NCBI RefSeq assembly: GCF_031127815.1
Contig: NZ_JARXHY010000015.1
Location: 62,001-126,000, forward strand
DNA from: Pelagicoccus sp. SDUM812003
GTDB lineage: Bacteria > Verrucomicrobiota > Verrucomicrobiia > Opitutales > Opitutaceae
Direction: 5' to 3'
DNA length: 64,000 nucleotides
Under the pieces are notes generated by a model. That model was not told where the DNA came from. It made no database searches and worked only from the letters and a program-made list of their open reading frames with translations. Position numbers and translations under genes: made by a program. Below, piece after piece: positions 1-64,000 of this stretch. Position 1 is the stretch's first letter, and each line of letters opens with the position of its first letter.

Positions 1-2216
1 AACGTTTGGCCCCTGCCGGAGCTGGTCCGACCCGTAGGGCCAAGGCGCCTGCCTCGCCGCCTAAGGCCGAGCCCAAGGAAACGGCGGAACCCGCCGTGAA
101 CCCCATCGACGATCCATTGCTCGACAGCCTGGTGCTGCTTGGAAAGTTGCACGATCGGCAGCTCTCCCCCGACATGCTGGTCGCTGGTCTTCCATTGGTC
201 GAGAATCGCCTCACTCCTCGCCTTTTCGTTCGAGCTGCCGAATCGGCGGGCTTTTCTGCTCGCATCGTCAAGCGCGACCTGAGCTCCATCCCGCAGCTGG
301 TGTACCCTTGCGTGCTCCTGCTCAAAAACAATCGAGCCGCCTTGCTGGTGGGAAAGAACGAGAGCGGCTACAGGATCGTTCTGCCGGAAACCGGTTCTGG
401 CGAAGAGCTGCTGGACGAAGCGACGTTGAAATCCGAATACATCGGCTCCGCGATCTTCGTGAAACCGGAGTTCAAGTTCGACGCCCGGGCCGATAAGGCC
501 GAGCAGCACGTTCGCTCCAAGAACTGGTTTTGGGGCACGCTCTGGAAATACCGCGGCGTCTATCGCAACGTGCTGCTGGCTGCGGTGTTCATCAATCTCT
601 TCGCCATCGCAGGCTCATTGTTCGTGATGAACGTCTACGATCGCGTGATTCCCAACAACGCCATGGACACCCTTTGGGTCCTCGCTTCGGGGGTCACCCT
701 CGTCTACTGCTTCGACTTTCTGCTGAAGATGCTGCGCGGCGCCTTGATCGACAAGGCGGGCAAAAACGCCGACGTGCTGCTCTCCAGCTTCATCTTCCAG
801 CGCGTGCTGGGGATCAAGATGGAGAACAAACCCGCCTCCGCAGGCAGTTTCGCCAATCAAGTAAAGGGCTACGAAAGCCTGCGGGAGTTCTTCACCAGCG
901 CCAGCTTGGCCACCATCGTCGATCTGCCGTTCGTGATCTTCTTCATCGCCTTTATGTATTTCCTAGCCGGCTGGATCGCCCTGATTCCCTTGGCTGGCAT
1001 CGTTCTCATCCTAGTCGTGGGTTCTATCCTTCACATTCCATTGCGCAAAGCGGCGGAGATCTCGCAGGGCGCCTCCGCCCAGAAGCACGCTTTGCTGGTG
1101 GAAGCGATCGGCGGCTTCGAAGCGATCCGCGGCCTTTCCGCTGGTGGGCTCTTCCAGCGCCGCATGGAAAACTTCCTAGGCAGCTCGGCGAAGAGCGAAG
1201 TCGCCACACGCCGAATTTCCTCGGCGGCGACCAACTTCACCGTCTTCATCACGCAGATGGTTTCCGTGATCATCGTCGTCGCATCCGTATACCGGATACG
1301 CGAAGGAGAAATGAGCATGGGAGCCCTGATCGGATGCACCATCCTTAGCGGTCGAGCCATGGGGCCCATCGGACAGGTCGCCGCCCTTCTCTCCCGACTG
1401 CAGCAGTCGCTGGTATCCCTAAAGGGGCTGAACGAGATCGTAGACCTGCCGCAGGAGCGCGATCCGGGCCGCAACTACATTCGAAAGGCGGACTTCAAGC
1501 CGAGCATCGAATTCAAGGAGGTGACCTTCGCCTATTCCGAGGATTCCGAACCGGCCGTCCGCAACGCCTCCTTCACTATCGAACCAGGGGAAAAGGTCGC
1601 CATTCTGGGACGCGTGGGCTCCGGCAAAAGCACCTTGCTTCGTCTCATTCTCGGCTTTTACCAGCCTACCTCCGGCATGATCCTGGTCAATGGCACCGAC
1701 ATTCGCCAGCTGGATCCGGCCGAGCTGCGCCGAAGACTTGGATACATCGCCCAGGACAACAGCCTCTTTTTCGGCTCGCTCAAGGAAAACATCCTCATGG
1801 GCGCCCCATGGGCCGACGAGGAACAGTTGCTCGAAGCGTCCCGGCTCTCCGGCGTGGAGCGCTACGCCAGCCGTCACCCCCTAGGCTACGATCTTCCTAT
1901 CGGCGAGCGTGGGGAGCGCCTTTCTGGCGGTCAACGTCAGGCCATCAATATCGCCCGCGCCATTCTGCCGAAGCCACCGGTACTCGTCATGGACGAGCCG
2001 ACCAGCGCCATGGACGCCAACGCGGAGCGCGAATTCATCGCCAACATGGAGAAATATGGAAACGAAGGCGGCCGTACCCTGGTGCTCTCGACCCATAAAC
2101 CTTCCATGCTCAAACTTGCAGATCGCATCATCGTGATGGACCAAGGCCGCATCGCGGCTAACGGCCCCAAGGCGGAAGTGATGCGACAACTCTCAGCCGG
2201 AGCGGGAAGAAACTAA
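1..2216 (+). CDS. Type I secretion ABC exporter with degenerate C39-like domain (5' end outside window)
   Basis: Inner-membrane ATPase of a type I secretion system, expected to export a large protein substrate through a periplasmic adaptor and a TolC-like channel. Residue numbers count from a TTG at position 6; the frame is open to the window edge, so the true start may lie upstream. An N-terminal C39-peptidase-like domain (about 36-168) lacks the catalytic Cys motif, as in LapB/HlyB-type exporters that bind but do not cleave their substrate. A transmembrane domain follows (about 187-460). The nucleotide-binding domain has Walker A GRVGSGKST (about 535), signature LSGGQRQ (about 640) and Walker B VLVMDEPT (about 660). 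It overlaps the HlyD gene by one base (TAATG), so the two are translationally coupled. The substrate is not visible here. Confidence 0.93.
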   Translation, partial: RLAPAGAGPTRRAKAPASPPKAEPKETAEPAVNPIDDPLLDSLVLLGKLHDRQLSPDMLVAGLPLVENRLTPRLFVRAAESAGFSARIVKRDLSSIPQLVYPCVLLLKNNRAALLVGKNESGYRIVLPETGSGEELLDEATLKSEYIGSAIFVKPEFKFDARADKAEQHVRSKNWFWGTLWKYRGVYRNVLLAAVFINLFAIAGSLFVMNVYDRVIPNNAMDTLWVLASGVTLVYCFDFLLKMLRGALIDKAGKNADVLLSSFIFQRVLGIKMENKPASAGSFANQVKGYESLREFFTSASLATIVDLPFVIFFIAFMYFLAGWIALIPLAGIVLILVVGSILHIPLRKAAEISQGASAQKHALLVEAIGGFEAIRGLSAGGLFQRRMENFLGSSAKSEVATRRISSAATNFTVFITQMVSVIIVVASVYRIREGEMSMGALIGCTILSGRAMGPIGQVAALLSRLQQSLVSLKGLNEIVDLPQERDPGRNYIRKADFKPSIEFKEVTFAYSEDSEPAVRNASFTIEPGEKVAILGRVGSGKSTLLRLILGFYQPTSGMILVNGTDIRQLDPAELRRRLGYIAQDNSLFFGSLKENILMGAPWADEEQLLEASRLSGVERYASRHPLGYDLPIGERGERLSGGQRQAINIARAILPKPPVLVMDEPTSAMDANAEREFIANMEKYGNEGGRTLVLSTHKPSMLKLADRIIVMDQGRIAANGPKAEVMRQLSAGAGRN

Positions 2217-3517
2217 TGTCTGATTCCATGAATACGCCAAACAATCCCGGCAATCCGGACAGCGCTTCGTCCCCCGAGAACCAGACCCGCGAGGCGGCCG
2301 CCGCCCCCAAGGCTCAGGCCCCGAAGCTCAAGTCGAGCGATCTCGATTTCGTGGCCGATGCCAAAGCAGCCTTTCTGGAAAACCGCAGCCCCTACGCCAG
2401 CCTGCTGCTCTTTCTCATCGTGGGCATCATCAGCGCCTGCGTCTACTGGGCCACCACCTCGGAAGTTGATGAGATCACACGGGGACAAGGGAAAGTCATT
2501 CCCACCGACTCGCTTCAGGTGGTGCAAAGCCTGGAAGGCGGCATCCTGGCGGAGCTTTTCGTCCAGCAAGGCCAGACCGTGGAGAAAGGCCAGTCGCTCG
2601 CACGCATCGACGATACGGCATTCACCGCGGCCCTGAGGGAAAACATCGCTCAACGCGACAACCTGCTCGCCACGGTGGCTCGCCTCGAGGCCGAGGCCAA
2701 CGATCTCGAGCGTATCCAGTTTCCGGAATACGTAAGCAAGCATCGCCAGGATTTGGTGAAAAGCGAAACTCGTCTATTCGAAAGTCGCCGCAGCAACTTG
2801 AAGCGCTCAATCCAGCACCTGACAAAGAGTTTGGAGCTAAAAAACAAGGAGCTTTCCATGACGCGTCCGCTGGCTGAAAGAGGTATCGTTTCGCAAGTCG
2901 AGCTGCTCCGTCTCGAAAATGCGGTCAACGATACCGAAAGCGAGCTGGCTCGTATCCAAAACGAATATACAAAAGAGGTCTTGACCAAGCGCAACGAGGG
3001 CAAGGCGAAGCTGGAGCAGATCGCCCAGAGTATCGCCGCCTACGAGGACAAGATCCGCCGAGCGACCATTCTCTCCCCCACCCTCGGCACCATCAATAAA
3101 ATCCACTTCAAAACCATCGGCGGCGTCATCCGCTCAGGCGAGCCCATCGTGGAGATCGTGCCTCAAGAGAGCGACCTGATCGTGGAGGCTGACGTATCGC
3201 CATCCGACATCGGCTTCATTCATCCAGGCCAGGAAGCGACCGTCAAACTCACCGCTTACGATTTCTCTATCTACGGCGGCCTCAAAGGCGTCGTCGAACA
3301 AATCAGCGCCGACACTTTCACCAACGAACGGGGTGAAAGCTTTTACAAGATCCGCGTTCGAACAGGCGAACGTTCGCTCCATACAAGTGATGCTGAACTG
3401 AAGGTCATCCCCGGCATGCAAGTCCAAGTGGACATCCTAACGGGGAAGAAAACCATCGCCGAATACGTATTCAAACCACTCCTACGGGCGAAGATGAACG
3501 CCCTTACGGAGCGCTAG
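2216..3517 (+). CDS. HlyD-family membrane fusion protein of the type I secretion system
   Basis: Periplasmic adaptor that links the ABC exporter to the outer-membrane channel. The 433-aa protein has a Pro/Ala-rich cytoplasmic N-terminus, one transmembrane helix at about 54-80 (a Leu/Ile-rich run ending in VYWATTSEVDE), a lipoyl/biotinyl-like half motif (VQSLEGGILAELFVQQG, about 102-118) and a long helical hairpin of coiled-coil character (about 130-270). A second lipoyl half and a C-terminal beta-barrel region ending in IPGMQVQVDILTGKKT follow. Length and layout are normal for HlyD/LapC proteins. The start codon overlaps the stop of the exporter gene, which makes them one operon. A convergent terminator lies 31 bases downstream. 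The family assignment is firm; the substrate is unknown. Confidence 0.93.
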   Translation: MSDSMNTPNNPGNPDSASSPENQTREAAAAPKAQAPKLKSSDLDFVADAKAAFLENRSPYASLLLFLIVGIISACVYWATTSEVDEITRGQGKVIPTDSLQVVQSLEGGILAELFVQQGQTVEKGQSLARIDDTAFTAALRENIAQRDNLLATVARLEAEANDLERIQFPEYVSKHRQDLVKSETRLFESRRSNLKRSIQHLTKSLELKNKELSMTRPLAERGIVSQVELLRLENAVNDTESELARIQNEYTKEVLTKRNEGKAKLEQIAQSIAAYEDKIRRATILSPTLGTINKIHFKTIGGVIRSGEPIVEIVPQESDLIVEADVSPSDIGFIHPGQEATVKLTAYDFSIYGGLKGVVEQISADTFTNERGESFYKIRVRTGERSLHTSDAELKVIPGMQVQVDILTGKKTIAEYVFKPLLRAKMNALTER

Positions 3518-3547
3518 CGGATCGGGAGCGATTGCCCTCAGGCTCTC

Positions 3548-3582
3548 AAAAAAGAAGGCCGCCACGAGACGCGGCGACCTTC
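3548..3582 (-). terminator. Rho-independent terminator of the porin gene
   Basis: A 10-bp stem with one mismatch (GAAGGCCGCC at 3554-3563 against GGCGACCTTC at 3573-3582) is followed on the minus strand by six T (3548-3553). It lies 37 bases past the porin stop, between two convergent genes. The hairpin could also stop transcripts coming from the type I secretion operon. Confidence 0.8.
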
Positions 3583-3618
3583 TACCCATTGAATAAATCG
3601 CATTCGCGATCTAAAAGT

Positions 3619-4788
3619 CTAATACGAAAGCTGGCCCCTCACTCTAAAGCCGCTGACCGTTTCCTCTACGCTCTCAGTCGATCCCGGTCCCGAGATTGCG
3701 GAACTGCCATCGCCCAATTCGTATCCTACAGAGAGCTTAAGGTGATCGCCATCAATCAGGTAGTTAATCCCTAAATACAAGGAATCTACACGCTCGTAGG
3801 CGTAGCCCGAAGCGGGCGCCTTACGAATGGCGGAAGAAAGCTTGAGAGGGGCTCCATCGGTATCCACCGAAGACAGACGAGCAACCCATTCGAAATCGGA
3901 CAAAAACGAATGCGACGCCTCGGCATGCCATCCAAACGCGTTGGCAACTTCCCCCGAAGACAGGTCGATCGCTCCCCCCGTCGCCTCGAAGAGCAGATTG
4001 TAGCCCTTCACAAGAGCGCCACCGAACAGCGAAACGCCGGCAATCTCCCTCTCATTTTCCATGGCCTGATAGCCAAGATCGAGCCCAAGCTGGAAATGGC
4101 TCCCATCGGAAAACGAGCCTGACTTCACGAGGCGACCATAAAGCGATACCTCTCCACTTCCCACATCCGGCCAATCCGACTCGCTCTTCACGTTGTGAGT
4201 GAGGGCCAGGGTCGCCTTCAGGTCGGGATACATGGCTCGCGTGTAGAAGATGCCGGAATGGTAGGAGCCGAGCCCAATGACCTCGTTCCAGAAACGCGTA
4301 TTGGCCGACCGCTCGATCGCTTTCAGACGAGTGCTGGAGCTCGTGTCTTCGTTTCCGAATGGAGCTTTCTGATATCCGAAATAGAGCGTATCCGCCGAAC
4401 TGGGAGACCATTCCAGACGCGCGATGTGATTCTTGACCTGGTGGTCGTTGAAGTCCGCAACGTAGTAGCTGCCCCAGCGCTCCGAGAGCTTGAATTTCGC
4501 TCCCAACATCAGTCGACGAAAAAAGTCGCGCTGGTACCGATCCGGCTCAGGTGTATCCGCGTTTTGGAGATCGCTCTCCAACGAGTCGAACTGCGGATGC
4601 AAGATGAGCCGATAGCTCAAGCGATTCTCCAGTCGTGCAATCCAGCTTTCAATATCCTTCCCTTCCTGCGCCGATCCATCGGGTAAAACGGCGAGAACGG
4701 AAGCCGCACCGATCGCGACGACAACCTTCCATTGCCGCCTAGACCTCGCTGCTCGCTTTCCTGACTGATTAAGTCTCGTCTGTATCAT
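3619..4788 (-). CDS. OprP-like outer-membrane porin
   Basis: Predicted outer-membrane beta-barrel of the phosphate-selective porin O/P type, giving diffusion of anions or other small solutes. The 389-aa precursor has a long basic n-region containing RSRRQWK and then a hydrophobic segment (VVVAIGAASVLAVL) ending near a Gly-Ser-Ala cleavage site. The twin Arg resembles a Tat signal, but Sec export is expected for a porin. The mature part alternates beta strands rich in aromatic residues (for example YFGYQKAPFG and SYHSGIFYTRAMYP) and ends in RVRGQLSY; a terminal aromatic residue is the usual assembly signal. It stands alone between the cytochrome oxidase operon and the secretion operon. Substrate specificity cannot be read from the sequence. 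Confidence 0.78.
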   Translation of the reverse strand: MIQTRLNQSGKRAARSRRQWKVVVAIGAASVLAVLPDGSAQEGKDIESWIARLENRLSYRLILHPQFDSLESDLQNADTPEPDRYQRDFFRRLMLGAKFKLSERWGSYYVADFNDHQVKNHIARLEWSPSSADTLYFGYQKAPFGNEDTSSSTRLKAIERSANTRFWNEVIGLGSYHSGIFYTRAMYPDLKATLALTHNVKSESDWPDVGSGEVSLYGRLVKSGSFSDGSHFQLGLDLGYQAMENEREIAGVSLFGGALVKGYNLLFEATGGAIDLSSGEVANAFGWHAEASHSFLSDFEWVARLSSVDTDGAPLKLSSAIRKAPASGYAYERVDSLYLGINYLIDGDHLKLSVGYELGDGSSAISGPGSTESVEETVSGFRVRGQLSY

Positions 4789-4881
4789 TTCCCCGAATTG
4801 GCGGGGTATGTAAGAGCAGAGAGGGGCAAACGTGACAAGATCAGAGTCCCTTATTACAAGAGAGTCGCCTGAAAAGCTTTT

Positions 4882-5109
4882 CTAATCGCGTTGAGATCGC
4901 GTCTTCTTGATGAGGTAGTAGATCACGGCGCCGATCATGCAGAGCGGCAGGAAGCTCATCACCGCGGTGGTGGCATAGTAGGCGCCGCGGGCTTCCTCCT
5001 TGGCCACGCCGCACACCGAGCAGGCATTGGCCGTGGCGAGACCGACGCCAAGCGACAATGCGGCGAAGGAAAGAGCGCGTAGGAAACGGGTGGCAAAGCA
5101 GCTTTTCAT
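4882..5109 (-). CDS. Small membrane protein with CSVCG motif, end of the cytochrome oxidase operon
   Basis: A 75-aa protein with an N-terminal hydrophobic signal (FLRALSFAALSLGVGLATANA), then the motif CSVCG, then a second hydrophobic helix (VMSFLPLCMIGAVIYYLI) and a basic tail (KKTRSQRD). The CxxC pair would sit on the periplasmic side if the signal is cleaved or acts as an anchor. A strong ribosome binding site (AAGGAGG) overlaps the end of the preceding subunit III gene, so this is a real cistron of the operon. A role in oxidase assembly or metal/redox handling is suggested only by position and by the Cys pair. A palindrome, GAAAAGCTTTTC, spans the stop codon (4871-4882). Confidence 0.75.
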   Translation of the reverse strand: MKSCFATRFLRALSFAALSLGVGLATANACSVCGVAKEEARGAYYATTAVMSFLPLCMIGAVIYYLIKKTRSQRD

Positions 5110-5122
5110 CTAAATCTCCTCC

Positions 5123-5722
5123 TTAGTTGAGATAAACGAGAACGTAGAGAATCGGCCAGACGCCAACTACGAAATACCAGAACGCCTGACCGCCATGCAA
5201 ACTGGCCAGCCGCAAGGTGCGGTTTCTCATCTTGAAGAAGAGGCGACCGAGGGCGAACAGGGCGCCGATGGCGTGCACCGCGTGGGTACCGATGATCAGA
5301 TAGAAAAACGCCCCGTAGGTGCTTGATTGCATGGTCAAACCAAAACCGAGCAGTCGCGCCCATTCGAAGCCTTGAAACACCACGAAAAACAGTCCTAAAC
5401 CGAGAGCGAACAGGAACAGCTGCTCACTCTTGCGACTAAAGCCTTCCCTTGCGAAGGTTTTGCTGGTCAAGAACATAGCGACGCCGCTCGCCAATAGGGC
5501 GACCGTGTTGAAGGCGGTCGCTCCGATCGGCAGACGCGGCTGATCCAGCGGCGGCCACTCCAAGGCGTTGGCCTTGGAAATGGAATAGGCGCTGATCAGT
5601 CCGATGAAAAACATCATCTCCGTCAGAATGAATATGATCACTCCGAGAAGACTGTTGGAGATGACGGGCTCGCGGCGGCTTGAACCGCCCTCGCCCGATA
5701 AGCTTGCTTCCGCGTATCTCAT
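5123..5722 (-). CDS. Heme-copper oxidase subunit III, second paralogue
   Basis: Integral membrane subunit III of a heme-copper cytochrome c oxidase, 199 aa with about five hydrophobic helices. Family features include ILTEMMFFIGLISAYSI in the first helix, FQGFEWARLL, the GTHAVHAIGALFALGRL stretch and a C-terminal HGGQAFWYFVVGVWPILYVLVYLN. The ATG at 5722 is preceded by a GGGAG-type ribosome binding site. This is the second subunit III-type gene in the operon. The copy at 6205-6783 has the more typical ending (VENIGIYWHFVDIVWIFLF). Two such subunits of similar size suggest either a split or duplicated subunit III arrangement in this oxidase; which one is incorporated is not known. Confidence 0.88.
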   Translation of the reverse strand: MRYAEASLSGEGGSSRREPVISNSLLGVIIFILTEMMFFIGLISAYSISKANALEWPPLDQPRLPIGATAFNTVALLASGVAMFLTSKTFAREGFSRKSEQLFLFALGLGLFFVVFQGFEWARLLGFGLTMQSSTYGAFFYLIIGTHAVHAIGALFALGRLFFKMRNRTLRLASLHGGQAFWYFVVGVWPILYVLVYLN

Positions 5723-5764
5723 TTTCCGCTCCCTTCCCTAGTTGAGCCCATTGGGCTGCGCTTT

Positions 5765-6178
5765 TTAGTGATGCGACTCCTCCTGGTGGCCGTCTTCCTC
5801 TTGGTGAGCGTCATCTCCATGGTGTCCGCCTTCGCCTGCCGCGACCTCAGGTTCCTGGTATTCCTTCACCCAATTGTGTCCCTCAGACTTCATGCTGTCG
5901 GTGGCCACGCCGAAAAAGAAGACGAACATGATGGCCACCATGGAAAGAAGGATGTACGGAGCGTAGATCTTCTCGAACTTCAGGTGCATGAAATAGGCCA
6001 GCACGTAGTAAGCTTTCACCAAAGCGATACCGAAGGCGGTGATGAGGATGACGATGAGCCGAGTGGCTCCCTCGAGATGCAATATGTCCGCTAGCTCGGG
6101 CCCAGCCACGCTGATGATGAAGAGCACCAGCAGCATGATGTAGATCTTGAGGTAGCTTGGAGAGTTATGTCCTGCCAT
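5765..6178 (-). CDS. Cytochrome c oxidase subunit IV (CoxF/CyoD-like)
   Basis: Small accessory subunit of the heme-copper oxidase, 137 aa. Three hydrophobic helices are visible: IYIMLLVLFIISVAGPELA, LIVILITAFGIALVKAYYVLAYFMHL and YILLSMVAIMFVFFFGVATD. The KAYYVLAYFMHLKFE segment is the hallmark of bacterial subunit IV proteins. The C-terminal tail is unusually rich in His and Glu (repeated HQEEDGH and HHGDDAH units) and could bind metal, although acidic/His tails also occur by low-complexity drift. It lies between the two subunit III genes in the operon. Its start is not supported by a clear ribosome binding site. Confidence 0.85.
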   Translation of the reverse strand: MAGHNSPSYLKIYIMLLVLFIISVAGPELADILHLEGATRLIVILITAFGIALVKAYYVLAYFMHLKFEKIYAPYILLSMVAIMFVFFFGVATDSMKSEGHNWVKEYQEPEVAAGEGGHHGDDAHQEEDGHQEESHH

Positions 6179-6204
6179 TTTGAAAAAGCGTATTCAGGTT
6201 TCGA

Positions 6205-6783
<579 letters not shown>

Positions 6784-6814
6784 TGTATCTGAAATTTGAT
6801 TACGTTAAGTTGGT

Positions 6815-8521
6815 TCAGTTCGGCTTGTTCTGAGGCCAGTAGTCTTCTTCGCGGCCTTCCACCGAAAACTCGTAGGGACCCCGGTAAACCTCAGGGAAAT
6901 TGCCCTCGAAGTTGCCGTGCGGCGGAGGCGATGGAGCGACCCACTCCAGCGTATTCGCCTTCCAAGGATTGCGGCCGGCCTTCTCGCCACGCTTGAGGCT
7001 GACGATCAAGTTAACGAAGAACGGGATCTGGAAGAGGATCAGAACGATGAGCGAACCGGTGGCGAATACGCGCAGGTCCTGCAGGTTTTCCGTGAAGAGA
7101 TCCGGATACGCGGTGTAGCCAGCGATACGTCGATGCTGTCCAGCGGCCCCGAGGATGAAGAGCGGCAGGAAGATCCCGTTGAAAGGAATGACCGTGCCCC
7201 AGAAGTGGATCTTTCCCCAGAACTCGTTCATCTTGCGACCGAACATCTTGGGAAACCAGTAGTAGATCGCCGCATAGGTCGCGATCACCGCAATCGGAAC
7301 GAAGGTGTAGTGGAAGTGAGCCAATACGAAATAGGTGTCATGCAAGTAGATGTCGGTACCGCTAGACCCCAGCCAAATGCCAGTCACACCGCCCACCAGG
7401 AACTCGCCCAAGAACGCCATGGCGAATAGCATTGGAGTGGAGAATTCGATGGATCCACCCCAGAGCGTGGCGATGTAGGCGAACAGCATGATCGCCACCG
7501 GGATGGAGATCAGCAGGGTCGTTGTGGTGAAGAGGTAGGTCGCTCGCGGATCCACCCCGGAAATGAACTGGTGGTGGGCCCAAACGAAGAAACTCAAAAT
7601 GCCCAAACCAATGGAGCTGTAGAGAATCATGTTGTACCCGAACAGCTTCTTGCGGGCGAAGGTGCACATGACTTCCGCCACCACGCCCATGGCCGGCAGG
7701 AGCACCACATAAACTTCCGGGTGTCCGAAGAACCAGAACAAGTGCTGCCAGAGCACCGGATCCCCGCCCGCCGCTGGATCGAAGAACGTAGTGCCCAGCG
7801 TTTGGTCGAAAAACAGCATCACCGCGCCAGCGACCAGCGGACCCACCGAGGCCATGAAGAGGATCGAGGCGATCACGATCATCCACACGATGATGGGGAT
7901 GTCGTACAGCTTCATGCCCTTGGCTCGAGCGTTCATGGTGGTAGTGACGAAGTTGATACCGCCTATCAGGAAGGCCACGATTTCCAGCGTCACCGCAAGC
8001 AGCCAGAGCGGCGCCCCGAATGGGGTACCGTTGTATTCAGCTTTTGTCGACAAAGGCGGATACGCCGTCCACGCCCCACCGAAGCCGCCTTGCGGCACGA
8101 AGAAGGAAGCGATCAGCACGATACAGCTGATGAGGAAGATCTGGTAGGAAAGACGATTGAGTTTGGGAAACACCATATCGTCGCAGCCGATCATGAGCGG
8201 GATAAGGAAGTTTCCGAGGGCGGCGATGAGCACCGGCATGGCCACGAAGAAGATCATGATCGTGCCGTGGTTGGTCACCAGCGAGTTGTAAGCAGCGGGC
8301 GAAACCACTCCGAAGAACGGCACCGAAGAGCCCGGAAATGCCAGCTGCATGCGGAAGACGTAGGAGAAAAAGCCTCCGATCAAGCCCATGGCCATACCCG
8401 TGAACAGGTACTGGAAGCCAATGATCTTGTGGTCAGTGGAGAAGACGTACTTGCTCCAGAATGATTCTTCGTGCCCATGATGCTCGTCGTGGGCCACGGT
8501 TGCGGTAGCGGTCTCAGCCAT
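6815..8521 (-). CDS. ctaD: Cytochrome c oxidase subunit I
   Basis: Catalytic subunit of the terminal oxidase that reduces oxygen to water and pumps protons; it carries heme a and the heme a3-CuB centre. Start chosen at 8521 (MAETATATV): it has AAGGAGG nine bases upstream and overlaps the subunit II stop by eight bases. The longer frame to 8560 has no such support. The 568-aa protein shows the heme ligand region NHGTIMIFFVAMP, the CuB/Tyr motif FFGHPEVYVVLLPAMG, the double His in WAHHQFISG and the two-His helix DTYFVLAHFHYTF. About twelve transmembrane helices are expected. HPEVY points to an A-type mitochondrial-like oxidase rather than a cbb3 type. Confidence 0.96.
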   Translation of the reverse strand: MAETATATVAHDEHHGHEESFWSKYVFSTDHKIIGFQYLFTGMAMGLIGGFFSYVFRMQLAFPGSSVPFFGVVSPAAYNSLVTNHGTIMIFFVAMPVLIAALGNFLIPLMIGCDDMVFPKLNRLSYQIFLISCIVLIASFFVPQGGFGGAWTAYPPLSTKAEYNGTPFGAPLWLLAVTLEIVAFLIGGINFVTTTMNARAKGMKLYDIPIIVWMIVIASILFMASVGPLVAGAVMLFFDQTLGTTFFDPAAGGDPVLWQHLFWFFGHPEVYVVLLPAMGVVAEVMCTFARKKLFGYNMILYSSIGLGILSFFVWAHHQFISGVDPRATYLFTTTTLLISIPVAIMLFAYIATLWGGSIEFSTPMLFAMAFLGEFLVGGVTGIWLGSSGTDIYLHDTYFVLAHFHYTFVPIAVIATYAAIYYWFPKMFGRKMNEFWGKIHFWGTVIPFNGIFLPLFILGAAGQHRRIAGYTAYPDLFTENLQDLRVFATGSLIVLILFQIPFFVNLIVSLKRGEKAGRNPWKANTLEWVAPSPPPHGNFEGNFPEVYRGPYEFSVEGREEDYWPQNKPN

Positions 8522-9257
8522 TGCTCTTTGCCTCCTTAGTCTTGGAATCTGTCGTTTCAACCGCCGCGATGGACGATGCGCCGCCGCTGGTTTCGGGCGC
8601 GTTTTCGGCGATCCACTCCGCGTAGTCCGCTTCGTTTTTCACAAACATGCGGGCGGGCATGAAACCATGTCCAAAGCCGCACATCTCCGCGCATTGGATG
8701 TCCCACTCCCCTTCGAGGATGGTCTTGAAGTGGCCGGTGATGATACGTCCGGGCACGGCGTCCTGCTTGAGACGGAAAACAGGGATGGAGAAGCTGTGCA
8801 TGACGTCCGGCGACTCCAGGTAGAACGTGTACTGGGTATTGTTCTTCAGGTAGAGCTCGTTGACCTTCGCGATGTCGTCGTCGGTGCCGAGCACCCCGTC
8901 CGCTCCAGCGTGATAGAACGACCAGGCCCACTGCTGAGCCACCACCCGTATCTCCTCGTCGGCCGGCGGCAGATCGATCTTCACCTTGTGCCACACCATG
9001 AAGGTCCAGACCAGGATGACCAGGTCGCACACCAGAATGAGGTAGTGCGGAATCTCCACCGCGAGCTTTTCGCGATGGGTTTCGCCCGTGAGGTACTGGG
9101 CTTTTTGGCCTGCTTTGCGACGAAAGCGAAACAGGACGTAAAAGAAGAATCCAAGCGTGAGGAGGAACCAGAACCCGACGAGATAAGTGATCACGTCAAA
9201 TAGGTGGTCGATGTCCTTCGCGTACTCGGAAGCACGAGGCAAGAAGTACTCAAGCAT
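8514..9257 (-). CDS. ctaC: Cytochrome c oxidase subunit II with CuA site
   Basis: Subunit II carries the binuclear CuA centre that accepts electrons from cytochrome c. The 247-aa protein has two N-terminal transmembrane helices (YLVGFWFLLTLGFFFYVLF and YLILVCDLVILVWTFMVW) and a periplasmic cupredoxin domain. CuA ligands are visible: His154 (VMHSFSIP) and Cys189, Cys193, His197 and Met200 in CAEMCGFGHGFM. QQWAWSFY is the conserved aromatic electron-entry patch. The chain has an Asp-rich insertion (GADGVLGTDDDIAK) before the copper domain. There is no fused cytochrome c domain, so electron delivery probably uses the separate diheme cytochrome encoded upstream. The C-terminal tail is Ala/Thr/Lys-rich. 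Confidence 0.95.
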   Translation of the reverse strand: MLEYFLPRASEYAKDIDHLFDVITYLVGFWFLLTLGFFFYVLFRFRRKAGQKAQYLTGETHREKLAVEIPHYLILVCDLVILVWTFMVWHKVKIDLPPADEEIRVVAQQWAWSFYHAGADGVLGTDDDIAKVNELYLKNNTQYTFYLESPDVMHSFSIPVFRLKQDAVPGRIITGHFKTILEGEWDIQCAEMCGFGHGFMPARMFVKNEADYAEWIAENAPETSGGASSIAAVETTDSKTKEAKSNG

Positions 9258-9312
9258 TGTCTGCGGAACTACGAGTTAATCTGTTGGAAAAGGAAAGGCG
9301 GCTGGCTCAAGA

Positions 9313-9335
9313 CGTCTCCCTAGGCGGAGGAGACG
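9313..9335. promoter_or_regulatory. Hairpin between the 45-aa peptide gene and subunit II gene
   Basis: A perfect 7-bp inverted repeat (CGTCTCC at 9313-9319, GGAGACG at 9329-9335) with a 9-base loop lies in the leader of the subunit II gene. No T run follows on either strand, so it is more likely an mRNA processing or stability structure within the operon than a terminator. Confidence 0.35.
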
Positions 9336-9352
9336 CTCGGAAATGTTTCTGT

Positions 9353-9490
9353 CTAAAACACGTACCAGAGGACTACAATCACAATGGAGAACAGCACAGT
9401 TCCTACCAAAGTGAAATTGAAAAGCTTCCGCGTGACGGCGTAGGCGTATTGCTCCTGTCCTGGCTGGCTCTTGGATGATTTGGCGCTCAT
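9353..9490 (-). CDS. 45-aa single-helix membrane protein of the oxidase operon
   Basis: A short frame between the diheme cytochrome and subunit II genes, on the same strand as both. The ATG is at 9490 and the stop TAG at 9353-9355. The peptide starts MSAKSSKSQPGQEQYAYAV, then has one hydrophobic helix (FTLVGTVLFSIVIVVLWYVF) that ends the protein. Size, single helix and position resemble the small accessory subunits found in heme-copper oxidase operons, so a structural or assembly role in the oxidase is plausible. The ribosome binding site is weak. I do not recognise a named family. Confidence 0.65.
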   Translation of the reverse strand: MSAKSSKSQPGQEQYAYAVTRKLFNFTLVGTVLFSIVIVVLWYVF

Positions 9491-9548
9491 GGAAAATTCT
9501 CGGTGTAAAAGCGTGCTCTCGTTCGGTGTAAACGCGTCGCTGGAAGGC

Positions 9549-10202
9549 TTACTCGGAAAGGGACTGGATATAGGCGATCACGTCCTTCATGGCCTGCTCG
9601 TCGGCCAAAGTCATGGCCATCGGTCGCATCTGGGATCCGGTGACGTCCTCAGGATTCGAGCCGCGAACGCCCTCCTTGAACTTGTGAAGCTGATGGAGCG
9701 TGTACCAGTCGTGCTGATTGATCAAGGATGGAGAGTTGAGCATGTCGTTGCCCTTTCCGTCCGGTCCATGGCACGCCTGACAGGTCATGTAGAGCATCTT
9801 GCCCTTCTCAGGATCGCCTCCCACAAGCGTCGCCTCCACCGGCTTGGAAGGCAAAGACGCGATGTACTTCGCCACCGCCCCAATGTCCTCCTCCGTCACC
9901 AGCAAGGTCGCCATCGGGCGCATCTGCATGCCAGTGGCGTCCTTCACGTTGCCGCCACGATGCCCCGCCTTGAACTTCTTGATCTGGTTCACGATGTACT
10001 GCTCCGAGAGTCCCGACAGAGCAGGCGCGTTGAGAAGCTTCATGCCCTGAGCGTCGTCGCCATGACAGGCCACGCAGTTGGCGTAGAGCTGCTTGCCTCG
10101 AGCGTCATCCGCCTGGGCGGCGCCGAGCGCCACCAAAGCCAAAAGGCCGCCAAGCGCAGCCTTGATTCCGGATGAAGTGCGGGACGATAGAATCGTTTTC
10201 AT
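9549..10202 (-). CDS. Diheme c-type cytochrome (c4-like)
   Basis: Exported cytochrome with two CxxCH heme sites, CVACH (Cys43, Cys46, His47) and CQACH (Cys141, Cys144, His145), in two similar halves of about 95 residues each. This is the c4 architecture. The halves share motifs such as MRPMA (likely containing the Met heme ligand) and IKKFKAGHRGGN versus LHKFKEGVRGSN. Start chosen at 10202 because it gives a clean signal peptide (MKTILSSRTSSGIKAALGG, then a hydrophobic core ending AQA). An in-frame TTG at 10229 has a GGAGGGG just upstream and is the alternative. As first gene of the oxidase operon it is the probable electron donor to the CuA site of subunit II. Confidence 0.92.
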   Translation of the reverse strand: MKTILSSRTSSGIKAALGGLLALVALGAAQADDARGKQLYANCVACHGDDAQGMKLLNAPALSGLSEQYIVNQIKKFKAGHRGGNVKDATGMQMRPMATLLVTEEDIGAVAKYIASLPSKPVEATLVGGDPEKGKMLYMTCQACHGPDGKGNDMLNSPSLINQHDWYTLHQLHKFKEGVRGSNPEDVTGSQMRPMAMTLADEQAMKDVIAYIQSLSE

Positions 10203-10484
10203 GATGTCGGGAAGACGGACTGAGGGCAACTCCCCTCCAGGTCGTTAAGTAGCGGATTTGTTTTGAGTGTTCGGTGGTCGTCTTGGCGCGGTCGAAATAT
10301 GCTCGGTAACTGTTTCTAGAGCAACCTATAAGGAGGCCCCGAAGCGGAGGTAATACCCGTTTTGAGCCAGCTTATGTCAAGGCTAAAGCCCATCGATTGA
10401 GATGCATAACCGGCACTTATAAAATTCCCTATTCGAACGGCTAACAACTAACGCGAGACGAACCGAAAACGAGCGATCGGCGAA

Positions 10485-10506
10485 GCGCTCCAGGGGGCGC
10501 CTTTTT
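10485..10506 (+). terminator. Terminator-like hairpin upstream of the hybrid kinase gene
   Basis: GCGCTC (10485-10490) pairs with GGGCGC (10495-10500) around a four-base loop, followed by a five-T run (10502-10506). It is oriented toward the kinase gene at 10686 with no plus-strand gene before it, so it could be an attenuator or the end of a small unannotated transcript. Confidence 0.45.
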
Positions 10507-10551
10507 GGTAAAACCGTTCTTAAAAGATACGTAGGAAAGCGGATCCGCTCA

Positions 10552-10569
10552 TCCGAACTGGCGTTCGGA
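10552..10569. promoter_or_regulatory. Perfect 7-bp hairpin in the kinase leader
   Basis: TCCGAAC (10552-10558) and GTTCGGA (10563-10569) form a perfect stem with the loop TGGC. It sits about 117 bases before the hybrid kinase start. No T run follows, so it could be an operator or an mRNA leader structure. Confidence 0.35.
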
Positions 10570-10685
10570 CGTAGCTAGATGTTGGATAGGCCCACGATTC
10601 CCGCAAGCACCCCCATGCGGCACTCCCTACCCCTAAGATTTCCCGGACCGATTGATGACTCTAACCCGACAGGCGACTTTTCACC

Positions 10686-12503
10686 ATGCATGACCCGCGC
10701 AGCAGCTCGCAGAAGCGGCGTGTGCTGATCATAGACGACACCTCCGCAATCCATCGCGACTTCGAAAAGGTTCTCACTCCAAGCGAGGTATCGGAAAACG
10801 AACAGGCCCTCGAGGAGCTCGACGAGCTGATGTTCGCCGACGAGGAGGAGCCGGAAAAGATAGCGGATCGCAGCCACAAGCTCGATTTCGAGCTTTCCCA
10901 CGCCTACCAGGGCGAAGAGGGACTGCGCAAAGTGGAACAGGCCCAGCAGGAGGGAGCGCCCTTTTCGGTCGCCTTCGTCGACATGCGCATGCCTCCCGGC
11001 TGGGACGGCCTCAAGACCGTAGCGGAAATCGCCAAGGCCGACCCCCATATCCAGCTGGTCATCTGCAGCGCCTACAGCGACTACTCCTGGAGCCAGATCA
11101 TCGACCGCCTCGGCAGATCGGATCGGCTTCTCATCCTTAAAAAGCCTTTCGACCACGCCGAAGCCTATCAGCTGGCCACCGCTTTGAGCGAAAAATGGCT
11201 GGCCGAAGCCCGCACGCGCTCGCTGCTTTCCGATCTGGAGAGCAAGGTGGAATCCCGCACCTTCGCCCTGAGCGAAAGCAATGCCAAGCTTCGCATCCTG
11301 AACGAGGAGCTGAAGCGAGCCGCCGAAGAGGCCCGTTGCTCGGAACGGGCCAAGGGGCGCTTTCTCGCCACCATGAGCCACGAGATCCGCACCACCCTCA
11401 ATGGCATCATCGGAGCCTCCAACATTCTCAGCACGAGCAAAGGCCTCTCCGAATCCGACCTGGAGCTGGCCACCATTATCCAGACCAGCGGCGACGCCCT
11501 GATGATCGTCATCAACGACATCCTGGACTACTCGAAGTACGAAAACGGCCAGCTGGAGCTGGAAAGCATCCCCTTCTCCCTCCGGGCCCTCGCAAAGGAA
11601 TGCGCCAGCCTGCTGGCGCCCAGCATCGAGCAGAACCAGGTGCGCTTTCGCATGAACCTGCCCGACGCCCTGCCCGAGTCGCTGGTCGGCGACCCCGCCC
11701 GTCTGCGCCAGATCATGCTCAACCTGCTCAACAACGCCTTGAAATTCGGAAAAGGCACCGAGGTCGATCTCTCCGTCGCGATTCTGGAAGAGCGGGACAA
11801 CGCGGCGGCGCTTCGCATCGACGTGAGCGACAAAGGCATCGGCATGGACGAGGAAACGCGCAGCCGCCTGTTTTCGGCGTTCATGCAGGCCGACTCCTCC
11901 ACCACGCGGAAATTCGGCGGCACCGGCCTGGGGCTGGCTATCTGCAAGCTGCTGGCTGATGCCATGGACGCGGACCTGAGGGCGGAAAGCTCCTTGGGCC
12001 AAGGCTCCACCTTCTCCCTGACACTGACGCTGCCCATCTCGGATTCGACCGAAGACGATCACCCCAGCAGACAGGAAAGCAAACGGGTCAGTCATTCGGC
12101 TTCTCGGAGCTTCGAAGGGCGACAGGTGCTGCTGGTGGACGACAACGTCATCAACCGTAAGCTCGGGGCCCGCTTCCTGGAGCGGCTGAAAGTGAATACC
12201 TCCCTGGCTGTCGATGGCTACGAAGCCTTAAAAGCCGTCGAATGCCAAAGCTACGACCTCATTCTCATGGACTTGCAAATGCCCGGAATCGACGGATTCG
12301 AGGCCACTCGACAGCTCAGAGCGTTCGAGCGTGAACAGGGCCGCGAGCGCATTCCGGTCATTGCCTTGACCGCTAACGCATTCGCCGAAATCCGCGATCA
12401 ATCGCTGGAGGCCGGCATGGACGACTTTCTCACCAAACCTCTCCATATCGAAGACCTGTCCTCCGTGCTGGATCGCTGGATTGGCGAGGGCGCCAAACCC
12501 TAG
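10686..12503 (+). CDS. Hybrid sensor histidine kinase with receiver domains at both ends
   Basis: Cytoplasmic two-component protein, 605 aa, with no transmembrane segment. Order: an N-terminal receiver-like domain (about 12-165; acid pair in LIIDDTSAIH and putative phospho-Asp99 in FVDMRMPPG), a coiled coil (about 185-215), a HisKA domain with His232 in MSHEIRTTLNG, an HATPase domain (N box LRQIMLNLLNNALKFG, G1 DKGIGM, G2 FGGTGLGLAI) and a C-terminal receiver (about 475-600) with Asp529 in LILMDLQMPG. The first receiver has an acidic insertion (EEDELMFADEEE-like stretch near 45-60), so its fold is non-standard. The second kinase follows 27 bases after its stop, and the pair probably works in one phosphorelay. 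No separate DNA-binding regulator is adjacent. Confidence 0.93.
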   Translation: MHDPRSSSQKRRVLIIDDTSAIHRDFEKVLTPSEVSENEQALEELDELMFADEEEPEKIADRSHKLDFELSHAYQGEEGLRKVEQAQQEGAPFSVAFVDMRMPPGWDGLKTVAEIAKADPHIQLVICSAYSDYSWSQIIDRLGRSDRLLILKKPFDHAEAYQLATALSEKWLAEARTRSLLSDLESKVESRTFALSESNAKLRILNEELKRAAEEARCSERAKGRFLATMSHEIRTTLNGIIGASNILSTSKGLSESDLELATIIQTSGDALMIVINDILDYSKYENGQLELESIPFSLRALAKECASLLAPSIEQNQVRFRMNLPDALPESLVGDPARLRQIMLNLLNNALKFGKGTEVDLSVAILEERDNAAALRIDVSDKGIGMDEETRSRLFSAFMQADSSTTRKFGGTGLGLAICKLLADAMDADLRAESSLGQGSTFSLTLTLPISDSTEDDHPSRQESKRVSHSASRSFEGRQVLLVDDNVINRKLGARFLERLKVNTSLAVDGYEALKAVECQSYDLILMDLQMPGIDGFEATRQLRAFEREQGRERIPVIALTANAFAEIRDQSLEAGMDDFLTKPLHIEDLSSVLDRWIGEGAKP

Positions 12504-12530
12504 CGAAAGGAGCTTGGCCGCGATCGAGTG

Positions 12531-15500
12531 ATGCTACGCCATCTGACAAGCCTCCTTCTGCTCTGCGCCGCGCTGGGCTGCGGCCCCCAAAGCGGAGCTC
12601 AGGATTCGGATGGGCCAGAGGCTCGCAAACGCCTCAACGGCATACCGCTCTACCAGATCTTCGATGAAAACGACATCGAGGACAACGCCCGGGGAAACTT
12701 CATCACCAGCAGCCCCGACAACCGGCTGTACTTTGGAAACGAAACCGGAATCTACGTCTACGATGGCTCCAACTGGAAGCTGGCCATTCGCACCGTAGCC
12801 ACCCGCGACAAGATTCGCTCCATCCACTGGACCGACGACGAGATCTACGCGGCCGGCTACAACACCTTCGGCACCCTCGAACTGAGCGCCGAAAACCGGC
12901 TTCGCTTCCGTCCGATCAATCAAGAGCCGCTCTCCTCAAACGCCAGCGAGTTCTACGGAGACATTCTCGAAAACGGCGATTGGCTCTACTTCATCGGACA
13001 GCGCAACCTCGCCCTCTACAATCGCGTCACCAAGGAGATTCGCACCCAAACGTTCGACACCTGGCTCACCTGCGCAGCCGTCAGTCAAGGGCACCTGTAC
13101 ATCGCCACCGACACCGACGGGCTTTGGAAGGAAGAGAACGGGACCTTTCAAGCGCTGGAAGCGTTTTCGGGCTTCACCGAGGAGAAGGCCATCGAGATGA
13201 TGATCGCCAAAGGCGCCCAGTTCGTCATCGCAACCCAAGACGGCAAACTGCACGCCGTGGAGAACGATCAACCAAAGGAAACGTATTCCAATCTCCCCTA
13301 CAAAGGCTCGAGCACCATCAATTCGCTAAGTTTTCTCGACGAGCAGCGTCTCGCGGTCTCGATCCCCTCCGAAGGCATCGTCATCCTGAACAGCGATGGC
13401 AGCGTCGCCACGAAGCTGAGCAAGGATTTCGACTATCGCTGGGGCGCCGTACGCCAACTGCACACCGACCGACAAGGAACGCTATGGGTGATGTTCAACG
13501 CTTCCATAGGCAAGGTCCTTATCGACAGCCCGATCACGCCGATCGATGAGCGCTTGCGGCCAAACGTCTACTACCCTCTGGCCCAGCGCATGGGGGATCA
13601 GCTCTACCTGACAACCCATGGAAGGCTGTATCAAGCAAGTCACGACGCCAGCGGACAGCTTGTCTCCTTCGAGGACATTTTCAGCCGCTACGATCTTTCC
13701 GTCGCCATCGCCCTCCCCGGCCCCGATGGCCTCTACGTTCACGCCGAAGGCACCACCTACCTATACACGAAGGAAAACGGTCCGACGCCTCTCGGCTCCC
13801 ACCACCGTATCGATAGGTTGGTGACATTTCGAGATGATCCTAATCTGTTCCTTGGCACCTCCTCCACCAAGGCTATCCTCCTCAAACGCGAAGGCATGTC
13901 GATCCGCGAAATCGACTCGCTCAACCACACCGCCGGCCTCGTCAACAAAATCGCCCGAGCTCCAAACAACGTCTTCTGGCTGGAGATCGGCCTTGAGCAA
14001 GCGGGCAAGATCTGGATCGAAAATGGTGAACTGAGATTCAGAATCTACACCGCCAAGGACGGACTCCCCGCCGACTGGGTCGCGATCTGGGAGCACGAAG
14101 GAGATGTGTTTCTCACCGAATCGTCAGGCGTCTTCGAATACGATGAAGAATCGGATCGCTTCAACAAGATCGAGGACTTCGAAATCTATTTCCCAAGCGA
14201 CCGCGGCTCTCTTCACCGCCTCTGCACAGATCCAAGCGGAAACATCTGGGCTTCGTATAACAACTACAACTACATTCTTTGGAAGCAAGCGGACGGCTCC
14301 TACCGCAAGGACAGCTACTCGCTCAGCCAACTTGGCGACCTCTACATAAACGAGTTCGCTTTTCTGGAAAACGGAAACGCGGTCCTGCTGACCGAAAGCG
14401 AGATCTTTCAAGTCGACGCCTCGCTCTTCCAGTCGCTCGGCGACCAACCGAACATCAGAACCCGCTTGTTCGAGATCGCCGACCTCGAAGGAGAGGAGAT
14501 CCACTTTTCAAATACAGGCATCGGTTCGCTTCCTGAACGCATCGAGCTCTCCTCGGACCAGAGCAGCTTCTCGGTGAGAATCGGCAACACCTTTTCCGCG
14601 ACGCTGCGCCAGCCGAGTTTCCAATACTACATCGAAGGCGCCTCTAGCGGCTGGTCCAAATGGAGCGCTGCCAACGAGTTTTCCTTCACCAACCTCGACC
14701 ATGGCGACTACGTGCTGCGCATGCGGACCAGGCTTGGGGAGCTGGTCGACGAGGCCGGCATTTCGCTGCCAATCTCCATCACCCCGAGCATCTGGCAGAC
14801 GCCCTTCGCCTACCTGTGCTACTTGGCCTTCGTTTCGTTCATCATCCTGAGCGGCTACCGCTACTTCTCGCGAAACCTGAAAAGCGCCAACGAAAAGCTG
14901 GAGATCATGGTGGCGGAAAGAACGCGGGAAATCGAAGCCAAGAACGCAGAGCTTCAGCACAAGACCAAGGAACTTACCAAGACCCTCGACGAGCTTCGCG
15001 ACGCTCAAGACCAGCTCATTTCCACCTCGCGCAAAGCGGGCATGGCGGAGGTCGCCACCAATGTGCTGCACAACGTGGGCAACGTGCTGAACAGCATCAA
15101 CGTCGGCGTGCTATCGCTCTCCCAACGCATCGACACCGGTCGCGTCGAAAAGCTGGAGCGGATCGTGCAACTCATAGAACGTCATAGTGAGCAACTGGAT
15201 ACGTTTTTCACCACGGATCCCAAGGGCAGAGCAATTCCCGACTACCTTCGCCGACTCGCTCTCGTGATGAAGGACGACTTCGCTCAGTACCAAGTCGAGA
15301 TCGATTGCATGTCGGACAACATCAGCCACGTGAAGCGCATCATCTCCACGCAGCAGGCCCACGCCAAGACGGTGGAAATGTTCCAGGAAGTCAATCTGCC
15401 CGACATCATCGACTCCGCCATCACCATGATCATGGGCGACATGGAACACACCATCTACGAAGTCACCCGGCAGTTCGACGACGACCTGACCATCGTCTCG

Positions 15501-15905
15501 GACAAACACCTCATTTTGCAAATGGTGGCGAACTTCATCAAAAACGCGAAGGAATCGATCTCCGAAGCCTCGCCCGCTCTCGGCATCATTTCCATCGAGG
15601 GGCGTTTCAACCGCGACCGAACGGCTATCGAGCTGCGGATTCACGACAACGGCGTGGGCATCAGCAGCGAGAATCTGAAACGAATCTTCACCCACGGCTT
15701 CACTACCAAACGCGACGGACACGGATTTGGCATGCATTCCTGCTCCAACTCAGCCAAGCGGCTCGGAGGCGACCTGAGCATCGCGAGCGACGGTCCCATG
15801 AAAGGAGCCACGGTGACCCTGACCCTTCCAGTCAAGCCTACCGCAAGGGAACTGACCCCCAAGACCGTTCAAGCCAGCGCGTATCCAAAAGCCAAGGTCG
15901 TCTAA
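12531..15905 (+). CDS. Membrane sensor kinase with periplasmic beta-propeller and Y_Y_Y domain
   Basis: A transmembrane histidine kinase whose large periplasmic part probably senses an extracellular ligand. Residue numbers use the ATG at 12531; a GTG one codon earlier is possible. The N-terminal signal ends in ALGC, which fits a lipobox. Residues about 30-670 form a two-component-regulator propeller (repeated short strands such as GLYVHAEGTTYLY and GNIWASYNNYNYILW), followed by a Y_Y_Y-like domain (about 675-755), a transmembrane helix (FAYLCYLAFVSFIILSGY, about 762-780) and a coiled coil. The kinase core has a noncanonical phospho-acceptor region with His847 in VLHNVGNVLNSINV, and ATPase boxes NFIKNAKES, DNGVGI and HGFGMHS. 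It lacks a receiver, so phosphate probably passes to the neighbouring hybrid kinase or another regulator. Confidence 0.9.
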   Translation: MLRHLTSLLLLCAALGCGPQSGAQDSDGPEARKRLNGIPLYQIFDENDIEDNARGNFITSSPDNRLYFGNETGIYVYDGSNWKLAIRTVATRDKIRSIHWTDDEIYAAGYNTFGTLELSAENRLRFRPINQEPLSSNASEFYGDILENGDWLYFIGQRNLALYNRVTKEIRTQTFDTWLTCAAVSQGHLYIATDTDGLWKEENGTFQALEAFSGFTEEKAIEMMIAKGAQFVIATQDGKLHAVENDQPKETYSNLPYKGSSTINSLSFLDEQRLAVSIPSEGIVILNSDGSVATKLSKDFDYRWGAVRQLHTDRQGTLWVMFNASIGKVLIDSPITPIDERLRPNVYYPLAQRMGDQLYLTTHGRLYQASHDASGQLVSFEDIFSRYDLSVAIALPGPDGLYVHAEGTTYLYTKENGPTPLGSHHRIDRLVTFRDDPNLFLGTSSTKAILLKREGMSIREIDSLNHTAGLVNKIARAPNNVFWLEIGLEQAGKIWIENGELRFRIYTAKDGLPADWVAIWEHEGDVFLTESSGVFEYDEESDRFNKIEDFEIYFPSDRGSLHRLCTDPSGNIWASYNNYNYILWKQADGSYRKDSYSLSQLGDLYINEFAFLENGNAVLLTESEIFQVDASLFQSLGDQPNIRTRLFEIADLEGEEIHFSNTGIGSLPERIELSSDQSSFSVRIGNTFSATLRQPSFQYYIEGASSGWSKWSAANEFSFTNLDHGDYVLRMRTRLGELVDEAGISLPISITPSIWQTPFAYLCYLAFVSFIILSGYRYFSRNLKSANEKLEIMVAERTREIEAKNAELQHKTKELTKTLDELRDAQDQLISTSRKAGMAEVATNVLHNVGNVLNSINVGVLSLSQRIDTGRVEKLERIVQLIERHSEQLDTFFTTDPKGRAIPDYLRRLALVMKDDFAQYQVEIDCMSDNISHVKRIISTQQAHAKTVEMFQEVNLPDIIDSAITMIMGDMEHTIYEVTRQFDDDLTIVSDKHLILQMVANFIKNAKESISEASPALGIISIEGRFNRDRTAIELRIHDNGVGISSENLKRIFTHGFTTKRDGHGFGMHSCSNSAKRLGGDLSIASDGPMKGATVTLTLPVKPTARELTPKTVQASAYPKAKVV

Positions 15906-15967
15906 AACCATCTGCCAATCCTTGGCTTTGTTGCGCCGAACCGCGCGGCGCGACCGCCACGATGGTT
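15906..15967. terminator. Nested inverted repeats between convergent genes
   Basis: An outer 7-bp repeat (AACCATC at 15906-15912, GATGGTT at 15961-15967) encloses a 6-bp GC hairpin (GCGCCG at 15933-15938, CGGCGC at 15946-15951). It starts right after the kinase stop codon. There is no T run, so it may block transcription by structure only; lepB ends 63 bases further on the other strand. Confidence 0.4.
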
Positions 15968-16029
15968 CCCAAGCGAAGCCCGGTCGCGGATCCGCGGCGC
16001 CTTAACAAGGCAAGTCCTGCAGACTACGC

Positions 16030-17340
16030 CTACTCCGCCAATCCGAAACGTCTGGTGAAGGGATAGTAGATCATGATGGGCCGACCCACTACCGAATCCT
16101 CCGGTACGTAGCCCCACCCTCGACCATCGAAGCTGTTGTAGCTGTTGTCGCCAAGAGCTAGATACGAACCCTCCGGGATGGTAACCGTTCGGGTGAGATC
16201 GATCACCGTGCCGCCGGGAGGCGTCGCAGTATAGCCGGCGTACAAGCCTTCTTCGCTGGCGTTCCAATCGAACGCTTTGGAGCCCGTCGCTGGCTCCCCG
16301 TTCACGATCAGGCCGCCATCCTCTATGCGCACCTTGTCGCCCGGCGTGCCCGCAAGGCGCTTGATGTAGAAAACGTCATCCGTGATGCGAGCGATCTCAC
16401 CGGTCTTGAACACGAAACCGTCGCCGACCTTGGGCGAGACGAAATGATAGGACATGCGATCCACGAAGAGCTGGTCGCCGGTCATCAGATCGAAGTTCAT
16501 CAGCGTATCCCCCTTCTCGACCTTCAAGCCCGTCTTCACCAGGTAGACCGTCACCTCCACCCCCTCCTGGCTCTTGGCGTTCCAGATCTGCTTCTGGAAC
16601 GTTCCAGCGATATCATCGAAATCGATGGTCCGCGGGATCAGATCGAACGGCGAAGGCGAGCCCGTCTGTCGCAGCGGCTCGCGGACTTCCTTGTCGAAAT
16701 TGAAATCCGCGGGGAACTTGAAGCTCGTTTTCTCGTCGCCCACATACAGCGAATACTCCTTGCCCGGTGCGTTGAGCACGAAATAGCGCTTCACCGTGGC
16801 CGGTTCGTACAGCACATCGAAATCGTTGCCGCGATGCAGCATGGGCACCAGCACCTCGCCGCTCGCCGGAGCCTCCACTTCGTAGTGCGAGGCCCCGAAT
16901 GCCACGGTACGAAAGGCCCTCTCCACTAGCCCAGGGGCCTGCGCGTCGTCGGTGTAGACCTCTCCGGTCATGCCGTGATAGGTCGGCCACATGGAGTTCG
17001 TAGGGATCTTGAAGGGCTTTACGAAAAAGGTGGTGACCCCCACATAGATAATCACCGCGGCGAAGAAAAACTCCACGTTCTCCGCCATGGAGCCGCGCGG
17101 GTAGTAGTTTCCCCCGACGTGATCCAGATGCTCCTTGAGCCCCTCGATAGCGTTTCGCAGACGATTCTCGTCCTTGGCCTTCAACTGGGAGCGAACCTCC
17201 TCGCTCAGCTGGACCAGCTTGGACACCTCCGATTCGCTCAGCCTGTCCTTCCGGTAGTGATACACCTTACCCGCGAGGTAGAGCCAGTTCTTCGCGGTTT
17301 CCCGCAGTTTCGCGCGTTCGGATTTGAGGAAGGAAAACAT
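16030..17340 (-). CDS. lepB: Signal peptidase I with large insertion
   Basis: Membrane-anchored serine protease that removes Sec signal peptides. The 436-aa protein has a helical N-terminal region (about 1-85), a transmembrane helix (VEFFFAAVIIYVGVTTFFV, about 89-107), the catalytic Ser116 in IPTNSMWPT and the catalytic Lys327 in YIKRLAGTPGDKV. Box E follows as LALGDNSYNSFDGRGWGYVP and VVGRPIMIYYPF. Ser and Lys are 211 residues apart, against about 55 in E. coli LepB, so there is a large inserted beta-rich region (about 130-320). All catalytic boxes are intact. It follows lepA on the same strand with a 72-base gap, the conserved lepA-lepB order. Confidence 0.95.
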   Translation of the reverse strand: MFSFLKSERAKLRETAKNWLYLAGKVYHYRKDRLSESEVSKLVQLSEEVRSQLKAKDENRLRNAIEGLKEHLDHVGGNYYPRGSMAENVEFFFAAVIIYVGVTTFFVKPFKIPTNSMWPTYHGMTGEVYTDDAQAPGLVERAFRTVAFGASHYEVEAPASGEVLVPMLHRGNDFDVLYEPATVKRYFVLNAPGKEYSLYVGDEKTSFKFPADFNFDKEVREPLRQTGSPSPFDLIPRTIDFDDIAGTFQKQIWNAKSQEGVEVTVYLVKTGLKVEKGDTLMNFDLMTGDQLFVDRMSYHFVSPKVGDGFVFKTGEIARITDDVFYIKRLAGTPGDKVRIEDGGLIVNGEPATGSKAFDWNASEEGLYAGYTATPPGGTVIDLTRTVTIPEGSYLALGDNSYNSFDGRGWGYVPEDSVVGRPIMIYYPFTRRFGLAE

Positions 17341-17412
17341 GTATCTCTGCGATTAGGGGCGTTGCCAGGCAGCCGACTTTGCGTCGCCCGCCCTGACTCC
17401 GCGAGAGAAAAA

Positions 17413-19209
<1,797 letters not shown>

Positions 19210-19300
19210 AAGGAAAAGCGCAAGACGTTGAGCAGTCCTCCCTCCGCTTTCAAGTCGGGAGTTTGCTTATCGGAGGATCGATTCGCCCCCTGCTACGCTC

Positions 19301-20524
19301 CTAGCGAGCCTCTCCGTCGATGCCGAAGGCCATGCGCTCGCCAAACAGAGCAAGCAACTCTCTGCGCTCCAACAAACTAAGCTCGTCCGTGCCCTTCAGG
19401 TACGCTACCGCGGCCTGGCGATCCGTGGCCGCCCATTGCTTGACCACTCGGGAAACCGCATCCGCCCGCAGGCCGGCGTCCCACAGCGACTCCGCCCACC
19501 CCAAAGCCACCTCCGGTCGGCGCTCCGCCAAATACGGGTGGTTCACCAACGCCAGCAGACCGGCATCCAATTCCTTGGCCGGCTCCCGGGTCGCAAGCCA
19601 ATCCGCCGCCTCGGCGGGATCCTGGCTCACCCACGAGGAAAGCGACTTTCGAAGGGCTTGCTCCCGCACCTCGCCCTCCGGCAATTCAGCGGCGAACTCC
19701 GCCAGCATGCCGGGGTCGGACTGGGACCAGCTCCCCAAAGCGACTTCGCTCGCCAGCTCCCGATCCGCCCTTCGCTGCAAATCCAAAGCCGCCACCAACG
19801 CTGTCTCCGGCTCCCAACGCGCCCAGGTGGAAAAGCTCTGTCGCAACATGCTCTGGCTCTGGGATCGAGAGGCGGATTCTCCTGCGAATGCCACCGCCTC
19901 CTCAAAATGGCCATTGGTTAGCAAAGCCTCGCACACGCCGCGTTCCGCCGCCTTTTCGAGATGCGTGGGAAACGTTTCATCGTCGGCAAGCTGGGAATAA
20001 ACCGCCAATAAGCTCCCCGGCTGCTCGGCCGCTCCCAGCATAGCGTGCTTCAACGCGGAATCCTGTTCCGCGATATCCTGCTCCAAGGCGAAGCGAATCG
20101 CCGCTTCCGGATCGCGAGCTCCCCACCCTTCGAACGCCGCCTCCTTCAACGCCTTCCGCTCGATGCGACTCGCCGCCCGTTCCGCTAGAGCGAACGCTCG
20201 CTCGGGATCGCTAAAGGCCAGTTCACGAAACGCCTCTCGCTGGCGACTCAATTCGCGCTCGGATCGGGCCGATGGAAAAACGTTCGTCGGACGGGCTCGC
20301 TCCTCCCCTGCAGCGGCCGCTTTCGCTGGCTGCTCTGTACCGACGTCCCGAGAGCCAAGCTGCTCCCTGAGGGTTTCCGAAACCAATGGCTTCCCGCCTT
20401 CGCGCTCCAGATTGGCGGCGGTTCCGTCCGCCGTCATCCGCCCCGCCCAAAACGAAAGGAGACAGCCTCCGATGAGGAGGCTGCCGACTATCCCTGCTTT
20501 CAGTCTGCTTGCGACGGAGGACAT
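19301..20524 (-). CDS. Trp-rich alpha-repeat membrane-anchored protein, paralogue 1
   Basis: Function not recognised. The 407-aa protein has an N-terminal hydrophobic anchor (AGIVGSLLIGGCLLSFWAG), then a charged linker, then about eight imperfect alpha-helical repeats of 35-40 residues. The repeat signature is a Trp followed by an Asp/Glu-Pro and small residues, for example FEGWGARDPEAAIRFAL, FSTWARWEPETALVAAL, LGSWSQSDPGMLAEFAA and LSSWVSQDPAEAADWLA. This resembles TPR/SEL1-like solenoids and suggests a protein-binding scaffold facing the periplasm. A paralogue lies at 37248-38630. The ATG starts two bases after the stop of the VPDSG-CTERM-type protein, which implies translational coupling. 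Confidence 0.72.
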   Translation of the reverse strand: MSSVASRLKAGIVGSLLIGGCLLSFWAGRMTADGTAANLEREGGKPLVSETLREQLGSRDVGTEQPAKAAAAGEERARPTNVFPSARSERELSRQREAFRELAFSDPERAFALAERAASRIERKALKEAAFEGWGARDPEAAIRFALEQDIAEQDSALKHAMLGAAEQPGSLLAVYSQLADDETFPTHLEKAAERGVCEALLTNGHFEEAVAFAGESASRSQSQSMLRQSFSTWARWEPETALVAALDLQRRADRELASEVALGSWSQSDPGMLAEFAAELPEGEVREQALRKSLSSWVSQDPAEAADWLATREPAKELDAGLLALVNHPYLAERRPEVALGWAESLWDAGLRADAVSRVVKQWAATDRQAAVAYLKGTDELSLLERRELLALFGERMAFGIDGEAR

Positions 20525-20526
20525 GC

Positions 20527-21107
20527 CTACTCAGCTCGAGCAAACTTGCGACGAGCCGCTAAAACCATCAGAGCCGCGAAGCCAAACAAGGCGCTTGTCG
20601 ACCCGGTGTCGGGGACTTGATTTACCACCACGTCTTCCTCGGAGGCATCCAAAATCTCCCAAGTCCACCCATCAAGAACCTCAGTCGTGTTCGAATCCTC
20701 AAAGGTGAATCCACCTCCAACGGACAGAAGAAACAGCCCCCCGGCGGCTCCGATGCCTTCCATTTCAGGCCCAGAGCCGATTCCGTTCCCAAGAATGTCG
20801 TCCCCATCGAGGTCAAACGAGAACGCCTCCAGCTCGGACAATCCCCAAGCGAAGGAGCCAATGATGCTGTTTCCAGAGAAAACTAGGGAGAAGCTGCTGA
20901 GCTCTTCGATCGATTCAAACGGCAGATGGCTCAGGTATCCGTCACCATTCGCATCCGTTCCCGAAAAGGAACCCAAAAGGTCGCCCCTTCCGCGAAGCCT
21001 CCTTGCGAGAAGGTGAACGTGAGGGCGTTGGCGCTGGTGGCCACGCTGGCGCCAAGGGCCAGGATCAAGGCAAGGGCACGAGCCTTCTTAAACAGTTTTG
21101 TATTCAT
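20527..21107 (-). pseudogene. VPDSG-CTERM-type exported protein, reading frame broken by one base
   Basis: Two adjoining frames make one protein. The first starts at 21107 with a signal peptide (MNTKLFKKARALALILALGA, cleavage after SANA) and runs through FSQGGFAEGATF. The second continues LGSFSGTDANGDGYL and ends with VPDTGSTSALFGFAALMVLA plus the basic tail RRKFARAE. The switch needs a -1 shift at a four-T run (20975-20978 on the plus strand); one extra T would restore a single frame of about 190 aa. The C-terminus matches the VPDSG-CTERM sorting tail known from Opitutia, which is thought to be processed by an exosortase. The break may be a sequencing error, a recent mutation or programmed slippage. 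No exosortase gene is in the window. Confidence 0.7.
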
Positions 21108-21139
21108 TCGTATAACGTATTCAGTGTTTGGGTATATTC

Positions 21140-21162
21140 GGGGCGTTCAGAGCGAACGCCCC
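21140..21162 (-). terminator. Strong hairpin after the pectin enzyme gene
   Basis: A perfect 9-bp stem (GGGGCGTTC at 21140-21148, GAACGCCCC at 21154-21162) with a 5-base loop lies 29 bases past the stop of the giant pectin enzyme gene and 33 bases before the start of the exported VPDSG-type protein. The T run is poor, so termination may be partial. Confidence 0.6.
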
Positions 21163-21190
21163 ATTTGGTTCAGGATTTCTCTCAAGCAAA

Positions 21191-24100
21191 CTATTCCACT
21201 TCGCTGAGCGTCCAGCGCTGGAAATCGCTGCTGGCGTCCGTCGCCCAGCCGACATTGGCGTCATCGGCAGAGCTGTCGCCGTCCACACCGAGCACGCTGC
21301 CGGTGCGAGACTGCGAGCCGATGCGGTGTCCGCCGTCGGCAAGCGTGATGATCCAGTTCTGATTTCCGTTTCCAGGATTGGCGGTGTAGGTGCCGACTTG
21401 GTTGTCGTTGTAGGTATCCAGATTCTCGGAGTTGCTCACCGCAGTGATGGTGTAGTTTCCATTTTCTAGCTTGGTCAGGGTGAAGGTCTGCTCCACGCCG
21501 CCCGTGGCGACGCCTTGCGTCACTTCGCGACCGCTATTCTGCAGCATCAAGCCGCTGCCGACGTTGGTCAGCGTGTAGGTCGCGCCCGAGATGATGCCTG
21601 TTTCCGGATCGGGCTCCGCCGGTGGAGCGACTTCGAAGATGGCGTGGAAGCTCTGCGCTTCGGCTCCCATTTCGAAGATCATTAGGCGGTCGGTGGAAAC
21701 GAGGTTTCCTGATCCGTCCTCCCACTGCACGAACTGGTAGCCCGCGCTTGGCAACGCCTTTACGGTGACGGTCGCTCCTTCCGGATAGCTCGCGGTGCGA
21801 GTGACCAATCCCAAGGCCGTGTCGTTGCTGGACACCGCGACCTCGTACATCGGATCAATCCATTCGATCAGCTGGCTGACATTCGTATCCGTATCGAGAG
21901 ACTCGATACCTTCGATCACCAACCTCGCCATTTCATGAGCTCCCATTTCCTGGAAGTGGACGTTGTCCGCTTTGGCTCCGATGTCGTATTCGCCCGCTTC
22001 CAGATTCATGTAGACAAACGGCCCTGCGTAGTCCGGGCCAAGCGTTTCCAGAAGCTGCTTGGCAGCGAGGTTCAGATCGATCAGAGGCACACCGATCTCG
22101 GCTGCCAGCTCGCGCGTCGCCACCGGATGCTCGTGATAAGCGTCATACATTGTGCTCGAATCAACCCAGGCATTGCGACGTACCGTCGAAACCAATACCG
22201 GATGAGCCCCGGCCGCTATCGTTTCATTCACATACAGGGTAAGGAACTCCTTGAACTCCTCTTCGTTGGTGTTTCGTTCCTCGTCCGCGGCTCGGTCGTT
22301 GATGCCAAACTGGATGAAAACGAAATCGCCTGCTTCGAGCTCCTCCACAACCGGAGTCCAGAAGCTATTGTAGAAGCTCCGAGAGCTGGTACCACCAACA
22401 GCGCGATTCTTCACTTCGACTTCGGGATCGAAGAACTGTCCGAGCACCTGTCCCCAGCCGGTCTGTGGATAGTAGCCTGGAGCGTAGTTCGCGACGGTGG
22501 AATCACCGATGGTGTAGATGGTGTGCGTCTTCGGCTCCGCCTCGCCCGGAACTTCGATCGTCCAATGCTGGCGAGCATCCCCGATGTATTCAGCTTGCAC
22601 GACATTCGCTCCGTCCGCGTCGCTGAGACCCTCCGGACTGAGCACCATAGACTCGGGGCTATTTAGTACCGATATCTTGAATACACCTTCCTCCACAGGA
22701 ACGATCCTCCAGAGTTGATTGCTCTTGGTGGAGTTGAACGTCCAGGTACCGATCTCGTCGCCGGGATAGTGATCCAAGCCTTCGGTGGTCCCCTTCAGAA
22801 TTATGCTGTACACGTCCTCCGACACTTCATCGATCACCCATTGCTGCGAATCGAGGAACGCGTTGACGCCCTGATTCACGGCGCGGGATTCGGACTGTAG
22901 GGCCATGCCGTTGCCGACATTGACGATCTGATAGGTGCCGCCGTTCTTGAAGCCCAGTCCCGGATCGACGCGGAGCTCCACTTGGTCGATGCTGACCGGT
23001 TCGCTGTATCCGAAACGCACGGTGTGGGGTCCGGCCGCGAGATCGATCTCCAGCGGTTCGGTCGAGCCTGACTCCATCACGAAAGCGCCCACGAATTCGG
23101 AGCTTACCGGCATTTCCCAGAAGTACTGCTCGGCTGGTCCTCCGTCTATGGATACGAACGACGAGTTGCTGCTCTCGTCAATCGCCTTGTAGGTCACCCA
23201 CAGGTTGTAGGCCCCATCCTCCTCCACGTTGAACTTGAACTCGACGTAGTTGCTTTCTGAGGCGCTGCCTCCTCCGGAAACCGGTGTAATCGTCCAGCGC
23301 TGATAGTCGCTGCCCGACTCCGCGCTCCAGTCGATGTCTGCTCCGGCGTCGGAGCTCTCTCCCGCTACGCCAATCGAGTAGTCGCCGCGGTTGGTGGTCT
23401 TGAAGCGATACGCGTCACCGTCCTCGATGAGCGTCCAGTTCTGGTTCGGATACCTGGAGGCGTTGGCGACCCAAGTCCCGATCGTACCGGAGGTAGCGTC
23501 GCGGCCACCGTAGGCGTCTACGTTTTCTTCGTTCTCCAAGGCGAAGATGGAATAGTTTCCGCCACCCAAATCGGTGATGACGAACTGCTGATTCCGCTCG
23601 CCAGTCGGCGTCTGCTGATAAATCGATCCACCGTACGCGCTGTCCGAGTCCGCCGCTTCCATGGCCATACCGCTACCGACGTTGGTGATAGTGTATGTCA
23701 TTCCGGATACGAGTCCTTCCGGATCGGCGAATTCGATGTACTGGCCTCCGCTGGCACTGGCGTCGTCGACGACGATCACCGCTCCTTCGGAACTACCCGA
23801 CTCAGCCTCCTGAATCGGCTCGCCGCCATCGGAGAAGAAAATGCCAATCGATACGGCCTCGGAGCTCCCAGTGGCGCCTTCATTGTCGGTCGCCACTGCA
23901 GATAGAGTCACTTCGCCCGCAGTCGCTCCGCTCCAATCGACGGAAAACGGCGCTTGGCTCGCTTCTCCGATCTTCACGCCATCTGCGTAAAACTCTACGA
24001 GGGAAACGGAACCATCCTCATCGGAAGCGCTCGCGCTCACAGTGATGGTCTCGCCTTCCGCGAACACGTCGCCAGAAACTGGAGACACGAGCGAAACCGT

Positions 24101-27100
24101 CGGGGCGAAGTTGCTTGGCTTCACGCGATCGAGCTCCAGCTCGACGAGGTCGAGGAAAAGATTCTCGCGATAGGCGAAACGTACCGTATGGGCGCCTGCC
24201 TCGAGCAAGACGATCACGGGATCCTCGCCGCGGCGGTTCTTCACGTAGTCTTCGATGTAAGTGGCGTTGCGTTCCACATCCCAAGTATGGGTCGTCGCTC
24301 CGTCACCGTCGATGGTCACGAACATGGAGTCGTGAGTTCCGTCGATGGCTTTGACCAGCGTACGGATCTTGTAGAAGCCGGCGACTTCGACGTTGAAGTT
24401 GAACTCAACCCAATCGTCGCCTCCGCCGATCGCTTCGACTGCCTTTCCACCACTGGCTTCGGCGTCTTCAACGATGACAAAGTTGCCAGAGAGCATGCCG
24501 TCTTCGGCCTCCTGCAGCAGAGCTCCGCCTTCCGGAAAGAGCACGCCCACGGCGATGGTTTCGATCTGCGAACCTTCGCCGAAGTTGTCGATTGCCCGAG
24601 CGCCTAAGGTGTAGGAACCTGGCTCGAATCCGTCGAAGTCCCAGGTGTAGGGAGCCGTATCGTCGGATCCGAGCAGACTGTTTCCTTCGAAGAAATCGAC
24701 CCGCAGGATCGAACCGTCGGGATCGCTCGCGGTGGCTTCCATCGTGAAGGATTCGCCAGCGGAGAGAGTGGATCCGTTCGAGGGCGCGACGATAGACACG
24801 GTCGGCAGCTCGTTCTCCACTTCGATCGCGATCGAATAGGGATCGGAAGCTCCGCGGGCGCCGTGGTTGTCTACCGCTTCCGCCCAGACGTCGTAGATAC
24901 CGCCTTCGACAATCCAAGTGAAGGCGTACGGCGGCTCGGTAGCTTCGCCGATCTTGACGCGAGTGTCGCGGGCGTAGTACTCGACGCGGTCGATCGTTCC
25001 ATCGGGATCGAAAGCTTCCGCGGTGAACAGCATTTCATCGCCAAGCTTCCAACCACCGGTGGAAGCCACACCGCCACCGATCTTCACGCCTGCAGCAGGC
25101 GGAGCGACGACTTCCTCGTTGTCGAGATAGGCGATGAAGGATTGCGCTTCGCGGCCCATTTCGAAGGTGTAGATATTCGTAGTGGCGATCTCATTACTTT
25201 CGCCATCGGTCCAGCGAATGAAGCTATGCCCGTCCTCCGAAAGCGCTTTGAGCGTCACCGTCACGCCCGCAGGAAATTCCGAGCCCATGGTGATTTCGCC
25301 AGCTCCGTCTACGTTCGCTTTCAGCGAGACCGGGTACTGCGTCACCAGAGCATCCGCCAACGGCCCGATTTCCGGATCGTCTTGCTGCTCGCGAATGCCC
25401 TCGGCGATAAACTTGGCCATGTAGATGGCCCCCATTTCCTGGAAGTGAGTACCGTCGTTGTTTCCGCTTGGGAAATTCGGGTATTCACCTTCTACATACG
25501 TATTGTAGAAGAAACGGGCGTTATACTCGTAGGACAAGCCGCTGAAAAAAGCGTGCGATTTCGCATTTAGGTCAATCACGTCCACTCCTAGCTCAACGCC
25601 CACTTCCTTCATGGCGCCAGCATAGTCGTTTCCGTCTTCGGTGAAAACGTTGCGCATGGAGTCATTTCTCCACGCATTCATCACCATGGGAGTCACGAGG
25701 ACCGGGATCGCTCCGAGCTCGCGCGCTTCGTTCACGTACTGAGCGATGTAGACCTTGTAGTCAGGAACTGGCGTATAGCGTTCGGCCTTGTTCCAATCGC
25801 GGTCGTTGTGTCCGAACTGCACGAATACATAGTCGCCTTCGGAAAGCTCGGCCTTCACCGACTCCCAGCGTCCTTCTTCGATGAAGCTTCGAGAGCTGCG
25901 TCCACCGATAGCGCGATTGTTGACCACGAACTCGCCGTCGTAGAGGAAGCTTTGGAGAATCTGCCCCCAACCTTTCTGTGGATACGAGCCGCTGTTGTAG
26001 GAGGCTACCGTCGAGTCGCCTACCACATAGATGCTGGTGGCTTCGCTTACCTTATCCTTGGGCGTCAGAAGCGTCACTTCCGGCACGTCGTTGGGCGTGA
26101 TACCGGAGAGCACGATTTCGTCGACGTTGCCAAGGTCGTTTCCGATCGACGCGAAGCGAATGGTGTTCTGAGGTCCAGCCAGCAGCGAGACATTCAACTG
26201 GATGAAGTCGTAAGTCGACCAGCCTCCTGTCGATGGGAATACGATGGGCTGCTCGTTTCCGTTGATCGTGAGCGTGCCAGCCCGTTCGCCGGCAGCTCCG
26301 AGAGCGTAGCGAATCTTCAGCGTAATGGTTCCGCCTATACCTCCGTCGACTTCCTGGAATTCGAGAATTCCATCCGTACCCGGGAAATTGATGGCTCCGG
26401 TGCCGTTGAAACCGAGGTTGCCCGTTTCGAACGAGACGTTTTCCTGATAGGCGTTTTCCGCGTGATAGGTCTGGTCGTCCTCGCTTTGCAGACCGAGAAC
26501 TGTGATTTCATCGACATTCGCCAAGTCGGCGCCGGTCGATTCGAAAAGGACTTCGTTCGACTTTCCTGCATCGAATGGGAATGCCAAATCCATAGTCTTG
26601 TATTCAGCCCAACCACCGGTTGACGGGAACTCGATATCCATGCTGCTACCATTGACCGTCAATCGGCCGATGCGTGGATCCGCCGCACCGAGAGCGTAGC
26701 GAATGCGCAAAATAGCCATGCTTCCGGAACCTCCATCGACCTTGTCAAAGAGGAGGGCTCCGCCATCGCTAGGGAAGTTCGCATAGCCGTCGCCATTGTA
26801 GCCAGGGTTGGTGGACTCGAAGAAGATCTCAGTACCCTCTGCCTCTTCGGCTTGATAGGTCGCAGCGTATCCAGCAGGGCTGACAATGAGCTCGATGGGC
26901 TGGGATTCCATAGCGGCGCCTCGGTTATCGGTAGCGACTGCAGAGAAGCTGTAGGGCCCCTGCTCTTCGCTAGACCAATCGAGGGAAAACGGAGCTTCCA
27001 GGTCCGTGCTCAGTAGCTCGCCTCCGACGTAGAAGTCCACGCTTTCCACGGTGCCCACGCCATCATCGGCCTCGACTTCGATGCGAACCGTTTCGCCCGA

Positions 27101-30070
27101 AGGAACATAGGAACCACTGGACGGAGAAACAATCGCCACGCTGGGCGGATTGTTTACGAGAATCTCCACTTCCTCGGAAGTGGTTTCGGCTCCCATGTCA
27201 TCGGTCGCTGTAGCGGTGAGAGCGTAGAGGCCTTCGCCAACATCTTCCCAATCGAGCGAATACGGGGCCGTGATATCGGTACCGAGAAGCAGGTCTCCGG
27301 CATAGAAATCTACCGATGCGACGGATCCGCCTATATCTTGCGCGGCTACGCCTATCCCGATATCCACTCCTTCAGGGAAGCTGAATCCATTTTGTGGAGA
27401 CACGATTTCGACTGCTGGCGCCTGATTGCGTACGATGCCAGCTACGGAAACTTCGTCCACCATGATGGCTCCGCCTCGGGCCTGCAAACGGACCGTGTTC
27501 GAAGGACCGATCTCGAGGGCGATTTTCACTTCGAACTCCTGCCAGTTCGACCAATCTCCGGTCGAGGGCAGTCGAACCATTTGGCGTTCCCCGTTAACGA
27601 TGAGGAAACACGGATGTACGCCGGGACGCTGGGCGCTATAGCGAATGCGGAGCGTCTTTTCACCGCCGACGAGACCGCCGTCCAAGTCGCGAAATTCAAT
27701 AAAGTGCCACGGACGGCTAAAGGCGAAGTATCCATCGCCTCGATACCCTTCATGCTCGCTCTCGATCGGAGTCCAGCCACGCAGGGCGGTCGATTCGTCA
27801 TAGATTTCGGTATGCCCGACAGTCACCGTAACCGGCAGAGATAAGGTTTGGGCGCCGCTGTCGTCAGTCGCCACAGCTCGCAGATGGAACGAGCCGCCCA
27901 TGGTCGCGTCCCAGAGCGCCGTGTAAGGATCGGTCGGATCGAGGCCGAGATACTTGTCGTTTTCGAAAAACTCGACCTCTTCGACTACGCCGTCTGGGTC
28001 GCTCGCTTCAGCTACCAGCGAAGCGACATCGCCTACTTCGAAGAAGCTGCCATCCGAGGGCGAAACGAGTTCGACCGCTGGCGACTGGTTCGAGCGGTTG
28101 TAGAAATAGTCCGGACGCTCCGGAGTCTCCATTCCATCTCCGAGATAAAATCCGGTATGAGGCGGCTGGTTGTATCCAACATTCTGCCACGCGATGGCGA
28201 GGCGATATTGACGATCATGCATCAGCGTGACCATGCGGCTACGGGCTGGGATAATGGTCGAATAAATGCGCAGCTCGGAGCTGTCCGTCGACCTCCAGAT
28301 CACCTCTTCGCGCCAGTCGCCGTAGATGTCAGCAGAGAGGTTTGGCGTTGCTTTGGTGCTGTTGTTGGATGCGATGCCACTGTCGGTAAACAGCAGCTCG
28401 GAGTGACCCAGATTCCAGTTCCATTTTGTAATCTCGGTGCCGGAAAGCAGCTCGCGAAGTGGATCGGCGTCCCACCAGACGAGGAAGTTCATCGAGGGAA
28501 GTCCGTTCGTCTCGATCGCTTCACCGGTGATGGAATGCATGCCCCCGCGCGAGGCCCATGTCTCGAAGCCACGATAGCGAGGGTCCAAATCCGCCGCTAC
28601 CCCGCGACCGACATCGGAGCCTTCGCCACTTACGCCGAACAGGACTTCTCCCGTCGCCGCATCATGCAGTTCGGATCCGTTGTCGCCATACGAAGACGGA
28701 GACTCGTGCGGCATCCAGATCTCAAGACCGGGACGATCCGGGTCCATGTCGGAAAGGTGCAACGCATCGCCATGACCAATAAGCGTATTGTAAAGACCAG
28801 TACCATCATCATCGATCGTCGCTGCGCCATAGACGATTTCGTCGCGACCGTCCTGGTCGACATCGCCAACCGTCAAGCTGTGGGCGCCCTGACCACGGTA
28901 GGAATCGTTCTCTGGGTTTTCCCAAGTATCGAAGACCCAGCGCTTGCTTAGCACGCCGTCGCGCCAGTCGTAAGCGGCCAGAACAGTGCGCCCTGGAGAA
29001 CCGTTTCTTCCGTAGTAGTATCCACGACACATTACAAGACTAGGACGCTCGCCATCCAAGTAGGCTACCGCTCCTAAGAAGCGATCGATACGATTTCCGT
29101 ATCCATCTCCCCAAATCGCTTCAATCTGGCCGGGAGTCGGGAAATAGGTGCCAGGAACGCGCTGCGGATCATAAAGTATCGAAGCCGCTTCCAGACCGGT
29201 TTCGCCGTTGTAGACGGTCAGGAACTCGGGTCCCTCGAGTATGTAACCGCTACCATTGCGACGATCCGCGCTGTGGTCAATCGGCGGACGCTCGCCAAAC
29301 CACTTGTCCTCCGCGGCCACATACGCGCCGCTGGCATCCATGGACCCTTCGGCGGTACGAACCGCCACTTCCGAAATACCGTCTCCATCCAAGTCATACA
29401 CCATGAACTGCGTGTAGTGGGCCCCGGAACGAATGTTTATCCCGAGGTCTATGCGCCACAGCAATTCACCGTCCAAGGTATAGGCGTCAAGCAGAGCGTT
29501 GCCAGTGTATCCACCTTGCGCATTGTCCTTCGCGTTGGTCGGATACCACTTAACGACGACTTCATAGCGCCCATCGCCAGTCAAATCCCCCACCGACAGG
29601 TCGTTCGCCGTATAGCTATAGTTCACCCCATCAGGAGTGACTCCGCCTTCCGGCACTTGCAGCGGCAAGCTCAGGTACTGGCGAACAGGAGCGTCCATGT
29701 CAATCGACGCAACCCTGCTCGCTCCCAACTCCACGCCATTCTCAACCGGCCTGATGTAATAAGAATTGGATACGCCAAAGTCGACCGATGCATCGATGTA
29801 GTCGGTCGTACCGCGAATAGGCGACGAATTGAGTTTGACCGCTGGCAGCCCGTCCGAGGAACGGTACATATTGAAACCCACGAACTCATCGTCGCTAACC
29901 AGCAATCTCCAGCTTAAGTAGGCTTCGCTCTCGCTCGCCTTCACGGCGACGAGTCCTCTATCTAAATACTCCAGCTGATGAGGCTGGGCGTATGCTTGAA
30001 CAGTCAGGACAGCTAAAAACAGCGTCAAAGCAGTAGCTATCCCACGATACAGCGGGCATCTATTTGGCAT
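21191..30070 (-). CDS. Giant exported pectin enzyme: PL11 rhamnogalacturonan lyase plus two CE12 acetylesterases
   Basis: A 2959-aa secreted enzyme that should cleave and deacetylate rhamnogalacturonan I. Order, approximate residues: signal peptide (1-29, cleavage near VQAYAQ); PL11 lyase (32-655, FG-GAP-like repeats such as VGDLTGDGRYEVVV); Ig-like (660-750); CBM (752-878); two Ig-like (880-1060); two CBM6/35-like (1070-1190, 1200-1325); CE12 esterase (1344-1560; Ser1353 in GDSTV, GHND, Asp1539/His1542); beta-repeat (1581-1650); two Ig-like (1655-1845); CBM (1850-1980); Ig-like (1988-2078); CBM interrupted by a ricin-type lectin (2085-2375); second ricin domain (2378-2505); second CE12 (2514-2720; Ser2524, GIND, Asp2702/His2705); beta-repeat; third ricin domain to the C-terminus. 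There is no sorting tail. The lyase fold family and the SGNH triads are clear; module edges are estimates. Confidence 0.92.
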   Translation of the reverse strand: MPNRCPLYRGIATALTLFLAVLTVQAYAQPHQLEYLDRGLVAVKASESEAYLSWRLLVSDDEFVGFNMYRSSDGLPAVKLNSSPIRGTTDYIDASVDFGVSNSYYIRPVENGVELGASRVASIDMDAPVRQYLSLPLQVPEGGVTPDGVNYSYTANDLSVGDLTGDGRYEVVVKWYPTNAKDNAQGGYTGNALLDAYTLDGELLWRIDLGINIRSGAHYTQFMVYDLDGDGISEVAVRTAEGSMDASGAYVAAEDKWFGERPPIDHSADRRNGSGYILEGPEFLTVYNGETGLEAASILYDPQRVPGTYFPTPGQIEAIWGDGYGNRIDRFLGAVAYLDGERPSLVMCRGYYYGRNGSPGRTVLAAYDWRDGVLSKRWVFDTWENPENDSYRGQGAHSLTVGDVDQDGRDEIVYGAATIDDDGTGLYNTLIGHGDALHLSDMDPDRPGLEIWMPHESPSSYGDNGSELHDAATGEVLFGVSGEGSDVGRGVAADLDPRYRGFETWASRGGMHSITGEAIETNGLPSMNFLVWWDADPLRELLSGTEITKWNWNLGHSELLFTDSGIASNNSTKATPNLSADIYGDWREEVIWRSTDSSELRIYSTIIPARSRMVTLMHDRQYRLAIAWQNVGYNQPPHTGFYLGDGMETPERPDYFYNRSNQSPAVELVSPSDGSFFEVGDVASLVAEASDPDGVVEEVEFFENDKYLGLDPTDPYTALWDATMGGSFHLRAVATDDSGAQTLSLPVTVTVGHTEIYDESTALRGWTPIESEHEGYRGDGYFAFSRPWHFIEFRDLDGGLVGGEKTLRIRYSAQRPGVHPCFLIVNGERQMVRLPSTGDWSNWQEFEVKIALEIGPSNTVRLQARGGAIMVDEVSVAGIVRNQAPAVEIVSPQNGFSFPEGVDIGIGVAAQDIGGSVASVDFYAGDLLLGTDITAPYSLDWEDVGEGLYALTATATDDMGAETTSEEVEILVNNPPSVAIVSPSSGSYVPSGETVRIEVEADDGVGTVESVDFYVGGELLSTDLEAPFSLDWSSEEQGPYSFSAVATDNRGAAMESQPIELIVSPAGYAATYQAEEAEGTEIFFESTNPGYNGDGYANFPSDGGALLFDKVDGGSGSMAILRIRYALGAADPRIGRLTVNGSSMDIEFPSTGGWAEYKTMDLAFPFDAGKSNEVLFESTGADLANVDEITVLGLQSEDDQTYHAENAYQENVSFETGNLGFNGTGAINFPGTDGILEFQEVDGGIGGTITLKIRYALGAAGERAGTLTINGNEQPIVFPSTGGWSTYDFIQLNVSLLAGPQNTIRFASIGNDLGNVDEIVLSGITPNDVPEVTLLTPKDKVSEATSIYVVGDSTVASYNSGSYPQKGWGQILQSFLYDGEFVVNNRAIGGRSSRSFIEEGRWESVKAELSEGDYVFVQFGHNDRDWNKAERYTPVPDYKVYIAQYVNEARELGAIPVLVTPMVMNAWRNDSMRNVFTEDGNDYAGAMKEVGVELGVDVIDLNAKSHAFFSGLSYEYNARFFYNTYVEGEYPNFPSGNNDGTHFQEMGAIYMAKFIAEGIREQQDDPEIGPLADALVTQYPVSLKANVDGAGEITMGSEFPAGVTVTLKALSEDGHSFIRWTDGESNEIATTNIYTFEMGREAQSFIAYLDNEEVVAPPAAGVKIGGGVASTGGWKLGDEMLFTAEAFDPDGTIDRVEYYARDTRVKIGEATEPPYAFTWIVEGGIYDVWAEAVDNHGARGASDPYSIAIEVENELPTVSIVAPSNGSTLSAGESFTMEATASDPDGSILRVDFFEGNSLLGSDDTAPYTWDFDGFEPGSYTLGARAIDNFGEGSQIETIAVGVLFPEGGALLQEAEDGMLSGNFVIVEDAEASGGKAVEAIGGGDDWVEFNFNVEVAGFYKIRTLVKAIDGTHDSMFVTIDGDGATTHTWDVERNATYIEDYVKNRRGEDPVIVLLEAGAHTVRFAYRENLFLDLVELELDRVKPSNFAPTVSLVSPVSGDVFAEGETITVSASASDEDGSVSLVEFYADGVKIGEASQAPFSVDWSGATAGEVTLSAVATDNEGATGSSEAVSIGIFFSDGGEPIQEAESGSSEGAVIVVDDASASGGQYIEFADPEGLVSGMTYTITNVGSGMAMEAADSDSAYGGSIYQQTPTGERNQQFVITDLGGGNYSIFALENEENVDAYGGRDATSGTIGTWVANASRYPNQNWTLIEDGDAYRFKTTNRGDYSIGVAGESSDAGADIDWSAESGSDYQRWTITPVSGGGSASESNYVEFKFNVEEDGAYNLWVTYKAIDESSNSSFVSIDGGPAEQYFWEMPVSSEFVGAFVMESGSTEPLEIDLAAGPHTVRFGYSEPVSIDQVELRVDPGLGFKNGGTYQIVNVGNGMALQSESRAVNQGVNAFLDSQQWVIDEVSEDVYSIILKGTTEGLDHYPGDEIGTWTFNSTKSNQLWRIVPVEEGVFKISVLNSPESMVLSPEGLSDADGANVVQAEYIGDARQHWTIEVPGEAEPKTHTIYTIGDSTVANYAPGYYPQTGWGQVLGQFFDPEVEVKNRAVGGTSSRSFYNSFWTPVVEELEAGDFVFIQFGINDRAADEERNTNEEEFKEFLTLYVNETIAAGAHPVLVSTVRRNAWVDSSTMYDAYHEHPVATRELAAEIGVPLIDLNLAAKQLLETLGPDYAGPFVYMNLEAGEYDIGAKADNVHFQEMGAHEMARLVIEGIESLDTDTNVSQLIEWIDPMYEVAVSSNDTALGLVTRTASYPEGATVTVKALPSAGYQFVQWEDGSGNLVSTDRLMIFEMGAEAQSFHAIFEVAPPAEPDPETGIISGATYTLTNVGSGLMLQNSGREVTQGVATGGVEQTFTLTKLENGNYTITAVSNSENLDTYNDNQVGTYTANPGNGNQNWIITLADGGHRIGSQSRTGSVLGVDGDSSADDANVGWATDASSDFQRWTLSEVE

Positions 30071-30099
30071 AGGGGGATGGGTATAGTACGAGTGAATAA

Positions 30100-30131
30100 G
30101 ATGAATCCCCTAATTGGGCATGAGATTCATC
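30100..30131. promoter_or_regulatory. Inverted repeat upstream of the pectin enzyme gene
   Basis: GATGAATC (30100-30107) and GATTCATC (30124-30131) form a perfect 8-bp inverted repeat with a 16-base spacer. It starts 30 bases upstream of the enzyme's start codon on the minus strand, inside the 247-base divergent region. It could be an operator for the pectin enzyme or for the plus-strand gene at 30318. No regulator gene is next to it. Confidence 0.35.
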
Positions 30132-30317
30132 CTACAGAAACGTCTAGGGTGAAAAAATCGTTATGTTTAGATTCTGAATACGAGACTCCGCGTGCTGCGG
30201 CATTGGATACAGGTGAACGAATTTGAGATATTTTCCACGCTACCGGAATCAGACAGTCAAAACTTCGTAAATTCGCTAAACCTCAAAAAGTATTAGAAAG
30301 TCACCTACACCCAATCG

Positions 30318-30818
30318 ATGAAAAGCGCGATCTGCTCACTCCTCCTAACCTTGTTTCTCGCCGCCCCCCTACTTGGGCACGACACTTACGAGATTACGCT
30401 CGAACTGAAGGAGGGCCGAAAAACGGTCCAAGCTCGACTGGAACTGGCGCGCTCTACCAGCGTGGCCGCCTGCGATCCGGCTCCGAGCCAAGGCGTCTAT
30501 TTCGAACCGGCCGAATTTCCAAAATGGAAACCAAAGCTTGAAGCGGCGGCTTCCGAGTTCATCGCGATTCTTGGCGAAGAGGGATCTCTCGCGATCGAAA
30601 GCTTCGCAGTCTCGCTCAACCGCGAGGACGACATTCTGATCGATTACGCCTTCCAGGCCAACGGTCTTTCACTCGAAAAGCTTCACGCACCCATCCTCTC
30701 GCGCTTTCCACCGGAAGGATTCGGCGTTCGAGTGACCTATCGAGACAAATCCGGATACTGGTATCCGCCCTTCATGATCTTCGAGGATCGGCAAACGGTT
30801 GAGCTGCCCACTCGCTAG
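30318..30818 (+). CDS. Small exported protein of unknown function beside a TonB receptor
   Basis: Not recognised. The 166-aa precursor has a clear Sec signal (MKSAICSLLLTLFLAAPLLG) and a mature start HDTYEITLELKEGRKTV. The mature part looks like a beta-rich domain with alternating charged strands, one Cys in SVAACDPAP, and a C-terminal aromatic stretch (SGYWYPPFMIFEDRQTVELP). It is transcribed toward the TonB-dependent receptor gene and their ends are 49 bases apart, so the two are not in one operon. An early His-Asp after the signal and the receptor neighbour would fit a metal- or ligand-binding periplasmic protein, but this is only a guess. Confidence 0.65.
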   Translation: MKSAICSLLLTLFLAAPLLGHDTYEITLELKEGRKTVQARLELARSTSVAACDPAPSQGVYFEPAEFPKWKPKLEAAASEFIAILGEEGSLAIESFAVSLNREDDILIDYAFQANGLSLEKLHAPILSRFPPEGFGVRVTYRDKSGYWYPPFMIFEDRQTVELPTR

Positions 30819-30867
30819 CTTGAGCTCGCGTCGAAACCTGATCTCTCGGACTGGGTTCGAAACTGCT

Positions 30868-32892
30868 CTAGAAATGACGCGTCAGCTCAACCGCGAGCGA
30901 TCGGGGCTTCATCACGTGGCTATGTACGTCCGCTACTGCATCGAACTCTCCAGCGAGGCGCGACTCGTACCAGTAGCTGATGTCCGGATCCTGCGAATCA
31001 AGCAAATTGCTCAGAAGGATCTTCCATTCCCAGTTTTCGTTCCCTCCCCTCACAGTCACGTTCACGGTTTCCGATGAGCGAGACCGAATCGCTCCACTCT
31101 CCTCCAAAGGCCTGTCTCCAAAATAGCGATACTTCAAAGAAACGCGTCCCTTCTCCCCCCATCCGTAGCTGAGTCCCGCTCCAAGCTTCCTTTCCACCAC
31201 GCCAGGAATATGCCGCCCCGCCGGATTCAGATCGCTAAAACGAGCGTGACTCCACGCCACATCTAGATCCGCCATAAACCCGGAACCGAGCCGAGCGAAG
31301 CTCGTCCAATCCAGCCCCCACCGCTCGCTGGGGCGCGACGCTTCCGTCTCCCCTGCGTCGCCAACGTACAGCAGCTCCGAATCCAGATCCAATCGCCAGA
31401 GACTGAGCGAGGTATTCAGGCGCTGCTCAAACCGATAGCGAAGCCCCAGCTCGGCGCCTTGAGAGGAAACCAAGGGATCCACCTTGTCGCCAACGCTGGC
31501 GGCTCGCGCGTCGTTGCTGTGAAATCCGTATCCAGCGCTCGCATACCACTCCAAGGCATCGTTCATGGTGTAGACGATATTGGTCTTGGGGCTGATCAGC
31601 CAATCCGACGCCACTCCGCTCTCCATGCCCACCCGACTGCGAGAACGATGATCCACGTTATCCAATCTCGCCCCAAGGTGCATTCTTAACTTGGGCGACC
31701 AATCGACTTTCGCCTCGTAGATCAGTCCGCTCGACACGACGCCGACCTCGTCTTCGCGAATAGTTGAAAGTCGATGACGCTCCTTGGTCTTATAAAGTCC
31801 TACTTGGTCGATGTCATCCCAGCGAAACTGCAAAGCGATGGTGTGGTTCGTCTGCTTGCCGAACAGCTCCTGATAGAAGTAGGTCTTTCCGAAGCTGGCG
31901 CCATAGACCATGCGTCGATCGGCCTGCTCGAATTGGTCGCCATTCACCGGATCTTCCAGGAAATAAGTGAAATTCGACCACAGGTTCATGTCGTAATAGA
32001 TCGAATACGCGTTGGCGAAGGTCCGCACATGCCCTTGGTCCCGACGCCAGTTCGCGGACAGACTATAGCGCGTCGTTCGTCCCCCCACAGTCGGGTCCAC
32101 AAACCCATAGATGGATAGGTCGCCACTGGCGATCGCTCGTTCTGGTATCTGGTCCGTCGCATCCCAGCTGGAGTCGTAGGCCATCGCGGTCACCGAGAAT
32201 CGCTCGTCGTAGTTCCCCGCCGAATACCGCAGAAGTCCGCTGCGCTTGGCGAGGTTTTCATCCAAAACCCAAGGACCGTCGTTTTCCTCCAGCTCCAGAC
32301 CAAAGAGCAGGTTTCCCTCGGCCGCCGGCCGAGACATGCCGCTGACCAGCCGCTGCCGGCCATATTCGCCGACGCTCGCCGAAACGAAGTCCCGCTCCAG
32401 CATGTCTTTGAACCCAATGCTGGCGGACCCGGTGGAGGAGAAATCTCCGACCATCGCATAATACGGCCCTTTGAGGTAGGAGATCATGGATACCATTTCC
32501 GGAATGACAAAATTCGTATCCGCGTATCCCTGACCATGGCCATGCGTAGGAAAATTCACCTGCATCCCGTCGACCATCGCGGCGAAATCGGTTCCGTGGT
32601 CGAGGTTGAATCCACGTAAGAAATACTGCTTGGCCTTTCCGGTCCCGCTATGCTGAGTGGCGATCATGCCGGGCACCGCCTCCAGCAAATCAGAGCCGCC
32701 CTCCGCGGTGGCCAGCGCCAGGTCGTCACCTCCAACATAGCCTTGCGAGGCGCTCATCGCGGCTCCGTGGAGTGAAGTCTCCTGTCCCTGAACTTCGAAC
32801 GACGGCAAATAGACCGCGTCATGAGCCAACGACGAGGACGCGAAAACGGCAGGTGCAAGAAAAAGACGAGCGAGGGGCGACACGCCGTTCAT
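30868..32892 (-). CDS. TonB-dependent outer-membrane receptor
   Basis: Outer-membrane active transporter powered by TonB. Start chosen at 32892 (MNGVSPLARLFLAPAVFASS), which gives a proper signal peptide and has GAGGG nine bases upstream. The longer frame to 32967 would start inside the fabD terminator. The 674-aa protein has a plug domain with the conserved QYFLRGFNLDHGTDFAAMVD stretch, a His/Gly-rich loop (FPTHGHGQGYADTNFVIPE) and SYLKGPYYAMVGDFSSTGSA, then a 22-strand-type barrel ending in the terminal Phe of LTRHF. There is no N-terminal CarboxypepD-like or signalling domain. The plug variant belongs to a family often discussed for metal or small-ligand uptake, so it need not serve the pectin genes. 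Confidence 0.92.
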   Translation of the reverse strand: MNGVSPLARLFLAPAVFASSSLAHDAVYLPSFEVQGQETSLHGAAMSASQGYVGGDDLALATAEGGSDLLEAVPGMIATQHSGTGKAKQYFLRGFNLDHGTDFAAMVDGMQVNFPTHGHGQGYADTNFVIPEMVSMISYLKGPYYAMVGDFSSTGSASIGFKDMLERDFVSASVGEYGRQRLVSGMSRPAAEGNLLFGLELEENDGPWVLDENLAKRSGLLRYSAGNYDERFSVTAMAYDSSWDATDQIPERAIASGDLSIYGFVDPTVGGRTTRYSLSANWRRDQGHVRTFANAYSIYYDMNLWSNFTYFLEDPVNGDQFEQADRRMVYGASFGKTYFYQELFGKQTNHTIALQFRWDDIDQVGLYKTKERHRLSTIREDEVGVVSSGLIYEAKVDWSPKLRMHLGARLDNVDHRSRSRVGMESGVASDWLISPKTNIVYTMNDALEWYASAGYGFHSNDARAASVGDKVDPLVSSQGAELGLRYRFEQRLNTSLSLWRLDLDSELLYVGDAGETEASRPSERWGLDWTSFARLGSGFMADLDVAWSHARFSDLNPAGRHIPGVVERKLGAGLSYGWGEKGRVSLKYRYFGDRPLEESGAIRSRSSETVNVTVRGGNENWEWKILLSNLLDSQDPDISYWYESRLAGEFDAVADVHSHVMKPRSLAVELTRHF

Positions 32893-32949
32893 GCAAACGA
32901 GCCCTCGCCCCAAAACAAGCGCCGACGGATTCAGACGGTAAAAAGACGC

Positions 32950-32983
32950 AAAAAAGCCCGTCCTCACAACGGAGCGACGAGCT
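32950..32983 (-). terminator. Rho-independent terminator of fabD
   Basis: On the minus strand an 8-bp stem (plus-strand arms AGCCCGTC at 32955-32962 and GACGAGCT at 32976-32983, with one wobble pair) is followed by six T (32950-32955). It lies 30 bases after the fabD stop and 58 bases before the chosen TonB receptor start, separating the two transcription units. Confidence 0.75.
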
Positions 32984-33012
32984 TCTAACGCTGCTCTGCT
33001 ACTTGCAGAAAA

Positions 33013-33918
33013 CTAGGCCTGCAAATCCGCCCAGGTTTCAAAGCTGGCGTTGGCGTAGTCGCGATTGGTGCGCTTGACCTGACCCTTGAGCACGCCGCCC
33101 ACGCCGAGTTCCCAGAACATGTCCGCGCCCGCCTTGGCCGCGTTGACGATGCAGTCCTCCCAAAGCACCGAAGAGACAACCTGCTTCACCAAAGCCTCGC
33201 GGATGGCGGCCGGATCGGAAATCACATCTCCGGTGGTGTTGGTCAAAACAGTGAGCTTGGGAGCCTTGAATTCAACACCCTCGAGAAAGGCCGCGAAGCG
33301 ATCGCGGGCAGGCTGCATCAGCCGGCTGTGGTAGGCGCCAGCGACGTCGAGCTCCATCACGCGACGAAAGCCCTTTTCCTTGCCGGCTTCGACCGCGGCC
33401 ACGATCTTTTCCTTCTCGCCTGAAATCACGATCTGCCCCGGGCAATTGAGGTTGGCCATCTCCACGTCCATTTCTTGGCAAAACGCAGCGACCACATCGC
33501 GCTCCACGCCGATCACCGCAGCCATGGATCCTTTGCTGGCTTCGCAGGCCTCCTGCATGAGTCGTCCGCGCTCAGCCACCACCTTCAAACCGGTTTCGAA
33601 GTCGAAAACCTCAGCGGCCGTCATGGCGGTCACTTCGCCGAGGCTAAGCCCCATGGCGATGGCCACGTCGTAGAGCTTTCCCTGGGCCTTCATGATCTGG
33701 TAGACCGCATAGCCGTGCACGAACAGGGCTGGCTGGCAGACCTTGGTTTCCGTGAGGGATTCCTGAGGGCCTTCGAAACTCAGTTCGCTTATCTTCCAGC
33801 CAAGGACCTCGTCAGCCTTGTCGTAAACGGAGCGAGCGATCTCGCTGCTCTCGTACAAGTCCTTACCCATGCCCACCTTCTGGGCGCCTTGACCGGAAAA
33901 CATTAGAGCGATTTTCAT
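33013..33918 (-). CDS. fabD: Malonyl-CoA:ACP transacylase with GLSLGE nucleophile motif
   Basis: Loads malonate from malonyl-CoA onto acyl carrier protein for fatty acid synthesis. The 301-aa length is normal. Visible motifs are FSGQGAQ at the N-terminus, the nucleophile Ser92 in GLSLGE, the Arg of VVAERGRLMQEA and the catalytic His in AGAYHSRLM. The residue before the nucleophile is Leu91, where the usual motif is GHSLGE; the Ser, the catalytic His and the Arg that binds the malonyl carboxylate are intact, so activity is still expected. It is followed by its own terminator. Other fatty-acid genes are not adjacent. The start ATG at 33918 gives the canonical MKIALMFSGQGAQ. Confidence 0.95.
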   Translation of the reverse strand: MKIALMFSGQGAQKVGMGKDLYESSEIARSVYDKADEVLGWKISELSFEGPQESLTETKVCQPALFVHGYAVYQIMKAQGKLYDVAIAMGLSLGEVTAMTAAEVFDFETGLKVVAERGRLMQEACEASKGSMAAVIGVERDVVAAFCQEMDVEMANLNCPGQIVISGEKEKIVAAVEAGKEKGFRRVMELDVAGAYHSRLMQPARDRFAAFLEGVEFKAPKLTVLTNTTGDVISDPAAIREALVKQVVSSVLWEDCIVNAAKAGADMFWELGVGGVLKGQVKRTNRDYANASFETWADLQA

Positions 33919-34069
33919 AGGGGCCTAGTTGCCAACCTATTTCGCCCTGACTGACAATAAAATTCACCCTTGGCAGGAAGTCGATAAAGCGGGGAAACGA
34001 AGCTTATGGCGCCGTCTAATCCGCGCTACAAGCTTGTCTGCTACCTCCCTGTCGAGAGCTCCGCCGCAG

Positions 34070-35662
34070 CTAGGAGGCGTATTCGTCGAGGCGCTTCTTG
34101 AGGGTGTTTCGCGTGATGCCGAGGATCTCCGCGGCGCGGGCTTGGTTGCCTCCGGTCTCCTTGATGGCCCGCTCGATCATCTGGCGCTCGATCAGGCCGA
34201 GGATGCGCATCTCCTGACGCTCCCGCAGCTCCTTGTAGAGCCGGTCGTAGATGGCGGGCAACGAAATGGGCATGGACGGCGGCGGCACCACCGCGTTGGG
34301 CGTGATGGGCGTGGGAGCGGAGATTTCCGAGGCTGCGGCCGCTGGAGCCTCCACCGCGGCTTCGGGGGCCGGAGCAGGAGGAGCGGAAACTGGCTCTCCC
34401 TTGGCGGGAGCGACGGTTTCGGGGGTTGGCGACGGGGCGGGAGCCGACGCTGGCGCCGCCTGCTGCCCGACCGCTCGCACGATGTTTTCCGGCAAATCCT
34501 TTACCAATATGGCGTCGCCTTGGGCCACCACGGCGCTGTGGTAGACCACGTTTCCGAGCTCGCGCACATTGCCCGGCCATGGATACGCCACCAGGGTCTT
34601 CAACGCATCGTTGGAAACGCGGGTGGCCCGAGCTTTGCGCTCCTTGACCAGGTTCTGCAGCATGTAGTCCACGATGTCCGGGATGTCCTCCTTGCGCTCC
34701 TTGAGAGCCGGCACGCGGATGCGAAATACGTTGAGGCGATAGTAGAGGTCCTCGCGAAACTCCTTCTCCTCCACCATCTTCTCCAGATCCTTGTTGGTCG
34801 CGGCGATCACCCGCACGTCGACCTTGATGGTCTCGGTGCCGCCGACGCGCTGGATTTCGCCCTCCTGCAGGACGCGCAGGATCTTGGTCTGCGTGGCCAG
34901 GGCCATATCCCCGATCTCATCGAGGAAAATCGTGCCGCGATCGCACTGCTCGAAACGCCCGATGCGCTGCGTGGTGGCTCCGGTGAAACTGCCTTTCTCG
35001 TGCCCGAACAGCTCGCTTTCGATGAGATTGTCCGGGATGGCGGCGCAATTGATGGCCGTGAACGGGCCGCCGGAGCGCAGGCTGTGCTGGTAGATGCACT
35101 TGGCGATCAGCTCCTTGCCGGTGCCGCTCTCGCCCGTCACCAGCACCGTGGCGTCGCTGGCCGCCACCTGACCGATGACCTTGAACACCTCCTGCATCGC
35201 CGGGGAAGTGCCCACGATGCCTTCCTTGTAGTCCTCGTAGTTGACCTTCTTCTCGTAGTCGCTGGCGCTTTGCAGGTCCTGATTCGAGCTGATGGCCTTG
35301 GCCGCGATCTCGATGACCTTGTCCACGTCGAAGGGCTTCATCACATAGTCGTAGGCCCCGAACTTCATGGCTTCGATGGCGGTCTGGGCCGTGCCGAACG
35401 CGGTCATGAGCACGATCTGCAGGTTGGCGTTGACCGAGCGCATGTGCTGCAGGGTCTCGATGCCGGAAATCCCGCCCATGCGGATATCCATCAGCACCAG
35501 CTCCGGCTTCAGGCCGTTTTTCACCTTCTCGATGCCCTCCTCTCCACTGCCGGCGGTTTCGATCGCGTAGCCTCGACTGCCGAGAACGCGACCGAGCGAG
35601 TAACGAATCTCTTCGTCGTCATCGACGATCAAAATGGTGCTGGATCTATCTTCAGAAAGCAT
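34070..35662 (-). CDS. Sigma-54-dependent response regulator (NtrC family)
   Basis: Transcription activator that remodels sigma-54 RNA polymerase after phosphorylation. Start chosen at 35662 ([19 protein letters not shown]) because the receiver begins there; the frame up to 35800 adds unrelated sequence. The 530-aa protein has a receiver (about 8-125, phospho-Asp59 in [10 protein letters not shown]), an AAA+ domain (about 150-385; Walker A GESGTGKE, sigma-54 contact loop GSFTGA, Walker [10 protein letters not shown]), a Pro/Ala-rich linker of about 80 residues and a Fis-type helix-turn-helix ([20 protein letters not shown]) at the C-terminus. The linker is unusually long. No cognate histidine kinase is adjacent; the two kinases at 10686-15905 are about 18 kb away. 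Confidence 0.94.
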
Positions 35663-35803
35663 CGGGAGAAAAATGGAATCAAAATAAGTTACGTGGCGGC
35701 GCCGTTTCGCCTCCGAGCAGGAAGCATTCCCAGCAAAGCCCTTGCGGGTCAATGCCGATGTTAGCCGACAAATCAGTTCCGCGAACCCCTCGCTCTCCAA
35801 GAG

Positions 35804-36322
35804 CTATTTTCGCCACATCCGCCAGATATCCAGCGAATCGCTCAGCCAAACCTCGCCCTCAGCCCCTTGCGGCCGGTACTCGAGCGGCCAGACCGATACG
35901 ATCAGGATGCGAAAATGGGAAACGAACAAGCCCAGCCATAGGATCCACCAGCCGCTGCCCACGAGGGTGTTGGTCGCTAGAGCCGCCAGCAGGCCGCAGC
36001 CCAACAAACTGGCCGCCGGTCCCGCCAAGGCCACCCAGGTCTGACGCGCCCGGCTCTCCGCCGCCCGATCGTAGCGGGTGAACCCATAGCGAAACCGTCG
36101 AGGGCTCAGCCTCAGCTCCAAGCGTCCCAACGTGAAAATCGAGCCTTCCCGGCCCGCAGCCGGCTGGCCAACCTGCAGGCTCACCTTTTGACGCGTCACC
36201 AGCAGCGCCATCACAGCATGACCAAGCTCATGCGCCACCACCGCGACCCCAAGCCCGAGCCAATAGACCAGCCCGAGCCAAGCGAATTTGACCAAGGCCC
36301 AAAGCAGCGGAGCCTCATCCAT
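35804..36322 (-). CDS. M50-like membrane zinc protease homologue
   Basis: A 172-aa integral membrane protein with the zinc motif HELGH at residues 31-35 (VVAHELGHAVMALLVTRQ) inside a hydrophobic helix, which is the signature of the M50 site-2 protease family. Two or three further hydrophobic segments follow (TWVALAGPAASLLGCGLLAA and GWWILWLGLFVSHFRILIVS). The second zinc-ligand motif typical of M50 (NxxPxxxLDG) is not obvious; VSVWPLEYRPQ sits in its place. The protein is therefore a short, M50B-like relative and may be a noncatalytic or substrate-specific form. It lies between the hydrolase and response-regulator genes on the same strand. Its target is unknown. Confidence 0.7.
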   Translation of the reverse strand: MDEAPLLWALVKFAWLGLVYWLGLGVAVVAHELGHAVMALLVTRQKVSLQVGQPAAGREGSIFTLGRLELRLSPRRFRYGFTRYDRAAESRARQTWVALAGPAASLLGCGLLAALATNTLVGSGWWILWLGLFVSHFRILIVSVWPLEYRPQGAEGEVWLSDSLDIWRMWRK

Positions 36323-36382
36323 GGCGCCGTCCTCCGGCCAATGGCCTAGCCCCTGCCAGCCTAAGACAGCGGGAGCTGCCGA

Positions 36383-37159
36383 CTACTCGGCGAATTCCTT
36401 GATGATCTCCACAAAGCGCTCTCTGCATTCGAAATGCGGGTTATGTCCGCTTTCCGCGATCACTTCAATCCCGCTCGCCGGAAAATGCCTGCGGATCAAA
36501 GGGATGTCCTCCTTGGAAAAAAACCGAGACCGGCCGCCCATCACGAAAAGGCTATCGCCGTCGTAGCGCTGCTCGTCGCTCAGACTCGTCCGCTCCAACT
36601 CCCGCAGCGAATCCTGGATCGCGTCGAGATTGATGGTCCAGCGAAACGCGTTCGTCTCTTCGTCCCGGACCAGGTTCGTCACCAGAAACTTGCGCATGGA
36701 CCAGCTTTTCACGTACGGCTCCAGAGCCGCTTCCGCATCGGAGCGCGATTTCAGGGAGGACAGTTCCACCGCCCGCATGCCCTCGAATTCCGGATCGTGG
36801 GCCGTGGGATTCTTCTTCGGCACGATGTCCACCACCACCAGCTTGCGCAGCAGCCCAGGCTGCTCGCAGGCGAGCTTCATAGCCAGTTTCCCCCCCATGG
36901 AATGACCGATCAGAATCGGCCGAGCGGTCAGGCGTTTCTCGATAAACCCCGTCACGTCCTCCGCCATCGCCGCGTAGGAATGCGGCGCGGCCCACGGAGA
37001 TTCGCCATGGTTTCTCAAATCCAGGCAAAACACATGAAAAGCCTCGCCCAAGGCCTGAGCGGCCGCCTGCCAGTTGCGAGACGACCCCAGCAGCCCGTGC
37101 ATAATCACCAGCGGCTGCTTCCCCGCCTCGCCATATTCTCGGTAAAACAAATCGACCAT
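36383..37159 (-). CDS. Alpha/beta hydrolase (YbfF-like esterase)
   Basis: Cytoplasmic serine hydrolase of the alpha/beta fold, probably acting on short acyl esters. Start chosen at 37159 (MVDLFYREYG), where the domain begins; an upstream in-frame start at 37201 adds 14 residues. The 258-aa protein shows the oxyanion region VIMHGLLGSSRNW, the nucleophile Ser87 in IGHSMGG, and the C-terminal His in ESGHNPHFECRE. DLRNHGESP matches the YbfF/esterase subgroup. It precedes the M50-like gene by 60 bases on the same strand. No pathway link is visible from the neighbours. Confidence 0.88.
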   Translation of the reverse strand: MVDLFYREYGEAGKQPLVIMHGLLGSSRNWQAAAQALGEAFHVFCLDLRNHGESPWAAPHSYAAMAEDVTGFIEKRLTARPILIGHSMGGKLAMKLACEQPGLLRKLVVVDIVPKKNPTAHDPEFEGMRAVELSSLKSRSDAEAALEPYVKSWSMRKFLVTNLVRDEETNAFRWTINLDAIQDSLRELERTSLSDEQRYDGDSLFVMGGRSRFFSKEDIPLIRRHFPASGIEVIAESGHNPHFECRERFVEIIKEFAE

Positions 37160-37247
37160 CGCCCCAACACCAAGCGATTCCGCCGCATCATAACAACTCA
37201 AAAGGCAGCGTCCAACGTCCCCCTCTTCCTCCCAGCTTCCAGGCGAA

Positions 37248-38630
37248 CTATCCCTTCCGCTTCGCGAGATTCTCTAAAATCCTAGCCCTTACCTCTTCCG
37301 GCAGCTCGTCGTGATCTTCCACATACTGCCTGACCGCCCACGCCAATCGATCCGTCATCTCCCCTTTATTCACCGCCATCGTGTACTCGCTCATGCTAAA
37401 CAGAGCCTTACCTATCGAAACGGGATCCTCCAAAGCATCTACGAAGCCCACGATGCGTTCCACCGGCTCGCCATGATGAACCGCCGGGTTGAACAATCCC
37501 CAGATCGCGTACTCTTTCGTCCGCCCCGCTGGCAGCTCTCGATAGTAAGCCTCAGCCGCGTCCAAGTCCGCGATGGCCCACTGCGAGAGCGCATCCCGGG
37601 TGTGATTCGCCCGGGCTGTCTCGCTTTTCAAGGTCGAGATTCCGGCCAAAGCGAGTTGCGGATTCGCTTGCGAAAGCGTTGGCACCAATCCCTTCAGCAC
37701 CTCGTCCGCTTGCTCCAGCTCCGCCACACGTCCGATCAAGGTCTCCAACTCGTCCGCGGTGCAAGCGGCCGCCCACTCCTTGGCAATCGGCACCAGAGCA
37801 TTTCGTATGAGACCCGCGTCGCCACTTTCCAAAACGTATTCAAACGCCCCTTGCCCATCCACCGACGCCCAGCCTTCCAAAATCCCCGCCATCGCTTTCT
37901 GCGAAAGCTTCGAGTCCCCCAAACGCCCCAGCTCAGCGATCGGGGCCTCCGAGTCGTAACGTCCCCAATCCTTGAACAAACTCTCCACGAGAAACGCACG
38001 TCCCTCAACTTCGCTGCTCAACAAGCGCCCCAACATCGCTCTCCGTTGATCATCCGTTTCCAGTCGAGAAACCGCTTTGTCGAACAAGCGCGTGCGATTG
38101 TACTGACTATCCACCTCGAATAGAAACCGCGTCGCCTGATCGCTATCCATCTCCGCGACCGCTCCCAGCAAGGCCCCCACCGATCCCACCAGCATCATTC
38201 CCTGGTTCGAAATCTCCATCATCGCATTCCAAGCCTCACGCGGCGAACGCCGAGCCCAGCCGATAGCCGCGCTTTCCAGATACTTGATGCGATCCCGTCC
38301 GCTCAACGTTTTCGCATACGCAAACGCCGCCTCGCCATCCGCTCGTCCCCACTCCTCAAACAGCCGTGCGATCGCCTCCACCTTGCTCGGCCCGTTCTCG
38401 CGCCCCAACAACACCTGATACCGCGACTCGAAATCGCTAGACTGCGCCTCGACTCCAACCACCTCAGTCGATCGATCGCCTGATAGCTCTCCACCCGTCT
38501 CCGACGATGACGGACTAGCCTCAACCGCGCGGCGCTCTGCGGCCTCCTTCTCTTCGTTCCACAGCCAAACGCCGATCAACGAGGCGGAAACAAAACCAAA
38601 CAATGCGACAGCAATCGGGGCGGATTTCAT
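37248..38630 (-). CDS. Trp-rich alpha-repeat membrane-anchored protein, paralogue 2
   Basis: Function not recognised. Start chosen at 38630 (MKSAPIAVALFGFVSASLIG), which gives an N-terminal anchor helix; the frame up to 38732 lacks support. The 460-aa protein is a solenoid of imperfect repeats with a Trp-acidic-small pattern: FEEWGRADGEAAFAYAK, IGWARRSPREAWNAMM, FKDWGRYDSEAPIAEL, LEGWASVDGQGAFEYVL and LSQWAIADLDAAEAYYREL. It shares size class, anchor and repeat signature with the protein at 19301-20524, so they are paralogues. The repeats suggest a periplasm-facing binding scaffold. It is transcribed away from mutS, with divergent starts about 336 bases apart. Confidence 0.72.
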   Translation of the reverse strand: MKSAPIAVALFGFVSASLIGVWLWNEEKEAAERRAVEASPSSSETGGELSGDRSTEVVGVEAQSSDFESRYQVLLGRENGPSKVEAIARLFEEWGRADGEAAFAYAKTLSGRDRIKYLESAAIGWARRSPREAWNAMMEISNQGMMLVGSVGALLGAVAEMDSDQATRFLFEVDSQYNRTRLFDKAVSRLETDDQRRAMLGRLLSSEVEGRAFLVESLFKDWGRYDSEAPIAELGRLGDSKLSQKAMAGILEGWASVDGQGAFEYVLESGDAGLIRNALVPIAKEWAAACTADELETLIGRVAELEQADEVLKGLVPTLSQANPQLALAGISTLKSETARANHTRDALSQWAIADLDAAEAYYRELPAGRTKEYAIWGLFNPAVHHGEPVERIVGFVDALEDPVSIGKALFSMSEYTMAVNKGEMTDRLAWAVRQYVEDHDELPEEVRARILENLAKRKG

Positions 38631-38966
38631 ACGAGGGAGGGCTCCAGAAGAGTGAAAGGACCCGCTCTTGGTAAAAATCACCAGCGCTTTGTTCCCCACC
38701 CGGGACTCCGAGTATGAACCGAAACGCCCCATCCTCCCACATCAGCGACTCAAACCAACGTGTCGCCCCAACGAATCCCCCTCGTCGAACGAAAGCAAAC
38801 GATCCCAAAAATCTGCGTAATCTGTGGGCAAACAACCTTTTCGCTCCCCCACATTCCCCGTCGTTTCAAAAAACCCTTTACCTCCCAACGCCTCCCTTCA
38901 AATTTTCTCCCTTCCCAGTCCGCCTTCCATCTATCACCTTTCATTATTCCACCCATCCCTTCTCCT
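38631..38966. other. Divergent region between the Trp-repeat gene and mutS
   Basis: A 336-base region holding the promoters of both divergent genes. The mutS frame stays open through much of it from 38760, but the translation (rich in Pro, Ser and Phe) does not look like MutS, so I treat it as noncoding. A pyrimidine-rich stretch (about 38835-38965) precedes the mutS ATG on the plus strand. No clear promoter pair or operator stands out. Confidence 0.4.
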
Positions 38967-41597
38967 ATGGCTCGCGAAAAGAAGCTCACCCCCATGATGC
39001 AGCAGTACTTCGAGGTAAAAAAAGGCCTCCCTGCGAATACCTTGCTGCTCTTCCGACTGGGGGACTTCTACGAGATGTTTCACGAGGACGCCGAAGTCGG
39101 CGCCCAAGTCCTGGGCATCACCCTGACCAAGCGCAGCGACTACAAGATGGCGGGCATCCCTTTCCACGCCGCGGAGCAATACATCGGCAAAGTTCTTAAA
39201 GCGGGCATGAAGGTCGCTATCTGCGATCAGGTGGAAACGCCCAAGGCGGGCAAACTGGTCAAACGGGCCCTGACCCGTATCCTAACTCCGGGTACAACGA
39301 TCGAGGACAACCAGCTCGACTCGCAGCGAAACCACTTTCTCGCCGCCCTCGAGTACGACAAGGCTGGCTTCTCCCTGGCGTGGATCGACCTCTCCACTGG
39401 CGAATTCACCATCGCTCACGATCCCAAGCCGGACGACCTGCTTCCAGTACTCGTCTCCATCGACCCGGCGGAACTGCTGCTCATCGAAGGCAGCCAGGAA
39501 AACTGGCAGAAGAACTCTCACCACAATCCGGTATACGAAGAGCTGATACATTTCGCCAACAGCCGAGCCACCAGCGAGCTGCCAGGATTCCAGTTCGATA
39601 GCGACGCCGGAGCCCAGTCGGTGATGGAAACCTTGGGCGTTATCAACCTGGAGGGCTTCGGTATCGACAAGAAACACGATGCCCTCGGCTGCGCCGGAGC
39701 CCTGCTCCACTACGCCACGGAAACCCTTTGCGCCAAGCCGGAGAACCTGTCCTCGATCCATGAATACAGCGCGAAGGAATCGCTGCTGATCGATCCCGCG
39801 ACCCTGCGAAATCTCGAGATCTTCAAATCGACACGCGGCCTGCGTGAAGGCTCGCTCATCGATGCCATCAACGGCTGCAAAACCGCCGCTGGCTCCCGCA
39901 GACTGGAAAAGTGGCTCATAGCTCCGGAACGCGACATCGATGAGCTCAATCGACGACTCGACTGCGTCGACGCCCTCTACGCCAATCCCATGGCGACCAC
40001 CGAACTGCAGGACAAGCTCAAGTCCGTGCGGGATATCAAACGCATCCTCTCGCGCATGCAGAACCGCCTGCGCAATCCGCGCGAGCTTGGCGGCGTGCGC
40101 GACACCCTGGCCCAAATCCCCGTACTGCGCCAGCTCATCGAAGAAGCCACCCCAGAGGGGGCGACCTCAATGGTGGCAGCCGACGTCCCGGCGGGAGCAA
40201 ACGATGCAGGATCACCCCCCACCCACTCCCTTCTCGCCCTCCGCGACGCCCTCCACCCGCTGCCCGCCTTGGCGGAGCTACTGGATCGAGCTCTCAAGGA
40301 GGAGCTTCCCTCCAAGCTCGACGATGGCGGATACATCGCCAAAGGCTACGACCCCGAACTGGACCGTATGCTCTCGCTCACTACAGACAACAAAGTCTGG
40401 TTGGCGGAACTCGAGTCCAGCGAACGCGCCCGCACTGGCATCAAGAACCTGAAGGTGAAGTACAATGGCGCCTTCGGCTACTTCATCGAGGTCACCAAAT
40501 CCAATCTCTCGCTTGTACCCGAAGAGTACATACGCAAGCAAACCACCGTGAACGCGGAGCGCTTCATCACCGAAGACCTCAAAGCGAAAGAAAAGGAGAT
40601 CTTTCACGCCGAAGAAAATTCCAAGCGGCGCGAGGAGGAGCTTTTCCTCGGACTGATCGAGGCGGTCCTGGAGGAAAGTCACGCCCTCACCGAAACCGCC
40701 GACGCGCTGGCCGAACTTGACGTCTATTGCGGCTGGTCGGAAATCGCCCGTCGCTGGGACTACTGCCGCCCCTCGCTGCACGATTCCGATCGCATCGACA
40801 TTTCCCAAGGTCGTCACCCCGTGGTCGAGCAGATGCTGCGCAAAGATTCCTCCGGCCTCGCAGGCAGTCACGCCTTCGTGCCGAACAACATAGACATCAG
40901 CGCATCCGAAAATCAAATACACCTCATCACCGGCCCCAACATGGCGGGCAAGTCCACCTTCATTCGCCAGGTCGCCCTCATCACCCTCATGGCCCAGATC
41001 GGCTGCTTCGTGCCAGCCGCTGAAGCTAACATCGGTCTGGTGGACCGCATCTTCTCCCGCGTCGGCGCCAGCGACGACCTCGCTCGAGGAAACTCCACCT
41101 TCATGGTGGAGATGAACGAGACCGCCAACATCCTCAACAACGCCACCGAGCGCAGTCTGATCATTCTCGACGAGATCGGACGCGGCACCTCCACCTACGA
41201 CGGGCTCTCCATCGCTTGGTCGGTCATCGAGCACCTGCACCGCGACCCCGATAGCGGACCCAAAACCCTTTTCGCCACCCACTACCAAGAGCTCACCCAG
41301 CTCGACAAGCATCTCGATCGTCTGGAAAACTACAGCGTGGCGGTCAAGGAGTGGAACGACGAGATCGTCTTCGTGCGCCAGGTGGTCAAAGGGGCCGCCG
41401 ATCGCAGCTACGGCATCCAAGTGGCCCGCCTGGCTGGATTGCCCGCTCCCGTCATCGATCGGGCCAAGGAAATACTGGAAAAACTGGAATCCGAGGACGC
41501 CACCGTCACCGTGTCCGCTCCCGCCAAAGCCCCGGTCGCCAAACCGCGCAAGAAGATCAAGGTCGCCAAGGACGAGAACCAACTCGGCCTCTTCTAG
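38967..41597 (+). CDS. mutS: DNA mismatch repair ATPase MutS
   Basis: Recognises base mismatches and small loops and starts methyl-independent or MutL-driven repair. Start chosen at 38967 (MAREKKLTPMMQQYFEVKKG), where MutS homology begins. The 876-aa protein has mismatch domain I with the Phe-x-Glu wedge in RLGDFYEMFHEDA (about residues 30-42), the connector, lever and clamp domains, and the ATPase domain: Walker A GPNMAGKST (about 656), Walker B LIILDEIGRGTSTYDG and FATHYQELTQL. It ends with the conserved tail DENQLGLF. There is a low-complexity insertion near 395-412 (AGANDAGSPPTHS). mutL is not in the window. Confidence 0.97.
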   Translation: MAREKKLTPMMQQYFEVKKGLPANTLLLFRLGDFYEMFHEDAEVGAQVLGITLTKRSDYKMAGIPFHAAEQYIGKVLKAGMKVAICDQVETPKAGKLVKRALTRILTPGTTIEDNQLDSQRNHFLAALEYDKAGFSLAWIDLSTGEFTIAHDPKPDDLLPVLVSIDPAELLLIEGSQENWQKNSHHNPVYEELIHFANSRATSELPGFQFDSDAGAQSVMETLGVINLEGFGIDKKHDALGCAGALLHYATETLCAKPENLSSIHEYSAKESLLIDPATLRNLEIFKSTRGLREGSLIDAINGCKTAAGSRRLEKWLIAPERDIDELNRRLDCVDALYANPMATTELQDKLKSVRDIKRILSRMQNRLRNPRELGGVRDTLAQIPVLRQLIEEATPEGATSMVAADVPAGANDAGSPPTHSLLALRDALHPLPALAELLDRALKEELPSKLDDGGYIAKGYDPELDRMLSLTTDNKVWLAELESSERARTGIKNLKVKYNGAFGYFIEVTKSNLSLVPEEYIRKQTTVNAERFITEDLKAKEKEIFHAEENSKRREEELFLGLIEAVLEESHALTETADALAELDVYCGWSEIARRWDYCRPSLHDSDRIDISQGRHPVVEQMLRKDSSGLAGSHAFVPNNIDISASENQIHLITGPNMAGKSTFIRQVALITLMAQIGCFVPAAEANIGLVDRIFSRVGASDDLARGNSTFMVEMNETANILNNATERSLIILDEIGRGTSTYDGLSIAWSVIEHLHRDPDSGPKTLFATHYQELTQLDKHLDRLENYSVAVKEWNDEIVFVRQVVKGAADRSYGIQVARLAGLPAPVIDRAKEILEKLESEDATVTVSAPAKAPVAKPRKKIKVAKDENQLGLF

Positions 41598-41598
41598 C

Positions 41599-41621
41599 TG
41601 GTGGAGCGGGACCTCCGGGCA
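41599..41621. repeat. 23-nt dispersed repeat, copy 1
   Basis: A 23-base motif beginning TGGTGGAGCGGGACC and ending in CCGGGCA starts two bases after the mutS stop. The copy at 54738-54760 differs at a single base. Both are in noncoding DNA. The motif contains the short inverted repeat GGAG/CTCC, so it may be part of a dispersed palindromic repeat family. Confidence 0.55.
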
Positions 41622-41769
41622 CGCTCCCTCCTTCCTCCCCTCCAGAAAAGCTCCCGTTGCCCAGCGGATCAGTTTTCCTTCAACCGACTTGCGATATGCG
41701 CATAGGAATTGAATTAGACCACCTAAACGTATAACATCCATAAATTAGCCAAACTAATCCGTTTCCGCC

Positions 41770-42078
41770 ATGCGAAGTTTCGCGCAGGAAGCCTCCGACG
41801 CTACCGCTTCGCCTCCAGCGAGCGACCGCCTCGTTTTCCGTCCGATCGAAAACACCCAACTCCATACTCCTATGCTGAAGGAAAGAACTCTGGAGATCCC
41901 CTGTAAGATCATGAATCAGGATGTGAGATTGTCCCTCGCGTGCTACGAAGACGAAAACACTTCCTTTCATAGCCCCAGCATGCTCAGCAGCTGCGACTGC
42001 TCCCGCCAGTGCGGCGTGAAGACCGAAAGCTGTCTGCGCTGGGAACGCTGCGCCTTCTACGGCGCCACCTTCGAGTAG
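41770..42078 (+). CDS. Small Cys-rich protein of unknown function
   Basis: Not recognised. A 102-aa frame; residues 35 onward (MLKERTLEIPCKIMNQDVRL) look more protein-like than the Ser/Ala-rich beginning, so the real start may be the ATG at 41872. The C-terminal part has eight Cys within about 55 residues (PCK, ACY, CDC, RQCG, ESC, RCAF), a density that suggests a small metal-binding or disulfide-rich fold. There is no signal peptide. A long hairpin with a T run follows 22 bases after the stop, which supports a transcribed plus-strand unit here. Confidence 0.45.
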   Translation: MRSFAQEASDATASPPASDRLVFRPIENTQLHTPMLKERTLEIPCKIMNQDVRLSLACYEDENTSFHSPSMLSSCDCSRQCGVKTESCLRWERCAFYGATFE

Positions 42079-42100
42079 CCGTACCTCAGTCCGGTTCGCC

Positions 42101-42176
42101 ACGAGGCGACACCTTGTCAAGAGTCCCTTCGCCAACCACGAGACGACTCCCTGCAAGGTGTTGCCTCGTCGCTTTT
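42101..42176 (+). terminator. Long inverted repeat ending in a T run
   Basis: A 16-bp stem with one wobble pair (42101-42116 against 42154-42169; the left arm starts ACGAGGCGACACC) encloses a 37-base loop with its own inner GAGTC/GACTC pairing. GTCGC and five T follow (42172-42176). It lies just after the small Cys-rich gene, so it works as a terminator candidate. Its length is unusual for a simple terminator and could also mark a small mobile palindromic element. Confidence 0.6.
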
Positions 42177-42339
42177 TCAGCCCCTTCCCAAGCCCTCCGT
42201 ATCCGGCCCGCGCGCGCCATCCGAGTTTCCTCATTTTTCGTACGGAAACTCTAATTCTAGGGTCTGCTAAGATCCCTTGCGATCGAGCTCCTTCGTTCCA
42301 AACGCCCGTAAACACTTCGACCACTCCCAATCAAACGAC

Positions 42340-43500
42340 ATGACACCCCTGCTCTCGCGCCTGACCGCGCTGCTCGCGATTTCCCTCGGCGCTTCGTGCC
42401 TCGCCAACGATTCCGCTATGACAGACGCTCATTCCCCAATCAGTTCTGCAGATTCAACGATTTCCCCAGAAACGGAAGCCCTCCTGCGGAACCTCCACCG
42501 CATCGGCTGGGATCCTGATAAAATCATGTTCGGGCAGGAGTTTCCGCTGAGCTATTCGCGCAGCATGACCGGCATCACCGATGCCACCACTTCCGATGTC
42601 AAAGACGTGGTGGGCGACCATCCAGGCGTGCATGGCTCGGACTTCCATTTCCTGATCGACAAGGATCCCCACGAACGCGTGGCCCACAAAATCGCCGCCA
42701 AAGCAGCCTACGATGCCGGAGCCCTCGTGACCTTCGACTACCACTGGCTGGGCAAGTACGGCGGCACCCACGAGTGGCACAAAAGAGACGCCGAAATCCT
42801 CTACAACGTCGTGCGCGACGACGATTCCGCGGGCGACGTCACCTGGTTCTACCACAGCCTCGATCAGGTGCTGAAGGTGGTGAACGAAGACCTGCAGTTC
42901 CCCATCGTTTTCCGTCCTTTCCACGAAATGAACGGCAAGTGGTTCTGGTGGGGCAGCAAGCTCAAAGGCGGACCGGAAACCTACAAGCAAGCCTACCGGA
43001 TTCTCGTCGACTACCTGTCGGAGAGAACTGAATACATGCTGTTTTCCTGGTCGCCCGACAAGGCCCTCGCCCTCGACTGCTACCCCGGCGACGACTACGT
43101 GGACATCATCGGCCTCGATGGCTACGGCCAAGGAAACGAACACGTGCCCTGGTACACCGTGGAGCAGATGGTCGACCTGCTGGAACAGATGACCGATTTC
43201 GCCGCCGAGCGCGGAAAGGTGGTCGCCCTGACGGAAACTGGCTACGACACCCAGGGCGACATCGCCTATCATACCGAACAGCCGGACTGGTGGACGCGCA
43301 GCGTGCTCGAGCCGATCCTGGCTAGCGAAAAAGCCCGTCGCATCGCCTGGGTCCTCACCTGGATCAACTCCGACTGGTCCGGTCCCTACGCCCCTACCGC
43401 CAACTCCCCCCAAGCGTCCCAAGAAGCCTTCCGAGCCTTCCATGCCCACCCGGTCACCCTCTTCCAAAACGAAGTCGCCCAAGAAAACCTCTACCGCTAG
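42340..43500 (+). CDS. GH26 glycoside hydrolase, probable beta-mannanase, copy 1
   Basis: Exported endo-acting glycosidase, probably cleaving beta-1,4-mannan. Start chosen at 42340 (MTPLLSRLTALLAISLGASC), giving a signal peptide; the frame back to 42277 is not needed. A Cys in GASCLAND could be a lipidation site, although the residue at -3 is Gly. The 386-aa protein is one GH26 domain: the acid/base Glu196 is in RPFHEMNGKWFWWG and the nucleophile Glu299 in VALTETGYD. The aromatic cluster around WFWWG is typical of the family. A second copy follows directly. Mannanase is favoured because HEMNG followed by WFWWG is common in that subgroup, but other GH26 activities are possible. Confidence 0.9.
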   Translation: MTPLLSRLTALLAISLGASCLANDSAMTDAHSPISSADSTISPETEALLRNLHRIGWDPDKIMFGQEFPLSYSRSMTGITDATTSDVKDVVGDHPGVHGSDFHFLIDKDPHERVAHKIAAKAAYDAGALVTFDYHWLGKYGGTHEWHKRDAEILYNVVRDDDSAGDVTWFYHSLDQVLKVVNEDLQFPIVFRPFHEMNGKWFWWGSKLKGGPETYKQAYRILVDYLSERTEYMLFSWSPDKALALDCYPGDDYVDIIGLDGYGQGNEHVPWYTVEQMVDLLEQMTDFAAERGKVVALTETGYDTQGDIAYHTEQPDWWTRSVLEPILASEKARRIAWVLTWINSDWSGPYAPTANSPQASQEAFRAFHAHPVTLFQNEVAQENLYR

Positions 43501-43523
43501 CGCCCCGCCCACGCGCAGAACTC

Positions 43524-43562
43524 GCGCAACTCTTCCTTGCAACGTTGCAAAAAAGAGTTCGC
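43524..43562. promoter_or_regulatory. Palindromic element between the GH26 genes
   Basis: Centre TTGCAACGTTGCAA (43537-43550) is a perfect 14-bp palindrome with a central CG, as in LacI-family operators. Outer arms AACTCTT (43528-43534) and AAGAGTT (43553-43559) extend the symmetry. It is 24 bases past the first GH26 stop and about 90 bases before the second GH26 start. A related element is at 56250-56285. It may be an operator or a member of a dispersed palindrome family. Confidence 0.5.
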
Positions 43563-43649
43563 AACACTGGGACTCATCGTCGCCCGCGCCGGGAGCGGGG
43601 GCGTCTCGTCGTTTGCAAATTTCTCATTCGTTTCCAAGCTTACGTTTCG

Positions 43650-44789
43650 ATGCTTCGTTTTCCTACCCTCCTGATCCCGTTCGCGGCGCTTTTCTTCGCA
43701 GCCTGCTCCCAATCGGAACGCTCCGATGATTCTCGGGCGACCCCGCCCAGACCCGTCGACCCTACGCTCAGCGAGGAGACGCGCGCCTTGTTTCGCAACC
43801 TCCACCGCATCGGCTGGGACCCGGACAAGATCATTTTCGGGCAGGAGTTTCCACTCACCTTCAACCGTGCCCAGTCCTTCAATACAGACATCGAGCAGTC
43901 CGACTGCAAGGACCTCGTAGGCGACCATCCCGGCGTGCATGGCTCGGACTTTCACTTCCTGATGCCGCACAACGTAGCGGAAAAGCCCTACCATATCGCC
44001 GCGGTGAAAAAGGCGTATCGCGAAGGGGCGATCATCACTTTCGACTTTCACTGGAGCGGCAAATACGGCGGCGACTACCACTACACCGAACGCGACGGAG
44101 AACTGCTCTACAATGTCACGCGCGGCGACGATTCAGAGGGCGACGTCACCTGGTTCTACCAAACGCTCGATCAGGTGCTGGCCATGATCAACCACGACAT
44201 CGGCGTGCCGATCGTATTTCGCCCTTTTCATGAGATGAACGGAGACTGGTTCTGGTGGGGCCGCAATCTCAAGGGTGGGCCGGAGACCTATCGTCGCGCC
44301 TACCAGCTTCTGGTCGACTACATTCGGGACCGCAGCGAGCTCGTCCTCTTTTGCTGGTCGCCGGACAAGGGCTTGGCTGCGGAGTACTATCCAGGAAATG
44401 AATACGTCGATATCATCGGCATGGACATCTACGACACCGGCTCTGTGGAATGGGCCAGCGTCGAGCAGATGGTGGGCTGGCTGGAGGACGCGGTCGACTT
44501 CGCGCTCGAAAACGGCAAGGTCGCCGCGTTCACCGAAACCGGAAATCGCGTGGACTATCCAGAGGGGAAACCCGATTGGTGGATGCGGCAAACATTGGAG
44601 CCCATCCTTGCCAGCGAAAAGGCCCGCCACATCGCCTGGATGCTCACTTGGATAAACGCGCCCTGGTCCAAGGCTTACGTGCCAGCAAGCGATTCGCCGC
44701 ACGAAGCCAAGGAATCGTTTCGAAGCTTCTACGAACACCCCGTCACCCTCTTTCAATCCGAAGTCGCCGCGGAGCTCGTCTATCAGTAG
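43650..44789 (+). CDS. GH26 glycoside hydrolase, probable beta-mannanase, copy 2 (lipoprotein)
   Basis: Second GH26 enzyme, duplicated from the copy at 42340-43500: both share LHRIGWDPDKI, GQEFPL, GDHPGVHGSDFHFL, KYGG and GDVTWFY in the same order. Start chosen at 43650 (MLRFPTLLIPFAALFFAACS), which gives a strong lipobox FAAC, so the mature enzyme is probably anchored to a membrane. The 379-aa protein has the acid/base Glu195 in RPFHEMNGDWFWWG and the nucleophile Glu296 in AAFTETGNR. The two copies differ mainly near the substrate-binding loops and in anchoring, which suggests division between secreted and surface-bound activity. It ends 33 bases from a convergent GspF-like gene. Confidence 0.9.
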   Translation: MLRFPTLLIPFAALFFAACSQSERSDDSRATPPRPVDPTLSEETRALFRNLHRIGWDPDKIIFGQEFPLTFNRAQSFNTDIEQSDCKDLVGDHPGVHGSDFHFLMPHNVAEKPYHIAAVKKAYREGAIITFDFHWSGKYGGDYHYTERDGELLYNVTRGDDSEGDVTWFYQTLDQVLAMINHDIGVPIVFRPFHEMNGDWFWWGRNLKGGPETYRRAYQLLVDYIRDRSELVLFCWSPDKGLAAEYYPGNEYVDIIGMDIYDTGSVEWASVEQMVGWLEDAVDFALENGKVAAFTETGNRVDYPEGKPDWWMRQTLEPILASEKARHIAWMLTWINAPWSKAYVPASDSPHEAKESFRSFYEHPVTLFQSEVAAELVYQ

Positions 44790-44822
44790 TCGCTTCCCCT
44801 CGCCCGGACCCCGAAGCTCGAT

Positions 44823-45779
44823 CTACACCGACATGTCCAGAAGGCTCTGATAGTAGGCGCTGAAAAACTGGATCACGTGATAGCCGACGTAGGCGAATAT
44901 GGCGGCTACGAAAAGCTTCGGATAAATCGCGATCGCCAAGCCGAGACGACGCTTCGCGTCCTGAAAAAAGCGCTGCCCCGCAGCGTCCAGATTTCGATCC
45001 AGCTGACCGGTCATCTCTCCGCTTCGATAGAGTTCCAACAAGGCGTTTTCGGACTTGCCCGAGAACTTTCGTATGCCTTCGCTGGCGGGCGCTCCCGATC
45101 GGATCGCCTCCAACGCCGACTGGCCCAGCCTAGCAACATGCGGGTGGTCCGCCGCGAGCGTCGCGGACTCCCACGCCCGCTCGGCGCTCACTCCGGAAGC
45201 GAGCGACTGACCCAACACTTCGCACAAGGTGCCCAAGGCCCACTTCTTGCGAAAGCCCGCAAACAAGGGCGCCAGCCGAGCCAGCGCGCGCAAAAGAGAG
45301 GGAGCGTAGCGGGCCAAGCTCAGCAAAAAAAGAAACCCGAGCCAAAACGGAACGATCACCATTCCAGCGGAAACGAGGAAGCGAAGATCGTCTCCATCCA
45401 CCAAATACGGGAGCGAGAAAACGACCGCTGCCAAATGGAGCAAAATCGCCGGATAAACCAAGGTCATCCAAATCTTGCGCTTGATTTTGGCCCGATCCAC
45501 TCGCGACTTGGCCAAGCGCCGCAATACCCGCGGCAAATTGCCGGAGGATTCCGCGGCTTGCAGCATGGCGAACTCCGACACACGGATACGCAGGCCGCTT
45601 TCGTCGATGGCGCGAGTGAGCAGTTTCCCGGAGCGCAGAGCCTTGGTGATTCGCGCATTCACTCCGCCCGGCAAATCGCTGGCCAAGGTAAGGGCATTCG
45701 CGTAGTTCAGGCCGGTTTCAAGCCCTTGGGCGACCTGCTCGAACCAGTCCGCCATTCTCATGTCGGAGACACGAGCCAT
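44823..45779 (-). CDS. Type II secretion/pilus F-family inner-membrane protein
   Basis: Polytopic inner-membrane platform protein of the GspF/PilC family. Start chosen at 45779 (MARVSDMRMADWF), five bases after the stop of the NAD kinase gene; an upstream in-frame start at 45815 would overlap it. The 318-aa protein has two F-domain helical bundles. The first begins WFEQVAQGLETGLNYANAL and is followed by transmembrane helices (VYPAILLHLAAVVFSLPYL and AGMVIVPFWLGFLFLLSLA). The second contains LCEVLGQSLASGVSAERAWE and ends with a helix (FVAAIFAYVGYHVIQFF). It stands alone without GspE or pseudopilin genes and follows housekeeping genes, so the system it serves is encoded elsewhere or it acts as an orphan. 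Confidence 0.82.
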   Translation of the reverse strand: MARVSDMRMADWFEQVAQGLETGLNYANALTLASDLPGGVNARITKALRSGKLLTRAIDESGLRIRVSEFAMLQAAESSGNLPRVLRRLAKSRVDRAKIKRKIWMTLVYPAILLHLAAVVFSLPYLVDGDDLRFLVSAGMVIVPFWLGFLFLLSLARYAPSLLRALARLAPLFAGFRKKWALGTLCEVLGQSLASGVSAERAWESATLAADHPHVARLGQSALEAIRSGAPASEGIRKFSGKSENALLELYRSGEMTGQLDRNLDAAGQRFFQDAKRRLGLAIAIYPKLFVAAIFAYVGYHVIQFFSAYYQSLLDMSV

Positions 45780-45784
45780 GCGAC

Positions 45785-46645
45785 CTAGACTTCTCCAGCG
45801 TATCCACCGCTCCACTTCAACTTACGGCGAACCACGTTGAAATGGCTGTAGTCCAGCTTTTGAGCGATATGTAGTTGACGCTTAGATACGGATATATCGA
45901 TCGAGGTGTCTTCCAGAATGTTCAGGTTTCGCTGACCATCCACCGCGACCAGCAACCGCTGATCCGGCTGGGCGTTTTCCACTCGCATGGTCACGTCGCT
46001 GGGGAAGATGATGGATCGGTTGCTCAAGGTATGCGGACAGATCGGAGTCAGCGAGATGGCCTTCATATCCGGGTGCACCAGCGGACCGCCCGCGGAGAGC
46101 GTGTAGGCGGTCGATCCGGTGGGCGTGCTGAAAATCAAACCGTCGCAAACATAGGTGGTCACGAACTCCTCGTTGCAGAAGACTTTGACATGCACCAGAC
46201 GGCTGGAGTCGGCGGCCTTGATCACCACGTCGTTGAGAGCGATGTCGGAATGGCTCTCGTGGACGCTGCATTCCAGCATGGCCCGGCTCTGCAGCTTAAA
46301 CTCCCCCTCGAGCACGGAGGGAAACAGCTCCTCCACCTCCTCGGCGGTGTAAGTGGTCAGAAATCCGAGCGTACCGCGGTTCACCCCGATCATGGTGAGC
46401 TGACACCGGGTCGCCTCCGCTGCGGCGCTGAGGAAAGTGCCATCTCCTCCGACCACGCAGCAGGCGTCCATGCCATCCATGCTGCCCGAGGGTACGGGGA
46501 AGTCCTTGATCACGCGGCACTCGATCCCCCGCCCTTCCGCACTCTTCACCAGACGGGAGACCAGGGAAACGGAGTCGTTTTTTCCTCCGTTCACTACAAA
46601 TGCCAGACGCTTGATCGGGTTCATCTCCTTAGAGCCATGTTCCAT
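45785..46645 (-). CDS. nadK: NAD kinase
   Basis: Phosphorylates NAD to NADP. The 286-aa protein has the ATP/NAD-kinase signature VVGGDGTFLSAAAEA (GGDG motif), NRGTLGFLTTY, and the C-terminal SSRLVHVKVF, DGLIFSTPTGSTAYTLSAGG and VHPDMKAISLTPICPHTLSN blocks. Two starts are possible: ATG at 46645, used here, and ATG at 46624, which begins MNPIKRLAFVVNGG. Neither has an ideally spaced ribosome binding site. It follows tlyA on the same strand by 27 bases, an arrangement common in bacteria where nadK and tlyA are linked. No irregularity is seen. Confidence 0.95.
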   Translation of the reverse strand: MEHGSKEMNPIKRLAFVVNGGKNDSVSLVSRLVKSAEGRGIECRVIKDFPVPSGSMDGMDACCVVGGDGTFLSAAAEATRCQLTMIGVNRGTLGFLTTYTAEEVEELFPSVLEGEFKLQSRAMLECSVHESHSDIALNDVVIKAADSSRLVHVKVFCNEEFVTTYVCDGLIFSTPTGSTAYTLSAGGPLVHPDMKAISLTPICPHTLSNRSIIFPSDVTMRVENAQPDQRLLVAVDGQRNLNILEDTSIDISVSKRQLHIAQKLDYSHFNVVRRKLKWSGGYAGEV

Positions 46646-46672
46646 TCCGCCGTACGATTCAACCGCTAAACG

Positions 46673-47434
46673 TCATTCGCTGCTCGAACGGCGCTTGAGA
46701 CCAATCAGAAACTCCACATTCCCATCGCCGCCTTTGATAGGCGAAACCATCTCCCCTACCAGCTCCGCTCCGGGAAGCTCGCCCAGAGCGAAATCCTTGA
46801 CGTCCCGCAAAGCCTTCTCCCTGGCCTTCTCGTCCTTGATCACGCCGCGAAACTTGTCGGCGATCTCCTTTCCGACTTCGAACTGCGGCTTCACCAGAGC
46901 GATCAAGACACCGCCCTCTCCCAAGAAAGGCCATACCGCAGGCAGCACCGTCTTGAGGGAAATAAAGGACAAATCCATCACCACTCGCTCGTAGCTCGGG
47001 CGCGGCAAAATATCGGCGGAAAGGTAGCGAGCGTTGGTCTTCTCCAAATTGGTCACTCGCGGATCCTCCCGCAGTTTGCAGTGGAGCTGACCGTATCCAA
47101 CATCCACGCACGTCGCTCCGACCGCTCCGTGCTGCAGGGCGCAATCCGAAAAGCCGCCTGTGCAGGCCCCGATGTCCAGCACCTGGCAGCCTTCGAAGTC
47201 CAGTCCGAAGGTTTCGATCCAGCCGAGCAGCTTCTCCGCCCCGCGTCCCACAAATCGCTGCGAGGCTTCCACTTCCAGCTCGATATCCTCTTCGTACTTG
47301 GCCCCTGCTTTGGTCAGACGCTCCGTCCCCCGGCGCACCTTGCCGGTCATGATCAATGCCTTCGCCTCGCTTCGCGAGCCAGCAAGCCCGCGCTCCAGCA
47401 CAATCTCATCGAGTCTCTTTTTCTTGGCGCCCAT
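46673..47434 (-). CDS. tlyA: TlyA-family rRNA 2'-O-methyltransferase
   Basis: Methylates ribose 2'-OH of cytidines in 16S/23S rRNA in the characterised family; older annotations call it hemolysin A. The 253-aa protein has an N-terminal S4 RNA-binding domain (about 5-62: RLDEIVLERGLAGSRSEAKA) and an FtsJ-like methyltransferase domain with the S-adenosylmethionine motif LDIGACTGGFSDCALQHGA and VVMDLSFISLKTVLP. A Lys of VKPQFEVG completes the usual catalytic Lys-Asp-Lys-Glu set. The start MGAKKKRLDEIV fits family members. It lies between ribF and nadK on the minus strand. Confidence 0.93.
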   Translation of the reverse strand: MGAKKKRLDEIVLERGLAGSRSEAKALIMTGKVRRGTERLTKAGAKYEEDIELEVEASQRFVGRGAEKLLGWIETFGLDFEGCQVLDIGACTGGFSDCALQHGAVGATCVDVGYGQLHCKLREDPRVTNLEKTNARYLSADILPRPSYERVVMDLSFISLKTVLPAVWPFLGEGGVLIALVKPQFEVGKEIADKFRGVIKDEKAREKALRDVKDFALGELPGAELVGEMVSPIKGGDGNVEFLIGLKRRSSSE

Positions 47435-47471
47435 CGCTCATCTGGCAGGCGCGACCTCGCGTCGCGACTTT

Positions 47472-48437
47472 CTAAATACCGTCCCCTCTTTTGCGTTCAG
47501 CGAAATAGGCCTTCGCCACCTCCGCATCCTTGGCGATCTGGGCCTTCAGCTCGTCCACGCCGGCGAACTTTCGCTCCTGACGGATAAACTGATGCCAGAC
47601 GACCTTCAACCGATGCCCGTAGTCGAACGGGCATTTCTCAAGGAGAAACACCTCCAGCAGCGGCTTGCTCGTCATCTCCACCGTAGGCCGGACTCCGAAA
47701 TTTGCGACTCCCATGTATTCGCGTTTCAGCGACACGTCCGAAACGGAAACCGCATAGACGCCATACGCCGGACGGAGGTCGCCTTCAAAGGGGAGGTTCA
47801 GGGTCGGAGCATCGATGGTCCGCCCCATGCGCTTGCCTTGGGTCACCGTTCCCAGACTGTAGTATTCGTAGCCCAGCAGAGCGTTCGCCTCTTCCAGATT
47901 TCCCAAGGTCAGCAGGTCGCGTATCCGCGTGCTACTGACGCGAGCCCCTCCATCGGCAAGACAGCCCACCGAAAACACGTCCACTCCAGCTGCCTCGCCG
48001 AGGGCGGCCAACTGCGGCATATCCCCGCTTCGCCCATTGCCAAAGCGCCAATTTTCGCCTGCGTGCACCGATCTCAGCTGCGGCACGAGCCGCTTCAAAT
48101 GGGACATGAACTCCTCCGCTTCGATGGAGGCGAAGGCATGAGTGAAGGCTTCCTCCACGATGAACTCCAGACCCAGCTCCGCCAGTTTGCGTCGCTTGAT
48201 CTCCGGACTGAGAATCATGCGGGACGGGGCGTCGGGACGAAACAAGCGGCTCGGATGCGGCCAGAACGTGAGAGCTCCGCAGACGCCGCCATCCTCTTTC
48301 GCCCGACGCTTGGCGGAGTCGATCACCATGCGGTGCCCGCGATGCACGCCGTCGAACATGCCCACCGCCAGGTGCACGGGACGATCGAAATTCGAATCGA
48401 GCGCGGCGAGGCTTTCGAATTGCAGGGCGGGCGACAT
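47472..48437 (-). CDS. ribF: Bifunctional riboflavin kinase / FAD synthetase
   Basis: Makes FMN from riboflavin and FAD from FMN. The 321-aa protein has an N-terminal nucleotidyltransferase domain with LAVGMFDGVHRGHRMVI (GxFDGxHxGH motif) and VSSTRIRDLLTLG, and a C-terminal riboflavin kinase domain with GTVTQGKRMGRTIDAPTLNL, AYGVYAVSV, NFGVRPTVEM and EVFLLE. The two domains follow the normal order and length. The start lies seven bases after the truB stop, so the two are likely co-translated; the truB-ribF pairing is common. A riboflavin (FMN) riboswitch is not evident. Confidence 0.96.
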   Translation of the reverse strand: MSPALQFESLAALDSNFDRPVHLAVGMFDGVHRGHRMVIDSAKRRAKEDGGVCGALTFWPHPSRLFRPDAPSRMILSPEIKRRKLAELGLEFIVEEAFTHAFASIEAEEFMSHLKRLVPQLRSVHAGENWRFGNGRSGDMPQLAALGEAAGVDVFSVGCLADGGARVSSTRIRDLLTLGNLEEANALLGYEYYSLGTVTQGKRMGRTIDAPTLNLPFEGDLRPAYGVYAVSVSDVSLKREYMGVANFGVRPTVEMTSKPLLEVFLLEKCPFDYGHRLKVVWHQFIRQERKFAGVDELKAQIAKDAEVAKAYFAERKRGDGI

Positions 48438-48444
48438 GGAGCGA

Positions 48445-49167
48445 CTAGAGCAAATTCTGCGGCATCGCTTCGTGCCCAGGGATTAGAATCGATTCGATCT
48501 CCGGAATCTCCATTTCCTTGAATCGATCCAGCTCCACCGCCTTGGAAGTGTTGAACTGATCCGAAGCGTCGCGTCGCAGCGCGGTCAAATGCGCCCCACA
48601 GCCGATCTTCTCTCCGAAATCGTTGGCAAGCGTGCGCACGTAGGTCCCCTTGGAACAATCCAGGCTGAAGTCGATCTCCGGCGATTCGAAGCGTGTGATG
48701 TCAAATCTGGATACGCGAATGAAGCGCGGCTCGCGCTCCACTTCCTGCCCCTTGCGGGCCATCTTGTAGAGACGCTGACCATTGATTTTCACCGCGGAAA
48801 ACATCGGCGGCGTCTGGTACTGATCGCCTACGAAGGTTTCCATAACCGCCCTGGCATCCGCTTCCGATAGTTGCGGCACTGGCTTGGTGCTGGTGACCTC
48901 TCCGTCCGCGTCCTGCGTATTGGTGGTCTCCCCAAGCTTGATGGTGCCGGAATAGGTCTTGTCCAAACTGGTCAGGTACTGCGAAAGCTTGGTCGCCTTG
49001 CCGACCAGGATAATCAGCAATCCCGTAGCCATCGGGTCCAACGTACCCGCGTGGCCAATACGCTTCATGCGCAGTTTCCTCCGCACCTGATCCACCACGT
49101 CGTGCGACGTCATGCCAGTGGGCTTGTCTATCAGCAAAATTCCTTCCAGATCCTTTTTCTGTTCCAT
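48445..49167 (-). CDS. truB: tRNA pseudouridine-55 synthase
   Basis: Converts U55 in the T-loop of tRNAs to pseudouridine. The 240-aa protein has [20 protein letters not shown], the catalytic Asp in [14 protein letters not shown], and [19 protein letters not shown]. It is short because the optional C-terminal PUA domain is missing, which is usual in bacterial TruB of this group. The ATG at 49167 is preceded by AAGGAG at good spacing. It is part of the nusA-infB-rbfA-DHH-truB-ribF block. Confidence 0.97.
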
Positions 49168-49220
49168 GAACGATCTCCTTCTCGCTATACGATTCGATTC
49201 AAATGGGTCTTCCGCCCTCC

Positions 49221-50225
49221 CTAGGTCTCGCTTAGCTCGACTTCCTTGATCCGCTTGACGATCGCTTGCACAACCAGCGGCTCGACCTCCTCCAACGACA
49301 GATCGGTGCTAAAGGCCGCAGCGCAGGCATGACCTCCCCCTCCGAACTGACGGGCGACCTGATCCACGCGGTAGTCCGCGTTTTCCGCTCTGAGGCTAGC
49401 CTTCACGGTTCGCTTTCGCTGCTCCAGATAGAGACCGACCTTGGCGCCGCGAATCGAGCGCGTGTAGTCGACGAACCCTTCAGTCTGCTCGTAGTCCGCC
49501 TCTGTATCCAAAAAGTCTTCACGCAGCAGCTTCCCTATGCCAAGCTTGCCTTCGAACTCGGTGCGCAAGCTAGCGAGGAAATGCTGCAAGAGCTTCAAGC
49601 GCGAAAACGGCTCGTTTTCGTAGAGCGATTGCGTGGTGATATGTGGGCGGGCACCGCGCTCCACGAGCCGGGCGCTCAGATCGAAGACTCGGCTGGACGT
49701 AGCGGCGTATCCAAACCGACCCGTATCGGTCATGATGCCGGTCAAAAGCGCCTGAGCGGCACAATCGTCGATGTCCCAGCCGAAGTCAAAGGCCAAGCCC
49801 GCGAGGATTTCACACGTGGCCGCCGTGGTCGCATCCACAATGTTCATACGAGCGAATTCCGTATTCGAAATGTGGTGATCGATATTGCCTAGAAAATTCG
49901 CGTCGCGGATCCACTGGCTGGCTTCGTTCCCCACCCGATTCTCGTCGGCGCAATCCACGAAGATCATTGGACTGCCATCCAGCGACTCCGGGCGAAGCAG
50001 CCCGATCGGTTCGTTTTCGTCGAGAAACGACAAGGCCTTCGGCACCGGATAAGCGTTGAGCGGGACCGCGTCCACGCCTTGCTGGCGCAGCAGACGCGTC
50101 AGGGCGATCTGCGAGCCGACGCAATCTCCGTCCGGACGAGCGTGGCCCAGGATCAAGACGCGGTCGTTCGCGATGCTGGCCAGCAACTCGCTAAAGGTTT
50201 CCGCCAGGTGTGGAAAATAACTCAT
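49221..50225 (-). CDS. DHH/DHHA1 phosphoesterase (NrnA-like oligoribonuclease)
   Basis: Degrades short RNA oligonucleotides and/or pAp, as known for NrnA. The 334-aa protein has the metal-binding motifs [18 protein letters not shown] and [11 protein letters not shown] (the DHH motif) and [11 protein letters not shown], then a DHHA1 domain ending in a Gly-rich block ([13 protein letters not shown]). The start codon overlaps the rbfA stop by four bases, so it is translationally coupled to rbfA. Placement after rbfA is common in many phyla. Exact substrate choice is not decided by sequence. Confidence 0.92.
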
Positions 50226-50599
50226 CGCTCGGAGCTGTCGCTCTCTTCCGGATCATCGTCGGAAAACTCCAATCCGTCGATCATCTCGTTCACGCGATTC
50301 GCCGCGAGGTTCTTCTCGTCGAAAACGAACTCCAGCTCCGGCATGTACTTGAGAACGATGCGGCGGCTGAGCTCGCGCTTGAACTGCGACTTCTTGGCGT
50401 CGAGAAAGCGCTGGGCCTTGCCGACCGAACTGTCCTTGGTCTCGATGACCGAAAAAAGCACCTTGGCGTTCTTGTTGTCCGGCGAGACATCCACCTCGGT
50501 GATGGTTATCATCACCGCGCTGCCCTTGAAGCGCGTGTGCAGGATGTCGCTGATCTCACGCTTCATCAGCTCCCCCACTCTGATCTTTCGATTGCTCAT
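50222..50599 (-). CDS. rbfA: Ribosome-binding factor A
   Basis: Binds the 30S subunit during 16S rRNA maturation and cold adaptation. The 125-aa protein shows the single KH-like RbfA domain: MSNRKIRVGELMKREISDIL at the start, VTITEVDVSPDNKNAKVLF in the middle and RRIVLKYMPELEFVFDEK near the end. The tail is acidic ([12 protein letters not shown]). It follows infB by 102 bases and overlaps the DHH phosphoesterase gene by four bases. Confidence 0.95.
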   Translation of the reverse strand: MSNRKIRVGELMKREISDILHTRFKGSAVMITITEVDVSPDNKNAKVLFSVIETKDSSVGKAQRFLDAKKSQFKRELSRRIVLKYMPELEFVFDEKNLAANRVNEMIDGLEFSDDDPEESDSSER

Positions 50600-50701
50600 A
50601 TGGATAAAGAGGTAGAAGCGGCTCTGGCCGCGAACCGTCTCAGATAGAAAGTAGGTTCGCGATCAAAGCCACTGCTACAGCGGTTGAAAAATGAAACGCT
50701 C

Positions 50702-53236
50702 TTAGAGGGACGGACGCACCTCGTGAACTTCGTAGATCTCGATCACGTCGCCCGGCTTGTAGTCGTTGAACTTCTCGATCTGAACACCGCACTCCGTACC
50801 GGCGCGCACTTCCTTCACGTCGTCCTTCACGCGGCGCAGGGTCTGAACCTTGCTTTCGATCAAGGACTCGCCACGGCGCAGGATGCGGGCGCTGGCGCCG
50901 TGCTGCACGCGGCCTTCGGTGACCAGACAGCCCGCCACGAAGCCCTTGGCGATCGGGAAAACGGCTCGAACCTCGGCGGCTCCGATCTTGTTCTCGCGGT
51001 ATTCCGGATCGAGCATCTCGACCATGTCCTCATGCACGCGATCGATGAGCTCGTAAATGACCTGGTAGCTCGAAATCTTCACCGCATGGTGCTTGGCGAC
51101 CGCTGCCACGCCGTTGTCCATGCGCACATTGAAACCGATGATTTCGGCTCCGCCGGCGCTGGCTTTCTGCACGTCGCTCTTGTTGATCACGCCCACGCCC
51201 TTGCCGATGACCTCGAGAGCGACCTTGTCGCTCTTGATGCCCTTGAGAGCTTGGATGATCGCCTCAACCGAGCCGAAGGTGTCGCCCTTGACGATGAGGC
51301 GAAGCGTCTTCTTCTGCGTCTTGGCGATTGCCGCGAAGAGCTTTTCCTGAGCGGACATGCCGCTGGTGGCTTCCTCTTCCGCGGCCGCTAGCTCAGCTTT
51401 GATTTCGATCTCGTTCTCAGCCGCGGTGGCCTTGGCCTCCTTTTCGTTCTTCACGGTGACAAAGGTCGCACCGCAATCCGGCGTGTCGGACCAGCCGATG
51501 ACGCGCACCGGCGTGGACGGCGGGGCCTTCTTGATCGGTTTTCCATACTCGTTGAGCATGGCTTTGACCTTGGTGTAGCAATGCCCGCACACCAGGGCGT
51601 CGCCCACCTTGAGGGTGCCGCCTTGGATGATAACAGTCGCCGTGGAGCCACGACCGACTTCCACCGCCGCTTCGATGATGATGCCCTCGGCCGCCTTCTG
51701 CGGGTTGGCCTTGAGCTCCAATACCTCCGCTTGCAGCAGCACCATGTCGAGCAGGTCGTCGATGCCCTGCCCCTTGATGGCGGAAACTTCCACGCAAATG
51801 GTCTGGCCGCCCCAATCTTCGGAGGCGATGCCGCGCTCCTGCATCTGCTGCTTCACGCGATCCACATTGGCCCCCTTGGTGTCGATCTTGTTGATCGCCA
51901 CGATGGGCTGCACGCCGGACTTCTGAATGAACTTCAGGGCCTCGTCGGTCTGCGGCATGAAGCCGTCGTCCGCCGCCACCACGAGAATGGCGATGTCGGT
52001 GACGTCCGCTCCGCGAGCTCGCATGGCGTTGAAGGCTTCGTGGCCCGGGGTGTCGAGAAAAGTGATCTTGTGGTCGTTGTGCTCGACCTGGTAGGCCCCG
52101 ATGTGCTGGGTGATGCCGCCGGCTTCGCCCTTGGTCACGTTGGCCTTGCGAATGTAGTCGAGCAGAGAGGTCTTGCCGTGGTCGACGTGGCCCATGATGC
52201 AGACCACCGGCGGTCGGTGCTCAAGCAGCTCGGATTCGTCGACGACCTTCTCCTCCTTCTTCTTTTTCTTCTGCCCTTCGCCACGATGGCGGATCTCCAG
52301 CAGGTAGCCGTGCTTGGCCGCCAAATCGCTAGCGACCTTCTCGTCCAGGCTCTGGTTGATGGATGCGAAAATGCCCATCTCCATGAGCTCCGAAATGAGC
52401 TTGAAAGGCTTGAGGCCAATTTCATTGGCGAAATCGCGCACCACGATCGGCGGCTTCAAAACGATCTGCCTGATCTCGTCGGACTGGCCATCGCTGGCTT
52501 CCGGCTTCTCCGCCGCTGCAGGCGGAGCCATGGAGGCAGGACTGGCGTTGCCCGGGCCCTTGGGACCGCCTGGCGAGACGGGTGGCGGACCTGCCTTGGG
52601 CGGAGCCGGCGGGGCCGGTGGGCCCGAGGGGGCGCTCGCCGCTGGCGCGGCTGGAGGAGCGGCCGGCCTGGGAGCCGGCGGGGCCGGAGCCTTGGGAGGG
52701 CTGGACGGTTCCGCCGTGGGGGCGGGACGCACGCCTGGATTGCGCGGCGGCGCCGCGGGAGCGGGCGCTGCGGGAGCAGGCTTGACCGGCGGCGGCGCCA
52801 TGCGGCTGGGGCTTCCCGCAGGGGGAGGCGCCATCGGCGGCGGAGCAGCTGGCTTGGGAGCCTGAGGCGCTGGCGGAGACGGGGGAGCCGGCGGAGCGGC
52901 AGGCGGGGCTTTCGCCGCTTCGGCCGCCTTTTTCGCCTGTTCCTTCTCCTTCTCGAGATCTTCCTTGCTCTTCACAAAGGAAGAAATCGATGGAGCGGCC
53001 GGCGGTTGCGATGCCTCGCTCCCGCTTTCCTTAGCCGTCGCTTCAGGAGCTTGCTTTTCTTCCTCCTTTTCTGCGGAAGCTTGGTTGGCGAATTCGTCCT
53101 TGATCGAATCCGCTGAGATGTTGTCGATCGTGCTGGAGGCGCTCTTGACCGCGAAGCCGCGCTCGCGCAACAGCTCGATCAGCTCGCCATTTTCCATGCC
53201 GATTTCTTTAGACAACTGGTAGATTCTTACGCTCAT
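50702..53236 (-). CDS. infB: Translation initiation factor IF-2
   Basis: GTPase that brings initiator fMet-tRNA to the 30S subunit. The 844-aa protein has an IF2-N domain ([20 protein letters not shown]), a long linker (about 70-250) dominated by Pro and Ala blocks, a second IF2-N-like helix pair ([19 protein letters not shown]), and the G domain with G1 [18 protein letters not shown]3 DTPGHEAF and G4 NKID. C1 and C2 domains complete it, ending [16 protein letters not shown]. The Pro/Ala linker is low complexity, as in many IF-2 proteins of high-GC bacteria. It follows nusA by 79 bases. Confidence 0.98.
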
Positions 53237-53315
53237 GCAGTAAACTGGGTGTCGCTATTTGCTAGGGGAGTAGGGAGGAAATTTAGGTACAGGTGACGTC
53301 AGGCCGACGAGAGGA

Positions 53316-54575
53316 TCAGGATGAGATGTTTTGCGATGCCAGGAATTGCTTGGCCTTGGCCAGGATGTCCGCGGACTCCTGCTCGCTGAATCCCATTTCC
53401 ACCAGGTCGTCCGCCTCGACGTCGAGGAAGAGTTCCGGGCTGATAAGTCCGTTGTTGACGAGGCGCTCCGCCGTAGCCGGATCGATGCCTTCGATCTGAT
53501 TCAGACCTTCCGCCGCTGCAGCTTGCTTGGCCTCGAGGGTGACTTCCTTCACTTCCTCCTTCATAATGTCAATCTTCCAACCGACGAGCTTGGAGGTGAG
53601 GCGGGCGTTCTGGCCCTTCCGGCCAATGGCGATGGCGAGGTCGTCCTCGGAAACTTCGATCGTGATGCGGCGGTTGCGCTCGTCCATGATCACGTTGCGT
53701 GGGATCGCTGGCTTGAGCGCTTCGAGAGCCATCTCCTTGGGATCCTCGAAATAACGAATGATGTCGATCTTCTCGCCACCCAACTCGCGCACGATGCTCT
53801 TGACCCGAGCTCCACGAGCCCCGACGCAGGCCCCGACGGGATCGACCTTGGGGTCGCTGGAAGTGACCGCGATCTTAGTGCGGTAGCCCGGCTCGCGGGA
53901 GAAGGCTTCGATCTTCACCGTGCCGTCCGCGATCTCCGTGACCTCGAGCTCGAAGAGGCGCAGTACGAACTTGGCATTGGAGCGGCTGAGGATCAGCTCC
54001 GGCCCGCGATTGGTGGCCTCGATTTTCAAAAGGTAGCAGCGGATGCGCTCGCCCGGGGCGTAGTCCTCGCCGGGAACCTGGTCGCGCGATGGCATCATGG
54101 CTTCCGCCTTGCCGAGATCGACGATCAGATCGCCGCGCTCGCGACGGCGCACGATGCCGCTCACGATGTCGCCCACCTGATCCTTGAAATCGTCGTAGAT
54201 GCGCTCCTTCTCGAACTGACGAAGGCGCTGCATGATCGCTTGACGAGCGGTCTGGGCCGCGATGCGTCCAAGATAAGCAGGGTCGATATCCTTCTCGTAG
54301 ACGTCACCGATGTTGAAGGTATCGTCGACCTGGCGGGCCTTTTCCAAGGAAATCTCCGTCTTCGGATCGCTCACGGAATCGACCACATCGAGCAGCGCCC
54401 AAGCCTGCATCTTACCATTTTTCGGATCGATGGTAATCTTCAGCTCCTGTCCAGCGTTAACGCCCTTCGCCGCGGCGTTCTTAATAGCCGTGATGATCGC
54501 GGAGATCATGTCCTCACGACCGATCCCCTTCTCCTTTTCCATGTACTCAAGGACTGAAAGAATTTCGCTGCTCAT
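53316..54575 (-). CDS. nusA: Transcription termination/antitermination factor NusA
   Basis: Binds RNA polymerase and modulates pausing, termination and antitermination. The 419-aa protein has an N-terminal RNA polymerase-binding domain ([20 protein letters not shown]), an S1 domain ([22 protein letters not shown]), two KH domains ([19 protein letters not shown] and [20 protein letters not shown]) and one C-terminal helix-hairpin-helix repeat ([19 protein letters not shown]). It heads the infB block on the minus strand. rimP, the usual upstream partner, is absent here. A terminator-like hairpin stands directly before its start. Confidence 0.97.
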
Positions 54576-54597
54576 GCTTGTGGTTGGTATCTAATTG

Positions 54598-54626
54598 AAA
54601 AAAAAAGCGGGTCGGCGACCCACTTT
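54598..54626 (-). terminator. Terminator-like hairpin immediately upstream of nusA
   Basis: On the minus strand GGGTC and GACCC (plus-strand 54609-54613 and 54617-54621) form a stem around a 3-base loop, extended by an A/T-rich stem with one mismatch. Nine T follow (54598-54606). It ends 23 bases before the nusA ATG, so transcripts starting upstream would be attenuated before nusA. It could be an autoregulatory attenuator or the end of an upstream small transcript. Confidence 0.55.
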
Positions 54627-54737
54627 CAAAGAAATTGAAATTGTGAAGCGGGCAATAAATTTCCCGCAATAGATAAAGTCAAGCATGGCTTAGGAGCAGC
54701 CGTCCCTGCATTATTAGAACAGCTCCGCCTACTCCGG

Positions 54738-54760
54738 TGGTGGAGCAGGACCTCCGGGCA
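54738..54760. repeat. 23-nt dispersed repeat, copy 2
   Basis: Matches the repeat at 41599-41621 at 22 of 23 positions (A in place of G at the tenth base). It lies in noncoding DNA 118 bases before the end of the DUF2851 gene. Confidence 0.55.
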
Positions 54761-54877
54761 GGATCTCCCAACCCCAAATCCACCCTCTCGTAGCCGCGAT
54801 TTTGCAAAACGCGCGCCCCTCCCAAAACGCGCTCCACTCCCTGCGCCAACCCTCACACCCCCCTTCGATCTTCCCTC

Positions 54878-56113
54878 TTAAACGTTACTTTTTCCTTCTT
54901 CAATTCCTCTCATTCCCAACATCCCCTGCAGCCAGCCGTTTCCCATCGGAAAGCGACGCGGCTCCAGCACATGCGCCTGACGCAGCGAACGGGCCATCTC
55001 CGACGGACCGTCGCCCATCGGCCAATGAAACCAAAACGGAAAGCAATCGCAGCCAAGCTCCGCTTCCACCAAGGGAAGAAACCCGTCGCAAATCAGCGTA
55101 TTAGCCCGGGCTCCTCCCACCGATCGAGCCAGCACCAGCTCCGTCAGGCGATCCCCCAGCTCGGCGATGCCCAACTCCCTGCGGAGAACGGCGCTGCCCC
55201 AGTCCGTTTCCTGAACCGGCAAGCTCGATCCCTGGCAAAACGCCTGATTCCCAAATTCCGCCAGCAAGTCCGGCCAGCATGGGCGCGTCCTCACCCAGGC
55301 AAGGTACTGCTGCAACCGCAGGCGCGGGTGATTCGCCGGACGGCTTCCCCGCGGTCGCCAACGATCTCCCCCCGCCAGCCATAGAGCATCCGCATCCACC
55401 GACCCATCGAGCAGCCCCAGCAAAGGGAAACGCTCCGCCACCATCAGCATGGGCACCCGATTTCGCGCGTAGCCCAGCACCTCCAAAGCCGTCTGGTGAC
55501 AGGCCCCCTCCCAGCCGAGACGCTCGATGCGCTTGGCTGCGAAATAGCGCTTCGCCCGCCAACGCTCCCGAGCTCGCTCCACCAAATACAAACGCCGCTC
55601 CTCGCGGCCCCGTTCCATCAATCGCTCCACTTGCTCGCTGAAACGCACTCCCGTCGAAGCGATGATCGAGTCGTCGCAAGCGTATTCCTCCAGCGAATAC
55701 CAAAGCGCAGGCATCAGGGCGGCGCATTCCAACAGGTCGCCATTCTCCTTGAAAACCGGCCGATCGCGAGAACGCGGCGGATGGTAGACCACATGCAGGG
55801 CCACCTTGTTGTAGCCCGCGTCAAACTGATGACCGTGAGCATTCCAATCGCCCAGGCAAAAGTGCACCTCCACATCGCCAACCACCCGTTCCCCATCTAC
55901 CAGCAAGCGAGCATCGAGAAAATCGGGGCCATCGAGGCGATTCCAAACCCCTGGCGATTCCACCACGATCGACCGGCCCGCCCGATCGCAAAGCCGCTCC
56001 TGGTCAAAGGCTCCCTCCAGCCAAATGCGCTGCAACACCAGCTCGCTGACCTGAAAGGGTCCATACGGCCCGTGAAATTCCTCAACCGACAAGGAACCGG
56101 ACGAAATCGACAT
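54878..56113 (-). CDS. DUF2851 family protein
   Basis: A 411-aa cytoplasmic protein of the DUF2851 family, whose molecular function is not established. Visible family features are an N-terminal block with NRLDGPDFLDARLLVDGERV and GDVEVHFCLGDWNAHGHQFD, the His-rich VALHVVYHPP, and a helical C-terminal half rich in Arg and Trp (RARERWRAKRYFAAKRIERL). No signal peptide or membrane helix is seen. The start ATG at 56113 gives MSISSGSLSVEEF. It stands apart from the nusA block by 302 bases. The acidic/His motif pattern would fit a nuclease-like fold, but I do not claim activity. Confidence 0.82.
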   Translation of the reverse strand: MSISSGSLSVEEFHGPYGPFQVSELVLQRIWLEGAFDQERLCDRAGRSIVVESPGVWNRLDGPDFLDARLLVDGERVVGDVEVHFCLGDWNAHGHQFDAGYNKVALHVVYHPPRSRDRPVFKENGDLLECAALMPALWYSLEEYACDDSIIASTGVRFSEQVERLMERGREERRLYLVERARERWRAKRYFAAKRIERLGWEGACHQTALEVLGYARNRVPMLMVAERFPLLGLLDGSVDADALWLAGGDRWRPRGSRPANHPRLRLQQYLAWVRTRPCWPDLLAEFGNQAFCQGSSLPVQETDWGSAVLRRELGIAELGDRLTELVLARSVGGARANTLICDGFLPLVEAELGCDCFPFWFHWPMGDGPSEMARSLRQAHVLEPRRFPMGNGWLQGMLGMRGIEEGKSNV

Positions 56114-56249
56114 TCAAAGATGGGTTTAGGGTAACAAGATAGGATTCGACCCAACTCTAAATCCTCGCACGCGCCACGCCCAAGCAAAAAACGCTTGCCC
56201 GCCCTCATCACCTCAAAAGCTCCCCCTCCCACCGCGCCCTCCCTCTCCT

Positions 56250-56285
56250 GCAACGTTTCTTTGCAACCTCGCAAAAAAGAGTTGC
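56250..56285. promoter_or_regulatory. Palindromic element related to the one between the GH26 genes
   Basis: GCAACGTTTCTTTGC (56250-56264) and GCAAAAAAGAGTTGC (56271-56285) form an imperfect inverted repeat with a 6-base loop. Bases 56261-56283 match 43537-43559 at 21 of 23 positions. It sits 137 bases upstream of the DUF2851 gene and 81 bases upstream of the small membrane protein gene, in their divergent promoter region. Confidence 0.45.
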
Positions 56286-56366
56286 CAGACGGGCCATCTC
56301 GCCGAGGCGCCGAAAAAATTAACGTGACTTTCGACGCCTCGTCGTGGCAATGATCCGAACGAGAGC

Positions 56367-56615
56367 ATGACCCAGCAAAACGATCCAAAGTGGGAAGTCG
56401 TCGACGAAATTCCCGGCGAACGCCCCAAAGAAGCGCCGTCTCAGCCCGCCAAAACACCGCTATTCAAGCGAAAAACCCTATGGCTGGGAGTCGGAATCGG
56501 AGTGGCGCTCGTCTTCGCCATACCCGTTCTGCGAATCCTCGCCGGCAACCTGATCCGCGCCTGGTGGCTCTGGCTGCCCATCGCCGCCTACTACCTGTAC
56601 CGCCGTCTCAGGTAG
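56367..56615 (+). CDS. Small membrane protein of unknown function
   Basis: An 82-aa protein with a polar, Pro/Glu-rich N-terminal third (MTQQNDPKWEVVDEIPGERP), a basic stop (LFKRKTLW) and then two closely spaced hydrophobic segments (LGVGIGVALVFAIPVLRILA and IRAWWLWLPIAAYYLY) before the basic end RRLR. No family is recognised. It is divergent from the DUF2851 gene, with 253 bases between starts. The basic flanks suggest the N-terminus is cytoplasmic. Confidence 0.6.
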   Translation: MTQQNDPKWEVVDEIPGERPKEAPSQPAKTPLFKRKTLWLGVGIGVALVFAIPVLRILAGNLIRAWWLWLPIAAYYLYRRLR

Positions 56616-56702
56616 GGCTCGTCCGCCGCGGCGAGCCTCCCTCCAGCGATCAACCTCATTCTGCCGCAGCATCCCGCTCGCGCAGCGATCATTCCCATTT
56701 CC

Positions 56703-56824
56703 ACTCCTGTAGGTCGGAGCGCCGACCCGATACCCCCAAAAGTCGCCTCAGCGCCCCGCCCCACATGAAAGGTGGCGCTCGACGTCCCCGGCGGGCGCGA
56801 AAAGATGGGCAACCGCCAAGAACG
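56703..56824. repeat. REP-like intergenic repeat, copy 1
   Basis: Starts with CTGTAGGTCGG and its inverted partner CCGACC (stem GGTCGG/CCGACC), then about 45 variable bases, then a conserved block beginning AAAGGTGGCGC and containing CGACGTC and CCGGCG, ending near GGGCAACCGCC. Copy 2 shares both conserved blocks in the same order and spacing. Confidence 0.65.
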
Positions 56825-56935
56825 CGAAGGTCACGAAGCTGCTTTGCGAATTGCTGGTTTGGCTGAGGAAGGGGCTGATGTCCACTGGCTTCGAGAGAGG
56901 GGGAATTGCCACAAAAAAGCCTCAAACGATCCGCA

Positions 56936-57062
56936 CTCCTACCTGTAGGTCGGGGCGCCGACCCGCCCCCCTTTACAACTCACCGCCACGTCCTTCAAGG
57001 GTGTGCAAAGGTGGCGCACGACGTCTCCGGCGAGCGTAAGAAGATTGGCAACCGCCGAGGCC
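56936..57062. repeat. REP-like intergenic repeat, copy 2
   Basis: Same architecture as copy 1: hairpin GTAGGTCGGGGCGCCGACC, a variable middle, then AAAGGTGGCGC, ACGACGTCTCCGGCG and TTGGCAACCGCC. The two copies are in direct orientation 233 bases apart. Divergence in the middle but not at the ends suggests that the ends are the functional parts, as in REP/BIME elements. Confidence 0.65.
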
Positions 57063-57186
57063 ACCAAAAGGCCCCAAAATGTCGAATTTGTTGTAGGCCG
57101 CCGCGCCAAATGAATCACCTCGCCGCGTCGATCTACAAATCGATCCAAACGCCCTTACGCTCCTCGACAAGGCGTCAAATGGCGGA

Positions 57187-57547
<361 letters not shown>

Positions 57548-57552
57548 ATTGG

Positions 57553-57602
57553 TCTAGGCGAAACAGGAAGTTCCGCCCTACGTTTTGTCAACCGCTGATT
57601 CC
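57553..57602. repeat. Direct repeat copy 1, 5' flank of tRNA-Ser
   Basis: About 50 bases starting TCTAGGCGAAACAGGA and containing CCCTACGTTTTGTCAA, six bases upstream of the tRNA 5' end (minus strand). A related sequence is at 57666-57716; the shared core is GGCGAAA, AGGA, GCCCT and TTTTGTCAA. Confidence 0.5.
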
Positions 57603-57665
57603 GATCGCACCCTTCCATTGTTTCGCTTACGCTCAAATGTCGGCTACGCTTCGGAACTCCGCTGA

Positions 57666-57716
57666 TCTGGGCGAAAGAGGACGTTTGGCCCTGCCTTTTG
57701 TCAATCTCAGATTGCC
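57666..57716. repeat. Direct repeat copy 2
   Basis: Second copy of the 57553-57602 repeat (TCTGGGCGAAAGAGGA, then CCCTGCCTTTTGTCAA). The start-to-start distance is 113 bases. The pair may reflect duplication of the tRNA upstream region. Confidence 0.5.
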
Positions 57717-58034
57717 AAGAACCTGCCCCGCGAATGCTCTGATTTCACCCAAATAGCATTTTGATCGAGCTGCATGCGTCTCGCCCCCGCTAGACCGGGT
57801 CAAATACAGTGGGTTCGGATTCGGAGGTCGTTTTGCAAATCGAGAACTCCCACTTCATTGGAAATTTCGATGAGCCTCTTCAAGGACTCTCGACAGCCGA
57901 TTAAAAGAGATTGTCCGCAAAACGAGCTGGATGCTCAAGGATGCCCATCCTTTCCCGATTATGGGGAGAACTCTCTACGTTCTCGACAGCGTCCTCCCAT
58001 TAAGTCCCTAATTCACCGATAAATCCAACCTTTG

Positions 58035-58880
58035 ATGAAAATCCGGAAAGCCCTCATCACTCTCGCAGATCCCAATCAGAGCACCCTTCCTCTGCAAACG
58101 CTCATCGATCGAAAGGGAGATCGTAAACCCGCTCTCGAGCTAATCCTAGACGAAGCCGCCTCCGCCGGAATAGAGGAAATCATCCTTATCGTGTGTCCCG
58201 CCGACATCGAGCCGTACAAGAAAGCAGCGGGCAAACATCGCGAAAGCCTGCGTTTTCTGGAGCAGGAATCTCCAGCTGGCTACGCCAACGCCATTCTGCT
58301 CGCTAAGGATGCGATCGGCGATGAGCCGTTTCTCCACTTGGTGGGCGACCACTTATGCGTTTCCAACCGATCGATAAGCTGCGCACAACAACTGGTAAAA
58401 GTCGCCGAACAGTCTCAATCCTCCGTCTCGGGAGTGCAAGCGACGCGTGAAAATCTGATCACCTCGTTCGGGGCGGTAGGAGGCCGGCTCGAAGGTCGAG
58501 AAAGCGGTCTCTATCGGGTCGACACGGTATTGGAGAAACCAACCCCTACAGAAGCGGAACTGAGCCTTCTCGTCCCAGGGCTAAGAGCCGGATTCTACCT
58601 TTGTTTTTTTGGAATCCATGTATTGAGTCCGACCATTTTCGAGATTTTGGAAAGTACCACTCGATCCAACGAGCGCGGGGCTCGCAGTCTTTCCTTGGCC
58701 CTCCAAAAACTCGCCGAGAAAGAAAAAGTGCTCGCCCTTGAGATTCATGGAGACCGCTTCGATATCGGCTCCGAATACGGGATTTTCTTCGCTCAACTGG
58801 CTTTGGCCTTATCCGGGGAGGATAGGGACAAAGTCATGAGCGGGCTCCTTGAGCTTGTCGCCCAAAAGGTGAAAAGCTAA
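58035..58880 (+). CDS. GalU-like nucleotidyltransferase with degenerate nucleotide-binding loop
   Basis: Resembles UTP-glucose-1-phosphate uridylyltransferase of the GalU family, 281 aa counted from the ATG at 58035. Matching features are GYANAILLAKDAIGDEPFLHLVGDHL (compare GLGHAVLxAxxxxGDEPFAVLLxDDL) and VLEKPTPTEAE, RAGFYLCFFGIHVLSPTIFE and the C-terminal GDRFDIGSEYGIF. The N-terminal signature GxGxRxxPxTK that binds the nucleotide is replaced by TLADPNQSTLPLQTLIDRKG, without the Gly-rich loop or the Lys. The protein may therefore be inactive or altered in specificity, perhaps acting as a regulatory partner. The next gene starts 18 bases after its stop and encodes an enzyme with its own pyrophosphorylase domain, so the two form an operon. 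Confidence 0.8.
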   Translation: MKIRKALITLADPNQSTLPLQTLIDRKGDRKPALELILDEAASAGIEEIILIVCPADIEPYKKAAGKHRESLRFLEQESPAGYANAILLAKDAIGDEPFLHLVGDHLCVSNRSISCAQQLVKVAEQSQSSVSGVQATRENLITSFGAVGGRLEGRESGLYRVDTVLEKPTPTEAELSLLVPGLRAGFYLCFFGIHVLSPTIFEILESTTRSNERGARSLSLALQKLAEKEKVLALEIHGDRFDIGSEYGIFFAQLALALSGEDRDKVMSGLLELVAQKVKS

Positions 58881-58898
58881 CAGATCGAAGGACTAGTC

Positions 58899-61800
58899 AT
58901 GTCACTGATCGACCTTATCACCACCGAGGACGAAGCCCTTCGTAACACCTCGCTTTCCAAAGCGTGCGCCTCTCTATCGCTACAAGATTTGCTAGGAGAA
59001 GCCGAGCGACTAGAAACGTTTCGGCAGTCGGAAAACAGCTTGTATAAGAAGGTTCGAGCGCTGTTCTTTCTACACTCGATCCATCGTTACCACCTTCCGT
59101 CGCGTTCCGAGTTTCCCGACCGCGGCAAACTACCTTATCAGGCCCACTTGATGGTCTTGGAACGCCGATTCGAAGAAGCAATTTCGCTGATGCTGAGCGA
59201 AATGAAAAAGGCTGGAGCCAACGATACCCTATCCAGCGCCCTTGCCCACGCCTACCACGAACTCGCTTTCCAAACCTTGGCAGATCAGGTGCGCCAAACG
59301 GTAAGGTCCACTCGAGGCAATACATGGATCTTCCGCATGGGACACAGCCTGGATCATCCGCTAAAGGTGAAAAAGGAGCTGCTTCAAACTGCGTCGCCTA
59401 AATCCGCCTACCCGCTGCTCCGCGAGCAAACGGCCGTTCGCATGGACCTGACGCACTGCGCCTGGAGTGACATCTTTTTCCTCGGTATGGACTTTCCGGA
59501 AGGGGCTCGGGTCATCAACGTCTCCGTCGATCTCGGCGTCCACGGGCGCGATGATGCAACGAATCCCCCCGTCGAGGCCTATCTTCGCGTGATCGACACG
59601 CCTGTGCTACGACTGCGAAGCATCGACCTCGGAGCGACCGCTGACATTCACGAGATCGACGAGGTTTTCGATTTCGCACGCGACTACCTTGGTCTCCTCA
59701 AAGCCGCTATCATTTCGGCGGGGATCGTGCCTCCAGGATTAGAAGGATCCGGTCTTTCGATAAAGAGCGTCTTCTCCACCCTCATAGGACCCGACAAAGG
59801 CCTCGAGATCGTGAGCAACGTGAATAGAATCCCCAAAGGCTCGCGCCTCGCGGTTTCAACCAATCTGCTAGGAGCCCTCATTTCCCTCTGCATGAGAGCG
59901 ACCGGACAAACCCAACGCCTCTCTGGGCCGCTGACAGAAGATGAACGTCGCGTAGTGGCAGCCAGAGCGATCCTGGGCGAGTGGCTTGGCGGCTCCGGAG
60001 GTGGCTGGCAAGATTCCGGTGGCGTTTGGCCCGGCATAAAAATCATCGAGGGACAAGAGGCCACCGAATCCGATAGCGAATTTGGAACGAGCAAAGGCAC
60101 CCTCCTACCCCGACATCGCCTTCTGGACTCCACCCAGATCGGCTCCGCATCCAGAAAAGCGCTACAGGATAGCCTAGTCCTCGTTCACGGAGGCATGGCT
60201 CAAAACGTCGGGCCAATCCTCGAAATGGTCACAGAGAAGTATTTGCTTAGAGACGACAAGGAATGGTCCTCCCGTCTGCAAGCCCTCGACAATTTCGACA
60301 TCATTCTCGAGCGGCTGAAAGCCGGCGAAGTGAAACAGCTCGGATCGCTCCTCACCGAGAACTTTTTCGGCCCCCTTCACGACATCATCCCGTGGGTTAG
60401 TAACATCTATACCGAATCTCTGATTCAGGACGTCAGAGACGCTTTCGGAGAGGACTTTTGGGGCTTCTGGATGCTTGGCGGCATGTCAGGTGGCGGCATG
60501 GGCTTTATCTTTGATCCGAAACGAAAAACCGAAGGCCAAACGTTTCTATCCGAAACTATGCTTCGAAGAAAGAAGCAGTTCGAGCACTCGCTGCCCTTCG
60601 CCATGGATCCTGTCGTTTACGATTTCTCCATCAACGAAAACGGCTCCACCGGCACATTGCTCGAAGGCGAGGACGCCCTGTATCCGTCGGATTACTACAT
60701 GCAAACCCTGCCAGGTTTGCTTCGCATCAAAGCAAAAGACCTCGATCGGACCCAACAGAACGATTTACGCCTCTTCACCCTCGCCAGCCAACGATCCGAC
60801 AAAGGCAAGTTTTCGACAGTCGAGCTGTTGGATCGACTTTTGCCAACCCAAAGCGGGTCGAAGAACGAAACGGACGACCTTCAGTCGTTGCTCCACCAAA
60901 ACGGTTTTGATCGAGAGCTTCACGAACAAATCAAAAGCGACGTGAAAGCGGGTCGGATCGGTCTGGCCATGAATCGACTTTCGTCTTCCGTTGAGATAAA
61001 GGACGTCGCTCCAGAGCAGCTTTTCGACGCCGAAAAGGCCAAAAGCGATGAGCTTATCGAGATCGGGACAAAGGCGATTGAAGACGGAAAGGTCGGCGTG
61101 GTCACCTTCGCCGCGGGCGTAGGCAGTCGCTGGACTCAAGGAGCGGGAGTCGTAAAGTCATTGCATCCGTTTTTCAAATACAGCGGAAAGCATCGCAATT
61201 TCATCGACATCCATCTCTCCAAATCCGCTCTCACCGCAGAGCGATTCGGCGCGAATATCCCGCACGCCTTCACCACCAGCTACCTAACGCACGCCCCAAT
61301 CGAATCCTACCTGAACGGAGAAGAGAAAAAGCAGGGCGTCACCGCTTATCTCTCCCCCGGAAAATCGATCGGTCTTCGCATGATCCCGACCGAGCGCGAT
61401 CTCAGATTCGCCTGGGAAGAAACGGCTCAACAAAAACTGGATGAGCAAAAGCAGAAGATGCTCGAAAGCGTTCGGGCCGCGTTGCTCACCTGGTCAAAGT
61501 CTCAAGGCGAGGCAAGCGACTACACGGACAACCTCGCCGCCCAGTGCCTCCATCCCGTCGGTCATTGGTACGAAATACCAAACATGCTCAAGAACGGGAC
61601 CTTGGCCGCGATGCTGGAAAAGCAGCCAAGCCTTGAATACCTTCTCAGCCACAATATCGATACCCTAGGCGCATCGATCGATCCCCTGCTCCTTGGTTGG
61701 CACATTCAGCAAGGAAACCACCTATCCTTCGAAGTGATTTCCAAGCGCAACGAGGATCGCGGTGGCGGTCTGGCAGCCATCGACGGAAAGCTTCGCATCC

Positions 61801-62213
61801 TGGAAGGCATGGCCCTCCCCCGCGAAGAAGACGAATTCAAGCTCACCTACTACAATACAAATACCAGCCTCATCCGCATCGACTCACTTCTCGAACTTTT
61901 TGGGCTCGATCGAAGTTCCTTAAGTCAGCCTCAACGCGTAGAGGACGCGATTCGCGAACTCGCTCTACGCATGCCCACCTACCTGACTCTCAAGGACGTC
62001 AAAAAACGCTGGGGCGAAGGCCAGGAGGATATCTATCCTGTCAGCCAATTCGAAAAGCTATGGGGAGACATGACCGGACTTCCGGGAGCGAAATGCGGAT
62101 TCGCAGTTGTACCCAGATCTCGAGGACAGCAACTAAAAGATCAGTCCCAGCTCGACTCATGGGTGAAAGACGGCTCTGCAAAACACATCGAAACGCTCTG
62201 TCGCTGGAGCTGA
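58899..62213 (+). CDS. Fused fucokinase-like GHMP kinase and UDPGP-type sugar-1-phosphate pyrophosphorylase
   Basis: An 1104-aa fusion that should phosphorylate a free sugar at C1 and transfer it to a nucleotide. Residues 1-165 are helical and unrecognised. The GHMP kinase part (about 170-560) resembles fucokinases such as the kinase half of Bacteroides FKP: VRMDLTHCAWSD, the RIPKGSRLAVSTNLLG phosphate loop (about 311), GSGGGWQDSGGVWPGIKIIE (about 365) and LGGMSGGGMGFIFDP (about 526). The C-terminal part (about 690-1100) is a UDPGP-family nucleotidyltransferase: the glycine loop FAAGVGSRW (about 737), then EIPNMLKNGTLAAML and HNIDTLGASIDPLLLGWH (about 918). In FKP the pyrophosphorylase is at the N-terminus and uses GTP, so this order and partner are different. 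The sugar is unknown. Confidence 0.85.
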   Translation: MSLIDLITTEDEALRNTSLSKACASLSLQDLLGEAERLETFRQSENSLYKKVRALFFLHSIHRYHLPSRSEFPDRGKLPYQAHLMVLERRFEEAISLMLSEMKKAGANDTLSSALAHAYHELAFQTLADQVRQTVRSTRGNTWIFRMGHSLDHPLKVKKELLQTASPKSAYPLLREQTAVRMDLTHCAWSDIFFLGMDFPEGARVINVSVDLGVHGRDDATNPPVEAYLRVIDTPVLRLRSIDLGATADIHEIDEVFDFARDYLGLLKAAIISAGIVPPGLEGSGLSIKSVFSTLIGPDKGLEIVSNVNRIPKGSRLAVSTNLLGALISLCMRATGQTQRLSGPLTEDERRVVAARAILGEWLGGSGGGWQDSGGVWPGIKIIEGQEATESDSEFGTSKGTLLPRHRLLDSTQIGSASRKALQDSLVLVHGGMAQNVGPILEMVTEKYLLRDDKEWSSRLQALDNFDIILERLKAGEVKQLGSLLTENFFGPLHDIIPWVSNIYTESLIQDVRDAFGEDFWGFWMLGGMSGGGMGFIFDPKRKTEGQTFLSETMLRRKKQFEHSLPFAMDPVVYDFSINENGSTGTLLEGEDALYPSDYYMQTLPGLLRIKAKDLDRTQQNDLRLFTLASQRSDKGKFSTVELLDRLLPTQSGSKNETDDLQSLLHQNGFDRELHEQIKSDVKAGRIGLAMNRLSSSVEIKDVAPEQLFDAEKAKSDELIEIGTKAIEDGKVGVVTFAAGVGSRWTQGAGVVKSLHPFFKYSGKHRNFIDIHLSKSALTAERFGANIPHAFTTSYLTHAPIESYLNGEEKKQGVTAYLSPGKSIGLRMIPTERDLRFAWEETAQQKLDEQKQKMLESVRAALLTWSKSQGEASDYTDNLAAQCLHPVGHWYEIPNMLKNGTLAAMLEKQPSLEYLLSHNIDTLGASIDPLLLGWHIQQGNHLSFEVISKRNEDRGGGLAAIDGKLRILEGMALPREEDEFKLTYYNTNTSLIRIDSLLELFGLDRSSLSQPQRVEDAIRELALRMPTYLTLKDVKKRWGEGQEDIYPVSQFEKLWGDMTGLPGAKCGFAVVPRSRGQQLKDQSQLDSWVKDGSAKHIETLCRWS

Positions 62214-62541
62214 CCCGCCTCCTCCGAAGCGTACCCGAACAGATCAAGCCAAAGCGCTAGGGCGTGGCCGCCGGACCGTACCTAGTTTCACCGCTGAATT
62301 CGCAATTCGAGAAGAAGATATCGGCCGCTGACCCGCCTTCGCCTTCGCACCAATTGAAGACAAAAAAGAATCGGTGCCCATCGATCTCATCAGTGATTGA
62401 AGCGATTCCAGAGAATACGGACGGAAAGGTGGATATAGAGGCTTCAACGCTCTTTGCCGTCTTGCGAGCTCAACCGCCTCCGCGAACTCCGCGTCCACTG
62501 CGGTTGAACCCAATCAGCCCTTAGGCATCAGCGATTCCCTC
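62214..62541. other. Convergent intergenic region with a possible gene remnant
   Basis: A 328-base region. Two overlapping short frames (plus-strand 86 aa and minus-strand 89 aa) look random. A third minus-strand frame (about 62262-62474, no start codon) reads VEASISTFPSVFSG, ITDEIDGHRFFFVFNW and AADIFFSNCEFSG, which is more protein-like and may be a remnant of a lost gene. No terminator is evident. Confidence 0.35.
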
Positions 62542-64000
62542 CTACTCAACAATCACCGCCTGATAGTAGACAGCCCCTTCGATCGCTTGCGGGTCCCTCA
62601 ACGTCACTCGGTTCCCGTCGAGCTCGATCTCCAAGCCCTCTACTGGCGTCCACTCGCCGCCACGCAGCGAGTCAGTCTTCACGAGGGCGAAATCGACTCC
62701 TGAACGGTACATCACTTCAGCCACAGCATGACCGTTTTCTACCCGGAAATCGACCAATTCGATAGTCCCGTCCGGCGCAGCCACCGTGACCTCGATAGAA
62801 TGCGTCGTTGTTTTCACTCCATCGAAGACTTCTACTGTTATGACCGCCGTACCGTGCTGGCGAGCTGCTGGCGTGATTTGCAAAGTGCGGCTTGTGCCCG
62901 TTCCCGACAGGACAATGCCTGACTCTGGCACGAGCAGCGTGTTGCTTGAGCTCACGCTAACCTGCAGTTCGGCAGGCGAGGTCTCGCCATCGCCGATGGT
63001 GAAACTGAGTCCATCGACGGACTGACCAGAACCAAGCTCCAGCTCGCTTGCCAGCCCCACGATCGTCGGGACTTCATTTTCGCTGACCACAATCTGAAAG
63101 GATTGACTGGCCGAATTCACCCCATCGCTTACCGAAACCGTAATGCTCGCCTCGCCAGAACCGCCCTGACTGGTAGCGAAGCGAAGCGAACGGCTCTCGC
63201 CCGTTCCCATAAGCTCAATTGACTGCGACGGGATCAGCCCCTCGTTCGACGAAGCGACCGTGACCAACAGGTCCTCTCCTGCCGACTCCCGATCGGATAC
63301 GGAAACCGAAATCCCGTCCACCACAACGCCATCATAAACCGCTAGATCCTCGATCGCGGAAACCGTCGGCACATAATTCGGCAGAACCGAAACCAGGAAA
63401 CTGGTTTCGACCATCTCCGCACCGTCGCTCAGGAGAAGCGTCACTTCCGACGAACCGGCCGTGGTCCGCACCGGATCAACCGACAAACTCGCCACGCCCT
63501 CCACGATTTCAAGCGATACGCGATTCAGCGGCAGCAGCTCTAAGTTAGAGGAAAGGATTTCAAACGACAATTCGTCGAGCGAGGACTCCGCATCGGAAAC
63601 ATCCACGGGGATCGCGGCAAATTGCGTTTCATCTCCACGCAAGACTTCCAAGTCCTGAATCGTGCCCACCGCAGGCGCAGTGTTGTCAGCCGCTCCGACA
63701 GAAACGTTGGTGTAGCCGGAATATCCGAACTCGTTGTAGGCGCGAACTCGATAGGAATAAGGGATGCCGGGGATCACGCCCTCATCGGAATAGCTCTGAA
63801 CATCGGCGCTCACTTCGCCGATCACCTCGTAGCCCACCCCATCCAGCGATCGTTCGATCTCGAATCCGACTTCGTTGTCGGAATTGTCCTGCCAGGTCAG
63901 ATTGAGCGTGCCCGCCGCGTTGGCAGCCGTTGTCAAGAAGAGCAAAACAGCGAGAGAAGCGGCTCGCAGCCCCCCCGTGGGAAGTCGGTTCGATCGGGCA
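62542..64000 (-). CDS. Exported fibronectin III / Ig-like repeat protein (5' end outside window)
   Basis: Secreted or surface protein of unknown function. The frame continues to the right edge; upstream of the TTG at 63945 it reads RLPTGGLRAASLAVLLFLTT then AANA, a good signal peptide, so the start lies beyond the window. The mature part begins with a fibronectin type III domain (LNLTWQDNSDNEVGFEIERS), then three or four cadherin/Ig-like repeats of about 90 residues. Each opens with a motif such as VPTVSAIEDL, contains VSVSDRES or FTIGDGETS, and ends in ITVSVSDGV or ITVEVFDGV. The C-terminal ~80 residues (FRVENGHAVAEVMYRSGVDF onward) form a separate beta domain. Such Ig-rich proteins often act in adhesion or as scaffolds for carbohydrate enzymes. 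Confidence 0.82.
   Translation of the reverse strand, partial: ARSNRLPTGGLRAASLAVLLFLTTAANAAGTLNLTWQDNSDNEVGFEIERSLDGVGYEVIGEVSADVQSYSDEGVIPGIPYSYRVRAYNEFGYSGYTNVSVGAADNTAPAVGTIQDLEVLRGDETQFAAIPVDVSDAESSLDELSFEILSSNLELLPLNRVSLEIVEGVASLSVDPVRTTAGSSEVTLLLSDGAEMVETSFLVSVLPNYVPTVSAIEDLAVYDGVVVDGISVSVSDRESAGEDLLVTVASSNEGLIPSQSIELMGTGESRSLRFATSQGGSGEASITVSVSDGVNSASQSFQIVVSENEVPTIVGLASELELGSGQSVDGLSFTIGDGETSPAELQVSVSSSNTLLVPESGIVLSGTGTSRTLQITPAARQHGTAVITVEVFDGVKTTTHSIEVTVAAPDGTIELVDFRVENGHAVAEVMYRSGVDFALVKTDSLRGGEWTPVEGLEIELDGNRVTLRDPQAIEGAVYYQAVIVE

What the first reader, a model, noticed from the sequence alone, without database searches (positions are those of the whole stretch)
21191..30070. One polypeptide carries a PL11 lyase, two CE12 esterases and about twelve binding modules
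Rhamnogalacturonan lyase and rhamnogalacturonan acetylesterase are usually encoded by separate genes in a locus. Here they are fused with three ricin-type lectins, several CBM6/35-like and Ig-like modules and two beta-repeats. Both SGNH triads look intact (Ser1353/Asp1539/His1542 and Ser2524/Asp2702/His2705), so the enzyme could deacetylate and cut rhamnogalacturonan I in one complex.
Basis: partly seen in the sequence, partly recalled or inferred. Interest (0 to 1): 0.75.

Follow-up and report, generated by a model that had tools for sequence, protein, structure and literature searches.

The report
Giant pectin enzyme: lyase plus two esterases
A marine bacterium carries one very long secreted protein that joins a pectin-backbone cutter with two different acetyl-removing enzymes and several sugar-binding modules; fusions of this kind were already predicted elsewhere, but this one is unusually large and its relatives show what parts it resembles.

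Summary
Confirmed. Window 21191-30070 (-) is one intact 2959-aa ORF in a Pelagicoccus genome (Verrucomicrobiota): PL11 rhamnogalacturonan lyase, two CE12-type esterases, six Ig domains, five CBM35/6-like modules, three ricin-type lectins, two InlB repeats. PL11 calcium/substrate residues and both esterase triads are intact. Two other Pelagicoccus genomes hold full-length orthologs, so it is no artefact. The kind is known: 50 proteins with CE12 and PL11 are reported as predictions (PMC10483417), Ruminococcus has PL11-CE12 and CE12-CE12 proteins (PMC4081043), and C. thermocellum switches on a PL11 and a double-CE12 cellulosomal protein with one sigma factor (PMC4711584). Relatives add an origin story: Pelagicoccus also has CE12-less forms of the same module chain, and another genus of the family has a stand-alone CE12-InlB-ricin protein matching this protein's tail at 49%. 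The two CE12s are separate lineages, not a recent tandem copy. A ricin lectin sits inside one CBM35 that is uninterrupted in one ortholog. Most likely role: deacetylating and cutting rhamnogalacturonan I while bound to it. Activity is inferred, not shown.

The parts
21191..30070 (-). whole ORF, 2959 aa
   Evidence: orthologs
29984..30070 (-). signal-peptide-like N-terminus (residues 1-29)
   Evidence: read from the sequence; no predictor run
28100..29980 (-). PL11 rhamnogalacturonan lyase (31-657)
27815..28087 (-). Ig domain 1, Big_7 (662-752)
27425..27814 (-). CBM35/6-like module 1, weak match (753-882)
   Evidence: below Pfam cut-off; conserved
27143..27424 (-). Ig domain 2 (883-976)
26873..27142 (-). 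Ig domain 3 (977-1066)
26483..26872 (-). CBM35/6 module a (1067-1196)
26093..26479 (-). CBM35 module b (1198-1326)
   Evidence: best solved relative 2w47
25373..26041 (-). CE12a esterase (1344-1566), Ser1353/Asp1539/His1542
25115..25339 (-). InlB-type repeat 1 (1578-1652)
24815..25105 (-). Ig domain 4 (1656-1752)
24545..24814 (-). Ig domain 5 (1753-1842)
24125..24529 (-). CBM35 module c (1848-1982)
23840..24115 (-). Ig domain 6 (1986-2077)
23720..23830 (-). CBM35 module d, first part (2081-2117)
23276..23719 (-). ricin-type lectin inserted in CBM35 d (2118-2265)
22958..23263 (-). CBM35 module d, second part (2270-2371)
22547..22951 (-). ricin-type lectin 2 (2374-2508)
21908..22528 (-). CE12b esterase (2515-2721), Ser2524/Asp2702/His2705
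21629..21859 (-). InlB-type repeat 2 (2738-2814)
21194..21601 (-). ricin-type lectin 3 (2824-2959)
19301..20524 (-). conserved downstream neighbour, 407 aa, no known family (possible partner)

Best explanation
A secreted single-chain enzyme complex for acetylated rhamnogalacturonan I (RG-I). CBM35 and ricin-type modules hold it on pectin. The two CE12 modules take acetyl groups off the backbone galacturonic acid. The PL11 module then cleaves rhamnose-galacturonic acid bonds by beta-elimination, probably in endo mode. Ig domains and InlB repeats act as spacers. Shown here: one intact ORF, family assignments, intact active-site residues, conservation in three species, and separate neighbouring PL11 and CE12 genes in relatives. 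Inferred: activity, substrate, order of action, binding specificities. Most likely origin: a PL11-Ig-CBM35 protein gained two CE12-InlB units of two related but distinct lineages.
For: PL11: E 2.2e-219 to RGL11_C over 1-490 of 490. His397, His433, Asp435, Glu456, Arg489, Lys573, Tyr633 correspond to calcium and substrate residues named for PL11 enzymes in PMC8787155 (passages; matched by spacing and alignment) and each is kept in 40-42 of 42 PL11 sequences. A loop present in YesX is absent, as in YesW. CE12: Ser, Gly, Asn, Asp, His invariant in 6 of 6 fused copies and in the 37 of 37 rows; CE12b model pLDDT 96.3, best PDB matches YxiM and RGAE. Selection: pN 0.14-0.17 against pS 0.59-0.78 in PL11, CE12a, CE12b; dS often saturated. 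Association: 14 of 68 PL11 places have a separate CE12 gene within 20 kb; of 9 CE12-bearing proteins scanned, mostly long ones that I chose, 7 also carry pectate lyase and/or pectinesterase. Origin: CE12-less L062 and L064 with the same module order; stand-alone CE12-InlB-ricin L124; trees.
Against: No activity data. The position aligned with YesW Asp172 (recalled as a sugar contact) is Tyr176 here and in 5 of 5 Pelagicoccus scaffold proteins, though it is variable in the family. NCBIfam's PaeY model is hit far below its cut-off (139 vs 1000 bits). CE12 also holds xylan and pectin acetylesterases (PMC10483417), so the acetylated target is not fixed, and most CE12 fusions scanned here are with homogalacturonan enzymes rather than PL11. 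The gene is not in a pectin gene cluster: neighbours are LepA, a signal peptidase, FabD-like, a sigma-54 regulator and a TonB receptor of siderophore type. That the CE12-less form came first is parsimony; the CE12-bearing PL11 clade has only moderate support, 91/74.
Confidence: 0.77

Rival explanations
1. PL11 and CE12 are real but do not act in sequence on one chain: the esterases serve other acetylated polymers (homogalacturonan, xylan, algal polysaccharides), and the fusion only brings general plant- or algal-wall activities to one surface.
For: CE12 relatives in the order are fused with pectate lyase, pectinesterase, GH43 and esterase domains. The two CE12s are distinct lineages, so they may have different substrates. 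Many different binding modules.
Against: PL11 and CE12 lie near each other as separate genes in 12 of the 35 genomes compared. RGAE is among the nearest solved relatives of both CE12s.
Confidence: 0.17
2. One of the two CE12 modules is catalytically silent and works as a binder or spacer.
For: Redundant copies can decay; no activity data exist.
Against: Triad and oxyanion residues invariant in both copies of three species; pN 0.14-0.17 in both.
Confidence: 0.08
3. The CE12-bearing form is ancestral, and L062/L064 lost both esterase units; the stand-alone G121 enzyme is a split-off of the CE12b tail.
For: CE12a and CE12b split before CE12b and G121 did. The CE12-less loci also have a broken downstream neighbour, as if decaying.
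Against: It needs two exact losses plus one split-off; among the 68 PL11 places compared, the only fusions are the 2 in Pelagicoccus.
Confidence: 0.25
4. Assembly error or chance ORF joining unrelated genes.
For: Draft genome in 88 contigs.
Against: Two full-length orthologs with the same core order.
Confidence: 0.01

Closest known systems
CE12:CBM35:PL11 proteins (Metabacillus HUW50_16055; 50 predicted proteins with CE12 and PL11_1 in CAZy; PMC10483417, passages seen)
   Same: PL11 and CE12 in one chain, CBM35 predicted in HUW50; proposed synergy on rhamnogalacturonan; stated to be uncharacterised
   Different: In HUW50 one CE12 is described, N-terminal (22-440), with PL11 at 806-1423. Here PL11 is N-terminal, there are two CE12s of distinct lineages, three ricin lectins, six Ig domains, 2959 aa, Verrucomicrobiota. 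Architectures of the other 49 were not seen
Ruminococcus PL11-CE12-CBM13-CBM13-CBM37, PL11-Doc-CBM35-CE12 and CE12-CBM13-Doc-CBM35-CE12 (PMC4081043, passages seen)
   Same: Same enzyme families and kinds of CBM (CBM13 is ricin-type); double CE12 known
   Different: No protein with PL11 and two CE12s in the passages seen; two of the three carry dockerins, none was found here
C. thermocellum Doc-CBM35-RGL11 and RGAE-Doc-CBM35-RGAE (PMC4711584, passages seen)
   Same: One PL11, two CE12s and CBM35; both promoters recognised by sigma-I3 in a B. subtilis test system; both carry dockerins
   Different: Two polypeptides that can meet on a scaffoldin; here one covalent chain
B. subtilis YesW (PL11, 2z8r) and Aspergillus RGAE (CE12, 1deo)
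   Same: Catalytic domains and active-site residues
   Different: These are short single-enzyme chains (591 and 233 residues solved); YesW has Asp where this protein has Tyr176

Membership tests
PL11 rhamnogalacturonan lyase | RGI_lyase and RGL11_C domains | tested here: met
   RGL11_C 1-490 of 490, RGI_lyase 1-83 of 86; 4cag, YesW, YesX
PL11 rhamnogalacturonan lyase | calcium and substrate residues named in PMC8787155 | tested here: met
   H397, H433, D435, E456, R489, K573, Y633
PL11 rhamnogalacturonan lyase | six rhamnose-contacting residues of YesW (list recalled, from no call) | tested here: inconclusive
   Asn156, Asn570, Thr572, Asn630 kept; Gly is Ser571 and Asp172 is Tyr176; both positions vary in other PL11s
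PL11 rhamnogalacturonan lyase | beta-elimination on RG-I | not testable with these tools
   needs assay
CE12 esterase | SGNH fold with Ser / Gly / Asn / Asp-x-x-His | tested here: met
   residues: for both copies; fold: model for CE12b only
CE12 esterase | closest solved relatives are CE12 members | tested here: met
   2o14 and 1deo/3c1u. PMC10483417 names 1DEO as CE12; that 2o14 (YxiM) is its second CE12 structure, CAB15948.2, is recalled
CE12 esterase | acetylesterase activity | not testable with these tools
   needs assay
PaeY pectin acetylesterase (NF041897) | score above the curated cut-off | tested here: not met
   139.2 bits vs 1000 (whole protein)
CE12:PL11 fusion proteins | both domains in one uninterrupted reading frame | tested here: met
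   orthologs
CBM35 | profile or solved-structure match | tested here: met
   modules a and b: (b); c: above cut-off in whole-protein scan only; d: HMM of relatives; module 1 below cut-off
CBM35 | binding of uronic or unsaturated galacturonic acid | not testable with these tools
   ligand of 2w47 is as written in PMC10483417; contact residues not tested here
Cellulosomal enzyme | dockerin domain | tested here: not met
   none in Pfam scans

The most novel reading that the evidence does not exclude
The two CE12 modules come from two different stand-alone secreted esterases and do different jobs (for example different acetyl positions, or neighbouring acetylated sugars), while the CBM35s bind the unsaturated ends that the PL11 module itself makes. 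The protein would be a self-targeting, covalent counterpart of the C. thermocellum PL11 plus double-CE12 cellulosomal pair, assembled by insertion of CE12-InlB units into an existing lyase scaffold and still exchanging lectin modules, one of them nested inside a CBM35.
Probability: 0.3. Interest if true: 0.6.

Novelty: new variant of a known kind. Interest (0 to 1): 0.42.

Why it matters
It offers a natural test of whether joining deacetylation and backbone cleavage in one chain speeds up breakdown of acetylated RG-I. The comparison set already exists: the same scaffold without esterases (L062, L064), a stand-alone esterase with the same tail (L124), and three full-length fusions. It also shows how large carbohydrate enzymes of Verrucomicrobiota may be built from swappable units.

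Tried and rejected
Assembly or frameshift artefact: rejected, two full-length orthologs without stops. Recent tandem duplication of CE12: rejected, CE12a and CE12b are 43% identical and CE12b groups with the stand-alone G121 enzyme (100/98); an older duplication followed by a split-off of the G121 enzyme is not excluded. Non-lyase N-terminus: rejected. Gene-cluster context: gives no support. Structure of the CBM35 with its inserted lectin: the model failed (3 sequences, pLDDT 42.4) and is not used. dN/dS: dS saturated in several modules, so only pN and pS are used.

Rows dropped and limits of counts; typed-in coordinates; 68 PL11 places in 35 genomes were kept (41 genomes with a match; weak and partial rows dropped), and only part's listed CE12 rows were typed in; one search's own listing was cut and it scored at most 8 candidates per genome, so 14 of 68 is a lower bound; it was not tested against a chance model. 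G002 is not among the genomes listed with a match; its fusion is; 10 of 48 PL11 rows (divergent or partial) left out, 38 used; 6 divergent rows of 48 left out, 42 counted; repeated copies of the same places and short hits left out, 48 rows used; the uninterrupted module of L004 was among the 8 sequences the HMM was built from, so its high score is by construction; the split modules of the window and L060 were not; 9 CE12 proteins, chosen mostly for long frames, out of the CE12 frames.

Literature: 10 searches. No PL11 protein with two CE12s was seen in the listings or in the passages read of four papers. The library holds only open-licence PMC papers and CAZy itself was not searchable, so such a protein may be on record there.

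Full report
What was checked. The ORF at 21191-30070 on the minus strand is 2959 aa without a stop. It begins with a signal-peptide-like stretch (read from the sequence). Pfam gives RGI_lyase and RGL11_C at the N-terminus, two GDSL/SGNH domains, six Big_7, ricin-type lectins, InlB-type repeats and CBM6/CBM35 matches. The module map (my boundaries, used) is: PL11, Ig1, CBM35-like 1, Ig2, Ig3, CBM35a, CBM35b, CE12a, InlB1, Ig4, Ig5, CBM35c, Ig6, CBM35d split by a ricin lectin, ricin 2, CE12b, InlB2, ricin 3.

Lyase. The only solved sequences matched at E <= 1e-10 are three PL11 enzymes, 4cag, YesW and YesX. Residues corresponding to those that PMC8787155 (passages) names as calcium- or substrate-binding are present, and each is kept in 40-42 of 42 PL11 sequences compared. 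A loop present in YesX (recalled as the cause of its exo mode) is missing, as in YesW, so endo action is likely. One oddity: the position aligned with YesW Asp172 (recalled as a rhamnose contact) is Tyr176, in 5 of 5 Pelagicoccus scaffold proteins; across the 42 sequences that column holds ten different residues.

Esterases. These are invariant in 6 of 6 fused copies and in 37 of 37 rows of a wider alignment. phmmer finds YxiM and the Aspergillus rhamnogalacturonan acetylesterase for both. A model of CE12b (37 sequences, mean pLDDT 96.3) has 2o14 (YxiM) and 1deo/3c1u (RGAE) as its top PDB matches. CE12a was not modelled. Between the window and its orthologs pN is 0.14-0.17 for PL11, CE12a and CE12b against pS 0.59-0.78.

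Host and orthologs. Of 8 genomes of the genus, 6 have PL11 and 3 have the PL11-CE12-CE12 protein: the window, L004 (2821 aa) and L060 (2954 aa).

How it may have been built. Two other Pelagicoccus proteins, L062 (1838 aa) and L064 (1855 aa), have the same module order from PL11 to CBM35c, then a second CBM35c-like module, but lack both CE12-InlB units (no GDSL domain). G002 holds both forms, so they are paralogs there. In the PL11 tree the two CE12-less proteins form a clade (99/97), the three CE12-bearing ones a clade with moderate support (91/74), and the five together 100/100. In another genus of the family, G121 encodes a stand-alone protein with CE12, InlB repeat and ricin lectin. It matches 4-440 of the 446-residue tail of the window protein at 49% identity; among 387 genomes of the phylum (up to 4 candidates scored each) it was the only other match over that length, and G554 has a CE12-InlB-length match at 34% in a frame with a stop. 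The CE12 tree puts CE12b with the G121 enzyme (100/98), CE12a apart (100/99), and all seven together (100/98). So the two esterases are distinct lineages. Two separate gains, or an old duplication plus a split-off of the G121 form, both fit.

Module exchange. CBM35d is interrupted. An HMM built from eight uninterrupted relatives matches positions 1-33 before and 35-136 after the inserted ricin lectin in the window protein, and L060 shows the same pattern. In L004 the module is continuous (that copy was in the HMM). The inserted lectin of the window is closest to an extra C-terminal lectin of L004 (97/98, 46% identity), not to the lectin inserted in L060 (36%). The structure model of this region failed.

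Setting in the order. In the order sample (372 genomes) 41 have a PL11 match at E <= 0.001 and 90 a CE12 match at E <= 1e-10. Of 68 PL11 places compared, 14 in 12 genomes have a separate CE12 gene within 20 kb and 2 are fused (lower bounds, see Tried and rejected). CE12 is fused with other pectin enzymes here: of 9 CE12-bearing proteins scanned, L118, L096 and L130 have pectate lyase; L118, L131, L089, L102 and L101 have pectinesterase; L131 also has GH43; in all 7 of 9 have one or both. This supports a pectin role for CE12 but does not fix RG-I as the target.

What is known. PMC10483417 (passages) reports 50 CAZy sequences with CE12 and PL11_1 and proposes the same synergy. PMC4081043 (passages) lists Ruminococcus PL11-CE12 and CE12-CE12 proteins. 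PMC4711584 (passages) gives C. thermocellum Doc-CBM35-RGL11 and RGAE-Doc-CBM35-RGAE, both with promoters recognised by sigma-I3. The window protein is therefore a new variant of a known kind. 2w47, a CBM35 of a C. thermocellum GDSL protein, is the best solved relative of CBM35b. describes its ligand as an unsaturated galacturonate disaccharide, the kind of end a pectin lyase makes. That suggests, but does not show, that the CBM35s hold the protein at freshly cut ends.

Neighbours. The TonB receptor upstream is conserved in L004 and L060 (64% and 63%); its best NCBIfam match is a siderophore-receptor model, below that model's cut-off. The 407-aa gene downstream has no Pfam match, no NCBIfam match of note and no solved relative. 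Its five best-scoring places in 8 Pelagicoccus genomes lie beside the five PL11 scaffold genes; it is intact at the three CE12-bearing loci and broken at the two CE12-less ones (a stop in G001, fragments in G002). With five loci this is a hint only.

Verdict. The fusion as a kind is already in print as a prediction. The added interest lies in the two distinct esterase lineages, the natural parts available for comparison, and the nested lectin.

Noticed in passing
window 19301-20524 (-): 407-aa protein with a hydrophobic N-terminal stretch (read from sequence) and no family match; its five best places in Pelagicoccus lie beside the five PL11 scaffold genes, intact at CE12-bearing loci, broken at the two CE12-less ones.
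   Followed up: partly
L073:4662-7469 (-), own genome contig C9: 935-aa protein with three SGNH/CE12-like esterase domains in a row; similar frames of 934-972 aa in five other Pelagicoccus genomes.
   Followed up: partly
L118:364-3063 (+), G007: Pelagicoccus protein joining pectate lyase, CE12-like esterase and pectinesterase; CE12 frames of similar length in G002 and G006.
   Followed up: no
window 23276-23719 (-): Ricin-type lectin nested inside a CBM35; the lectins at this place in two species are not each other's closest relatives.
   Followed up: yes
window 30868-32967 (-): TonB-dependent receptor 798 bases upstream of the gene, conserved in L004 and L060; siderophore-receptor model matched below its cut-off.
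   Followed up: partly
L049, L050, L051, L054, L063: Other 1.9-2.5 kaa PL11 proteins of the same bacterial family carry autotransporter-type PATR repeats and no GDSL esterase domain in Pfam scans.
   Followed up: no
window 58899-62213 (+): 1104-aa ORF whose only Pfam match is a UTP-glucose-1-phosphate uridylyltransferase stretch at 882-1001; the rest is unassigned.
   Followed up: no
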